Notes under the pieces: generated by a model
Seen by the model: only the letters and a program-made list of their open reading frames with translations
Told to the model about the DNA's origin: nothing
Database searches by the model: none
Made by a program: the position numbers and the translations under genes
Shown: positions 1 through 45,868 of the stretch, piece by piece
Layout of the letters: each line of letters begins with the position of its first letter
How positions within the stretch are numbered: the stretch's first letter is position 1
Origin: an uncultured Rhodospirillales bacterium
Lineage (GTDB): Bacteria; Pseudomonadota; Alphaproteobacteria; Reyranellales; Reyranellaceae
Direction of reading: 5' to 3'
Assembly: GCA_945957125.1 (NCBI GenBank)
Contig: CAMFJT010000017.1
Coordinates: forward strand, 1-45,868
Length of the DNA: 45,868 nt

Positions 1-1045
1 GAGCGATCTGGGTGGCCGCCCCTTCGCCCTGGTGGGTGGGCGCCCCCCCCTCGCCCCTTTTCCTACAACCACCACCGCCCCTGCGCGGCTCGGGCGCGCC
101 GCGCTCCCAGCACGGTGCCTCGATCCGCCAATGGCCCTGCAAGGAAAGGGCCGCGCTGTCGATCAGGCCGCGCAGCCGCAAGCGTCGGGCCTCGGCGGCG
201 CCGCGGTCGAGGGCTTCGTCGATCAGGGGCGGCGGGAGGGCGCCGACGGCGACGGTGACCGGGAGATCGAGCAGGTCGCTGTCGGGGTCGAGGTCGCGGG
301 CCGGGCGGCGTTCGATCGACGGGTGATCGACGGTCACCGCATTGGCAATCAGGGTCGCGGCGGCGTCGGCGGCGGCGGCGGTCGCGGCGAGGACGGTCGC
401 GCTGTCGGCGATGCCGAGCGAGAAGGAGCGGCCGCCGCGGCCCGACGTGGCGATGCCGCGCACCGGGCGGTCGTGCGTCAGGGTCACCGCGCCGTCGAGC
501 GCCTCGGCAAAGATACCGGCACGCAGGCTGTGGCCCCGCGCGAGATGGATCGCGATGTCGCCGCCGTTGTTGACGTAAGCCTTGTCGAGCGCGCGGCCGA
601 CCAGCATCGCCTGCAGCATCTCGTCGGCGACGGCGCCGGCGACGGCGGCCATCGGCGTGATGAACACCGCGCGGTACGGCCACACCGCCTCGGCCATGCG
701 CCGCGCGACCGGGCCTTGCAGGCATGGCCTATTCCCCCGTCGTCCCGAGCGGAGCGAAGCGTCGTCGAGGGACCTGCTCATCGCGGCAGACGCCACAGGG
801 GCAGGTCCCTCCACGACGCCTCGCTCCGCTCGGCTTCGGTCGGGATGACGGAGGTGGGTGTCGCCGACGGGGCGGCGCAGGATCGGCAGCTCGCGCACCA
901 GGGTGGGCAGGATGTCGCCGAAGCGGTCGATCGCCTGCCGGTAGGAACGCTCCACCTCGTCGCCCGCCCCGAACGCCTCGATGATGAGGTCGATCGGGCC
1001 GTGCTGCAGGTGCAGGCGGCCGTCCGGCAGGCGCGCGGCGATCAT
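1..1045 (-). CDS. UPF0280 family protein (ApbE-like), partial at the window edge
   Basis: The frame opens at ATG 1045, sharing ATGA with the stop of the upstream reductase gene, and stays open to base 1. Recognisable UPF0280 segments include RFGDILPTLVRELPILRRP, then GPVARRMAEAVWPYRAVFI, ITPMAAVAGAVADEMLQAM and KAYVNNGGDIAIHL, followed by SGRGGRSFSLGIADSATVL. UPF0280 proteins resemble ApbE flavin transferases and often neighbour xanthine-dehydrogenase-type operons; the true activity is not established, though a role in flavinylating or maturing the neighbouring reductase is conceivable. About 40 residues between LRRP and GPVARRM are encoded by a palindromic repeat (see the repeat at 737-851) that keeps the frame open. 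After the family's usual end (about LQGHWRIEAP), the frame continues as low-complexity G/R/P sequence across a C8 tract, so the real C terminus is uncertain. Confidence 0.8.
   Translation of the reverse strand, partial: MIAARLPDGRLHLQHGPIDLIIEAFGAGDEVERSYRQAIDRFGDILPTLVRELPILRRPVGDTHLRHPDRSRAERGVVEGPAPVASAAMSRSLDDASLRSGRRGNRPCLQGPVARRMAEAVWPYRAVFITPMAAVAGAVADEMLQAMLVGRALDKAYVNNGGDIAIHLARGHSLRAGIFAEALDGAVTLTHDRPVRGIATSGRGGRSFSLGIADSATVLAATAAAADAAATLIANAVTVDHPSIERRPARDLDPDSDLLDLPVTVAVGALPPPLIDEALDRGAAEARRLRLRGLIDSAALSLQGHWRIEAPCWERGAPEPRRGGGGCRKRGEGGAPTHQGEGAATQIA
737..851. repeat. Imperfect palindromic dispersed-repeat-type element inside the UPF0280 gene
   Basis: The left arm (737-777) reads CCGTCGTCCCGAG then CGGAGCGAAGCGTCGTCGAG and GGACCTGC. 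The reverse complement of the right arm (801-851) reads CCGTCATCCCGAC then CGGAGCGAGGCGTCGTGGAG and GGACCTGC, with one 9-10 base insertion. The arms flank a spacer of about 23 bases. The element lies wholly inside the coding frame and has no stop in the coding direction. Similar CCGTC-TCCCGAGCGGAGCGAAGC arms are known as intergenic palindromes in high-GC proteobacteria; membership in a specific named family is inference. Confidence 0.8.
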
Positions 1046-2472
1046 TCGAGGCGCACCTTGTGCGCGCGTACCACGTCCTCGAGCGTGACGGCCCGCGAGG
1101 CGTAGCCGCCGAGCGCGGCGTAGTCGGACGCGCGCAGGGTGAATTCGATGGGCGCCACAAGCGCCGGCGTCGGCACGTAGCCGAACGAGTTCTCCGGCAT
1201 CTTCGCCACGTCGACCATCAGGGTGATGCCGCCGCCCGGCCAGATGAAGGCCGGCACACCGCCCAGCGTGACCCTGGTCAGCGTGTCGCGCACCGAGCGC
1301 GTCAGACGCACCGGGTTCTCCGTCACGCCGGCGCGCAGCGAGCCGCCGGCGCCGGCCATGAACAGCACGGTGCAGAGCGCCGGCTCGCAATTCTCGGCGA
1401 TGCGCTCGACGACCTTGCGCACCGGCGCGGGCATCTCGGCCGGACGCGGCGTGAGCGCGCCATCCAGCTCGAACCACGCCGAATGCTCGCCCGTGGTCGA
1501 GACCATCAGCAGCCTGAGGCCGGGCCACGCCTGCTTCGGATCGATCCTCTCGATGATCTCCAACGGATCGCTGACATCCGTGCCGCCCCAGCCCAGCCCC
1601 GGCTCGGCGACCTGGAAATAGCGGCCCGGCGTGGACTTGCGGCCGCGCACGCGGATGCCGGCGGGCTTCATGTCGAGGAAGCGGCCGCCCTGGTGCTCGC
1701 TCAGCACGCCGGTGATGTGGTCGTCGACCACGATCACCTCGTCGACATGGTCCTTCCATTGCGGCGCGAACATGCCGATCGCCGCCGAGCCGCAACCGAC
1801 CCGCATGCGTTCCTCGGGCACGCCGTTGACGACCGGCGGCCGGTCGGCCTGCACCACGACGGTCGAGCCGCCGTCGATCGCCAGCTCCACCGCCTGCTTG
1901 TTGCACAGCGCCAGCAGCGCGTCGCAGGTGACGACGCCTTCCTTCTTGCTGCCGCCGGTCAGGTGATGCACGCCGCCGAGCGACAGCATCTGCGAGCCGT
2001 ACTCGGCCGTGGTCACATGGCCGATCGCCTCGCCCTTGACCCGCACCGCCGCCTGCTCGGGCCCGAGATAGCGGTCGGTGTCGATCTTCACCTTCACGCC
2101 GCAATAGCTGAAGATGCCCTCGGTCACGACCGTGACCATGTCGATCCCGTCATGCTTCGAGGACACGATGAACGGCGCGGGCTTGTAATCGGGATAGGTC
2201 GTGGTCGCCCCGATGCCGGTCACGAACGCACCCTCGCCTTTTCCCAGCTCACCCGCCCACGCCTCGCTGCCTTCGACGAAGGCGACGCGCGCGAGATCGG
2301 GCCGGGCGAGCAGCACGAGCGGCTCGACCCGCACCAGCACGCCGTTCTCGTTGGCGTAGCGGTCGCAGGCGCCGGCGCGGCCGGGCCGGATGCGGCACAG
2401 CACGGGGCAGGCATCGCAGCGCACGATGCCGGCACTGCGCTCAGCCTCGCTCAAGCTCAGCTCGTCGCTCAT
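1042..2472 (-). CDS. 6-hydroxynicotinate reductase-like iron-sulfur protein
   Basis: 476 aa. The N terminus has a cysteine cluster (C19, C22, C26, C36; CDACPVLCRIRPGRAGAC) fit for an iron-sulfur centre. The rest is a long conserved body with glycine-rich stretches such as GCGSAAIGMF and WPGGGITLMVDVAKM. It resembles proteins annotated as 6-hydroxynicotinate reductase, the enzyme that reduces 6-hydroxynicotinate to a tetrahydro-oxo product in nicotinate fermenters and in Azorhizobium-type nicotinate use. Its position directly after the molybdenum hydroxylase gene (ATGA overlap at 2469-2472) and before UPF0280 supports a hydroxylation-then-reduction pathway. The substrate is inferred from family and context; another N-heterocycle is possible. 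Confidence 0.75.
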   Translation of the reverse strand: MSDELSLSEAERSAGIVRCDACPVLCRIRPGRAGACDRYANENGVLVRVEPLVLLARPDLARVAFVEGSEAWAGELGKGEGAFVTGIGATTTYPDYKPAPFIVSSKHDGIDMVTVVTEGIFSYCGVKVKIDTDRYLGPEQAAVRVKGEAIGHVTTAEYGSQMLSLGGVHHLTGGSKKEGVVTCDALLALCNKQAVELAIDGGSTVVVQADRPPVVNGVPEERMRVGCGSAAIGMFAPQWKDHVDEVIVVDDHITGVLSEHQGGRFLDMKPAGIRVRGRKSTPGRYFQVAEPGLGWGGTDVSDPLEIIERIDPKQAWPGLRLLMVSTTGEHSAWFELDGALTPRPAEMPAPVRKVVERIAENCEPALCTVLFMAGAGGSLRAGVTENPVRLTRSVRDTLTRVTLGGVPAFIWPGGGITLMVDVAKMPENSFGYVPTPALVAPIEFTLRASDYAALGGYASRAVTLEDVVRAHKVRLE

Positions 2473-5168
2473 GGCTTCGCTTCCCGGGCAAGAATCGCCT
2501 CGCGCAGGCGATGCGGCAGCACCGGCACGCGATGCATTCGCACGCCGGTCGCGTGATGGATGGCGCCCAGGATCGCCGGCGCCGTCGGCACCAGAGCCGG
2601 CTCACCGATGCCCTTGGCGCCGGAGGGGCCAAGCGGCTCGCGATCCTCGATCAGGAGGCATTCGACCTGGGGCACATCGCCGACGGTCGGGATGAGGTAG
2701 TCGTGCAGGTTCTCGGTGCGCCCGGGCAGGTACTCCTCCATCAGCGCCAAGCCGAGCCCCTGCGCGATGCCGCCCTCGATCTGCCCTTCGACCAGCGTCG
2801 GGTTGATCGCCTTGCCGACATCGTGCGCCGCCACCATGCGCAGCACTTTCACCGTGCCGAGCTCGATATCGACCTCGACGATCGCGATTTGCGCGGCGAA
2901 GCCATAAGTTGCGTAGGGGATGCCCTGCCCGTTCGCGTCGAGCGGCGTGGTCGGCGGATCGAACGTGCCCTCGCCCGTCAGCGGTCCCACTTTCCCGAGA
3001 TCGAGCGTGCGCACCTCGGCGCCATCCCGCACGGTCAGCGCCGCACTGTCGAGCGACAGGACGGCATCGGGGCCGGCATTGGCGAGGCGCAGGATCTGCT
3101 GGCGCAGATCGCGGCCTGCATTCTCGGCCGCCTTGCCCGATACGAAGGTCTGGCGCGACGCGGAGGTCTTGCCCGCGTCGGCAGTGAGGTCGGTGTCGCC
3201 CGTGACCAGCGTGAACTGCGCGACCGGCAGGCCGAGCGCGTCGGCGGCGATCTGCGTCATGATCGTGTTGCTGCCCTGGCCGATATCGAGCGCACCGTTG
3301 AACAGGGTCAACGTGCCGTCCGCCGCCAGGCCGATCCGCATCCGCGAGGGGTTCGACATCGAGGTATTGCCGATGCCGTACCACATGCAGCCGACACCGA
3401 CGCCGCGCCGATACGGGCCGCCGCTCGCGTTGAACGCTGCGCTCTCCGCCTGCGCCTTCCGCCAATGCGGCCGCAGCGCCTCGAGACATTGAGCGAGGCC
3501 CGCCGAGTGCTCGAGCTTCTGGCCGCATGCCGTCACGTCACCGGCGCGCAGGGCGTTGCGGTGGCGGAACTCCAGCCGGTCGATGCCGAGCCGATCGGCC
3601 AGAGAATCCATCATCGCCTCGTGCGCGATGGCAGCCTGCGGTACGCCGAAGCCGCGGAAGGCGCCGGCCGGCGGGCCGTTGGTGAAGAACGCCTCGCTCC
3701 AGCTGCGCACGTTGGGCACCGCGTAAGGCCCCATCGCATGGACCGGCACGCGATTGGCCACGGTCGGTCCCCACGAGGCATAGGCGCCGGTGTCGAAGGT
3801 CGCACGCACGTCGCAGGCCACGAGCTTGCCGTCCGCGTCGCAGCCGAATTTCGCCGTCACGCGCGCGGGATGCCGCTTGGTCGAGGCCGCCATGCTCTCG
3901 GGCCGCGTATAGACCAGCGCGACCGGACGGCCGAGCTTCCACGCCGCGACGGCGATCAGCGGCTGGACCGAAAGATCGAGCTTGCCGCCGAAGCCGCCGC
4001 CGCAGGCGGTCGGCACGATGCGCACGGCCTCGCGCGGGAGCCGCATGACGTTGGCGATCTCGTCGCGGTCCATGTAGGGCGTCTGGGTCGAGGCATGGAT
4101 CTCGATGCGGTCGCCGACCCGCCGCGCCCAGCCCGCCTCGGGCTCGATATAGGCATGCTCGACGAAGGCCGTCTCGAACGAGCCCTCGGCGACGGCGGCG
4201 CAATCGGCGAAGACATCGCCTGCGCCATGCCTCACGCCGCCGTCGAGCAGGAGATTCCTCGGCTTGTCGTCCTGCACGAGCGGCGCGTCCGGTGCGGTGG
4301 CCGCGTCGATGCCGTAGATCGGCGGCTCGGGCTGCCACTCGATCGGAATCTCCCCGTCACGGATCGCCAGCACCTCCGCGCGCGTGCCGACCAGCGCCAG
4401 CACCGCCTCGCCGCGATAGCGCACCAGGCCGTCGGCCAGAACCGGCTGGTCCTTGACGTCGGGATAGATGCCATAGCCGTTGAACGGCACATCGGCCGCC
4501 GTCAGCACCGAGACGAGACGCGCGCGCAGCGGCGCCAGGTCGCCGAGGCCGAAGCGCGCGCGCGCATGCGGCGAGCGCACGACCCGCACCCACAGCGCAT
4601 CGGCCGGCACGGCGTCGGCGCCGAACCGGTCGCGGCCCGTGACCTTGGGTACGCCGTCGAGCCGCGGCAGCCGGGCGCCGACAGCGGCACCGGCGGTCGG
4701 GTCCGGCTCGACTCGCGGTGCGCAGGCCATCACCGCCTCGACGATCTTGCCGTAGCCGGTGCAGCGGCAGAGCACGCCGCCCAGCGCGTCCTCGACCTCC
4801 GCACGAGTCGGTGCATGACCATTGGCCAGCACGTCCTGCGCGGCCATCAACATGCCGGGCGTGCAGATGCCGCACTGCGCCGCGCCGTGATCGAGGAAAG
4901 ACTTCTGCAGCGCCGCGAGCGTGCCGTCGGCATCGGCCAGGCCCTCGACCGTCTCGACGCTGCGTCCGGCCATCTGCCCCATCGCCACCAGGCAAGCGCA
5001 GACCTGGCGGCCATCGAGCCGGACCGTGCAAGCGCCGCAATCGCCGGCATCGCAGCCGACCTTGGTGCCGGTGAGGCCGAGATCGTCGCGCAGCGCGGCA
5101 GCCAGGCGCGTGACCGGCGGACCGCTCCACGCGGTGGCCCGGCCATTGACGGTGAAGTCGATCTTCAT
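2469..5168 (-). CDS. Xanthine-dehydrogenase-type hydroxylase, fused [2Fe-2S] and molybdenum-binding subunits
   Basis: 899 aa starting MKIDFTVNG at ATG 5168. Residues 1-150 form the two-cluster FeS module: plant-type ferredoxin cysteines C39, C44, C47, C59 and helical-domain cysteines C99, C102, C134, C136 (CGICTPGM and CRCTGYG). From about residue 165 the large molybdopterin subunit begins (RLDGVPKVTGRDRFGAD). It has the Mo-site motif CGGGFGGK, the loop GAFRGFGVPQA and the catalytic glutamate motif AKGIGEPALVP near the end. The small and large subunits are normally separate chains; here they are one polypeptide. The FAD subunit is the upstream gene (ATGA overlap at 5165-5168). Nicotinate dehydrogenase is the likeliest role given the next gene, with xanthine or another heterocycle as alternatives. 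Confidence 0.88.
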   Translation of the reverse strand: MKIDFTVNGRATAWSGPPVTRLAAALRDDLGLTGTKVGCDAGDCGACTVRLDGRQVCACLVAMGQMAGRSVETVEGLADADGTLAALQKSFLDHGAAQCGICTPGMLMAAQDVLANGHAPTRAEVEDALGGVLCRCTGYGKIVEAVMACAPRVEPDPTAGAAVGARLPRLDGVPKVTGRDRFGADAVPADALWVRVVRSPHARARFGLGDLAPLRARLVSVLTAADVPFNGYGIYPDVKDQPVLADGLVRYRGEAVLALVGTRAEVLAIRDGEIPIEWQPEPPIYGIDAATAPDAPLVQDDKPRNLLLDGGVRHGAGDVFADCAAVAEGSFETAFVEHAYIEPEAGWARRVGDRIEIHASTQTPYMDRDEIANVMRLPREAVRIVPTACGGGFGGKLDLSVQPLIAVAAWKLGRPVALVYTRPESMAASTKRHPARVTAKFGCDADGKLVACDVRATFDTGAYASWGPTVANRVPVHAMGPYAVPNVRSWSEAFFTNGPPAGAFRGFGVPQAAIAHEAMMDSLADRLGIDRLEFRHRNALRAGDVTACGQKLEHSAGLAQCLEALRPHWRKAQAESAAFNASGGPYRRGVGVGCMWYGIGNTSMSNPSRMRIGLAADGTLTLFNGALDIGQGSNTIMTQIAADALGLPVAQFTLVTGDTDLTADAGKTSASRQTFVSGKAAENAGRDLRQQILRLANAGPDAVLSLDSAALTVRDGAEVRTLDLGKVGPLTGEGTFDPPTTPLDANGQGIPYATYGFAAQIAIVEVDIELGTVKVLRMVAAHDVGKAINPTLVEGQIEGGIAQGLGLALMEEYLPGRTENLHDYLIPTVGDVPQVECLLIEDREPLGPSGAKGIGEPALVPTAPAILGAIHHATGVRMHRVPVLPHRLREAILAREAKP

Positions 5169-5992
5169 GGTGCGAAGCCTGCGAGAAGGCGGCGCAGCAA
5201 TGTCACCGCTGCATCGAGCCGATAGCCGGCGCTGCCGCGCACATCGTCGATCGGCGAGAGCGGCGCAAGCTGCGACGGCTCGATCCGCTCGGCAAGCGAG
5301 TCGATGGCCGCACCGGCGAGTGCCGCTTCCAGCGCCGGCAGCCGCTGCGCAACGGCGGAACAGGCGCCGACGGCAATGCGCGCCGCGCGCACCCTGCCGT
5401 CCTCGATTTCCAGCGTGGCCGCCGCCATCGCGATGGAGATCACGAGATAGCGCCGCGCGCCGAGCTTGAGGAAGGCGCTGCGCGCGTCGCGCGCCGGCCG
5501 GGGAACATGGATGGCGACCAGCAGCTCGCCCGGCGCGAGCACGGTGCGCCGGTTGCCGGTGACGAAGGACGACAACGGCAGCCGCCGCGTACCGGCGCGC
5601 CCCGCCAGCTCGACCTCGGCGTCCAGTGCCAGCAGCGGCGGCACGCCGTCGGCCGCCGGCGAGGCGTTGCACAGATTGCCCGCGATCGTGCCGGCGTTCT
5701 GGATCTGCCGGCCGCCAACCTCGCGCGCCGCCTGCTTCAGCCCGTCGAACAGCGGCGGCAACACGGCGTCACGCAGCTCCGACCACGTCGTCGTCGCGCC
5801 CAGCCGCCAGCCGTGCGGTTCCGCCGCGATGCCGCGAAGATCGGCAATGCCGCCGATGTCGAGAACATGTTCGTCGATCGCACGGCCGACCCGTGCAGGA
5901 TAGAAATCCGTGCCGCCGGCCAGCACCGTCCAGGGACGCGCCAGCGCCTGCAAGGCCTCATCCAGGCTCGTGGGACGAAGATAGTCGGCCAT
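5165..5992 (-). CDS. FAD-binding subunit of the xanthine-dehydrogenase-type hydroxylase
   Basis: 275 aa if started at ATG 5992 (MADYLRPTSLDEALQAL), which matches the usual N terminus of the CoxM/XDH FAD subunit. A TTG at 6022 would add ten residues. FAD-binding motifs are LAGGTDFYPARVG (AGGTD loop) and AGTIAGNLCNASPAAD (TIGGN-type loop); the C-terminal CO-dehydrogenase flavoprotein domain follows. It passes electrons from the FeS clusters of the next gene product to an acceptor. It follows marR by about 60 bases. No good Shine-Dalgarno sequence is seen before ATG 5992; an imperfect 20-base palindrome occupies that position instead. Confidence 0.87.
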   Translation of the reverse strand: MADYLRPTSLDEALQALARPWTVLAGGTDFYPARVGRAIDEHVLDIGGIADLRGIAAEPHGWRLGATTTWSELRDAVLPPLFDGLKQAAREVGGRQIQNAGTIAGNLCNASPAADGVPPLLALDAEVELAGRAGTRRLPLSSFVTGNRRTVLAPGELLVAIHVPRPARDARSAFLKLGARRYLVISIAMAAATLEIEDGRVRAARIAVGACSAVAQRLPALEAALAGAAIDSLAERIEPSQLAPLSPIDDVRGSAGYRLDAAVTLLRRLLAGFAP

Positions 5993-6012
5993 ATCGTTCG
6001 TGTACGTACGAT
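5993..6012. promoter_or_regulatory. Imperfect 20-bp palindrome, candidate operator
   Basis: ATCGTTCGTGTACGTACGAT is symmetric at 16 of 20 positions (ATCGT...ACGAT ends and a GTACGTAC core overlap). It abuts the start codon of the FAD-subunit gene and lies 41 bases after the marR stop. MarR dimers bind palindromes of this length, so it could be a site for the neighbouring regulator, but this is inferred from position and symmetry only. Confidence 0.35.
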
Positions 6013-6053
6013 CTATGCCCAAGTGTAGGCGAGGCCGAAATCGAAGTCGCGCC

Positions 6054-6521
6054 TCAAATGATGCGCGACAGCAGCTCGATGAGCTGGCGCTGCTCGGGAC
6101 CGGTGAGCGGCTTGAGCGTCTCGCGCGACACCGCCGGCCCGTTCATCAGCAGCCTGTCGACGAGCTTCTGGCCGCCGAGCGTGAGGCTGAGCAGGGTCCG
6201 GCGCGCATCGCCGGGATCGGGCCGCGAATCGACGAGGCCGCGGTCGCGCAGCCGCCGCACCACGCCCTGCATCGTCGCCTTGTCCATCCCGACCAGCCGG
6301 CCGAGCAGGTTCTGCGACAGCTCGGTGTATTCGTGCAGCTTCACCATGCTCGAATACTGCGTCGGCGTGATGTTGGGATCACCGATCGTGGTCTGGAAGA
6401 TCGAGGACGCACGTTGATGTGCCCGGCGCAGCAGATAGCCGACCTGATCCTCGATGCGATACGGCCGTGGCGCATTGCTTGCGACCTTCGGCTCGATGTC
6501 TTTTTTTGCGATGTTGCGCAT
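6054..6521 (-). CDS. MarR-family transcriptional regulator
   Basis: 155 aa starting MRNIAKKDIEP at ATG 6521, preceded by a GGGGGG purine run 1-7 bases upstream. The winged-helix core is clear: ITPTQYSSMVKLHEY, then LSQNLLGRLVGMDKATMQGV (recognition helix) and RLRDRGLVDSRPDPGDARRT (wing), followed by a dimerisation helix to the end. It heads the hydroxylase/reductase operon and diverges from the CoA-transferase gene, so a ligand-responsive repressor of one or both is likely. In Pseudomonas the nicotinate regulon is controlled by a MarR protein (NicR), which fits by analogy; orthology is not shown. Confidence 0.9.
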   Translation of the reverse strand: MRNIAKKDIEPKVASNAPRPYRIEDQVGYLLRRAHQRASSIFQTTIGDPNITPTQYSSMVKLHEYTELSQNLLGRLVGMDKATMQGVVRRLRDRGLVDSRPDPGDARRTLLSLTLGGQKLVDRLLMNGPAVSRETLKPLTGPEQRQLIELLSRII

Positions 6522-6656
6522 CGCCCCCCGCGCGCTCTCCGGTTTCTTCGCTACACCGCTCGCGCGCGACGCACAACGGCGACTTTTTGTTCCTGGCGTA
6601 ACCTCCGATTGCATGGGCGCTTGACTCGTTCCCGATGGGAAGGCAGCGCGGCCGAC

Positions 6657-6665
6657 TGGTACAAT
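6657..6665 (+). promoter_or_regulatory. Possible extended -10 promoter for the CoA-transferase gene
   Basis: TGGTACAAT matches an extended -10 (TGn plus TACAAT) 24 bases before ATG 6690. There is no convincing -35 at 17 bases. The untranslated leader would be short, about 18 bases, and still holds the GAAGGAG ribosome site (6678-6684). Confidence 0.3.
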
Positions 6666-6689
6666 CCACCCTTTGCAGAAGGAGATTCC

Positions 6690-7892
6690 ATGGCCGGCGC
6701 ATTGAGTGGCATCCGCATCGTCGATCTCACCAACGTCATTCTCGGACCGTATGGCACGATGCTTCTGGCGGATCAGGGCGCGGAGGTCATCAAGGTCGAG
6801 GCGCCGGAAGGCGATGCGGTGCGCCATATCGGCAAGCCGGCGCACACGCCCGGCATGGGACCCTGCTATCTCTACGTCAATCGCAACAAGCGCTCGCTCT
6901 GCCTCGACCTCAAGAACCCGCGCGCGAAGGCGGCGCTGCTCGAGGTGGTGAAGACCGCCGACGCCTTCGTGCACGCGCTGCGGCCGCAGGCGATCGAGTC
7001 GCTCGGCCTGGGCTATGAGGCGATCCGCAAGGTCAAGCCGGACATCGTCTATGTCGGCGCCTACGGATTCTCGGCCGACGGTCCTTACGGAAAACTGCCG
7101 GCGTACGACGATGCCATCCAGGCGCGCTTCGGCATCGCCGACCTGATGGGCCGCGCCGCCGGCGACGACGTGCCGCGCTATCCGCCGACCATCCTCGCCG
7201 ACAAGACCTGCGGCCTCACCTTCGCCTTCTCGACGCTGTCGGCGCTGATGCATCGCCAGCGCACCGGCGAGGGCCAGTTCGTCGAGGTGCCGATGTTCGA
7301 GACCATGACCGCCTGGCTGATGGTCGAGCACATGTGGGAGCGCACCTTCAGCGACGACGGCGATGTCGGCTACACGCGCCTGCTGGCGCGGACCCGCAAG
7401 CCGTTCCGCACGCTCGACGGCTGGATGGCGATCCTGCCGTACAACGACAAGCACTGGCGCAACTTCTTCGAGCTGATCGGCCGGCCCGAGGTGCTGCAGG
7501 ACCCGCGCTATGCCACGCTCAACGCGCGCTCTCTGCATATCAACGACATGTACGCCATAGTCGAGGCGCTGACGCCGTCGAAGACCACGGCCGAATGGGT
7601 CGTCCTGCTCGACAAGGCGCAGATCCCCAACGCCCCGGTCCTGCGGCCGGCCGACCTGTTCGACGATCCGCACCTGGTGTGGCGCCAGCTCTTCAAGAAG
7701 TACCCGCATCCCAGCGAAGGCGAGGTGACGATGGTCGAACCGCCGATGCGCATGAGCCGCACCCCGCCCGAGATCCGCACCATGGCACCCTTGATGGGCG
7801 CCGATTCCCGCGCCGTGCTCGCGGAAGCCGGCATCGATGCGGCGGAGATCGAGGCGTTGAAGGAGTCGGGAGCGCTGATCGAGCCGGGGTAG
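6690..7892 (+). CDS. CaiB/BaiF family CoA-transferase (class III)
   Basis: 400 aa, the normal family length, with Shine-Dalgarno GAAGGAG at 6678-6684. The class III signature start is LSGIRIVDLTNVILGPYGTM, then LLADQGAEVIKVEAPEGD and NRNKRSLCLDLKNPRAK. The nucleophilic aspartate probably lies in PAYDDAIQA (D140). Such enzymes move CoA between acyl-CoA and a free carboxylate; the substrate cannot be read from sequence. Divergent pairing with marR suggests it may activate a carboxylate from the neighbouring heterocycle pathway. It ends at TAG 7890 just before a long palindrome. Confidence 0.9.
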   Translation: MAGALSGIRIVDLTNVILGPYGTMLLADQGAEVIKVEAPEGDAVRHIGKPAHTPGMGPCYLYVNRNKRSLCLDLKNPRAKAALLEVVKTADAFVHALRPQAIESLGLGYEAIRKVKPDIVYVGAYGFSADGPYGKLPAYDDAIQARFGIADLMGRAAGDDVPRYPPTILADKTCGLTFAFSTLSALMHRQRTGEGQFVEVPMFETMTAWLMVEHMWERTFSDDGDVGYTRLLARTRKPFRTLDGWMAILPYNDKHWRNFFELIGRPEVLQDPRYATLNARSLHINDMYAIVEALTPSKTTAEWVVLLDKAQIPNAPVLRPADLFDDPHLVWRQLFKKYPHPSEGEVTMVEPPMRMSRTPPEIRTMAPLMGADSRAVLAEAGIDAAEIEALKESGALIEPG

Positions 7893-7899
7893 AAACTCT

Positions 7900-7968
7900 C
7901 TTGCCGGACCGCGGGCGTCCCGCCCGCCTCAGGATCATGAGCGGGCGGGACGCCCGCTCTCCGGCAAG
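7900..7968. repeat. Long palindromic element between convergent genes; also a possible bidirectional terminator
   Basis: Arms CTTGCCGGA (7900-7908) plus GCGGGCGTCCCGCCCGC (7911-7927) pair with GCGGGCGGGACGCCCGC (7941-7957) plus TCCGGCAAG (7960-7968). The apex is CTCAGGATCATGAG. It lies between the CoA-transferase stop and the cyclodeaminase stop. There is no T-run, so a Rho-independent terminator is not proven. The apex and outer ends are shared with the element at 12276-12334, suggesting a dispersed REP-like family. Confidence 0.8.
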
Positions 7969-7971
7969 ATG

Positions 7972-8916
7972 CTATGCGTTCTCCACCGCCAGCTCGGCGG
8001 CAGCGAGGTCCTCGAGAGCCGTGCCGACCGACTTGAAGAGGGTGATGCTGGCGGTGTCGCCCGGCAAGCGGCCGGTCTGCTCGCCGCGCGCCAGCTCGAA
8101 CAGATCGGCGATCACGTCGTCCTCCTCGATCGTGCCGTTGCGCAGCGGCTGGACGATGTCGCCGCCTTCCTTCAGCGCACCGGGGCGCGTATCGACGTAA
8201 ACGCGCGCGCGCCACACTGCCTTGTCGTCGCTCTCGCGCATTTCGGGCGTGTAGGCTCCCACCAGATCGACATGCTGGCCCTCGCGCAACCAGTCGCCCT
8301 CGACCAGCGGCTCCTTCGACAGCGTGGCGCAGGATACGATGTCGGCCCAGGCGACCGACGCCTCTCGATCGGCGACGGCGCGCACGGCCACCGGCCGGCC
8401 GAGCGCCGGCGGCAGTGTGGCGGAGAGTTCCCGCGCCAGCGCCTCCGCCGCCTCCGGCCGCCGGCCCCAGATCGCCACCTCCCGGATCGGCCGCACCTTG
8501 CAGTGGACGCGGACGAGATGCGGCGCCAGCGAGCCGGCCCCGATCATCAGCAGGCGGGAGGCCGACGTGGATGCGAGATAGCGCGCGGCCAGGCCCGACG
8601 CGCAGGCGGTGCGCCGCCGGGTCAGCATCGTGCCGTCGAGCAGGGCCACGGAGCGCCCGCTGGTCCCCTCCAGCAGCATGTACTGGCCGAGCACCGACGG
8701 CAGCGCGCGCCGTGCGTTGCCGGGAAAGACCGTCACGAGCTTGATGCCGATATGCCGCTCGTTCCACGCCGGCATCAGCAGCAGCGTGCCGTCCGGCAGC
8801 GTGTGGTGGTGGCGCAGCGGCGTCTCGCAGCCGGCCTCGAACATCGCCTTCAGGCGGTCGACCAGCGCCAGATCGTCGAGTGCGGCATCGACCTCGGCGG
8901 CCGACAGGGTTCTCAT
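7972..8916 (-). CDS. Ornithine cyclodeaminase / mu-crystallin family protein
   Basis: 314 aa, normal family length. It has the Rossmann segment RLLMIGAGSLAPHLVRVH near residue 125 and the family motifs GIKLVTVFPGNA, VLGQYMLLEGTSGRSVALLDGT and LVGAYTPEMRESDD. Members include ornithine cyclodeaminase, ketimine reductase and alanine dehydrogenase, all NAD(P)-dependent; the substrate here is not decidable. The start codon overlaps the lapA-type gene stop (ATGA at 8913-8916), so it is the last gene of an ihfB-lapA-cyclodeaminase transcript, which is an unusual companion for these housekeeping genes. Confidence 0.88.
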   Translation of the reverse strand: MRTLSAAEVDAALDDLALVDRLKAMFEAGCETPLRHHHTLPDGTLLLMPAWNERHIGIKLVTVFPGNARRALPSVLGQYMLLEGTSGRSVALLDGTMLTRRRTACASGLAARYLASTSASRLLMIGAGSLAPHLVRVHCKVRPIREVAIWGRRPEAAEALARELSATLPPALGRPVAVRAVADREASVAWADIVSCATLSKEPLVEGDWLREGQHVDLVGAYTPEMRESDDKAVWRARVYVDTRPGALKEGGDIVQPLRNGTIEEDDVIADLFELARGEQTGRLPGDTASITLFKSVGTALEDLAAAELAVENA

Positions 8917-9296
8917 TGCCGGAACGGTTCGGGCGCCACCAACGCGCTCTGGCGCTCGATCGCGCGCTGATCGCGCGAGACAGGCTGGACCGGCGGCGGC
9001 GCGGGCCGGGCGGCGGCGAGCTCCTCGCGCAGACGCGCCACCTCCCGTTCCAGGCGCACGACTTCGTCCTGCCGCTCACGCGACCGGCGGCGATGATGGC
9101 GGCCGGCCCACCAGCCCAACGCCAGCCCGACCAGCACGCCGGCCAACAACAGGGCAATGACCATCAGGTAGAGCGGCAAGATCACGACGTGCGGCAGCGG
9201 CCACAGCGCGAGCTGCACCAGCCCGGTGTTGCTGACCGCGATCAGCACGCCGACCAGCAGGAAGAGCAGGAAGAATGCGCGCGACAGGTACTTCAT
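8913..9296 (-). CDS. lapA: LapA-domain (DUF1049) inner-membrane protein
   Basis: 127 aa. Two hydrophobic helices at about residues 5-25 and 38-62 are separated by a short loop, followed by basic GRHHRRRSRERQ and a coiled-coil stretch (QDEVVRLEREVARLREELAA), then a proline-rich tail. This is the LapA layout (LPS assembly regulation in enterobacteria); in alphaproteobacteria the gene commonly follows ihfB, as here with a 14-base gap. The tail after the coiled coil has no recognisable domain. Confidence 0.85.
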   Translation of the reverse strand: MKYLSRAFFLLFLLVGVLIAVSNTGLVQLALWPLPHVVILPLYLMVIALLLAGVLVGLALGWWAGRHHRRRSRERQDEVVRLEREVARLREELAAARPAPPPVQPVSRDQRAIERQSALVAPEPFRQ

Positions 9297-9310
9297 TCAG
9301 GCCAACCCGG

Positions 9311-9646
9311 CTATTTCGTGCCGTCGGCTTCCGGCTCGGCGGGAACGAGGCCGGCGGCGCGCGCGGCTTCCCGGTTCAGCCGGTCGCGCAGGTCCTTGCC
9401 GGTCTTGAAATAGGGCACGCGCTTGGAGGCGACGGCGACCTGCTCGCCGGTGCGCGGGTTGCGGCCGGTGCGCGGGTCGCGCTTCTTGACCGAGAACGCG
9501 CCGAAGCCGCGCAGCTCGACCCGATCGCCGACCGCCAATGCCTTGGAGATCTCATCGAAGACCGTGGCGACGATACGCTCCACATCCCTTTGATAGAGAT
9601 GAGGATTCTTGGCCGCCAGGCGAGCAATCAGCTCCGACTTGGTCAT
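9311..9646 (-). CDS. ihfB: Integration host factor subunit beta
   Basis: 111 aa from [17 protein letters not shown]. The HU/IHF signature is complete: [31 protein letters not shown] and the DNA-inserting proline arm [12 protein letters not shown]. It pairs with IhfA to bend DNA. It sits downstream of rpsA, the conserved arrangement, but behind an intrinsic terminator, so it probably also has its own promoter in 9647-9698. The C-terminal extension ([20 protein letters not shown]) is alphaproteobacterial in character. Confidence 0.95.
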
Positions 9647-9699
9647 TGGCGCAACAATAGCGCAATGACCTGCATCCTTCAACTAAGCCCTTGAATCGA

Positions 9700-9731
9700 A
9701 AAGAAAAGGGCCGGTCCTTGCGGACCGGCCC
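9700..9731 (-). terminator. Rho-independent terminator of rpsA
   Basis: GGGCCGGTCC (9708-9717), loop TTGC, GGACCGGCCC (9722-9731). On the minus strand the stem is followed by TTTTCTTT (9707-9700). It lies 26 bases after the rpsA stop. Confidence 0.9.
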
Positions 9732-9756
9732 CCGGGATTCGGTCGCGTCGCGCGAC

Positions 9757-11487
9757 TTACTTGCTCTCTTCCTCTTCCTTGCGCTGCGCGCGGCTGAGCG
9801 CGGCGCCGAGGATGTCGCCCAGGCTGGCGCCGGAGTCGGACGAGCCGAAGTCGGCCATCGCCTTCTTCTCCTCGTCGAGCTCGCGCGCCTTGACCGACAG
9901 CACGACGCGGCGCGAGGCCTTGTCGATGTTGGTGATCTTGGCGTCCAGCTTGTCGCCCACCGCATAGCGATCGGGACGCTGCTCGGAGCGGTCGCGGCTG
10001 AGCTCGGACTTGCGGATGAAGCCCGGGATGCCGTCCTGCACCGTCACGTCGATGCCGTTGTCCTGGATGCCGGCCACGATGACGGTGACGACGTCACCCT
10101 TCTTCGCGACGATGCCGACGTTCTCGAACGGATCGTTGGCGAGCTGCTTGATGCCGAGCGAGATGCGCTCCTTGTCCATGTCGACGTCGAGGACCTTGAC
10201 CTTGACCGGGTCGCCCTTCTTGTAGTCGCGGATCGCCTCGTCGCCGGCCTTGTCCCACGACAGGTCGGACAGATGCACCATGCCGTCGATGTCGCCGGGC
10301 AGGCCGACGAACAGGCCGAACTCGGTGATGTTGCGGACCTCGCCGTCGAGCTCGGTGCCGGCCGGATACTGGTCGGCGAAGCTCTCCCACGGATTGGCCA
10401 TGCACTGCTTGAGGCCGAGCGAGATGCGGCGCTTGGACATGTCGACGTCCAGCACCATCACTTCGACTTCCTGCGAGGTCGAGACGATCTTGCCGGGGTG
10501 CACGTTCTTCTTGGTCCAGCTCATTTCGGAAACGTGGACCAGACCCTCGACGCCCGGCTCCAGTTCGACGAACGCGCCGTAGTCGGTGATATTGGTGACG
10601 CGGCCCTTGAGCTTGAGGCCGACCGGGTACTTGGCACCCGCGCCGTCCCACGGATCGCTCATCAGCTGCTTCATGCCGAGCGAGATGCGCTGCGTCTCGG
10701 GATTGAAGCGGACGACCTGCACCTTGACCTGCTGGCCGATGGTGAGGGCTTCCGACGGATGGTTGATGCGCTTCCAGGCGATGTCGGTGACATGGAGCAG
10801 GCCGTCGACGCCGCCCAGATCCACGAACGCGCCGTAGTCGGTGATGTTCTTGACGACGCCGTCGAGCACCTGGCCCTCCGACAGCGCACCCATCAGGCGC
10901 GTGCGGTCCTCGGCACGGGTCTCTTCCATGACGGCGCGGCGCGACACGACGATGTTGCCGCGGCGACGGTCCATCTTGAGGATGGCGAACTGCTGCGCCT
11001 GCCCCATCAGCGGGCCGACATCGCGCACCGGGCGGACGTCGACCTGGCTGCCCGGCAGGAAGGCCACGGCGCCCGACAGGTCGACCGTGAAGCCGCCCTT
11101 CACGCGGCCGAAGATCGTGCCCATGACACGTTCCTGGTCGGTGAACGCCTTCTCGAGAACGGTCCAGGCCTCTTCGCGGCGAGCCTTGTCGCGCGACAGG
11201 ACGGCCTCGCCCTCCTTGTTCTCCATACGGTCGACGAAGATGTCGACCACGTCGCCTTCCTTCACTTCCGGGGCGGCGCCGCCGTTGGAGAACTCACGCA
11301 GTGCGACGCGGCCCTCGGACTTGAGGCCGACATCCACCACGACGAAATCGTTGGCAATGCGAATGACGCGGCCCTTGACGACCGTGCCTTCGAAGCTCGA
11401 CGAACCGCCCAGCGATTCATCGAGTAGTGCTGCGAACTCGGCGCTTGCGGCGTCGTTCGGGGTACGCAGGGCGCTGCCCTTGGCCAT
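9757..11487 (-). CDS. rpsA: 30S ribosomal protein S1
   Basis: 576 aa with six S1 RNA-binding repeats. The repeated signature is visible as [40 protein letters not shown] and [19 protein letters not shown], with the strand pattern [10 protein letters not shown] / [10 protein letters not shown] / [10 protein letters not shown] after each. It anchors mRNA on the 30S subunit. The Shine-Dalgarno sequence AAGGAGAG lies at about 11492-11499 before ATG 11487. It follows cmk with a 151-base gap, the classic cmk-rpsA-ihfB order, and has its own terminator. The C-terminal tail is rich in acidic and basic residues ([11 protein letters not shown]). Confidence 0.98.
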
Positions 11488-11638
11488 TCAAACTCTCCTT
11501 CATCGATCCCGGGCGAAACGCTGCCGCCCGTCGGCCAACCGGTTAAGTCCGGCGGATCCACTGCCTTGAAACACCGGCGCAGGGACGACACGTCCCGGCG
11601 CAGTCGCCGCTGGAAGTCTTCGATCCGCCGGCGGCGAC

Positions 11639-12271
11639 TTACGGCCCGGAGGATCGAAAGCCCTTGCGCTCGATGAACGCCAAAGCCGCGGCGAAGGCCG
11701 CGTCGGCATCCATGTCGCTGGTATCGAGGTGGTAAGCATCGGGTGCGGCAATGAGTGGTGCTGCCGCCCGTTCGCTGTCGCGACGGTCCCGCTCCGCCAT
11801 CTCGGCAAGAACGCGCGGTCTTATAGTGTCCACCCCGCGCGCCCGCAACTCCCGATACCGCCTGTCGGCGCGAACCTCGGTCGAGGCGGTGACGAAGATC
11901 TTCACCGGGGCGTCGGGGCAGATGACGGTGCCGATGTCGCGCCCGTCGAGCACCGCGCCCGCCGCCTGAGATGAGAATTCCTTCTGGAATTTCAGAAGGT
12001 TGGCTCTGACCTCGGGGATCGCGCCGACCTTCGAGGCCTGCTGTCCGGCCTCGTCGCCGCGCAAGGCGGGATCGCCCAGGTCACCCGCCCCCAGCCCAGC
12101 CGCGACCTCGGCCGGCGCCTCGCCGGTCTGCAGGGAACGCCAGCCGACCGCCCGATAGAGCAGCCCGGTATCGAGATGGGGCAGCCCGAAATGGGCAGCG
12201 AGCCGCTTGGCGATCGTGCCCTTGCCCGACGCCGCCGGCCCATCGACCGCAATGACGAGACGCGCCGTCAT
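11639..12271 (-). CDS. cmk: Cytidylate kinase
   Basis: 210 aa. The P-loop is VIAVDGPAASGKGTIAKRLA at the N terminus. The family motif LDTGLLYRAVGW, the substrate-binding LDGRDIGTVICPDAPVKIFV and the lid region RADRRYRELRARG are all present. It phosphorylates CMP/dCMP. The gene lies 73 bases after aroA, separated by a perfect 23-bp palindrome, and precedes rpsA; aroA-cmk-rpsA is a widely conserved order. Confidence 0.96.
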   Translation of the reverse strand: MTARLVIAVDGPAASGKGTIAKRLAAHFGLPHLDTGLLYRAVGWRSLQTGEAPAEVAAGLGAGDLGDPALRGDEAGQQASKVGAIPEVRANLLKFQKEFSSQAAGAVLDGRDIGTVICPDAPVKIFVTASTEVRADRRYRELRARGVDTIRPRVLAEMAERDRRDSERAAAPLIAAPDAYHLDTSDMDADAAFAAALAFIERKGFRSSGP

Positions 12272-12275
12272 CGCT

Positions 12276-12334
12276 GGGACCGCGCCACTCCGTGGCGCTC
12301 GAGATCATGAGGCGCCACGGAGTGGCGCGGTCCC
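12276..12334. repeat. Perfect 23-bp inverted repeat (REP-like) between aroA and cmk
   Basis: Arms 12276-12298 (GGGACCGCGCCACTCCGTGG then CGC) and 12312-12334 are exact reverse complements around a 13-base loop TCGAGATCATGAG. It lies in the 73-base aroA-cmk gap. There is no T-run, so it is not a normal terminator. The apex CTCGAGATCATGAG matches 12 of 14 bases of the apex at 7928-7941, and both elements share the ACCGCG and CCGGCA flanks although the stems differ. Confidence 0.85.
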
Positions 12335-12344
12335 GGCACAAGAC

Positions 12345-13691
12345 TCATGAACCCGCCTCGATCCTCGCCCCGAGGCCGTTCATCAGGGCGGCGAAGCCGG
12401 GGAACGAGGTGTCGATCGGCGCGCCGTCGTCGACGGCGACAGGCTCGCGCGCGGCCAGCCCGAGCACCAGGAAGGACATGGCGATGCGATGGTCGAGATG
12501 CGTCTCGACCAGCCCGCCGCCCGCCGGCGCCTTGCCGTCGCCGTGCACGATCAGGAAATCGGCGCCCTTCTCGTGCCGCACGCCGTTGGCGGCGAGGCCG
12601 GCGGCGACGCTCGCCAGCCGGTCGCTCTCCTTGGCGCGCAGCTCGGCCAGGCCGAGCAGGCGCGTCGTGCCCTCGGCGCAGGCCGCTGCCACGGCGAGGA
12701 TCGGATACTCGTCGATCATCGTCGGGGCGCGCTCGGGCGGCACGTCGACGCCCTTCAGCGCGCCGCCGCGCACATGCAGGTCGGCGACCGGCTCGCCGCC
12801 GATCTCGCGCGGGTTCTCGAAGGCAATGTCGGCACCCATCTCCTGCAGCGTCGTGAACAGGCCGGTGCGCAGCGGGTTCACACCGACAGCCTCGACCAGC
12901 ACGTCGCTGCCCGGCTTCACGCAGGCGGCGACCACGGCGAAGGCGGCCGACGAAGGGTCGCCCGGCACGACGATGTCGCGCGCCCGAAGCTCCGGCCAGC
13001 CGACCACCGTGATGCGCTTGCCGCGCCCGCTTTCTCCCGCACAAACCCGCACTTCCGCACCGAAATGACACAGCATGCGCTCGGTGTGATCGCGCGTCGC
13101 CTCGGGCTCGACCACCGTCGTCTCGCCCGCCGTGTTGAGGCCGGCGAGCAGGATGGCGCTCTTCACCTGGGCCGAGGCGACCGGCAGCGTGTACTCGATC
13201 GGCACCATCTCGTCGGTGCCGACGATGGCCAGCGGCAGGCGGCCGCCCGCGCGCGACTCGAAGCGGGCGCCCATGCGCCCGAGCGGCTCCATCACGCGCT
13301 GCATCGGCCGCCGCCGCAGCGAGCCGTCGCCGGTCATGAAGGAGGTGAAGCGATGGCTGGCCAGGATGCCGGCGAGCAACCGGGCGGACGTGCCCGAGTT
13401 GCCGAGGTCCAGCATGTCGGCGGGCTCGCGGCCGCCACCGACGCCGAAGCCGTGCACCCGCCAGACTCCGTCCTGCTCGACGACCTGCGCACCGAGCGCC
13501 CGCACCGCGGCGGCGGTGCGCAGCACGTCCTCGCCGGTCAGCAGGCCGGTGACGGTGGTCTCCCCCAGCGCCATCGAACCGAACATCAGCGCGCGATGCG
13601 ATATCGACTTGTCGCCCGGGACGCGCACCTTCCCCTCCAGCCGCGCAACGGGATGGGCGATCAGCCTGGGCGGGGCGGCGGAGAGGGACAA
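12345..13691 (-). CDS. aroA: 3-phosphoshikimate 1-carboxyvinyltransferase (EPSP synthase)
   Basis: 448 aa. It catalyses the EPSP step of aromatic amino-acid synthesis. Hallmarks are [19 protein letters not shown] near the N terminus, [37 protein letters not shown], and a late acidic catalytic region [18 protein letters not shown] plus [16 protein letters not shown]. The start codon is TTG 13691, supported by GGGAG five bases upstream. It diverges from the FYDLN-acid gene and is followed by the palindrome and cmk. Confidence 0.96.
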
Positions 13692-13742
13692 CGAAACTCC
13701 CGAAAGCGGCGCGCCGCCCTCCTACCATGTCCGAATTTGCTT

Positions 13743-13771
13743 TTGACAGGGTGAAAGACGCGTGACATACG
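13743..13771 (+). promoter_or_regulatory. Promoter of the TIGR02300 gene
   Basis: TTGACA (13743-13748), 17-base spacer, CATACG (13766-13771). The -35 is a perfect consensus. The predicted start near 13778 leaves a leader of about 47 bases before GTG 13825, which argues against the earlier in-frame GTG at 13762. Confidence 0.6.
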
Positions 13772-13824
13772 CGCTCCCTCGCGGCTGTACGGCCCTTCGC
13801 AGCGGAATTTTCCGGGAGAACCAC

Positions 13825-14184
13825 GTGGTCAAGGCGTCCTGGGGCACCAAGCGCACCTGCCAGAATTGCGCAGCGCGCTTCTACGACCTGAACAAGAGTC
13901 CGATCAAATGCCCGAAGTGCGGCCGGGAGCATGACCGGGAGGACTTCGTGAAGGTGCGGCGCGGCCGCGCCTCCGCGGCGGCGACGGCCGCCACGGCGGC
14001 AGCGGCGGCAGCCGCCAAGCTCGCGCTGGCCAAGAACAAGAAGGTGGAGGACGGCGCGATGGACGACGAGGCCGCCGACCTGGAGGCCGACGACGACGCG
14101 CTGGAGGACACCGACGATCTGGCCGACGAGGCCGAGGACATCGAGGTCGAGGTCGAGGACGACAAGGGCGAGGGCGACCGCTAG
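13825..14184 (+). CDS. TIGR02300 family protein (FYDLN acid domain)
   Basis: 119 aa from GTG 13825 (preceded by GGGAGA at 13814-13819). The start KASWGTKRTCQNCAARFYDL and NKSPIKCPKCGREH shows two CxxC pairs able to bind zinc plus the FYDLN motif that names the family. The middle is alanine-rich, and the C-terminal 45 residues are almost all D/E (DDEAADLEADDDALED). This family is nearly confined to alphaproteobacteria and its function is unknown. It sits next to aroA in many of them. The acidic tail suggests interaction with basic partners such as nucleic-acid-binding proteins (inference). Confidence 0.9.
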   Translation: MVKASWGTKRTCQNCAARFYDLNKSPIKCPKCGREHDREDFVKVRRGRASAAATAATAAAAAAAKLALAKNKKVEDGAMDDEAADLEADDDALEDTDDLADEAEDIEVEVEDDKGEGDR

Positions 14185-14247
14185 AGCGGGAACAGTTGCA
14201 AGCCGGCGGATCGCGAACTATACCTCGCGCCGCCAGCATCGAGTTTC

Positions 14248-14323
<76 letters not shown>

Positions 14324-14330
14324 AACATCG

Positions 14331-14366
14331 AGGGCCTAGCAGGAAGCTGCTAGGCCCTTTGTTTTT
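14331..14366 (+). terminator. Rho-independent terminator after tRNA-Ala
   Basis: AGGGCCTAGCAG (14331-14342), loop GAAG, CTGCTAGGCCCT (14347-14358), then TTGTTTTT. It is a perfect 12-bp stem with a U-rich tail. Confidence 0.93.
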
Positions 14367-14431
14367 GCGCCGGCTTCACCCGCACCCGCCAAGACCGCAT
14401 TCAGGCGCCCGTAAGCTGCGCCTGCGAGATA

Positions 14432-14833
14432 TTGGAGGGAATTCAAGAGGAATCGGGATTGCCCCTCCGTCAGATCGATCGGCATGTCGGCTTGCGCCTG
14501 CGTCAGCGCCGCATGGCGCGCGGTATCACCCAGGCTGATCTCGCCAAGGCGGTGGGACTGACCTTTCAGCAGATCCAGAAGTACGAGAGCGGCGCCAACC
14601 AGCTCGTCAGCAGCCGGATGTACGAGATCGCCGACGCGCTCGACGTCCCGGTGGCGTTCTTCTTCGAGGGCCTGGCGCACCGCCAGCGGCGCGGCGCGGC
14701 CAACGTCGCGCCTATCGATCTCCTCGCTACTGCCGAGGCCCAACGGCTCGTCCTGGCCTATTGGAAGATCGACAGAAGCAACACCCGCAAGCACGTGCGC
14801 GATCTCATCCAGTCCCTGTCCGACGCGCGCTGA
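14432..14833 (+). CDS. XRE-family helix-turn-helix regulator
   Basis: 133 aa from TTG 14432; TTG 14459, with AAGAGG eight bases upstream, is an equally good start and gives 124 aa. The HTH is unmistakable: VGLRLRQRRMARGITQADLA then KAVGLTFQQIQKYESGANQL and SSRMYEIADALDVPVAFFFE, the form common in alphaproteobacterial Cro/CI-type regulators. The C-terminal third (about residues 85-133) lacks a ligand domain. It lies in single-gene context after the tRNA terminator and converges with a lipoprotein gene. Targets are unknown. Confidence 0.87.
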   Translation: MEGIQEESGLPLRQIDRHVGLRLRQRRMARGITQADLAKAVGLTFQQIQKYESGANQLVSSRMYEIADALDVPVAFFFEGLAHRQRRGAANVAPIDLLATAEAQRLVLAYWKIDRSNTRKHVRDLIQSLSDAR

Positions 14834-14841
14834 TCGTCCGT

Positions 14842-15417
14842 TCAGAAGCGCGGATAGGCGGGAAAGCTGCGTCGATTGACCATCGGCGAGTCGGTGAAAA
14901 GGACCAGGAAGAGTTCCGAAAACAGCCGGCCGACCCGCGGATCGTCCGGGCCCGTAGCCGGCGTCCACGCAGTCGATTGGGACAGCGCGAGATCGTTGCG
15001 GCAGTAGACGGCGAACACCGCGAAGCGGCCGGCCGCGTCGACCGGCGCGGGCCGGTGGCGCACCTCCCCGGCACAGACGCGCTGGGCGGTGAGGTCGATG
15101 GCCGAATCGAAGACCAGCACCAGGCGATAGTCCGGCCGCGGCAGCTCCGCCGGAATCTCGTCGGTAAAGGTCAGCCGCGGCCGAGGCCGGTTGGCCTGCA
15201 TCACCGGCAGCAGCCGGCGCCGCGATTCCTCGGGCGACAGCGCCGGAAACGGATTGCCTTCGAAGAGCACGCGGAAGGTCCGGCCGTTGGTCGCGGCATA
15301 GAACTCGCTGAAATCGTACTGTGGCGCGTAGTCCGTCCCGCCGATGCTGCCCGCCGGCGCCGCGCACGCGGCCAGCAGCAGGGAGACGGCCGATACGACG
15401 AAAAGGCGATGGATCAC
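14842..15417 (-). CDS. Putative lipoprotein of unknown function
   Basis: 191 aa from GTG 15417. The lipobox signal peptide reads MIHRLFVVSAVSLLLAAC, with cysteine 18 as the lipidation site. The mature part has no family I can name; it contains FRVLFEGNPFPALSPEESRR and DYRLVLVFDSAIDLTAQRVC, and a later single cysteine (YCRN). Likely an envelope lipoprotein. It converges with the XRE gene eight bases away, and no partner is evident. Confidence 0.75.
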   Translation of the reverse strand: MIHRLFVVSAVSLLLAACAAPAGSIGGTDYAPQYDFSEFYAATNGRTFRVLFEGNPFPALSPEESRRRLLPVMQANRPRPRLTFTDEIPAELPRPDYRLVLVFDSAIDLTAQRVCAGEVRHRPAPVDAAGRFAVFAVYCRNDLALSQSTAWTPATGPDDPRVGRLFSELFLVLFTDSPMVNRRSFPAYPRF

Positions 15418-15448
15418 GCCGTGAGGCTCGCGAGCGGCGACCGCTTCG

Positions 15449-15643
15449 TCAAGTGCTCATGCCCCGCTGCCTGCGATCGCGCCGCGCGCCTCTGAGGTCC
15501 GAGTTCGGGCTGCCGGGCAGAGCGGCGTCGTTCTTGCGCGGGCCGGGTTCGCTGTCCGGACGCCGCTGGGGCGGATCGATGCTCGCGCCCGGATTGAGGC
15601 GCTCGTACTCGTGGTCGGTTACCTTGTCGGAAGGACGGGGCAT
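15449..15643 (-). CDS. Small hypothetical protein
   Basis: 64 aa starting MPRPSDKVTDHEYERLNPGA, with GGAGAA seven bases before ATG 15643. It is hydrophilic, proline- and arginine-rich (DPPQRRPDSEPGPRKND), probably disordered, with no signal peptide. No family recognised. The ribosome site and non-shadow position (no gene opposite) are the support. It diverges from the cupin gene. Confidence 0.5.
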   Translation of the reverse strand: MPRPSDKVTDHEYERLNPGASIDPPQRRPDSEPGPRKNDAALPGSPNSDLRGARRDRRQRGMST

Positions 15644-15750
15644 GACGTTCTCCGGAATTCCTCAGGAACAACGGCCCCCGCGTCGATTTCGTTGCCGCCG
15701 CCCCGGCATCCTGTACCGTCGTCCCGGCGCACACAGCGACAGGAGCCACG

Positions 15751-16278
15751 ATGACCCCGATGCAGCCGCGCGAGCCTCTGGTCTATCGCTTCGCGGACGA
15801 CGGCACGACTCCCAACAACGCCAGCCTGCCTCTCGTGCTCTATCGCGACGTCGTCGGGATGGCGCGCGGACGCGACCCCGCGGCGGCGTTCGAGACGTTG
15901 TTCGCCACGCACGGCTGGGCTGGTTCCTGGCGCAACGGCATCCACGGCTTCCTGCATTTCCACGCGGCCACGCACGAGGTGCTGGGAATCGCGCGCGGCC
16001 GGGCGCTGGTCCAGTTCGGAGGCGACGGAGGCCGCGATATCGAGGTCGAGGCAGGCGACGTGGCGATCCTGCCTGCCGGCACCGGCCATCGCCGCCTGTC
16101 GGCGAGCGACGATCTTCTGGTCGTCGGCGCGTATCCGTCCGCCGGCCCCTACGACCAGTGGCGCCCCGGCGAGATCGGCCATCGCGACGCACTCGCGCGC
16201 ATCGCCCGAGTGCCGGCGCCAGCGCAGGACCCGGTCTATGGCCGCGACGGACCGCTGACCCGGTTGTGGCCCCGTTGA
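15751..16278 (+). CDS. Cupin-domain protein (YjlB-like)
   Basis: 175 aa with ACAGGAG 5-11 bases before the ATG. A single cupin barrel: NGIHGFLHFHAATHEVLGIA (motif 1 with histidines and glutamate), GGRDIEVEAGDVAILPAGTG and HRRLSASDDLLVVGAYPS (motif 2). The layout matches the YjlB family; the substrate is unknown. The C terminus DPVYGRDGPLTRLWPR is typical of that family. It stands alone between divergent and convergent neighbours. Confidence 0.85.
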   Translation: MTPMQPREPLVYRFADDGTTPNNASLPLVLYRDVVGMARGRDPAAAFETLFATHGWAGSWRNGIHGFLHFHAATHEVLGIARGRALVQFGGDGGRDIEVEAGDVAILPAGTGHRRLSASDDLLVVGAYPSAGPYDQWRPGEIGHRDALARIARVPAPAQDPVYGRDGPLTRLWPR

Positions 16279-16279
16279 C

Positions 16280-16999
16280 CTATTGCGGCGCCTCGCCCCG
16301 CGCGAGTGCGAGCTCGCGCCGGGCTCGCCGGATCGCCGGCTCTTCCATGTCGATCCGTTCGGCTTCGTTGAGAGCGCTGTTGGCCGCGGCGAAGTCCCGT
16401 CGGGCAATCGCCGCGCGCATGCGGGCAAGAGCATCGGCGATGCGGGCCTCGCGCTGCGCGGCCTCGTCCTGCGCGGCCTTCAGCGAGGCCCGCAGCGCGG
16501 CGATCTGCGGGGCTTCGGGCTTCAAGCGAGCCGCTTCCGACAGCTCTGCCTCCGCGGTCGCGCGGTCGTCGTGGTCGACGGCCAGCCGCGCCCGTTCGAG
16601 ATGGCGGGCGAGCTGGCCTTCCGGAGTCTCGAGGCGGGCAAGCTCGTCGCGCGCCACGGCGGTCTCGGCAAGCCCGGGCGCGGCCTTGTCCGCCCGGGCG
16701 AGGGTGGCCTTCGCGGCGGCGTAGTTGCCCGCCGCGGCCTGACGTCGGGCAGCGCCGACCAGCGCCACCGCCTCGTCCCGCTTCAGCCCGTTGACGACGA
16801 CGATCTCGTCGCCCGGCGTTACTTGTGGCGACGTTGCCTGCGACCGCGTCGCATTGGGAGCGGCCTGCTGCTGGGGCGCCGACGCGGTCGACGGATCGGC
16901 ACGGTCTTCGAGGACGAGCAACCCCGCGGCTGCGATGACGATCACCGCCGCCGCCCCATAGAAGACTTGCCGTCTCCTCGTCTTGCCGACGTCACGCAT
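16280..16999 (-). CDS. Membrane-anchored helical-repeat protein of unknown function
   Basis: 239 aa. A basic start (MRDVGKTRRR) and one transmembrane helix at about residues 13-30 (FYGAAAVIVIAAAGLLVL) are followed by a Gln/Ala/Ser/Thr-rich linker and then alanine-rich helices resembling TPR units (AAAGNYAAAKATLARADKAA; RARLAVDHDDRATAEAELSE; RRDFAAANSALNEAERID). Probably periplasmic with an N-terminal anchor and a protein-binding role; that is inference from helical repeats. It converges with the cupin gene one base away. Confidence 0.72.
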   Translation of the reverse strand: MRDVGKTRRRQVFYGAAAVIVIAAAGLLVLEDRADPSTASAPQQQAAPNATRSQATSPQVTPGDEIVVVNGLKRDEAVALVGAARRQAAAGNYAAAKATLARADKAAPGLAETAVARDELARLETPEGQLARHLERARLAVDHDDRATAEAELSEAARLKPEAPQIAALRASLKAAQDEAAQREARIADALARMRAAIARRDFAAANSALNEAERIDMEEPAIRRARRELALARGEAPQ

Positions 17000-17110
17000 C
17001 GCAGCCCCAACGCGCTATGACGAAGGCGGTTGCAAGAAACGGATCTTCCCCCTCTGCATCTTCGACCGCGGCAATACACATAGCGAGCAGGCGAGTGCCC
17101 TTTCAGCGGC

Positions 17111-17560
17111 CTACTGGTCGAGGAAGCCGAAACGCGCGTCGATCAGGCAACCCTGGCTTTCGCGGCAGGCCAGCAGCTCGTCGGCCGGCCGGGCGGGGTC
17201 GCGCCGCTTGCAGGCCAGCCAGTCGTTGTTGCCCTTGGCGATCGTGGCGGCCGACAGCGCCTTCTCGCGCCGGCCCTGCTCGCGCGAGGCGATGATCTGC
17301 CGCGTGAGGTAGTCCCACAGGCGGCGATCCTGGACCTTGGCCTTCTCCATCGCCTCCGCCGTCTCGCGGCATTCGCGACGGGTGGATCCGGCGCATTGGG
17401 TCTTGAGGAATTCCTCCATGTCGCGCAGGCGCGCTTCGGAGACCCCGGCGCAATAGCTCGCCAGCCGCTCCTGCTCGGTGAGGAAGCCTACGCCCTGCGC
17501 CTGCGACCCCGATGCCCCCAGCACCGCGCCAGCGATCAGGGCCAGACCCGGCCGCCACAT
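17111..17560 (-). CDS. Secreted cysteine-containing protein of unknown function
   Basis: 149 aa with an N-terminal signal peptide MWRPGLALIAGAVLGASGSQ cut near AQA/QG. The mature part has cysteines at YCAGVS, TQCAGSTRREC, ACKRRD and LACRESQGC, six or more and able to form disulphides. A helical central part reads TAEAMEKAKVQDRRLWDYLT. Probably periplasmic. No family recognised. It is upstream of the membrane-anchored repeat protein on the same strand (111-base gap). Confidence 0.75.
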   Translation of the reverse strand: MWRPGLALIAGAVLGASGSQAQGVGFLTEQERLASYCAGVSEARLRDMEEFLKTQCAGSTRRECRETAEAMEKAKVQDRRLWDYLTRQIIASREQGRREKALSAATIAKGNNDWLACKRRDPARPADELLACRESQGCLIDARFGFLDQ

Positions 17561-17626
17561 CGTCGCATCCTTCCCTCCAGGCTCACCCTGCGGGAGGATG
17601 GCGCGTCGTTAGGCGCGAGTCACGCG

Positions 17627-22543
<4,917 letters not shown>

Positions 22544-22764
22544 TCAGTTGCTTCCCCCGCAGAGCGCTTAAACGCCCTGCGCGCCGAAAGGTTGCGCGCG
22601 CCGCCATTCGTCGCACGCTCTCGTCGCCCCCGCAAATCGACAGGCCCGATGGGACGCGCGCATCCCGCATGCCTCGGTGACCGACCCATAGTGTGAATTT
22701 TTGGCGTCGCACCATAAATATTGTGGCCGACCTGCGGCGATCGCGTTAGGCTTTCTTCCGGTAG

Positions 22765-22908
22765 CTGAGGGAGGTGCTTTATCCGTTCGAGGGGCCTGCA
22801 CCCCGACGGGTTCCGGTTCACCGGCGGTCCATCCGCCGCGTGCCCCGTCAGCTTCACCTTCAGCCCTCGTGTCGATCGTCCACGCCTCCGCTTCGCGGAG
22901 GCGTTTTC
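22765..22908 (+). ncRNA. Candidate structured leader or small RNA upstream of phoH
   Basis: Nested complementarity is visible. A closing stem GAGGGaGGTG (about 22767-22776) pairs with CACC and CCCTC (22855-22868). GGGGCCTGCACCCC forms a hairpin (22791-22804). GACGGG (22805-22810) pairs with CCCGTC (22844-22849) around hairpins CCGGTTCACCGG (22813-22824) and GGCGGTCCATCCGCC (22823-22837, mutually exclusive by two bases). It ends in an intrinsic terminator. The conserved boxes of FMN, TPP, cobalamin and SRP RNAs are not present. It could be a cis leader that attenuates phoH or a free-standing small RNA. Confidence 0.45.
22883..22908 (+). terminator. Rho-independent terminator or attenuator upstream of phoH
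   Basis: CGCCTCCGC (22883-22891), loop TTC, GCGGAGGCG (22895-22903), then TTTTC. It is 45 bases before the phoH start on the same strand, so phoH would need read-through or a promoter inside those 45 bases. Confidence 0.75.
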
Positions 22909-22953
22909 ATTCGTGGACGGCCGATCCCCTTCTCCAGCCTCTGACACCGGAGC

Positions 22954-23685
22954 ATGAATATGGCCAAACGCGCCACCCGCCGCGCCAAGCTTCACGCCAT
23001 CGACGGCGACCGTATTCACAATCTCGTCTTCGAGCACGCTCCGGCCAACGATCGCGACCAGAGCTACCTGCGCAGGATCAAGCCGCGCAGCGACAACCAG
23101 CGCATCCTGATGGAAGCGATCGCCGCCAAGCCGCTGACCATCGCCGTCGGCCCGGCCGGCACGGGCAAGACCTATCTGGCGATCTCCGCCGCCGTGGAGG
23201 CCCTGGAAGCCGGCACCGTCTCGCGCATCGTGCTGAGCCGGCCGGCCGTCGAGGCGGGCGAGAACCTGGGCTTCCTGCCCGGCGACATGCGCGAGAAGCT
23301 GGATCCTTACCTCCGCCCACTATGGGACGCGCTGAACGACCGGTTGGGCGCCAAGCGCCTGCGTCAGAACCTCGACGACGGCCTGATCGAGATCGCGCCG
23401 GTCGCCTTCATGCGCGGCCGCACCCTGAACAACGCCTTCGTGCTGATCGACGAGGCGCAGAATTGCACCTACGGCCAGCTCAAGATGCTGCTGACACGGC
23501 TGGGCTGGCACTCCACCATGGTCATGACCGGCGACCCGGACCAGACCGACCTGCTGCCCGAGCTGTCCGGCCTCGGTGCCATTGCCCAGCGCCTGGAGGG
23601 CTTCGAGGACGTCGCCGTCGTGCGGCTGGCCGACAAGGACGTGGTCCGCCATCCGCTGGTGGGACGGATGCTGTCCGTGCTCTGA
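22954..23685 (+). CDS. phoH: PhoH family ATPase
   Basis: 243 aa, compact PhoH without the N-terminal PIN or KH-like additions. Walker A is VGPAGTGKTYLAISAAVEAL near residue 70, followed by RIVLSRPAVEAGENLGFLPG and Walker B VLIDEAQNCTYGQLKMLLTR, then MTGDPDQTDLL (sensor). The family is RNA-helicase/ATPase-like and often phosphate- or stress-related; the exact role is unknown. ATG 22954 has CGGAG four bases upstream; ATG 22960 (MAKRATRR) has better spacing. It is preceded by a terminator and structured RNA, so premature termination may control it. Confidence 0.93.
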   Translation: MNMAKRATRRAKLHAIDGDRIHNLVFEHAPANDRDQSYLRRIKPRSDNQRILMEAIAAKPLTIAVGPAGTGKTYLAISAAVEALEAGTVSRIVLSRPAVEAGENLGFLPGDMREKLDPYLRPLWDALNDRLGAKRLRQNLDDGLIEIAPVAFMRGRTLNNAFVLIDEAQNCTYGQLKMLLTRLGWHSTMVMTGDPDQTDLLPELSGLGAIAQRLEGFEDVAVVRLADKDVVRHPLVGRMLSVL

Positions 23686-23748
23686 GAGGCGCCCCCGCTC
23701 GGGCAGGACGGGCGAAACGATCCACAGATCGGCATGTTCCAAACAATT

Positions 23749-23812
23749 GGATCGAATAGGGAACATTTCGCTTCGCATCTCTTTTATTCGATCCCGCCGA
23801 AGGTCGAATAGG
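23749..23812. repeat. Inverted and direct repeats of TCGAATA after phoH
   Basis: GGATCGAATA (23749-23758) is inverted as TATTCGATCC (23785-23794) and repeated directly as GGTCGAATAGG (about 23802-23812). Just before lies TCCAA-ACAA-TTGGA (23738-23751). It could be a phoH 3' structure or an operator array before uvrC. Confidence 0.5.
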
Positions 23813-23836
23813 TCATTGCGATCAAGGCATTAGCTA

Positions 23837-23862
23837 CGGAGTGGCAGGGGGCTGCCACTCCG
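23837..23862 (+). repeat. Perfect 11-bp hairpin upstream of uvrC
   Basis: CGGAGTGGCAG, loop GGGG, CTGCCACTCCG, with TAGC/GCTA outer pairs. There is no T-run. The CGGAGTGGC core also occurs in the 12276-12334 palindrome, so it may be a minimal relative of that element or a leader hairpin; the uvrC start is 20 bases downstream. Confidence 0.6.
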
Positions 23863-23881
23863 GCTAGATTGAGTCAATACG

Positions 23882-25849
23882 GTGACGGTCCTGCAACCTC
23901 ACGCACCCATTTGGCTTCTTCACAGACTTCCCCACATCCCTGCCGTGACCAGCGAACTCCAGCCAGAACAAAAACCGAGCGAGGACTCGCTTCCCGCCGA
24001 GGCAACGCTCGCCGACGGCATGCGCATCATCGCCGAGCTCGTTCGTACACTGCCGAAAAAACCCGGGGTCTACCGGATGATCGGCGCCGACGGGGAAGTG
24101 CTCTATGTCGGCAAGGCGCGGTCGCTGCGCAATCGCGTCGCCGCCTATACCCAGCCGACACGGCTCGAGACCCGGCTGATGCGGATGGTATCCCACACGC
24201 GCAGCATGGAATTCGTCGTCACCGACAGCGAAGCCGAGGCGCTGCTGCTCGAGAACAACCTGATCAAGCGCTTCAGGCCGCGCTTCAACGTGCTGCTGCG
24301 CGACGACAAGTCGTTTCCCTACATCGTCATCCGCCGCGACACGCCATGGCCGCAACTCGCCAAGCACCGCGGCGCGCGCCAGGCGGGCAACGAGTATTTC
24401 GGCCCGTTCGCCTCGGCCACCGCCGTCAACCGCACGCTCTATGCCCTGCAGCGCGCCTTCCCGCTGCGCTCCTGCTCCGACGGGGTGTTCTCGACGCGCA
24501 CGCGGCCCTGCCTGCAATACCAGATCAAGCGCTGCACGGCGCCGTGCGTCGGCCGCATCGAGCGGCCCGAATACGGCGGCATCGTCGACGAGGTGCGCGA
24601 CTTCCTGGGCGGCCGCAACCGAGAGGTCCAGCAGGCCCTCTCGCAGCGCATGGAGGCGGCGTCCAACGCGCTTCACTTCGAGCAGGCCGCCGTGTTGCGC
24701 GACCGCATCCGCGCGCTGGCCCACATCCAGTCGCACCAGTCGATCAGCCTCGACTCGATCGACGAGGCCGACATCTTCGCCGCCCATGCCGACAGCGGCC
24801 AGGTCTGCGTGCAGGTGTTCTTCCTGCGCGCCGGCCAGAACCTCGGCAATCGCGCCTACTTCCCCAGCCACGCCAAGGAGCTCGATCCGCCCGCCGTGCT
24901 GACCGCCTTCATCGGCCAGTTCTACGAGGCCCGTCCGGCGCCGAAGCTGATCCTGACCAGCCACGACGTGGACGAGCGCGAGCTGATGGAAAGCGCGCTG
25001 GCGCTGGGCGCGGGGCACAAGGTCGAGATCCGCACGCCCAGGCGCGGCGACCAGAAGGACGCACTCGACCAGGCCGTCACCAACGCGCGCGAGGCCTTGG
25101 CGCGACGGCTCGCAGAGCGCGGCACGCAGCGCCAGCTTCTCGAAGGCACCGCGCGCGTGCTCGGCCTCGATGCCTCGCCGGAGCGCATCGAGGTCTACGA
25201 CAACAGCCACATCCAGGGCACCGCGCCGATCGGCGCGATGATCGTCGCGGGGCCCGAGGGCTTCATCAAGAACAGCTATCGCAAGTTCAACATCCGGAGC
25301 GAGGGCGCAGCGGGCGACGACTTCGCGATGATGCGCGAGGTGCTGTCGCGCCGCTTCGGCCGCGCGCTCAAGGAAAATCCCGAGCGCGACGAGGACCATT
25401 GGCCCGACCTCGTGCTGATCGACGGCGGCCAGGGACAGCTCGAGGTCGCGCGCCAGGTGCTGGCCGAGCTCGGGCTGGAGGACATCCCGATCGTCGGCAT
25501 CGCCAAAGGGCCCGACCGCGACGCCGGCCGCGAGCGCTTCTTCGTGCCGGGCAAGCCGCCCTTCTCGCTCGAGCCGCGCGATCCGGTGCTCTACTTCCTC
25601 CAGCGCCTGCGCGACGAGGCGCACCGGTTCGCCATCGGCACGCACCGCACGCGCCGCGCCGGCGAGCTCACGCGCTCGGCGCTCGACGAGGTGCCGGGCA
25701 TCGGCGCCTCGCGCAAGCGCGCGCTGCTGCACCATTTCGGCAGCGCCCGCGCGGTGGGCGCGGCGACGCTGGAGGACATCAAGTCGGTGGCCGGCATCTC
25801 CGACGCGCTGGCGCGGAAGATCCACGACCATTTCCGCGGCGGCGGCTAA
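23882..25849 (+). CDS. uvrC: Excinuclease ABC subunit C
   Basis: 655 aa from GTG 23882; GTG 23945 is an alternative start. The GIY-YIG nuclease domain is about residues 60-140 (KPGVYRMIGADGEVLYVGKA, RSLRNRVAAY), then the cysteine-containing linker CLQYQIKRCTAPCVG, the UVR motif (MEAASNALHFEQAAVLRDRI), the RNase-H-like second nuclease domain (RIEVYDNSHIQGTAPIGAMI; LVLIDGGQGQLEVARQVL) and a C-terminal helix-hairpin-helix pair (LDEVPGIGASRKRALLHHFG). It makes both incisions in nucleotide excision repair. The usual alphaproteobacterial neighbour pgsA is here 7 kb away, displaced by the signalling operon on the opposite strand. Confidence 0.96.
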   Translation: MTVLQPHAPIWLLHRLPHIPAVTSELQPEQKPSEDSLPAEATLADGMRIIAELVRTLPKKPGVYRMIGADGEVLYVGKARSLRNRVAAYTQPTRLETRLMRMVSHTRSMEFVVTDSEAEALLLENNLIKRFRPRFNVLLRDDKSFPYIVIRRDTPWPQLAKHRGARQAGNEYFGPFASATAVNRTLYALQRAFPLRSCSDGVFSTRTRPCLQYQIKRCTAPCVGRIERPEYGGIVDEVRDFLGGRNREVQQALSQRMEAASNALHFEQAAVLRDRIRALAHIQSHQSISLDSIDEADIFAAHADSGQVCVQVFFLRAGQNLGNRAYFPSHAKELDPPAVLTAFIGQFYEARPAPKLILTSHDVDERELMESALALGAGHKVEIRTPRRGDQKDALDQAVTNAREALARRLAERGTQRQLLEGTARVLGLDASPERIEVYDNSHIQGTAPIGAMIVAGPEGFIKNSYRKFNIRSEGAAGDDFAMMREVLSRRFGRALKENPERDEDHWPDLVLIDGGQGQLEVARQVLAELGLEDIPIVGIAKGPDRDAGRERFFVPGKPPFSLEPRDPVLYFLQRLRDEAHRFAIGTHRTRRAGELTRSALDEVPGIGASRKRALLHHFGSARAVGAATLEDIKSVAGISDALARKIHDHFRGGG

Positions 25850-25877
25850 CCGGCGGCGTGCCCCGCCGGCGAAAGCC

Positions 25878-26870
25878 TCATTCCAGCGTCTCGTCGCAGC
25901 GCGCGAGAAAGGCCGGCGGCAGCGTGAGGCCAAGCGCCTTCGCGGTCCGGAGATTGGCCAGCAGCTCGAACCTGGTCGGCTGCTCGACCGGCAGGTCGCG
26001 CGGCGGCGTTCCGTCGAGGATGCGCTTGACGTAGTAGGCCGAGCGCCGAACGAGGTCGGTGAAGGACACGCCGTAGCTCATCAGCGCGCCGGCTTCCGCG
26101 AAGTTCCGGCTTGCGCCCACGAGGGGAATGCCGCGCTCGATCGCCAGCGCCGCCATCTTGCCGGCAAGAAACGTGAACAGGGCATCGGATACCGCGACGA
26201 TCGCCGTGGCGCGCTGCGTGCCGGCCGAACGGAAGGCATCGTCAAGCCCGTCGGGGCGATCGAGCTCGATGCCGCGGACCTCCAGCCCCAGCGCAGCGCC
26301 CGCCGCCTGCGCACGCGGCAGGATCTGCCGGTTGGAGACGTTCTGGGGATTGACCAGGATGGCGGCCTCGCGGACGTCCGGCAGGGCTGCTCGCAAAAGC
26401 TCGATGAGCTTGGGCGCGGTCTGGTCCGCCATCGTCGCCAGGCCCGTGGTGTTCCCGCCCGGACGGGCCAGGCTGTCGATGAGCCCGGCTCCGACGGGAT
26501 CGTTGGTGGAGACGAACACCAGCGGCGTCGTCCTCGTCGCCTGCTGCGCCGCCTGCACGGACGCGATCGTCACGACCATCATCACGTCCGGCGCGCGGGC
26601 GAGAGCCTGCTGCGTGAGGGCGGGAAAGCGGCCGTAATTGCCTTCCGCGTAGTAGATATCCAATACGTAGTCGCGTCCCTCGACGAGGGCGTTGTCGGCC
26701 AGGCCTTCGCGCAGGGCCGCCGCGAACTTCGTCTCGCTCGCCACCGTTCCGGGTGCGATCCACGCGATGCGGGCGATGCCCCGGGCACCTGCCGCGCCGT
26801 GCCATGCCAGGGCGGCCCCGCCCGCTGCAACGACGATCGCGCGCCTTCGCGAAATATTCCGATGCTTCAT
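25878..26870 (-). CDS. ABC_sub_bind family periplasmic binding protein (third of three)
   Basis: 330 aa. N-terminal export signal with a twin-arginine-like run (NISRRRAIVVAAGGAALAWH) and AGA-type cleavage. The mature fold matches ABC_sub_bind (PF04392-type): RIAWIAPGTVASETKFAAAL, LVFVSTNDPVGAGLIDSLAR, PGGNTTGLATM, and the C-terminal family end LPPAFLARCDETLE. It is the last gene of a six-gene operon and shares ATGA (26867-26870) with the preceding binding protein gene. No permease or ATPase gene is in the operon, so it may serve as a ligand-sensing co-receptor; that is inference. The ligand is unknown. Confidence 0.88.
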   Translation of the reverse strand: MKHRNISRRRAIVVAAGGAALAWHGAAGARGIARIAWIAPGTVASETKFAAALREGLADNALVEGRDYVLDIYYAEGNYGRFPALTQQALARAPDVMMVVTIASVQAAQQATRTTPLVFVSTNDPVGAGLIDSLARPGGNTTGLATMADQTAPKLIELLRAALPDVREAAILVNPQNVSNRQILPRAQAAGAALGLEVRGIELDRPDGLDDAFRSAGTQRATAIVAVSDALFTFLAGKMAALAIERGIPLVGASRNFAEAGALMSYGVSFTDLVRRSAYYVKRILDGTPPRDLPVEQPTRFELLANLRTAKALGLTLPPAFLARCDETLE

Positions 26871-27868
26871 TCGATCGTCTCGTCCGCCTGGGCGATCATG
26901 CTGGCCGGCACGTCCAGGTCGAGGGCTCTGGCCGTCCCGAGGTTGATCACCGTCTCGAATCGCGTCGGCTGCAGGACCGGAAGGTCCTGCGGCTTCTCGC
27001 CCTTGAGGATCCGCCCGACATAGAGGCCGGCCTGCCGCCAGGTGTCCGTGAGGACGCTGCCATAGCTGACGAGCCCGCCCTTCTCGACGAAATCGCGGGA
27101 ATCGTACAGAGCCGGTATCCTGTACCGTGCCGCCAGCGCCACGATGCGGTCGCGAAACACCAGGCCATAGGTGGGATCCGTGCCGACCAGCAGGGCGCCG
27201 ATCTTCCGACGGTCCATCTCGGCGAATGCCCTGTCGATCTCCTCGCCGCCGTCCGCGGTGAAGACATGCAGGGTTTGCCCGAGCAGCGCCACGGCAGCTT
27301 CGGCGTCGCGGATCTGGCCCTCGGCGAGAGTCGTCTTGCGGTTGAGGATCAGGCCCACGTCCTGCGCACGCGGCAGGAGCTGCCTCAGGATCTGCAGTCG
27401 CTTGGCGGTGAACAGGGAGCCCATGAAGGATGCGCCGGTGACGTTGCCTTCCGGCCGGCCGATGCTCGTCACCAGCCTGTCCGCGACGGGATCGCCGCCA
27501 TAGGCGAAGACGATCGGTATCGTGGCGGTTGCCTGCCGGCTCGCTCTCACCGTCAGGGGGCCGCCGCTGGCGAGGATGACCATGACCTTCTCGTCGACAA
27601 GCTCCCGGGCGAGCGCGGGCAGCCTCTCCAGCTGGCCTTCGGCGGATCGGCGTGCGACGGCGAGGTTCCGGCCTTCGACGAAGCCGGCTTCGGCCAATCC
27701 CTTGAAGAAGGCGACCGTCAGCAGCTCGATGAAGCCGGTCCCGAGCAACCCGATGGTCGGCGCGGTTGCCTGCGCGCGGGCAACGCCGCCGTCCGCGAGC
27801 GTGGCGACGATGCCCGCGACGAGGGTCCGGCGCCGCATTGCCCCGATCGGATGGCGGATCGCGATCAT
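26867..27868 (-). CDS. ABC_sub_bind family periplasmic binding protein (second of three)
   Basis: 333 aa from ATG 27868, which overlaps the cyclase stop (ATGA). Signal peptide with an arginine-rich front (MRRRTLVAGIVATLADGGVA then RAQA cut site). Family motifs are IGLLGTGFIELLTVAFFKGL, IPIVFAYGGDPVADRLVTSI, GRPEGNVTGASFM and the end LDVPASMIAQADETIE. It differs clearly from its two operon paralogues, so it is not a recent duplicate; distinct ligands or roles are possible. An orphan binding protein coupled by translation to a receiver-cyclase gene is unusual. Confidence 0.88.
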   Translation of the reverse strand: MIAIRHPIGAMRRRTLVAGIVATLADGGVARAQATAPTIGLLGTGFIELLTVAFFKGLAEAGFVEGRNLAVARRSAEGQLERLPALARELVDEKVMVILASGGPLTVRASRQATATIPIVFAYGGDPVADRLVTSIGRPEGNVTGASFMGSLFTAKRLQILRQLLPRAQDVGLILNRKTTLAEGQIRDAEAAVALLGQTLHVFTADGGEEIDRAFAEMDRRKIGALLVGTDPTYGLVFRDRIVALAARYRIPALYDSRDFVEKGGLVSYGSVLTDTWRQAGLYVGRILKGEKPQDLPVLQPTRFETVINLGTARALDLDVPASMIAQADETIE

Positions 27869-28959
27869 GGGCGGAGCGCCTTGAGATTGTAGACCTCGAC
27901 GGGCCGCGTCATGCCGCGCATCGGCCGTTCCCCCAGGGGCTCGCATTCCACGACGTTCTCGATGGCCGCGGCGAGCCGGCCGCTCACCAGCACCTCGCCG
28001 TCGGCGGCGCCGCTGCAGAGCCGGGCGGCCAGGTTGATGACCGCGCCGATGGCGGTGTAGTCGAAGCGATCCTCGAAACCGATCCGGCCGAGCGTGGCGT
28101 AGCCCTGCGACATGCCGATGCCGAGACCGAGGCGATGGCCGCGCCGGCTCCAGACCGGCATCAGCGCCGCCACCGCGTCGCGCATCTCGACGGAGAGCCG
28201 CGCGGCGCGCTCCGGCGCGTCCTCGCAGGGCAGCGGATCGTTGAAGAACACCAGCATGCCGTCGCCGGTGAAACGGTCGAGCGTGCCCTCGTACTTGCGG
28301 ATCAGCGGGCCGACGGCGCCGTGATACTCCTTCAGCACCGCCATGATGTCCTCGGGCTCGGCGGTCTCGGAGAAGCTGGTGAAGCCGCGCAGGTCGCAGA
28401 ACATGGCGACCACCTCGCGGCGGTGGTTCTCCAGGATCTTCTCGTTGCCGGCCGAGACGATCGCCTGCGCGAGCTGCGGTGCCAGGAAGCCGCGCAACCG
28501 GCCGACGCGCTGCAGCTCCTCGACCTGTTCGTTGACCTTGATCTCGAGCCCGCGATTGAGCGCCTGCACCTCGTCGTGCAGCGCCTTGATGCGCAGCATG
28601 GCGCGCACCCGCGCCACCAGCGCGCCGTGGTCGATCGGCTTGGTGAGATAGTCGTCGCCGCCGGCGTCGAGGCCCGCCACGACGTCCCTGGGCGTCGCCT
28701 TGGCGGTCACCAGGATCACCGGGATGAACGGCAGCGTCCTGTCGGCCTTCAGGCGGCGCACGACCTCGAGCCCGTCGATCTTGGGCATCATGATGTCGAG
28801 CAGCACGAGGTCGGGCGGATCGGCCGCGATCATGGCGAGCGCCTGCTCGCCGTCGCCGGCCTCGTCCACCTCATAGCCCAGCGCGGTGAGGCGCATGCGC
28901 AGGATCTCGATGTTGTCGGCGACGTCGTCGACGACGAGGATGCGGGCAGGGTCGCGCAT
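27865..28959 (-). CDS. Receiver domain fused to class III adenylate/guanylate cyclase
   Basis: 364 aa. Receiver at residues 1-125 with DD acidic pocket and phospho-acceptor D55 (LVLLDIMMPKIDG), KPI lysine loop (YLTKPIDHG). A helical coiled linker (about 130-175) leads to the cyclase domain (about 180-360): metal-binding VVAMFCDLRGFTSFSE and DRFTGDGMLVFF, plus DYTAIGAVINLAARLCSGA with the transition-state asparagine and arginine. It would make cAMP or cGMP when phosphorylated, presumably by the sensor kinase two genes upstream. It lies seven bases after the single-receiver gene and overlaps the following binding protein gene. Confidence 0.93.
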   Translation of the reverse strand: MRDPARILVVDDVADNIEILRMRLTALGYEVDEAGDGEQALAMIAADPPDLVLLDIMMPKIDGLEVVRRLKADRTLPFIPVILVTAKATPRDVVAGLDAGGDDYLTKPIDHGALVARVRAMLRIKALHDEVQALNRGLEIKVNEQVEELQRVGRLRGFLAPQLAQAIVSAGNEKILENHRREVVAMFCDLRGFTSFSETAEPEDIMAVLKEYHGAVGPLIRKYEGTLDRFTGDGMLVFFNDPLPCEDAPERAARLSVEMRDAVAALMPVWSRRGHRLGLGIGMSQGYATLGRIGFEDRFDYTAIGAVINLAARLCSGAADGEVLVSGRLAAAIENVVECEPLGERPMRGMTRPVEVYNLKALRP

Positions 28960-28966
28960 GGTCCGT

Positions 28967-29335
28967 TCAGGCGCCGAGGATCTCGCGCACCTTGCTCAGC
29001 ATCTGGCGCGGGCTGTAGGGCTTGGCGACGTAGCCGTCGCACCCGGCGGCGCGCGTCTTCTCCTCATCGCCCGACAGCGCGTAGGAGGTGACGGCGATCA
29101 CCGGGATCGCTCTCAGCGCGGGATCGGCCTTGATCCGCCGGGTCGCCTCGTAGCCGTCCATCACCGGCATCTGGATGTCCATCAGGATCAGGTCGGGCCG
29201 GTGCTCGCTCGCCCTCTCGACGGCTTCGGCGCCGTCGTGCGCCTCGACCATGTCGTATCCCGCCATGCCGAGCAGGTCGCGCAGGATCTGGCGATTGTCC
29301 TCGGTGTCGTCAACCACGAGTATCTTCTTGCTCAT
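28967..29335 (-). CDS. Single-domain response regulator (CheY/DivK-like)
   Basis: 122 aa, only a receiver: KILVVDDTEDNRQILRDLLG, phospho-acceptor D53 (LILMDIQMPVMDGYEATRR), switch residue in AVTSYAL, and lysine in YVAKPYSP. No output domain, so it likely shuttles phosphate or acts by protein contact. It shares ATGA (29332-29335) with the sensor kinase gene stop. In this operon it may compete with or relay to the receiver of the cyclase. Confidence 0.94.
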   Translation of the reverse strand: MSKKILVVDDTEDNRQILRDLLGMAGYDMVEAHDGAEAVERASEHRPDLILMDIQMPVMDGYEATRRIKADPALRAIPVIAVTSYALSGDEEKTRAAGCDGYVAKPYSPRQMLSKVREILGA

Positions 29336-31725
29336 TCGGCGGCTTCCCTCACGGCGGCGGCATTGACGGGAATGGTGATCTTGAAGTTCGAGCCCCGGCC
29401 CACCTCGGACTCGACGAAGATGCGGCCGCCATGGAGCTCGACGATCTTGCGCGAGATCGACAGCCCCAGTCCGGTGCCGCCCTTCTTGCGCGTGCTGGTG
29501 TTGTCGACCTGCTGGAACTCCTCGAAGATCTTCGCCTGGTCGACCTTGGCGATGCCGGGCCCGGTATCGATCACCGAGATCTTGAACCGGTCGCCGTCCT
29601 GGCGCGCGCGGATCTCGACCTTGCCCTCGTCGGTGAACTTGATGGCGTTGCCCACGAGATTGAGCAGCACCTGCGCGAGGCGCCGCGCATCGCCGCGGCC
29701 GAGCGGCAGGCCGGGCGACACGGCCGTGCGCAGCTCGATCTTCTTGGCCCTGGCCAGCGACTCGGTGGCCGACACGACCGTCGCCACCATGTCGGCCACG
29801 CTGTAATCCTCGATGGCGAGCGTAAGCTGGCCGGCCTCGATCTTGGACAGGTCGAGGACGTCGTTGATCAGCCCGAGCAGATGGCGGCCGTTGCCCTGCA
29901 CGCGCTCCAGCACGCGCTGGGCCTTCTCCGGCATGTCACCGTAGAGCCCGTCGACCATCATCTCGGTGTAGCCCAGGATGGCGTTCAACGGCGTACGCAG
30001 CTCGTGGCTCATGTTGGCCAGGAACTGCGACTTGTGCTGGCTGGCGATCTCGAGCTGGCGGCTCTTTTCCTGGATCTCCGTGAACAGGCGCACGTTCTGG
30101 ATGGCGATCACCGCCTGCGCGGCGAAGGTCTCGGCGAGCTCGATCTGCCGTGCGGCGTAGGGCCCTGCCGTGGGCTTGCGCAGCAGGATGCAGCCGATCG
30201 CCTCGCCCTCGCGCAGCATGGGCACCGACAGGACGGCGCGCACGTTGGTCCGGCGCGACAGATCGACGGTCAGCGCAAAGTCGCCCGGTGCGATGCCGTC
30301 GATGTCGGGAATATGGAACGTGCGCCCCTCCAGGACGGCTCGGCCCGCCGTCGTCGAGCCGTCCAGCGGCAGCCGCGTCCCGACCAGCTGCTCGAGCGTC
30401 CCTTCGTGATTGGCCAGCGCCAGCTCGTCGCCCTCGCGCAGGACGATCGTGGCATCGTCGGCGCCGCAGAAGCGCCGGGCGGCGGATACGACGGCCTTGA
30501 GGACGGGCTCGACGTCGGTCGGCGACTGGGAGATGACCTGCAGGATGCCGGCGGTGGCGGTCTGCTGCTCGAGGGATTCCGAAAGCTCGCGCGTGCGATC
30601 CTCGACGCGCTGCTCGAGCGTGACGTAGGATTCCTCGAGCGCCGCCGCCGACCGGTTGAACTGGTCGGCCAGCGATTCCAGCTCGTCGCCGGTCCTGATC
30701 GCGAGACGATGGCCGAGATCGCCGCGGCCGATGCGCTGCGCGCCCTCCTGCATGGCGCGGATCGGCACCACCATGCGCCGCGCGAGAAGCGCCGCCACCA
30801 GCCCCGCGATCAGCAGGCCGAGCACCAGCAGCGCCAGCGCCCGCAGGCCGGCGCCGATCACCGGCTGTTGCGCCTCGGCGGTCGGAAGCTCGACGAACAC
30901 GATCCAGTTCAGGGCCGGGATCGTCGCGTGCGCCGACAGCACGGGAATGCCGGCGCGGTTGCGCGCGTCGACCGGGCCGGCATCGGCGCCTTGCGGCGCG
31001 ATGGCGGCCGCGACCTGCCCGAGACGGCTCATGTCGGTGCCGCGCAGCACCAGCGACAGGTCGGGATGGGCGACCAGCCGGCCGAGCCGGTCGACGACAT
31101 AGGCGTAACCCGAATTGCCGATCCTGATCTGCGAGACCACGTCCCAGATCAGCTTCAGGTTGACCTCGGCAACGGTGACGCCGCTGCGTCCGCCGTGTGC
31201 CACCGCCATCGTGAAATAGGGCTCGCTCTCCTTGCGGAAATAGACCGGGCCGAAATAGACCCGGTTGGCCATGGCGCCGACGAAGGCGGGATCGGCCGAA
31301 TGATCGGTGCCCGCGCCGACCACGTCCATCGACAGCCGCGACACGCGGAGCTGCTCCCTGCCCTGGCGATCGAACTGCGCCAGCTCGGTAATCGCCGGCA
31401 CCTGGCGTTGCAGGCGGATATAGTCGAAGCGTCGCTGCTCGACCGGCAGCGATGCCCATTGAGCCTGCGTCACCCAGCCGATCTGGCGCTCGATCTCGCG
31501 CACGAACGACTCGATCTTCTGCGCGGCGGCCTCGGCCTTCTCGCGCTGCACGTCGATCGAGGCGCGCCGGTTGTCGCGATAGACGAAATAGAGGTCGAGC
31601 GCAGCGTTGATCACCAGCACCGCAGTGACGAGACCGACGAACAGCACGACGTACTTGAAGAAGAGCCCGCGTCTCAATCGCTTCCCCGGCCCACGATGGG
31701 CGATCCTAGCGCCGTTCCGTTGCAT
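29332..31725 (-). CDS. Membrane sensor histidine kinase (Cache-HAMP-GAF-HisKA-HATPase)
   Basis: 797 aa. TM1 about 21-44 (FFKYVVLFVGLVTAVLVINA), a periplasmic Cache-type sensor domain of about 250 residues with VYFGPVYFRKESEPYFTMAV and GNSGYAYVVDRLGRLVAHPD, TM2 about 298-320 (LLVLGLLIAGLVAALLARRM), HAMP, coiled coil, GAF (about 415-555), HisKA with H574 (NMSHELRTPLNAILGY), HATPase (NAIKFTD; DTGPGIAK; GTGLGLSI). The kinase lacks its own receiver; two receivers follow in the operon. A periplasmic binding protein gene lies 25 bases upstream, and a ligand-loaded binding protein docking on the Cache domain is a plausible input (inference). Confidence 0.94.
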   Translation of the reverse strand: MQRNGARIAHRGPGKRLRRGLFFKYVVLFVGLVTAVLVINAALDLYFVYRDNRRASIDVQREKAEAAAQKIESFVREIERQIGWVTQAQWASLPVEQRRFDYIRLQRQVPAITELAQFDRQGREQLRVSRLSMDVVGAGTDHSADPAFVGAMANRVYFGPVYFRKESEPYFTMAVAHGGRSGVTVAEVNLKLIWDVVSQIRIGNSGYAYVVDRLGRLVAHPDLSLVLRGTDMSRLGQVAAAIAPQGADAGPVDARNRAGIPVLSAHATIPALNWIVFVELPTAEAQQPVIGAGLRALALLVLGLLIAGLVAALLARRMVVPIRAMQEGAQRIGRGDLGHRLAIRTGDELESLADQFNRSAAALEESYVTLEQRVEDRTRELSESLEQQTATAGILQVISQSPTDVEPVLKAVVSAARRFCGADDATIVLREGDELALANHEGTLEQLVGTRLPLDGSTTAGRAVLEGRTFHIPDIDGIAPGDFALTVDLSRRTNVRAVLSVPMLREGEAIGCILLRKPTAGPYAARQIELAETFAAQAVIAIQNVRLFTEIQEKSRQLEIASQHKSQFLANMSHELRTPLNAILGYTEMMVDGLYGDMPEKAQRVLERVQGNGRHLLGLINDVLDLSKIEAGQLTLAIEDYSVADMVATVVSATESLARAKKIELRTAVSPGLPLGRGDARRLAQVLLNLVGNAIKFTDEGKVEIRARQDGDRFKISVIDTGPGIAKVDQAKIFEEFQQVDNTSTRKKGGTGLGLSISRKIVELHGGRIFVESEVGRGSNFKITIPVNAAAVREAAE

Positions 31726-31750
31726 TATCGAGCATGCGGCAGCGGATGCC

Positions 31751-32689
31751 TCACTCGATCACTTCGTCGCACCGGGCGAGAAGGATCGGCGGCAGGTCGA
31801 TTCCCAGCGCTCGCGCGCTCCTCAGGTTGACCACCAGCTCGAAGCGCGAAGCCTGCTGCACCGGCAGGTCGGACGGCCGGGCGCCCTTCAGGATACGGCC
31901 GACATAGTCGGCGACCTGGCGCATGTTGTCGGCCTGGTTGGCGCCATAGGAGAAGAGCCCGCCCGCATCGGCGAACTCGCGGCGGAAGGAAAAGGCCGGC
32001 AAGCGGTGCTTCAGTTGCAGTGCTGCGCCGATATCGAAGCCCAGGCTGGGCTGCACGAGCACGGCATCGACGCCCTGCGCCTTCATTGTCGCAAAGGCCT
32101 CTTCCAGCGCCTGCAGCGAGCGGATGAGCGCGACCGGCGTGGCGAGGCCCTCAGCGCGCCCGACCGCCTCGACGTCGCGCCGCAGCGGCACGTGGAACGG
32201 ATCGGCCTCGTTCAGCAGCAGGCCGATCGCGCTCGTCGCCGGCCTGATCTCCTTGAAGAGCTGCAGCCCCTTTCCGGCCAGCGCCGAGCTCGGGCTGAAG
32301 ACGCCGGTGACGTTGCCTTCGGGCCGCGCGATGTTGCCGATTCCGCCGATTTCGGGCGCGGCGCCGAAAAAGACGATCGGCACCGTCGTGGTCGCCCGCC
32401 TGACCGCGTCGATCGCCTGGGACAGCACCGCCACGATGACGTCGATCCGCTGCGAGACCAGCGCGGCGGCCAGACCGTCGAGCCCGGCGTTGTTGACGCC
32501 CGCCGCGCGATAGTCGAACGCGACCGTCCTGTCCTCGACATAGCCGAGATCGGCCATGGCGTTGCGAAAGAGGGACCAGCTCGGCTCCGGGTCTCCGGAC
32601 ACCAGAAAGCCGACGCGCGGCACTTTCTGCGCGCGTGCTGCGTTCGCAGGCAAGGCCGTCAGGACGCCGAGAAAGCTACGCCGCTTCAC
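31751..32689 (-). CDS. ABC_sub_bind family periplasmic binding protein (first of three, operon head)
   Basis: 312 aa from GTG 32689. Twin-arginine-like start (MKRRSFLGVLTALPANAARA, cut near ARAQ). Family motifs are VPRVGFLVSGDPEPSWSLFR, IARPEGNVTGVFSPSSALAG and the shared C terminus LPPILLARCDEVIE. It opens the six-gene operon, 25 bases before the sensor kinase start. There are no transporter partner genes. The ligand is unknown; ABC_sub_bind members in other bacteria bind amino-acid-like or aromatic ligands, but this cannot be read here. Confidence 0.88.
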   Translation of the reverse strand: MKRRSFLGVLTALPANAARAQKVPRVGFLVSGDPEPSWSLFRNAMADLGYVEDRTVAFDYRAAGVNNAGLDGLAAALVSQRIDVIVAVLSQAIDAVRRATTTVPIVFFGAAPEIGGIGNIARPEGNVTGVFSPSSALAGKGLQLFKEIRPATSAIGLLLNEADPFHVPLRRDVEAVGRAEGLATPVALIRSLQALEEAFATMKAQGVDAVLVQPSLGFDIGAALQLKHRLPAFSFRREFADAGGLFSYGANQADNMRQVADYVGRILKGARPSDLPVQQASRFELVVNLRSARALGIDLPPILLARCDEVIE

Positions 32690-32969
32690 CGGGGCGCCTC
32701 AGGCAGCGGCCGGCGTGCGGGCTGGCGGGGCAAGGCGGACCGGCAAGCGCCCGCGATCGTCGACGTTGTTGCGCATTCGATGGGCCACGGAGACGCCCGA
32801 CCGTCAGCCCACCTGACGGGTCGCGGGTGCCGACCTCAACCATACGACATGGGGTTCGATCAAGAGAATCCTGCCGTGGTCGGCCTCCGGCATCGTGGTT
32901 GTCGCTGTCGGCGGGACCGTCCACGAGGGTGACAATTCGTTGCCCCGCACCGTAAGGTGCCGGCTTCCT

Positions 32970-33539
32970 ATGCTGAATACCGCCAACATCCTCACGCTGT
33001 CGCGCATCGCGGCGATCCCGCTGGTCGTGGCCTGCTTCTGGCTCGATCGCGGCTGGTCGCAGTGGCTGTCGATGAGCCTTTTCGTCGCCGCCGGTATCAC
33101 CGACTACTTCGACGGCTATTTCGCGCGCCGCTATCACCAGATCTCGCGCCTCGGCCGCTTCCTCGATCCGATCGCCGACAAGCTGCTGGTCGCCGCGGCC
33201 CTGCTGATGCTGGTCGATCGCGGGCCGCTGAGCGGCATCCACGTGCTCGCCGCGCTGATCATCCTGGCGCGCGAGATCCTGGTCTCCGGGCTGCGCGAGT
33301 TCCTCGCCGAGCTGCGGGTCGGGCTGCCGGTGAGCCAGCTCGCGAAGTGGAAGACGGCAGTGCAGATGGTCGCCATCGCCCTGCTGCTGGTCGGCGACGC
33401 GGGGCCGCCGCTGGTGACGACGCTCGGCCTGTGGGCGATCTGGATCGCCGCCGGCCTCACCTTGATCACGGGCTACGACTACCTGCGCACCGGCCTGCGC
33501 CACATGGCGGAAGACACGCCGCCGGGAGCGGCGCAATGA
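32970..33539 (+). CDS. pgsA: CDP-diacylglycerol--glycerol-3-phosphate 3-phosphatidyltransferase
   Basis: 189 aa from MLNTANILTLSRIAAIPLVV. The CDP-alcohol phosphotransferase signature is intact: GITDYFDGYFARRYHQISRL then GRFLDPIADKLLV (D-G-x2-A-R-x8-G-x3-D-x3-D). It has about five hydrophobic helices and sits in the inner membrane, making phosphatidylglycerophosphate. The start is chosen at ATG 32970 because upstream in-frame codons lack family similarity. It heads pgsA-moaD-moaE (ATGA overlap with moaD at 33536-33539). Confidence 0.95.
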   Translation: MLNTANILTLSRIAAIPLVVACFWLDRGWSQWLSMSLFVAAGITDYFDGYFARRYHQISRLGRFLDPIADKLLVAAALLMLVDRGPLSGIHVLAALIILAREILVSGLREFLAELRVGLPVSQLAKWKTAVQMVAIALLLVGDAGPPLVTTLGLWAIWIAAGLTLITGYDYLRTGLRHMAEDTPPGAAQ

Positions 33540-33787
33540 AGGTCCGCTATTTCGCCTGGATGAAGCGCACCGTGGGCGTGGCCGAGGAAGAGATCGACCC
33601 GCCCGCCGACGTGCGCACCGTCGGCGACCTCGTGCGCTGGCTGCGCACCCGGAGCGGCGGCCATGCCGAGGCGCTGGCAGAGGGTGCGGCGTTCGGCGCG
33701 GCCGTCGACAAGCGCACGGCGACCTTCGACGCCAGCATCGCCGGCGCGGCCGAGATCGCCTTCTTCCCACCCTTCACCGGTGGCTGA
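33536..33787 (+). CDS. moaD: Molybdopterin synthase sulfur carrier subunit
   Basis: 83 aa. Ubiquitin-like fold, MKVRYFAWMKRTVGVAEEEI, ending in the required FFPPFTGG, whose terminal Gly-Gly is thiocarboxylated by MoeB/ThiF-type enzymes. It gives sulfur to MoaE to make molybdopterin. The gene is translationally coupled to pgsA and three bases before moaE. Its product is needed by the molybdenum hydroxylase at the left end of the window. Confidence 0.94.
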   Translation: MKVRYFAWMKRTVGVAEEEIDPPADVRTVGDLVRWLRTRSGGHAEALAEGAAFGAAVDKRTATFDASIAGAAEIAFFPPFTGG

Positions 33788-33790
33788 GCC

Positions 33791-34261
33791 ATGACGGTAC
33801 GCGTGCAGGAAGCGGATTTCGACGTCGGCGCCGAGCTCGACGGGTTGACCGCGGGCAATCGCCAGATCGGCGGGCTGGCCGTGTTCGTCGGCCTGGTGCG
33901 CGAGCGGCACGTGCGCGAGGGCTACCATCGCGACCGTGTCGACGCGCTCACGCTCGAGCATTACCCCGGCATGACCGAGACAGCGCTGGAGGAGATCGAG
34001 ACCGAGGCGCGGCGGCGCTGGCCGCTCGAAGCGACGCTGATCGTGCATCGCTACGGCCGTATGGAGCCGGGCGAGCGGATCGTGCTGGTGGCCGTGGGCT
34101 CGCCCCATCGCGAAGCGGCATTCGAGGCGTGCGAATTCCTGGTCGACTGGCTGAAGACCAAGGCGCCTTTCTGGAAGCTCGAGGACACGCCGGAGGGCGA
34201 GAAATGGGTCGGCGCCCACGCCGACGATGACCAGGCCGCGGCGCGGTGGGAGAAGAAATAG
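33791..34261 (+). CDS. moaE: Molybdopterin synthase catalytic subunit
   Basis: 156 aa. Signatures are GGLAVFVGLVRERHVREGYH, LEHYPGMTETALEEIETEAR, LIVHRYGRMEPGERIVLVAV, SPHREAAFEACEFLVDWLKT and the active-site lysine segment KAPFWKLEDTPEGEKWV. It converts precursor Z to molybdopterin together with MoaD. Last of pgsA-moaD-moaE. A short charged tail (DDDQAAARWEKK) extends beyond the core. Confidence 0.95.
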   Translation: MTVRVQEADFDVGAELDGLTAGNRQIGGLAVFVGLVRERHVREGYHRDRVDALTLEHYPGMTETALEEIETEARRRWPLEATLIVHRYGRMEPGERIVLVAVGSPHREAAFEACEFLVDWLKTKAPFWKLEDTPEGEKWVGAHADDDQAAARWEKK

Positions 34262-34340
34262 GTCGCTACGGCGCATTTCGACGGAACGCTTCCGCCGCTC
34301 AGCTGTTGATTCTCCCGTGCCACAGCGATGGGAGACCGCA

Positions 34341-34850
34341 ATGCGTTACTGCGTTCAACCGGCAACGGCAAAGGACGTGGCGACCCTGGCCCTCGCGATG
34401 GAGGACCGGGAAAAGGGAGACGTCGAGTTCGACCGCAACGGCGACCAGAAGGCGCTCGATCACCTGCTGAACGCGTTCCTGTCCAGCACCGAGGTTTGGG
34501 CCGCGCACGATCGCGACGGCCAGCCTTGCGCGCTGTGGGGTGTCGGCCCGACGCCGCACGACTTCGACGTGGGCCGGTTCTGGCTGCTGACCTGCGAGGA
34601 GGTCGAGACGGCCCCCCACGATCTCGCCGCGCTGTCGACCATCGTGCTGCCGGAGATGCTGGCCTCCTATGCGCGTCTCGAAAGCATCGTCGACGCGCGC
34701 AACCTGCGCGCCGTGGCGCTGCTGCAGGTCCTTGGCTTCACGGTCGAGCCGGCCGCCTTCCATGAGACATCAGGCCGCCCCTGCCATCGGGTCTGGGTCG
34801 AGGCTGAAGGATCGGCGCTCACCCAGGCTCGCCCGACCCTGCTCAATTGA
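34341..34850 (+). CDS. GNAT-like protein resembling DUF2833 phage-type acetyltransferases
   Basis: 169 aa from ATG 34341 with GGGAGA 34330-34335. N-terminal YCVQPATAKDVATLALAMED and the central WAAHDRDGQPCALWGVGPTP, FWLLTCEEVETAPHDLAALS, then VDARNLRAVALLQVLGFTVE follow a GNAT-type layout. The VD-RN-x7-LGF ending resembles DUF2833 / internal virion protein A-like proteins found in podophages and scattered bacteria. No phage genes surround it. The acetyl acceptor is unknown, and the assignment rests on motif memory. Confidence 0.6.
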   Translation: MRYCVQPATAKDVATLALAMEDREKGDVEFDRNGDQKALDHLLNAFLSSTEVWAAHDRDGQPCALWGVGPTPHDFDVGRFWLLTCEEVETAPHDLAALSTIVLPEMLASYARLESIVDARNLRAVALLQVLGFTVEPAAFHETSGRPCHRVWVEAEGSALTQARPTLLN

Positions 34851-34906
34851 GGCCGGGCGTGCCCGCGGCAACGGCGCCGCGGGAGGCGGCCTCCATGGCG
34901 CTGCCG

Positions 34907-35149
34907 TCAGCCCTTGTAATTCTCGACCGTACTCGAGGGCCGTACTTCGGCCGCATCGGGATTCTTTCCGAACTCGCGCAAGCCGCGTCGCTGGCGAAGC
35001 AGGTCCCAGTATCGGTCCAGCTCGACGTTGAGGGCGACCAGCCGTTCCTTCTCCTCGTCGGAGACGGAACCCTTGTGGTAAAGCGCCTTCTCCTCGGCAA
35101 CGAGACGCTCGATGTGATCGAGCACGGTCCGGTCGGTCGTATGCGTCAT
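34907..35149 (-). CDS. DUF2630 family protein
   Basis: 80 aa from MTHTTDRTVLDHIERLVAEE, with AGGAG before the ATG. The rest is KALYHKGSVSDEEKERLVAL and LDRYWDLLRQRRGLREFGKN, the compact helical DUF2630 pattern seen in actinobacteria and alphaproteobacteria. The function is unknown. It starts 11 bases after the thiF-like gene and is probably the last gene of the thiamine operon transcript, though a role in thiamine synthesis is not implied. Confidence 0.8.
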   Translation of the reverse strand: MTHTTDRTVLDHIERLVAEEKALYHKGSVSDEEKERLVALNVELDRYWDLLRQRRGLREFGKNPDAAEVRPSSTVENYKG

Positions 35150-35160
35150 GACGGAACTCC

Positions 35161-36123
35161 TCAGCCCAGCGCGACGAGGGCGATATCCAAGTTTCGATCG
35201 CGCAGCCTGTCGGCAGCCATGAGGGCGCGCTGTCCGCTGCGGCAACAGAGAACAATGCGTCGCGACGCGGGAAGTTCCGGCGCGAGGGTGGCGACGTCGT
35301 CGACTGTCATCCGGCGGCCCTGCGCGAAGGTCGCCGGCGCCTCCGCGACACCGCGCAGATCGACCACGTAATCGTCGGGCCGCAGCGCGGAGGGTGCGAT
35401 GAACGGCACCGCGCCATCGGGCTCCGGGCTGCCCTCGAACCCGAAGCCGCCGAAGGCAAGGCGCGCCGCATCGAACGTCACGACGCGGCCCAGCACCGTC
35501 GGATCCAGCCCGAGCAGGAGATGCAGGACGAGATGCGCCTGCACGCTGCCGAGCACGGCAACGGCGGTGCCGAGGACGCCGACGGTCGCGCAGGTGCCGC
35601 CGTCGATCGAGACTTCGGGGAACACCGCACGGTAGCTAGGTCCACCGCCGCAGAAGGCGCCGGCATAGCCGGTCAGCCCGATCACCGAGGCGGAAACCAT
35701 CGGCTTGGCCAGCGCGTGGCAGGCATCGCTCAGCATGTAGGTCACGGCGAAGCTGTCGGCGGCGTCGACGATCACGTCCGCGTCCGTCACCAGCGCGCTG
35801 GCGTTGTGCGGCGTCAGGCGCTCGGCGACGGCATGGATCGCCACGCCGGGATTGAACCGCAGCAGCCTCGCGCGCGCCGCCTCGGCCTTCGGCCGGCCGA
35901 TATCGTCCATGCCGTAAAGCGGCTGGCGATGAAGGTTAGACTCCTCGACCGTGTCGTGATCGACGACCGTGAGATGGCCGATGCCCGCGCCGGCGAGATA
36001 TTGCAGCACCGGGCAGCCGAGCCCGCCCGCGCCGACGACCAGCACCGCCGCGGCCGCGAGCCGCGCCTGCCCCGCCATACCGACCTCGGCGAGGATCGTC
36101 TGGCGGGCGTAGCGATCGCTCAT
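35161..36123 (-). CDS. thiF: ThiF/MoeB-family adenylyltransferase with C-terminal rhodanese domain
   Basis: 320 aa from ATG 36123. The E1-like ATP site VLVVGAGGLGCPVLQYLAGA, VVDHDTVEESNLHRQPLYGM and RLLRFNPGVAIHAVAERL are present, as is the catalytic-cysteine region GGTCATVGVLGTAVAVLGSV. A rhodanese domain follows (about 230-320; active site LCCRSGQRALMAADRL) but ends early at DIALVALG. The two CxxC zinc pairs typical of MoeB/ThiF are missing (GPSYRAVF where CYRC is expected). It would adenylylate ThiS, and perhaps MoaD. It overlaps thiE by ATGA (36120-36123). Confidence 0.88.
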   Translation of the reverse strand: MSDRYARQTILAEVGMAGQARLAAAAVLVVGAGGLGCPVLQYLAGAGIGHLTVVDHDTVEESNLHRQPLYGMDDIGRPKAEAARARLLRFNPGVAIHAVAERLTPHNASALVTDADVIVDAADSFAVTYMLSDACHALAKPMVSASVIGLTGYAGAFCGGGPSYRAVFPEVSIDGGTCATVGVLGTAVAVLGSVQAHLVLHLLLGLDPTVLGRVVTFDAARLAFGGFGFEGSPEPDGAVPFIAPSALRPDDYVVDLRGVAEAPATFAQGRRMTVDDVATLAPELPASRRIVLCCRSGQRALMAADRLRDRNLDIALVALG

Positions 36124-36728
36124 GCGGGTGCCCGGGTCGCGGCGATCCACGCCCTCGCCTGGGCAATCGGATCGGGGCTGTTCACGATGTCGCCGACCAC
36201 CGCGGCCGAATCGGCTCCCGCCGTCAGGCAGAGCAGCGCGCGCTCGAGCGTGAGCCCACCGATCGCGACCAGCGGCCGTGCACCGATGCGCTTCTTCCAT
36301 TCGCCGAGTCGATCCAGCCCCTGCGGCGCCCACGGCATCTTCTTGAGCGCCGTCGGCCAGACCGGGCCGAGCGCCACGTAGTCCGGATCGACTGCGAGGC
36401 CCTTCTCCAGCTCGGCATGATCGTGCGTGCTGACGCCGAGCTTCAGGCCGGCGCGGCGGATCGCCTCCACGTCGGCCGTGGCGAGGTCCTCCTGACCGAG
36501 ATGGACCCAAGCACAGCGCTCCTCGATCGCGATCCGCCAATAGTCGTTGACGACGAGCTCGGCGCCATGGCGCGCGCAGACCGCTTGCGCCTCACGCACC
36601 TGGCGGCGCAACTCGGCGTCCGGCCGGTCCTTGATGCGAAGCTGTATGAAGCGCGCGCCGGCCGGTACCAGCCGCGCGACCCAGTCCGAATCGGGCACGA
36701 CGGGATAGAAAGGATCGATCACGGTCAA
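36120..36728 (-). CDS. thiE: Thiamine-phosphate synthase
   Basis: 202 aa from TTG 36728, which overlaps the thiG stop (TTGA). Phosphate- and pyrimidine-binding segments are [73 protein letters not shown] and [20 protein letters not shown]. It joins the thiazole and HMP-PP moieties. The PVWPTALKK segment replaces the more usual PIFPTxTK but the lysine is kept. Fourth gene of the riboswitch-controlled operon. Confidence 0.92.
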
Positions 36729-37498
36729 TCTCCCAACGACGCTTTGCCGAACACCGGCGTCGACGGCACCGCCATGTCCCGCGGCTCGAGCGGTCGCGCC
36801 GCGAAAGCGAGGCGGCCGGCTTCGATCGCCAGCGCGAAAGCCCTGGCCATCGCGACCGGATCGCCCGCCTCGGCGACGGCAGTGTTGAGCAGCACTGCGT
36901 CATAGCCCAGCTCCATCGCCGCCGCGGCATGCGAGGGCACGCCGAGCCCGGCATCGACCACCAGCGGGATGTCGGGGAAGTGGGCGCGCATGGCCTTGAG
37001 ACCGTAGGCGTTGTTCAGGCCGCGCGCGGAGCCGATCGGCGCGCCCCACGGCATCAGCACGCGGCAGCCCGCCTCGACCAGCCGGTCGGCGACGGCGAGA
37101 TCCTCGGTCGTATAGGGGAAGACCTCGAAGCCCTCCTCGCTCAGCACCCGGGCGGCCTCGACCAGGCCGAACACGTCGGGCTGCAGGGTCTCGTCGTCGC
37201 GGATGACCTCGAGCTTGATCCATGGCGTGTCGAACAGCTCGCGCGCCATGTGCGCGGTCGTCACCGCTTCCGTAACGCTGTGGCAGCCGGCCGTGTTGGG
37301 CAGCACGCGCACGCCGAGCGCGCGGACGATCGACCAGAAGGCCTGCCCGCCGCGCTCGCTGCCTGCCTCGCGGCGCAGCGACACCGTCACGACCTGCGCG
37401 CCCGATGCCTCGATCGCATCGGCCAGCACCTTGGGCGAGGGATAGCGCGCCGTGCCGAGCAGCAGGCGCGAAGTCAGCTCGACGCCATAGAACGCCAT
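36725..37498 (-). CDS. thiG: Thiazole synthase
   Basis: 257 aa from ATG 37498 ([20 protein letters not shown]). Barrel landmarks are [20 protein letters not shown], the Schiff-base lysine in [40 protein letters not shown] and [20 protein letters not shown]. It forms the thiazole phosphate from deoxyxylulose phosphate, ThiS thiocarboxylate and the imine supplied by ThiO. It is two bases after thiS. Confidence 0.96.
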
Positions 37499-37500
37499 GA

Positions 37501-37698
37501 TCAGCCTCCCTGCATCGGCGCCACGACCTCGATCTGGTCGCCGTCGCAAAGCTCGACTGCCGGACGCGCGGGCGCGGCGACGAAGCGGCCGTTCACCGCC
37601 GTCGCGATCTTCCTGCCGCCATAGCCCAGCGCATCCAGCGCCAAGGCGAGCGTGGCCGGCTCGATGTCATGCCGATCGCCGTTCACGAAGATCCGCAT
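37501..37698 (-). CDS. thiS: Sulfur carrier protein ThiS
   Basis: 65 aa, [20 protein letters not shown] ... VAVNGRFV-type strand ... ending [12 protein letters not shown]; the terminal Gly-Gly is the thiocarboxylate site. It overlaps the 3' end of thiO by 32 bases (37667-37698). It resembles MoaD in fold, so the single ThiF/MoeB-like protein of this operon might serve both. Confidence 0.93.
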
Positions 37699-38680
37699 CG
37701 CTCCTCTCCTGATCCATTGCCAACGCCATCTCGGCCGCCTGCCGCGCCATCGCCGGCCCGAGCAGGAAGCCATGGCGATAGAGGCCGTTCACGTAGAGCG
37801 TGCGCGACGCACGACGCACGGCCGGAAGATTGTCCGGAAAGGCCGGGCGCAGGTCCGCGCCCAGCTCGAGGATCTCGGCCTCGCCGAACGCCGGATGCAA
37901 GGCATAGGCGGCGTTCAGAAGCTCGACGGTCGAGCGCACGCTCGCGCCGCCGCGCGTCTCGCTCTCGATCGTCGTAGCGCCGACCATGAACACGCCCTCG
38001 CCGCGCGGCACAACGTAGAGCGGGATACGCGGATGGAGCAGCCGCACCGGCCGCGACAGCGACACCTCGCGCGAGCGGAGCACCACCATCTCGCCGCGCA
38101 CCCCACGCAGGTCTGGCAATACGTCGCGCGCCGCGAGCCCGCGGCAATCGACCAGCAGATCGGCCTGCGCCGCCACGGCCTGCAGGTCGACGCCAAAGCG
38201 AATCGGCACCGCGCGCCGCTTCAGCAGGTCAGCCAGCGCCGGCAGCGCGCGGCGCGGATCGAGATGCGCCTCCTGCGGAAAGAAAAGCGCGCGGCGAAAC
38301 CGGCCGACGAGATCGGGCTCGAGCGCACCGATGCCGGCCTCGTCGAGCCATTCGTAGTGCGACGTGCGGCCGGCAAAGCGCGGCAGCTCGGCGGCGTCGC
38401 GCGCCGGCGCCACGACCAGGCTGCCGTTGCGCACCGTGCCGGGGAAGCGCCGGACCCACCAGTCGATCGTCGGCGCGCCCAAAGTCAGCACCGCCTCGTC
38501 GGTCATCGCCCGTTCGCACCACGGCGCCAGCATGCCGCCGGCCATCCACGAGCAGGCGCCATCGCCCAGCGCGCTGCCACGCTCGATCACCTCGGCCGCG
38601 AAGCCACGCTCGGCGAGCTCGAGCGCGGCGGCAAGGCCCGCGATGCCGGCTCCGACGACGATGGCTCTGGATCGACCCAC
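37667..38680 (-). CDS. thiO: Glycine oxidase ThiO
   Basis: 337 aa from GTG 38680, preceded by GGGAG with a six-base gap. FAD-binding start SRAIVVGAGIAGLAAALELA, then GMLAPWCERAMTDEAVLTLG, RFRRALFFPQEAHLDPRRAL, IPLYVVPRGEGVFMVGATTI and the end LYVNGLYRHGFLLGPAMARQ, characteristic of D-amino-acid/glycine oxidases. It oxidises glycine to the imine used for thiazole. ATG 38707 is in frame but lies inside the TPP aptamer, so GTG is preferred. First gene of thiO-thiS-thiG-thiE-thiF. Confidence 0.9.
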   Translation of the reverse strand: MGRSRAIVVGAGIAGLAAALELAERGFAAEVIERGSALGDGACSWMAGGMLAPWCERAMTDEAVLTLGAPTIDWWVRRFPGTVRNGSLVVAPARDAAELPRFAGRTSHYEWLDEAGIGALEPDLVGRFRRALFFPQEAHLDPRRALPALADLLKRRAVPIRFGVDLQAVAAQADLLVDCRGLAARDVLPDLRGVRGEMVVLRSREVSLSRPVRLLHPRIPLYVVPRGEGVFMVGATTIESETRGGASVRSTVELLNAAYALHPAFGEAEILELGADLRPAFPDNLPAVRRASRTLYVNGLYRHGFLLGPAMARQAAEMALAMDQERSDADLRERRSA

Positions 38681-38690
38681 GCGCTGCTCC

Positions 38691-38783
38691 CGTTCCTTCG
38701 CCGGCATGACCCGGATCAGGTTCAAAGGGTTCAGCCCTGCTGGCTGTCTCAGCCCGGCTCCCCTGGAAGCCGGACACCCCTCG
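38691..38783 (-). promoter_or_regulatory. TPP riboswitch (THI element)
   Basis: Read on the minus strand: GAGGGGTGTCCGG, then GGGCTGAGACAGCC, GCAGGGCTGAACCCTTTGAA, CCTGATCCGGGTCATGCCGG and CGAAGGAACG. The GGCTGAGA and ACCCTTTGAACCTGATC-GGGT-ATGCC-GCG-AGG boxes match the thi-box consensus. It lies immediately before the thiO ribosome site, so it most likely hides that site when thiamine pyrophosphate is bound. Confidence 0.96.
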
Positions 38784-38819
38784 GACGTGCGCCCACCAGA
38801 CCGCCGACGGCGCCCTCTG

Positions 38820-39842
38820 TCAAGCGGCGTGCGGCCGCCAGGCGATGACCCCTTCCGTCCGCGCCCGCACCTCCGGCGAGGCCAGGCAGGTGGCGACGGC
38901 CTCGTAGCCCGGCGTGCCGGGATAGGGCGCGACAAGCGTTGGCGGGCTGTGGTTGGCAGGGCAGAGGATGATCGCTTCGTCGCCGCCGACTGCAGTCAGG
39001 TCGAGGATCGCGGTCGAGCGGGTGAGCATGACGATCGGCCGGGCGTCCGGCCCGCGGCGGCGCAGGTGAGCGATCGTCGCCTCCTGCGTGGCCTGGCCCA
39101 GCCCCTGCTCGATCATGTCGACCACCGCGACGGCCGGTCCTTCCGCTTCCAGCCCCGCGATCAGCGCGAGGAGCGCGTCGCAGACGACGGCGCCATCCTC
39201 CGCCAGCCAGCCCACGGTCCGCTCGACGCGCGCGCGCAGCGCGCCATCGGCGTCGAGACTGGCCTTTGCGGCCGCGACACGATCGAGGCCGAGGAACACA
39301 GCCCGCGGCAGCGTCTCGGCGAAGCGCCGTGCCAGTTGCGTCTTGCCGCTGCCCAGCGGACCGACGATGTAGGTCAGCGGCCGCAGCCGCCCCAGCTCGA
39401 ATCGCTCGCCGCCCCATGGATGGGGAAGGTCGAAGGCGACCCTGGCTTCTGGCGCGCGCGCCACGAGCCGTACCAGCTCGCCGACCGTCGGCGTTGCGCC
39501 GCGCGCGAGATCGTGGCGCAGGCTCGCGACCGCCTCGACCGCCGCGACCAGCGCGCGCATGCGGTCTTCGAGAGCGGCCTGATGCGCGGCAAGCGCCGGC
39601 GCGAGACCGCGCGGATCGCCGTTCAGGACCCGCGCCACCTGGGCAAGGCTGAAACCGAGCGCGCGCAGCGCGGCGATCTCGCCGGCGCGCCTCATCTCGG
39701 CAGGACCGTAGGCGCGCCATCCGGCGGCGCTGCGCAGCGGCACGAGCAGGCCGCGCTGCTCGTACAGGCGCAATGCCTTGGCCGATACCCCGAGCCGGCT
39801 CGCGGCTTCGGACGCACTCAGGAAAGGGCCGGAAGACTCCAT
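38820..39842 (-). CDS. MerR-type regulator fused to a P-loop ATPase domain
   Basis: 340 aa. N-terminal MerR winged helix (residues 7-75): FLSASEAASRLGVSAKALRL, YEQRGLLVPLRSAAGWRAYG, EIAALRALGFSLAQVARVL; then a coiled dimerisation helix (85-115). From about 145 an ABC-ATPase-like domain: FELGRLRPLTYIVGPLGSGK (Walker A G161-K167-T168), Walker B-like AVAVVDMIEQGLGQATQEAT (D242, E245), then PIVMLTRSTAILDL, similar to the post-Walker-B strand and switch region. No obvious ABC signature. ATP-driven or nucleotide-sensing control is inferred. It lies just upstream of the TPP riboswitch on the same strand; whether it affects thi genes is unknown. Confidence 0.8.
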   Translation of the reverse strand: MESSGPFLSASEAASRLGVSAKALRLYEQRGLLVPLRSAAGWRAYGPAEMRRAGEIAALRALGFSLAQVARVLNGDPRGLAPALAAHQAALEDRMRALVAAVEAVASLRHDLARGATPTVGELVRLVARAPEARVAFDLPHPWGGERFELGRLRPLTYIVGPLGSGKTQLARRFAETLPRAVFLGLDRVAAAKASLDADGALRARVERTVGWLAEDGAVVCDALLALIAGLEAEGPAVAVVDMIEQGLGQATQEATIAHLRRRGPDARPIVMLTRSTAILDLTAVGGDEAIILCPANHSPPTLVAPYPGTPGYEAVATCLASPEVRARTEGVIAWRPHAA

Positions 39843-39943
39843 GGATCACCTCGCGATCGTTTCGACCGCGATGCTTATCGAGCCCGCCCCTGGGGCCGAG
39901 TCAACAGGCCCTGTCCCCTCTTCTCGAGTTTGCTGGGAGCGCG

Positions 39944-40861
39944 TCAATCCATCGTCGCGAAATGGGCCGACTCGCCGAACCCCTCGCTGTCCGGCCGGCG
40001 GACGAGGGTCTGGAAGTCTTCCATCAGCGCGCGCGTCATCGGGCCGACCTGGTATCGTCGATCGTCGATCGCGCCGACCGGCACGAGCTCGGCGGCCGTG
40101 CCGCACAGGAACACCTCGGTCGCCTCGTCGAGCTCCTCGGGCATCACCGCGCGCTCCTCGACCGCCCAGCCGCGCCGGTCCGCCAGGCCCATCACCGCGC
40201 GGCGGGTGATGCCATCGAGGAAGTTCTCGACCTTCGGCGTGACCAGCCGGCCCCCCATGGCGAGGAAGATGTTGGCGCCGGTCGATTCGGCCAGCCGGCC
40301 CTCCCAGTCGAGCATCAGCGCATCGTCGAAACCCGCGCCAAGCGCGCGGTCCTTCTCGATGCCGCAGATGACGTAGAGGCCCGCCGCCTTGGCCCCGCCG
40401 GGCGCGGAGTCCGGCCCCGGGCGGCGATACTTCGCCATGGTGACATTGATGCCGCCGGGCTTCGCCTGCACCGACAGCCGGCCCTCCTGGGCCCACGGCG
40501 CGATGGCGAGATGCACGGTGGTGCCGATCGCCGACACGCCCAGCACTTCCGAGCCACGCCATGCGATCGGGCGGACATAGCCTGCGGTCAGCCCGTTGGC
40601 CTTCACGACCGCGCGGGTCGCCTCGTCGATCTCGGAGCGCGACCAGGGCAGCTCGTAGTCGAGCAGCCGGGCCGAGTTCCTGAGGCGGGCGCTGTGCGCG
40701 GCAAGGCGGAAAACCCGGCCGTCGTAGATCCTCTCCCCCTCGAAGACGGCCGAGCCATAGTGCAGCGCGTGGGTCAGGACGTGGGCCTTGACCTCGCGCC
40801 ACGGCAGCAGCTCGCCATCGAACCAGATGAACCCATCTCGATCTTCCATATTCGCGGACAT
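39944..40861 (-). CDS. ilvE: Branched-chain amino acid aminotransferase
   Basis: 305 aa from ATG 40861 with AAGGAG about nine bases upstream. Class IV aminotransferase: DGFIWFDGELLPWREVKAHV, THALHYGSAVFEGERIYDGR, YVRPIAWRGSEVLGVSA, the PLP-lysine-proximal and phosphate motifs in GAGFDDALMLDWEGRLAEST, GANIFLAMGGRLVTP and DGITRRAVMGLA. It makes Val/Leu/Ile. The promoter region contains two inverted repeats, one filling a -35/-10 spacer. Confidence 0.94.
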   Translation of the reverse strand: MSANMEDRDGFIWFDGELLPWREVKAHVLTHALHYGSAVFEGERIYDGRVFRLAAHSARLRNSARLLDYELPWSRSEIDEATRAVVKANGLTAGYVRPIAWRGSEVLGVSAIGTTVHLAIAPWAQEGRLSVQAKPGGINVTMAKYRRPGPDSAPGGAKAAGLYVICGIEKDRALGAGFDDALMLDWEGRLAESTGANIFLAMGGRLVTPKVENFLDGITRRAVMGLADRRGWAVEERAVMPEELDEATEVFLCGTAAELVPVGAIDDRRYQVGPMTRALMEDFQTLVRRPDSEGFGESAHFATMD

Positions 40862-40883
40862 TGCTGGGGCTCCTTTCCATTGA

Positions 40884-40904
40884 TTCCAAACAGATCGTTT
40901 GGAA
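40884..40904. promoter_or_regulatory. Perfect 8-bp inverted repeat in the ilvE leader, candidate operator
   Basis: TTCCAAAC-AGATC-GTTTGGAA lies 23-43 bases before the ilvE start codon, upstream of the AAGGAG site. Symmetry and position suggest a dimeric repressor site or an RNA hairpin. Confidence 0.5.
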
Positions 40905-40927
40905 CCGCCACAACGCAACATTCGCAA

Positions 40928-40957
40928 TCAGTAGGTCAATAAGATTGACCTTGTCAA
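40928..40957 (-). promoter_or_regulatory. ilvE promoter with an operator-like inverted repeat in the spacer
   Basis: On the minus strand TTGACA (40957-40952), an 18-base spacer and TACTGA (40933-40928). The spacer is A plus GGTCAAT-CTT-ATTGACC, a perfect 7-bp inverted repeat (40934-40950). The -35 overlaps the stop codon of the upstream monooxygenase gene. The -10 is weak; the -35 is consensus. Confidence 0.5.
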
Positions 40958-42156
40958 CAAGACTGTCTCAAAAGCGCGCCCATGGTGCGCACGTTGAACA
41001 GGCTGCGGAACGATGCGCTGCCGCCCAGTACGTTCATCAGTCGCTGGATCGTGTCGGGCTGCGCGGCGATGGCGCGATAGAGGGCTGCCTGCGGCTCGGG
41101 ATCCTTCAGTGCGGCCGACATCAGCGTGTATTCGAAGACGGCCGCGGTCCGGTCGCGCAGCGTCTCCTGATAGGCCGCCAGCGCACCGTCGAGATCGTCG
41201 TTCAATCCCCGCTGAACGGCATCGGCCAGGAGCTCCGCGCCGAGGAAGGCGTCGCCGATGCCCATGCCGGTCAACGGATCGCGGTGATAGGCGGCATCGC
41301 CGACCAGCGCCCAGCCCGGGCCGGCACAATCGCGATAGAAATTGGGCAACCGGTGCGTGCCCTTGAATGTGCTTTCGCGCCGGGCGCATTGCACGCGCGC
41401 GCGCAGCGCGGGATCGAGGCTGGCAAGATACGTCGCCTCGATGTCGGCGCGATAGGCGGACCAGTCACCGTTGGCGCGGCCGACCCACAGGCAGGTCAGG
41501 CCGTCATGCGTGGGGAAGACGAGGATGTCGCGGCCCTGCCGCAGGTAGAACTCGACGCCGTCGACCGGCAAGCCGCTCCAATAGGCGTAGAAGCCGCAGG
41601 TCAGCGACGGATGCGAGCGCGACATGGCCGCCCCGACCATGCCGGCAATGCTGGAGTTCAATCCGTCGGCACCGACCACGAGCGGCGCGCGCAACTCGAT
41701 CGTCTCGCCCGACTCATCGACCGCCTTCACGCCAACGACGCGATCACCCTCGCGAACGACCTCGCGCACCAGCGTCGCCTCGCGGACCTCCGCACCGGCC
41801 TCGCGCGCGGCATCGACCAGCAGCTTGTCGAGCACGGTACGGCGGGGACAGTACATCGCCGCCGTGCCGTCGACCGCCTCGGGCCGTCCGCGCAGGGCGA
41901 CCGGCCCGGCATGGAAGGCGACGGTCTCGATCGGCGGGCAACCGGTTGCCGCCAGCGCCTTTAGCAGCCCCCAGCGCGCCAGCGCCGCCGTGCTGCGCGG
42001 CCACAGGAAGTGCGTCGAAATCGTATCGCTGGGAAAGCGCGCGCGGTCGAGCACGATCGCCTGCCGTCCGCGGCGCGCGAGAAGCATCGCCAGCGACGCC
42101 CCGGCGCACCGCGCGCCGACGACGATGACATCGGGATCATGATCATGGCTGGACAT
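40954..42156 (-). CDS. FAD-dependent monooxygenase (PHBH-fold)
   Basis: 400 aa from ATG 42156 (MSSHDHDPDVIVVGARCAGA). FAD motifs: GxGxxG-type VIVVGARCAGASLAMLLARR, DG-type PLVVGADGLNSSIAGMVGAA and the GD motif GPGWALVGDAAYHRDPLTGM. This is the flavin-dependent aromatic hydroxylase/geranylgeranyl-reductase-like fold; the substrate is unknown. The Rossmann ends GARCAG rather than GAGPAG, as in the tetracycline/halogenase-like branch. It is upstream of ilvE, whose promoter overlaps its stop. Confidence 0.87.
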   Translation of the reverse strand: MSSHDHDPDVIVVGARCAGASLAMLLARRGRQAIVLDRARFPSDTISTHFLWPRSTAALARWGLLKALAATGCPPIETVAFHAGPVALRGRPEAVDGTAAMYCPRRTVLDKLLVDAAREAGAEVREATLVREVVREGDRVVGVKAVDESGETIELRAPLVVGADGLNSSIAGMVGAAMSRSHPSLTCGFYAYWSGLPVDGVEFYLRQGRDILVFPTHDGLTCLWVGRANGDWSAYRADIEATYLASLDPALRARVQCARRESTFKGTHRLPNFYRDCAGPGWALVGDAAYHRDPLTGMGIGDAFLGAELLADAVQRGLNDDLDGALAAYQETLRDRTAAVFEYTLMSAALKDPEPQAALYRAIAAQPDTIQRLMNVLGGSASFRSLFNVRTMGALLRQSC

Positions 42157-42290
42157 GGGTTCGGCCCTCGAAGCAGGTCCCAATCAATCGGGAGCAATCG
42201 CAGTCCAGAGTTGCTGGTTTTCGCTCACAGGAAAATGCCGTCCGTACCGGGCGGACGCCGCGATTCGAGCCTCGATCGAGGGCCGTCCTG

Positions 42291-43121
42291 CTAGCCGGCG
42301 GCAGTCCAAAACCGGTGAAGAGCCGCCGCGTCGCCACTGAACAAGTTGCGATCGCAGGGGCCGACACCCTGGACGACCCGGTTGGGACCGCGAGCGCGAC
42401 GACCTGCATACTCGCCGCTGGCATATTGCCAGAGCTGCCACCCCTTTGTTGCCCAGGCCAAAGGAATCTGAGGCGAGTTGCGGTAGTCGACGACCCAAAG
42501 GCTGCACCGCCCGAGGATGGAGCCGGCCGTGATCCGGAGGCCGCCGTTGGCCCAGGACGGGTGCACGTAGACCAGCGGCAACCGCCGGGTGGCCGTTGCC
42601 ACCGCCTCCACGAACGCCTCGGCCTGCTCCAGTGTCATGGAGTTCGAAGGATCGCCCTCATTGGGCTCGAGGTCGAGGGCGAGGAGGGTGCTTGGAGCAG
42701 GACGCGATACTTCGAGAAAGAAAGCTGCCTGCTCTGCGCCGGAAGAGTCACCCTTGCCAAAATGATAGGCGCCCCATAGCAGCCCGGCCGCCTCGGCCTG
42801 CGACCGCCGCGCCGCGCACACGGGGTCGGCATAGAAATCGCCTTCGCTCGCCTTGTGTATGACGCCAAGGATGTTGCTGGCGCGGACCAGTCGAAAATCG
42901 GAGACAGCGTTGTGCGCACTGAGGTCGATTACCGCATCCAGTCCCCGGGTTGCACCACCGGGCGGTCCTGGCGCGATCGGCTCGGGAGGCGGCGGACTTT
43001 GAGGAGGCAGGGTCGGATAAGGATCCGGCACCACGGCTGCCTGACGGGGTGCCTGAGGGGCGCTGCATCCCGCTATCGCTGTCGCAGCCAGACCCGAAAG
43101 AACGTTCCTGCGAGAAGTCAT
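42291..43121 (-). CDS. GH25-type muramidase lipoprotein
   Basis: 276 aa. Signal MTSRRNVLSGLAATAIAGCS with a lipobox cysteine (residue 19) and an SRRNVL twin-arginine-like front, then a proline-rich linker (YPTLPPQSPPPPEPIAPGPP). The catalytic domain from about residue 55: RGLDAVIDLSAHNAVSDFRL, VIHKASEGDFYADPVCAARR, WGAYHFGKGDSSGAEQAAFF, LLALDLEPNEG (DxE catalytic pair), LPLVYVHPSWANGG and WQLWQYASGEYA. It likely cleaves peptidoglycan from an outer-membrane anchor. Confidence 0.87.
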   Translation of the reverse strand: MTSRRNVLSGLAATAIAGCSAPQAPRQAAVVPDPYPTLPPQSPPPPEPIAPGPPGGATRGLDAVIDLSAHNAVSDFRLVRASNILGVIHKASEGDFYADPVCAARRSQAEAAGLLWGAYHFGKGDSSGAEQAAFFLEVSRPAPSTLLALDLEPNEGDPSNSMTLEQAEAFVEAVATATRRLPLVYVHPSWANGGLRITAGSILGRCSLWVVDYRNSPQIPLAWATKGWQLWQYASGEYAGRRARGPNRVVQGVGPCDRNLFSGDAAALHRFWTAAG

Positions 43122-43196
43122 GCCGCGAGAGTAAGGTGTTTGCCGAGCAAGGCAATGGACACCCCCGCGGAGCGCGCGCCGATCGCGACGCCCCGC

Positions 43197-43838
43197 TCAC
43201 TGCAGCATGGGCGTCAGGTCGGGGTCGCCCTTGTGCATGGCGCGTCGATAGGCCTCGCGGCGGCCGATGCGCTGCAGGTAGGCCAGGATCGCAGGATAGG
43301 GAGCGAGGCCGAACGGCAGGAAGAGGCGCATGGTCGTCAGCGTGAAGACGATCATGATGTCGGCGGTCGTGAGCTCGCTGCCGGCGAAATAGTCGGCTTT
43401 CGCCAGCCGTGCCTGCACCTGGCCGAGCGCCAGGTCGAGCCGCCCGATCATCGCGCGCAGCACCGGATTGTCCTTCGGCAGGTCGAGCCGCCCGAGGATC
43501 ATGTTGCGCCCGGTGGCCGGCTGCAGCGTGCCGTTGGCGAAATGGAACCAGTAGACGAAGTGCGGGAAATCGGGATGGTCCGGCGCCAGCACGAGGCGGC
43601 CCTTGCCGTATCGGGCGACGATGTAGTCGACGATCGCGCCGGATTCGCCCAGCACCAGGTCGCCGTCGGTGATTACCGGCGCGGTGCCCATCGGATGCAG
43701 CGCCTTGTACTCGGGCGGCGCGAGGCGGGTGACCGGATCGCGGTCGTAGACTTTCAGCGTGTAGGAAAGGCCGAGCTCCTCGCATAGCCAGACGATCCGC
43801 TCCGACTGCGATTTGCCGAGATGATGCACCGTCAGCAT
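43197..43838 (-). CDS. Glutathione S-transferase family protein
   Basis: 213 aa from ATG 43838, nine bases after AGGAGG; ATG 43844 (adding MA) is only three bases from that site but possible. N-terminal thioredoxin fold MLTVHHLGKSQSERIVWLCE ... TAPVITDGDLVLGESGAIVD; all-helical C-terminal domain with LTTADIMIVFTLTTMRLFLP. Detoxification or glutathione-dependent chemistry; the substrate is unknown. It diverges from the petP-type regulator over a 108-base region containing an inverted repeat. Confidence 0.88.
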   Translation of the reverse strand: MLTVHHLGKSQSERIVWLCEELGLSYTLKVYDRDPVTRLAPPEYKALHPMGTAPVITDGDLVLGESGAIVDYIVARYGKGRLVLAPDHPDFPHFVYWFHFANGTLQPATGRNMILGRLDLPKDNPVLRAMIGRLDLALGQVQARLAKADYFAGSELTTADIMIVFTLTTMRLFLPFGLAPYPAILAYLQRIGRREAYRRAMHKGDPDLTPMLQ

Positions 43839-43857
43839 GGCCATTGACCTCCTGGCT

Positions 43858-43879
43858 GCCGGCCGTACCATCGGCCGGC
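43858..43879. promoter_or_regulatory. Inverted repeat GCCGGCCG-N6-CGGCCGGC between divergent GST and petP genes
   Basis: Perfect 8-bp arms, six-base spacer TACCAT, 14 bases before the GST ATG 43844 and overlapping its upstream leader. MarR-type autoregulation by the adjacent regulator is a possibility, not shown. Confidence 0.4.
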
Positions 43880-43952
43880 TCGAAGCGTCAACGCAACGCC
43901 TTCCCGAGCCACAGTTGCATTTGGGCGCCGATCGTCCATTAGTTGGCCTGCC

Positions 43953-44453
43953 ATGGTCGAAACGAGATCTCCCGCCAACCCGCTGTTCCTGCGCGACGAG
44001 GAGCTGCGCCAGGGCATCGAGCTGATGTTCTACGCCTATCGCGACTTCACGTTCGAATCCGACCAGCAGCTGCGGCACTACCAGCTCGGGCGGGCTCATC
44101 ACCGCGCGCTCTATTTCATCGGCCGCCATCCCGGGCAGACGGTGGGCCACCTGCTGTCGATCCTGAAGGTCACCAAGCAGTCGATCAGCCGGGTGCTGAA
44201 GGACCTGCTGGAGCAGGAGTATGTCGAGCAGAAGAGCGGGCCGCGCGACCGGCGCGAGCGGCGGCTGTGGCTCACGGAGAAGGGTGTCAAGCTCGAGCGC
44301 GAGCTGACCGACCGCCAGAGCCAGCGCTTCGCCCGCGCCTATCGCGAGACCGGCGCGGACGCGGTCGAAGGGTTCCGCAAGGTGCTGCTCGGCCTGCTCG
44401 ATCCGGTCGAGCGCGCCGAGGTCGACAAGCGCATCCGCGGGAGCGGCCGCTGA
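43953..44453 (+). CDS. petP: MarR-family regulator (PetP-like)
   Basis: 166 aa. Winged helix: LRHYQLGRAHHRALYFIGRH, TVGHLLSILKVTKQSISRVL (recognition helix), EQEYVEQKSGPRDRRERRLW, then the dimerisation helix LTDRQSQRFARAYRETGADA. The order MarR - OmpR-type regulator - EnvZ-type kinase is that of petP-petR in alphaproteobacteria. Targets are unknown. Its TGA stop overlaps the proposed CTG start of the next gene. Confidence 0.88.
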   Translation: MVETRSPANPLFLRDEELRQGIELMFYAYRDFTFESDQQLRHYQLGRAHHRALYFIGRHPGQTVGHLLSILKVTKQSISRVLKDLLEQEYVEQKSGPRDRRERRLWLTEKGVKLERELTDRQSQRFARAYRETGADAVEGFRKVLLGLLDPVERAEVDKRIRGSGR

Positions 44454-45157
44454 GCGTCGTCGATGCCGCGGCCGACAAACCGCATGTCCTGGTCGTCGAC
44501 GACGACACGCGCCTGCGCGAGCTGCTGAAATCCTTCCTCACGCGCAACGGCCTGCGCGTCAGCACCGCCGCCAACGCGGCCTCGGCGCGCCAGCAGCTCG
44601 AGGCGCTCGACTTCGACCTGATCGTGCTCGACGTCATGATGCCGGGCGAGACCGGCCTGCAGTTTGCCGGCGAGCTGCGCAAGACCAACGCCGTACCGAT
44701 CCTCATGCTGACCGCCATGGGCGACCCGAAGGACCGTATCGCGGGCCTCGAGGCCGGCGTGGACGACTATCTCGGCAAGCCGTTCGAGCCGCGCGAGCTG
44801 CTGCTGCGCATCCAGAGCGTGCTGCGCCGGGGACGGCCGGTCGCACCGACGGCGGAAGCGCCCAACCGGGTCACGTTCGGGCCGATGCAGTTCGACCTCG
44901 CGCTGGGCGAGCTCACCCAGGCGGGCCGGCGCATCGCCCTGACGGATACCGAGATCGCCCTGCTGCGCGCGCTCGCCGCCCGCCTGGGCGAGGTGCTGAG
45001 CCGCGAGGCGCTGTGCGCGACGGTGGGCGGCGGCATGAACGAGCGTGCCATCGACGTGCAGGTGACGCGCCTGCGCCGCAAGATCGAGCCCGATCCCGGC
45101 TTCCCGCGCTGGCTGCGGACCGTGCGCGGCCAGGGATACCGGCTCGTCGACGCATGA
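44450..45157 (+). CDS. petR: OmpR-family response regulator (PetR-like)
   Basis: 235 aa if started at CTG 44450. Receiver: HVLVVDDDTRLRELLKSFLT, phospho-acceptor in LIVLDVMMPGETGLQFAGEL, YLGKPFEPRELLLRIQSVLR. C-terminal winged helix: FDLALGELTQAGRRIALTDT, EVLSREALCATVGGG and DVQVTRLRRKIEPDPGFPRW, then TVRGQGYRLVDA. No in-frame ATG, GTG or TTG lies between the petP coding region similarity and the start of the receiver; CTG 44450 with GGGAG six bases upstream and a CTGA overlap with petP is the best start. Coupled to the kinase gene by ATGA (45154-45157). Confidence 0.9.
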   Translation: MSVVDAAADKPHVLVVDDDTRLRELLKSFLTRNGLRVSTAANAASARQQLEALDFDLIVLDVMMPGETGLQFAGELRKTNAVPILMLTAMGDPKDRIAGLEAGVDDYLGKPFEPRELLLRIQSVLRRGRPVAPTAEAPNRVTFGPMQFDLALGELTQAGRRIALTDTEIALLRALAARLGEVLSREALCATVGGGMNERAIDVQVTRLRRKIEPDPGFPRWLRTVRGQGYRLVDA

Positions 45158-45868
45158 ACGTGCGCGTCTGGTTCGAAAGCATCGCGGCGTGGGCCGACCG
45201 GCATTCGCCGCAGACCCTGTTCGCGCGCGCGCTGATCATCATCGTGGTGCCGATGCTGCTGTTGCAGGCGTTGTCGGCCTGGTGGTTCTACAGCCAGCGC
45301 GGCGACAACGTGACCAACCGGCTGGCGCTGCTGCTGGTGCGCGACCTGCGCGCCCTGATCGCGCTGCGTGCCGACTTTCCCGACGCCGCCCACAGCGCCT
45401 GGATCGTCGAGCGTGCCCGCGAGGACCTGTTCATGACCGTGCGCTTCCGCAAGGGCATCGTCCGGCCCTTCCGCACACCGGCCTATTTCGACATCGTGGC
45501 ACGCGAGGTCCAGGGCGCGCTCGATGCCGACCTCAAGCGGCCCTACTTCCTCGACAACACCGTGGGCGGCAACCAGCTCATGGTCGAGATCCAGCTCGGC
45601 GACGGCGAGCTGATGGAAGTCTACGTCCCTTACCTGCGACTGACCTTCGGCTCGAGCTTCGCCTACGTTCTGGCGCAGGTCGGGCTGGCGCTGGTGCTGT
45701 TCGGCCTCGCCATCTGGTTCATGCGCCGCGAGCTGGTGCCGATCGAGCATCTCGGCGTCGCCGCCGACGCGCTCGGCAAGGGCCGCGACGTGCCGGACTT
45801 CGCCTTCTCCGGCGGCACGCGCGAGGTGCGCAACGCCGCCACCGCCTTCCAGACCATGCGCATCCGCC
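45154..45868 (+). CDS. EnvZ-type sensor histidine kinase, 5' part only
   Basis: Starts ATG 45154 inside the petR stop and runs off the window; 238 codons are visible. TM1 about 24-46 (LFARALIIIVVPMLLLQALS), a periplasmic domain of about 120 residues including FRTPAYFDIVAREVQGALDA and NTVGGNQLMVEIQLGDGELM, TM2 about 168-190 (AYVLAQVGLALVLFGLAIWF) and the start of HAMP (RRELVPIEHLGVAADALGKG). The kinase core is beyond the edge. Partner of the PetR-like regulator. Confidence 0.88.
   Translation, partial: MNVRVWFESIAAWADRHSPQTLFARALIIIVVPMLLLQALSAWWFYSQRGDNVTNRLALLLVRDLRALIALRADFPDAAHSAWIVERAREDLFMTVRFRKGIVRPFRTPAYFDIVAREVQGALDADLKRPYFLDNTVGGNQLMVEIQLGDGELMEVYVPYLRLTFGSSFAYVLAQVGLALVLFGLAIWFMRRELVPIEHLGVAADALGKGRDVPDFAFSGGTREVRNAATAFQTMRIR

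Follow-up and report, generated by a model that had tools for sequence, protein, structure and literature searches.

Directly upstream of a stand-alone phoH paralogue, the window (the whole 45,868-nucleotide stretch of DNA analysed here, from an uncultured bacterium of the family Reyranellaceae) encodes a structured RNA that ends in an intrinsic terminator. Judged by sequence comparison, this is a conserved RNA element of the Reyranellaceae and an uncatalogued leader RNA of an already known general kind. We consider it probable that the element is a cis-acting phoH 5' leader controlled at transcription termination. The initial annotation had proposed such a leader, and the proposal is strengthened by the constant link to phoH, the covarying fold and the lack of room for another promoter in some species. 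The comparative data support reading the leader as an attenuator; its promoter, the view that phoH mRNA comes mainly from read-through, and a regulated level of read-through are what we infer.

The phoH gene (22954-23685, plus strand; PF02562, E 7e-80) is separated by 400 bases from its upstream neighbour, a large sensor kinase gene (17627-22543) that lies on the minus strand, divergent from phoH. A plus-strand terminator can thus serve only transcripts that begin within the gap. The annotated ATG at 22954 is 45 nt past 22908, as noted initially; this codon is missing from most relatives, which suggests that the true start is the ATG at 22960 (MAKRA...). A second, more distant PhoH is also carried by the complete relatives that were checked. 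Elsewhere the window contains a tRNA gene (14248-14320, plus strand) and a TPP riboswitch (38676-38791, minus strand; 67 bits, over the gathering score).

The intrinsic terminator occupies 22882-22908 on the plus strand. Its stem (22882-22891 with 22895-22904) encloses the loop TTC and is followed by the U-tract TTTTC. The stem is perfect, as initially described, and has 10 bp rather than 9; the terminator ends 45-51 nt 5' of phoH. A terminator scan returned two overlapping plus-strand sites against 0.4 expected in shuffles, and the hairpin is present in 62/62 Reyranellaceae loci that could be measured. At a number of these loci the terminator is followed by the phoH start region after about 22-28 nt (L002, L004, L029 and L030; also L136, L138, L145, L149, L176, L181 and L182). 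This is too short for a promoter and a ribosome binding site 3' of the terminator. Since several species have no room for a second promoter, phoH very likely depends on read-through. Outside the Reyranellaceae, a terminator was found ahead of phoH (within the last 170 nt) at 11 of 19 alphaproteobacterial loci, while the controls gave 2/19 on the reverse strand and 8% among shuffled sequences; these loci are the nearest relatives from one search, several of them from Zavarzinia, so the count shows a tendency, not a rate. One of these terminators (L207) sits 144 nt from phoH. Terminators before this paralogue in other alphaproteobacteria mean that such control may extend beyond one RNA family.

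The promoter region is recognizable in the alignment. An upstream block, composed of GTGTGAATTT (22691-22700, plus strand) and the near-palindrome CCATAAATATTGTGG (22712-22726, plus strand), is kept across the Reyranellaceae and is possibly an activator or UP-element site. Each genome searched has a single occurrence of the combined motif, at the phoH promoter; the exception is a poor match with three mismatches in G014. A regulon sharing the motif was rejected, because the motif is confined to the phoH locus apart from this one match. A putative promoter of the sigma-70 type was assigned by eye from the alignment, with GTGGCC as the -35 element (22723-22728) and TAGGCT as the -10 element (22747-22752), both on the plus strand. 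The spacer of 18 nt is variable in sequence and constant in length across the alignment, and is followed by TAnnnT; sister genera have GTGACA-N17-TACCGT at this position. A consensus promoter scan of the stretch reported no promoter at 22723-22752. The transcript probably has its 5' end near 22759, seven bases past the -10-like TAGGCT.

The multi-stem RNA of the initial annotation was found in the sequence as described. The segment 22740-22915 folds at -76.4 kcal/mol, while the shuffle mean is -62.4 kcal/mol (z -3.65; 0/200 shuffles as good), and the folded RNA spans about 22759-22907. The RNAalifold consensus includes a closing helix, two hairpins and the terminator enclosed by an outer stem. 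The pattern of covariation favours a three-way junction that helix P1 closes, with hairpin P3 as one arm, as well as the terminator and an outer stem, P4; hairpin P2 is the other arm of the junction. In alignment A1, 95.6% of cells pair, compared with 45-49% when the partners are slid. Six pairs are altered on both sides; cells with such double changes number 24, where shuffles give 5.4, and these changes are located in P3 and the terminator. A covariance analysis of related phoH leaders had been suggested initially, and compensatory changes were indeed found in them.

The 5' strand of P1, GCTGAGGG (22764-22771, plus strand), pairs at 8/8 positions with the 3' strand, CCTTCAGC (22857-22864, plus strand); in the window P1 is GCUGAGGG/CCUUCAGC. 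Two registers of this helix compete. Register 2 is GCUGAAGG/CCUUCAGC, and across genera it takes the forms AACGAAGG/CCUUCGUU, UGCGAAGG/CCUUCGCA, AGGUGAGG/CCUCAUCU and UCUUGGGG/CCCCAGGU. The other register, GGAGGUG/CACCUUC, pairs almost equally well within Reyranella but fails in sister genera. The best cross-genus match was sought within a search interval, which favours pairing, and swapping strands is a fair control for this. When P1 strands were swapped among six lineages, pairing was weakened, and the true partners ranked 1 of 720 in all three draws; for the outer stem P4 they ranked 1, 2 and 15 of 720. The same swap within Reyranella alone gave a weaker signal (36 of 5040 for P1, 1155 of 5040 for P4). 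Register 2 is preferred on the grounds of the cross-genus pairing and the strand-swap result. The closing stem given at first was only partly right: GAGGG/CCCTC is replaced by the conserved helix, and the GGUG/CACC part competes with it.

Hairpin P2 (22782-22810, plus strand) is formed by TCCGTT (22782-22787) and GACGGG (22805-22810). It is paired in 100% of 34 Reyranella leaders, yet it is nearly invariant in the genus and thus says little on covariation; sister genera do not have it. Hairpin P3 (22814-22847, plus strand) joins CGG..CACCGGCGG (22814-22827) with CCGCCGcGTG..CCG (22833-22847), and four of its pairs change on both sides. P4 surrounds the terminator (22873-22926, plus strand), pairing about 22873-22883 with 22913-22926, as indicated by the strand swap and RNAalifold. 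The element accordingly reaches beyond 22908, which had been taken as its 3' limit. The 3' strand of P4 falls past the U-tract, so P4 exists in the read-through RNA only.

A Shine-Dalgarno-like GGAGG (22770-22774, plus strand) straddles the boundary between P1 and the junction, with half of it in each. It is nearly invariant, with GGGAG in L186 as the exception. Since only half of it is paired in P1, this near-invariance points to a further constraint, be it a protein, the ribosome or a tertiary contact. GGAGG is also the best upstream partner of the terminator 5' arm in most of the 19 leaders searched for an antiterminator, but shuffles do equally well, and the search gave no antiterminator better than shuffled sequence. 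The specific candidate, GGAGGUG with CGCCUCC, was set aside, being not above shuffles and losing its pairing where the arm is CCCCC. Mimicry of the 16S rRNA 3' end was considered for GGAUCACC in P3 and AAGGAGGUG before it, which we take to resemble that end; the idea was dropped because GGAUCACC is changed to GGUUCACC or GACCACC in many relatives.

In a blastn search of 61 genomes, the stretch was matched in 32, all belonging to Reyranella, the genus of the window; 31/36 congeners were matched. Of the five unmatched congeners, two (L035 and L037) do carry an intact phoH leader, whose divergence puts it beyond the reach of blastn, and in at least two phoH is truncated by a contig end. Covariance model R1 was built on 34 leaders with the GGAGGUG/CACCUUC register and is therefore not the best model possible. 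It gave some match in 70/76 genomes of the order; about 61 scored above 100 bits, which is nearly all of a Reyranella set made up of the window's genome and 64 others, and the rest were weak. Wherever a phoH entry was available for comparison, the R1 copy sits immediately 5' of the stand-alone phoH paralogue. The weak matches in sister genera (G452, G421, G423, G424, G420 and G454) were taken as real since they also lie directly before phoH; a weak match in G455 is on a different contig from phoH and was taken as chance. One genome (G028; contigs C131 and C200) has two phoH copies, each with its own leader; either the gene was duplicated or the assembly mixes strains. R1 missed a leader in another family of the order (G037, L038/L192) in which inspection by eye shows the same set of parts. 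Among 385 genomes sampled from the class R1 found nothing credible outside the Reyranellaceae; class-wide matches at E 1e-5 to 0.01 were attributed to chance, those in the four genomes checked (G216, G087, G149 and G261) being on other contigs than phoH or far from it. Across the family the link to phoH is constant and the upstream gene changes.

A search of Rfam 15, at the gathering score and with E up to 10, gave no convincing match. This agrees with the initial statement that no riboswitch class could be recognized, and there was likewise no hit to a known unrelated RNA. The best weak match was L31-Actinobacteria, at 19.2 bits against the 35 needed and over 23 bases only. We found no paper in the literature on a phoH leader or on a Reyranella small RNA.

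The proposed mechanism would operate as follows. Transcription would begin near 22759 from the promoter at about 22723-22752. The RNA would fold into the three-way junction, in which P1 closes P2 and P3, before the polymerase meets the intrinsic terminator. Polymerases halted there would yield a transcript of about 150 nt, and read-through would produce phoH mRNA. Regulation would most likely come from a factor that binds the junction (GGAGG and P1) and shifts the balance between P1 and the open form. The PhoH-like protein YbeZ is a binding partner of YbeY, and Pseudomonas aeruginosa lacking YbeZ is impaired in maturing its 16S rRNA (PMC7327168; also PMC5101352). Given this role, feedback from PhoH itself, from its partner or from the small ribosomal subunit is likelier than a metabolite. 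Feedback from ribosome biogenesis is a reasonable guess, bearing in mind that the paralogue here differs from the type in the ybeY operon. No biochemical role has so far been settled for PhoH/YbeZ-type proteins (PMC5101352, PMC7327168), and the signal controlling read-through would reveal the purpose of this PhoH paralogue.

Several other explanations were weighed against the cis-acting leader. The element might be the gene of a trans-acting small RNA, with the terminator standing before phoH by chance and phoH fed by leakage. A promoter-like block of its own, a length of about 150 nt, a strong terminator, and a GGAGG and loops able to base-pair would all suit such a gene. But the element is single-copy, and even among diverged genomes with differing upstream genes it always immediately precedes phoH. 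The 3' strand of P4 also covaries past the terminator, and a small RNA ending at the terminator would have no use for that strand. We therefore regard this explanation, which the initial annotation had kept open, as weakened and unlikely; the short terminated RNA may have a second role beside the cis function. A new class of small-molecule riboswitch would account for the three-way junction, its conserved bases, the terminator directly after it and the constant gene link, and terminating riboswitches do resemble the phoH leader in having a junction fold and then an intrinsic terminator before the gene. However, the window's TPP riboswitch has a defined aptamer, whereas P2 and most junction bases of the phoH leader vary from genus to genus within a single family, and a ligand pocket would not usually do so. 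Together with the outcome of the antiterminator search, the non-metabolic nature of phoH and the restriction of the element to one gene and one family, this makes a riboswitch very unlikely. The terminator could also act at fixed strength. That the structure is purely constitutive, with the terminator setting a fixed low level of phoH or the fold stabilising the mRNA, is in line with the failure to find a switching partner; it is hardly credible, since a weak promoter alone would give a fixed low level and the elaborate covarying fold would be left without explanation.

A ribosome-sensing attenuator deserves separate consideration. A 30S subunit would bind the Shine-Dalgarno-like GGAGG and initiate at a weak, IF3-controlled AUC, AUU or AUA start, and the moving ribosome would melt P1, P3 and the terminator so that phoH is transcribed. 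In the window the candidate non-AUG start is the AUC at 22781-22783 (plus strand), 6 nt from GGAGG. The pattern GGAGG-N5-8-AUH (AUC, AUU or AUA, never AUG) is found in 59/59 distinct leaders. In none of the 59 does a stop codon interrupt its frame ahead of the terminator, while the other frames are stopped in 23 and 9. Those frames are nonetheless open in 61% and 85% of leaders, and the leaders share ancestry, so little weight can be put on the open frame. A coding leader with a conserved peptide was rejected, as the peptide is not conserved and the P2 loop has lost one base in one clade. In Reyranella the AUC lies within P2, which explains much of its conservation, and the phases seen in phoH leaders outside the Reyranellaceae do not follow the pattern. 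The infC gene of the window's own genome (L219, G000:C322) has an apparent AUA start behind AAAGGAG, which makes non-AUG starts under IF3 plausible in this genome. IF3 represses a non-canonical start in Streptomyces sigR (PMC5472188), and both infC and sigR share with the phoH leader a good Shine-Dalgarno sequence and a non-canonical codon at start distance; the putative start in the phoH leader differs in lying upstream of a terminator and opening no conserved peptide. On balance the ribosome-sensing attenuator is quite unlikely. It is improbable that the leader is a 30S sensor in the strict sense, in which IF3-limited initiation at AUC, AUU or AUA decides between terminator and read-through; if it were, PhoH synthesis would depend on how many 30S subunits are available or how mature they are, and the PhoH family is tied to maturation of the 16S rRNA 3' end.

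The cis-acting leader favoured here has its closest counterparts among protein-responsive leaders, such as those of ribosomal proteins L20 and S15 and of the RNases pnp and rnc. The two RNase leaders are protein-responsive leaders of RNA-metabolism genes. In all of these, as at phoH, a structured 5' leader is tied to one gene for RNA or the ribosome, and some act by premature termination, as proposed for the phoH leader. Rfam holds many such leaders; none matched the phoH leader at the gathering score, and no common sequence or structure was seen.

Among the phoH leaders of other alphaproteobacteria, another conserved sequence at the start of the leader, TGATTCGAAGG(A/G)G(T/G), was seen in L198, L203, L205, L206 and L208, which have no terminator before phoH. 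In L209, L210 and L212, a Shine-Dalgarno-like stretch and an ATG, opening with M-x-x-A-R-x-G, precede the terminator or hairpin.
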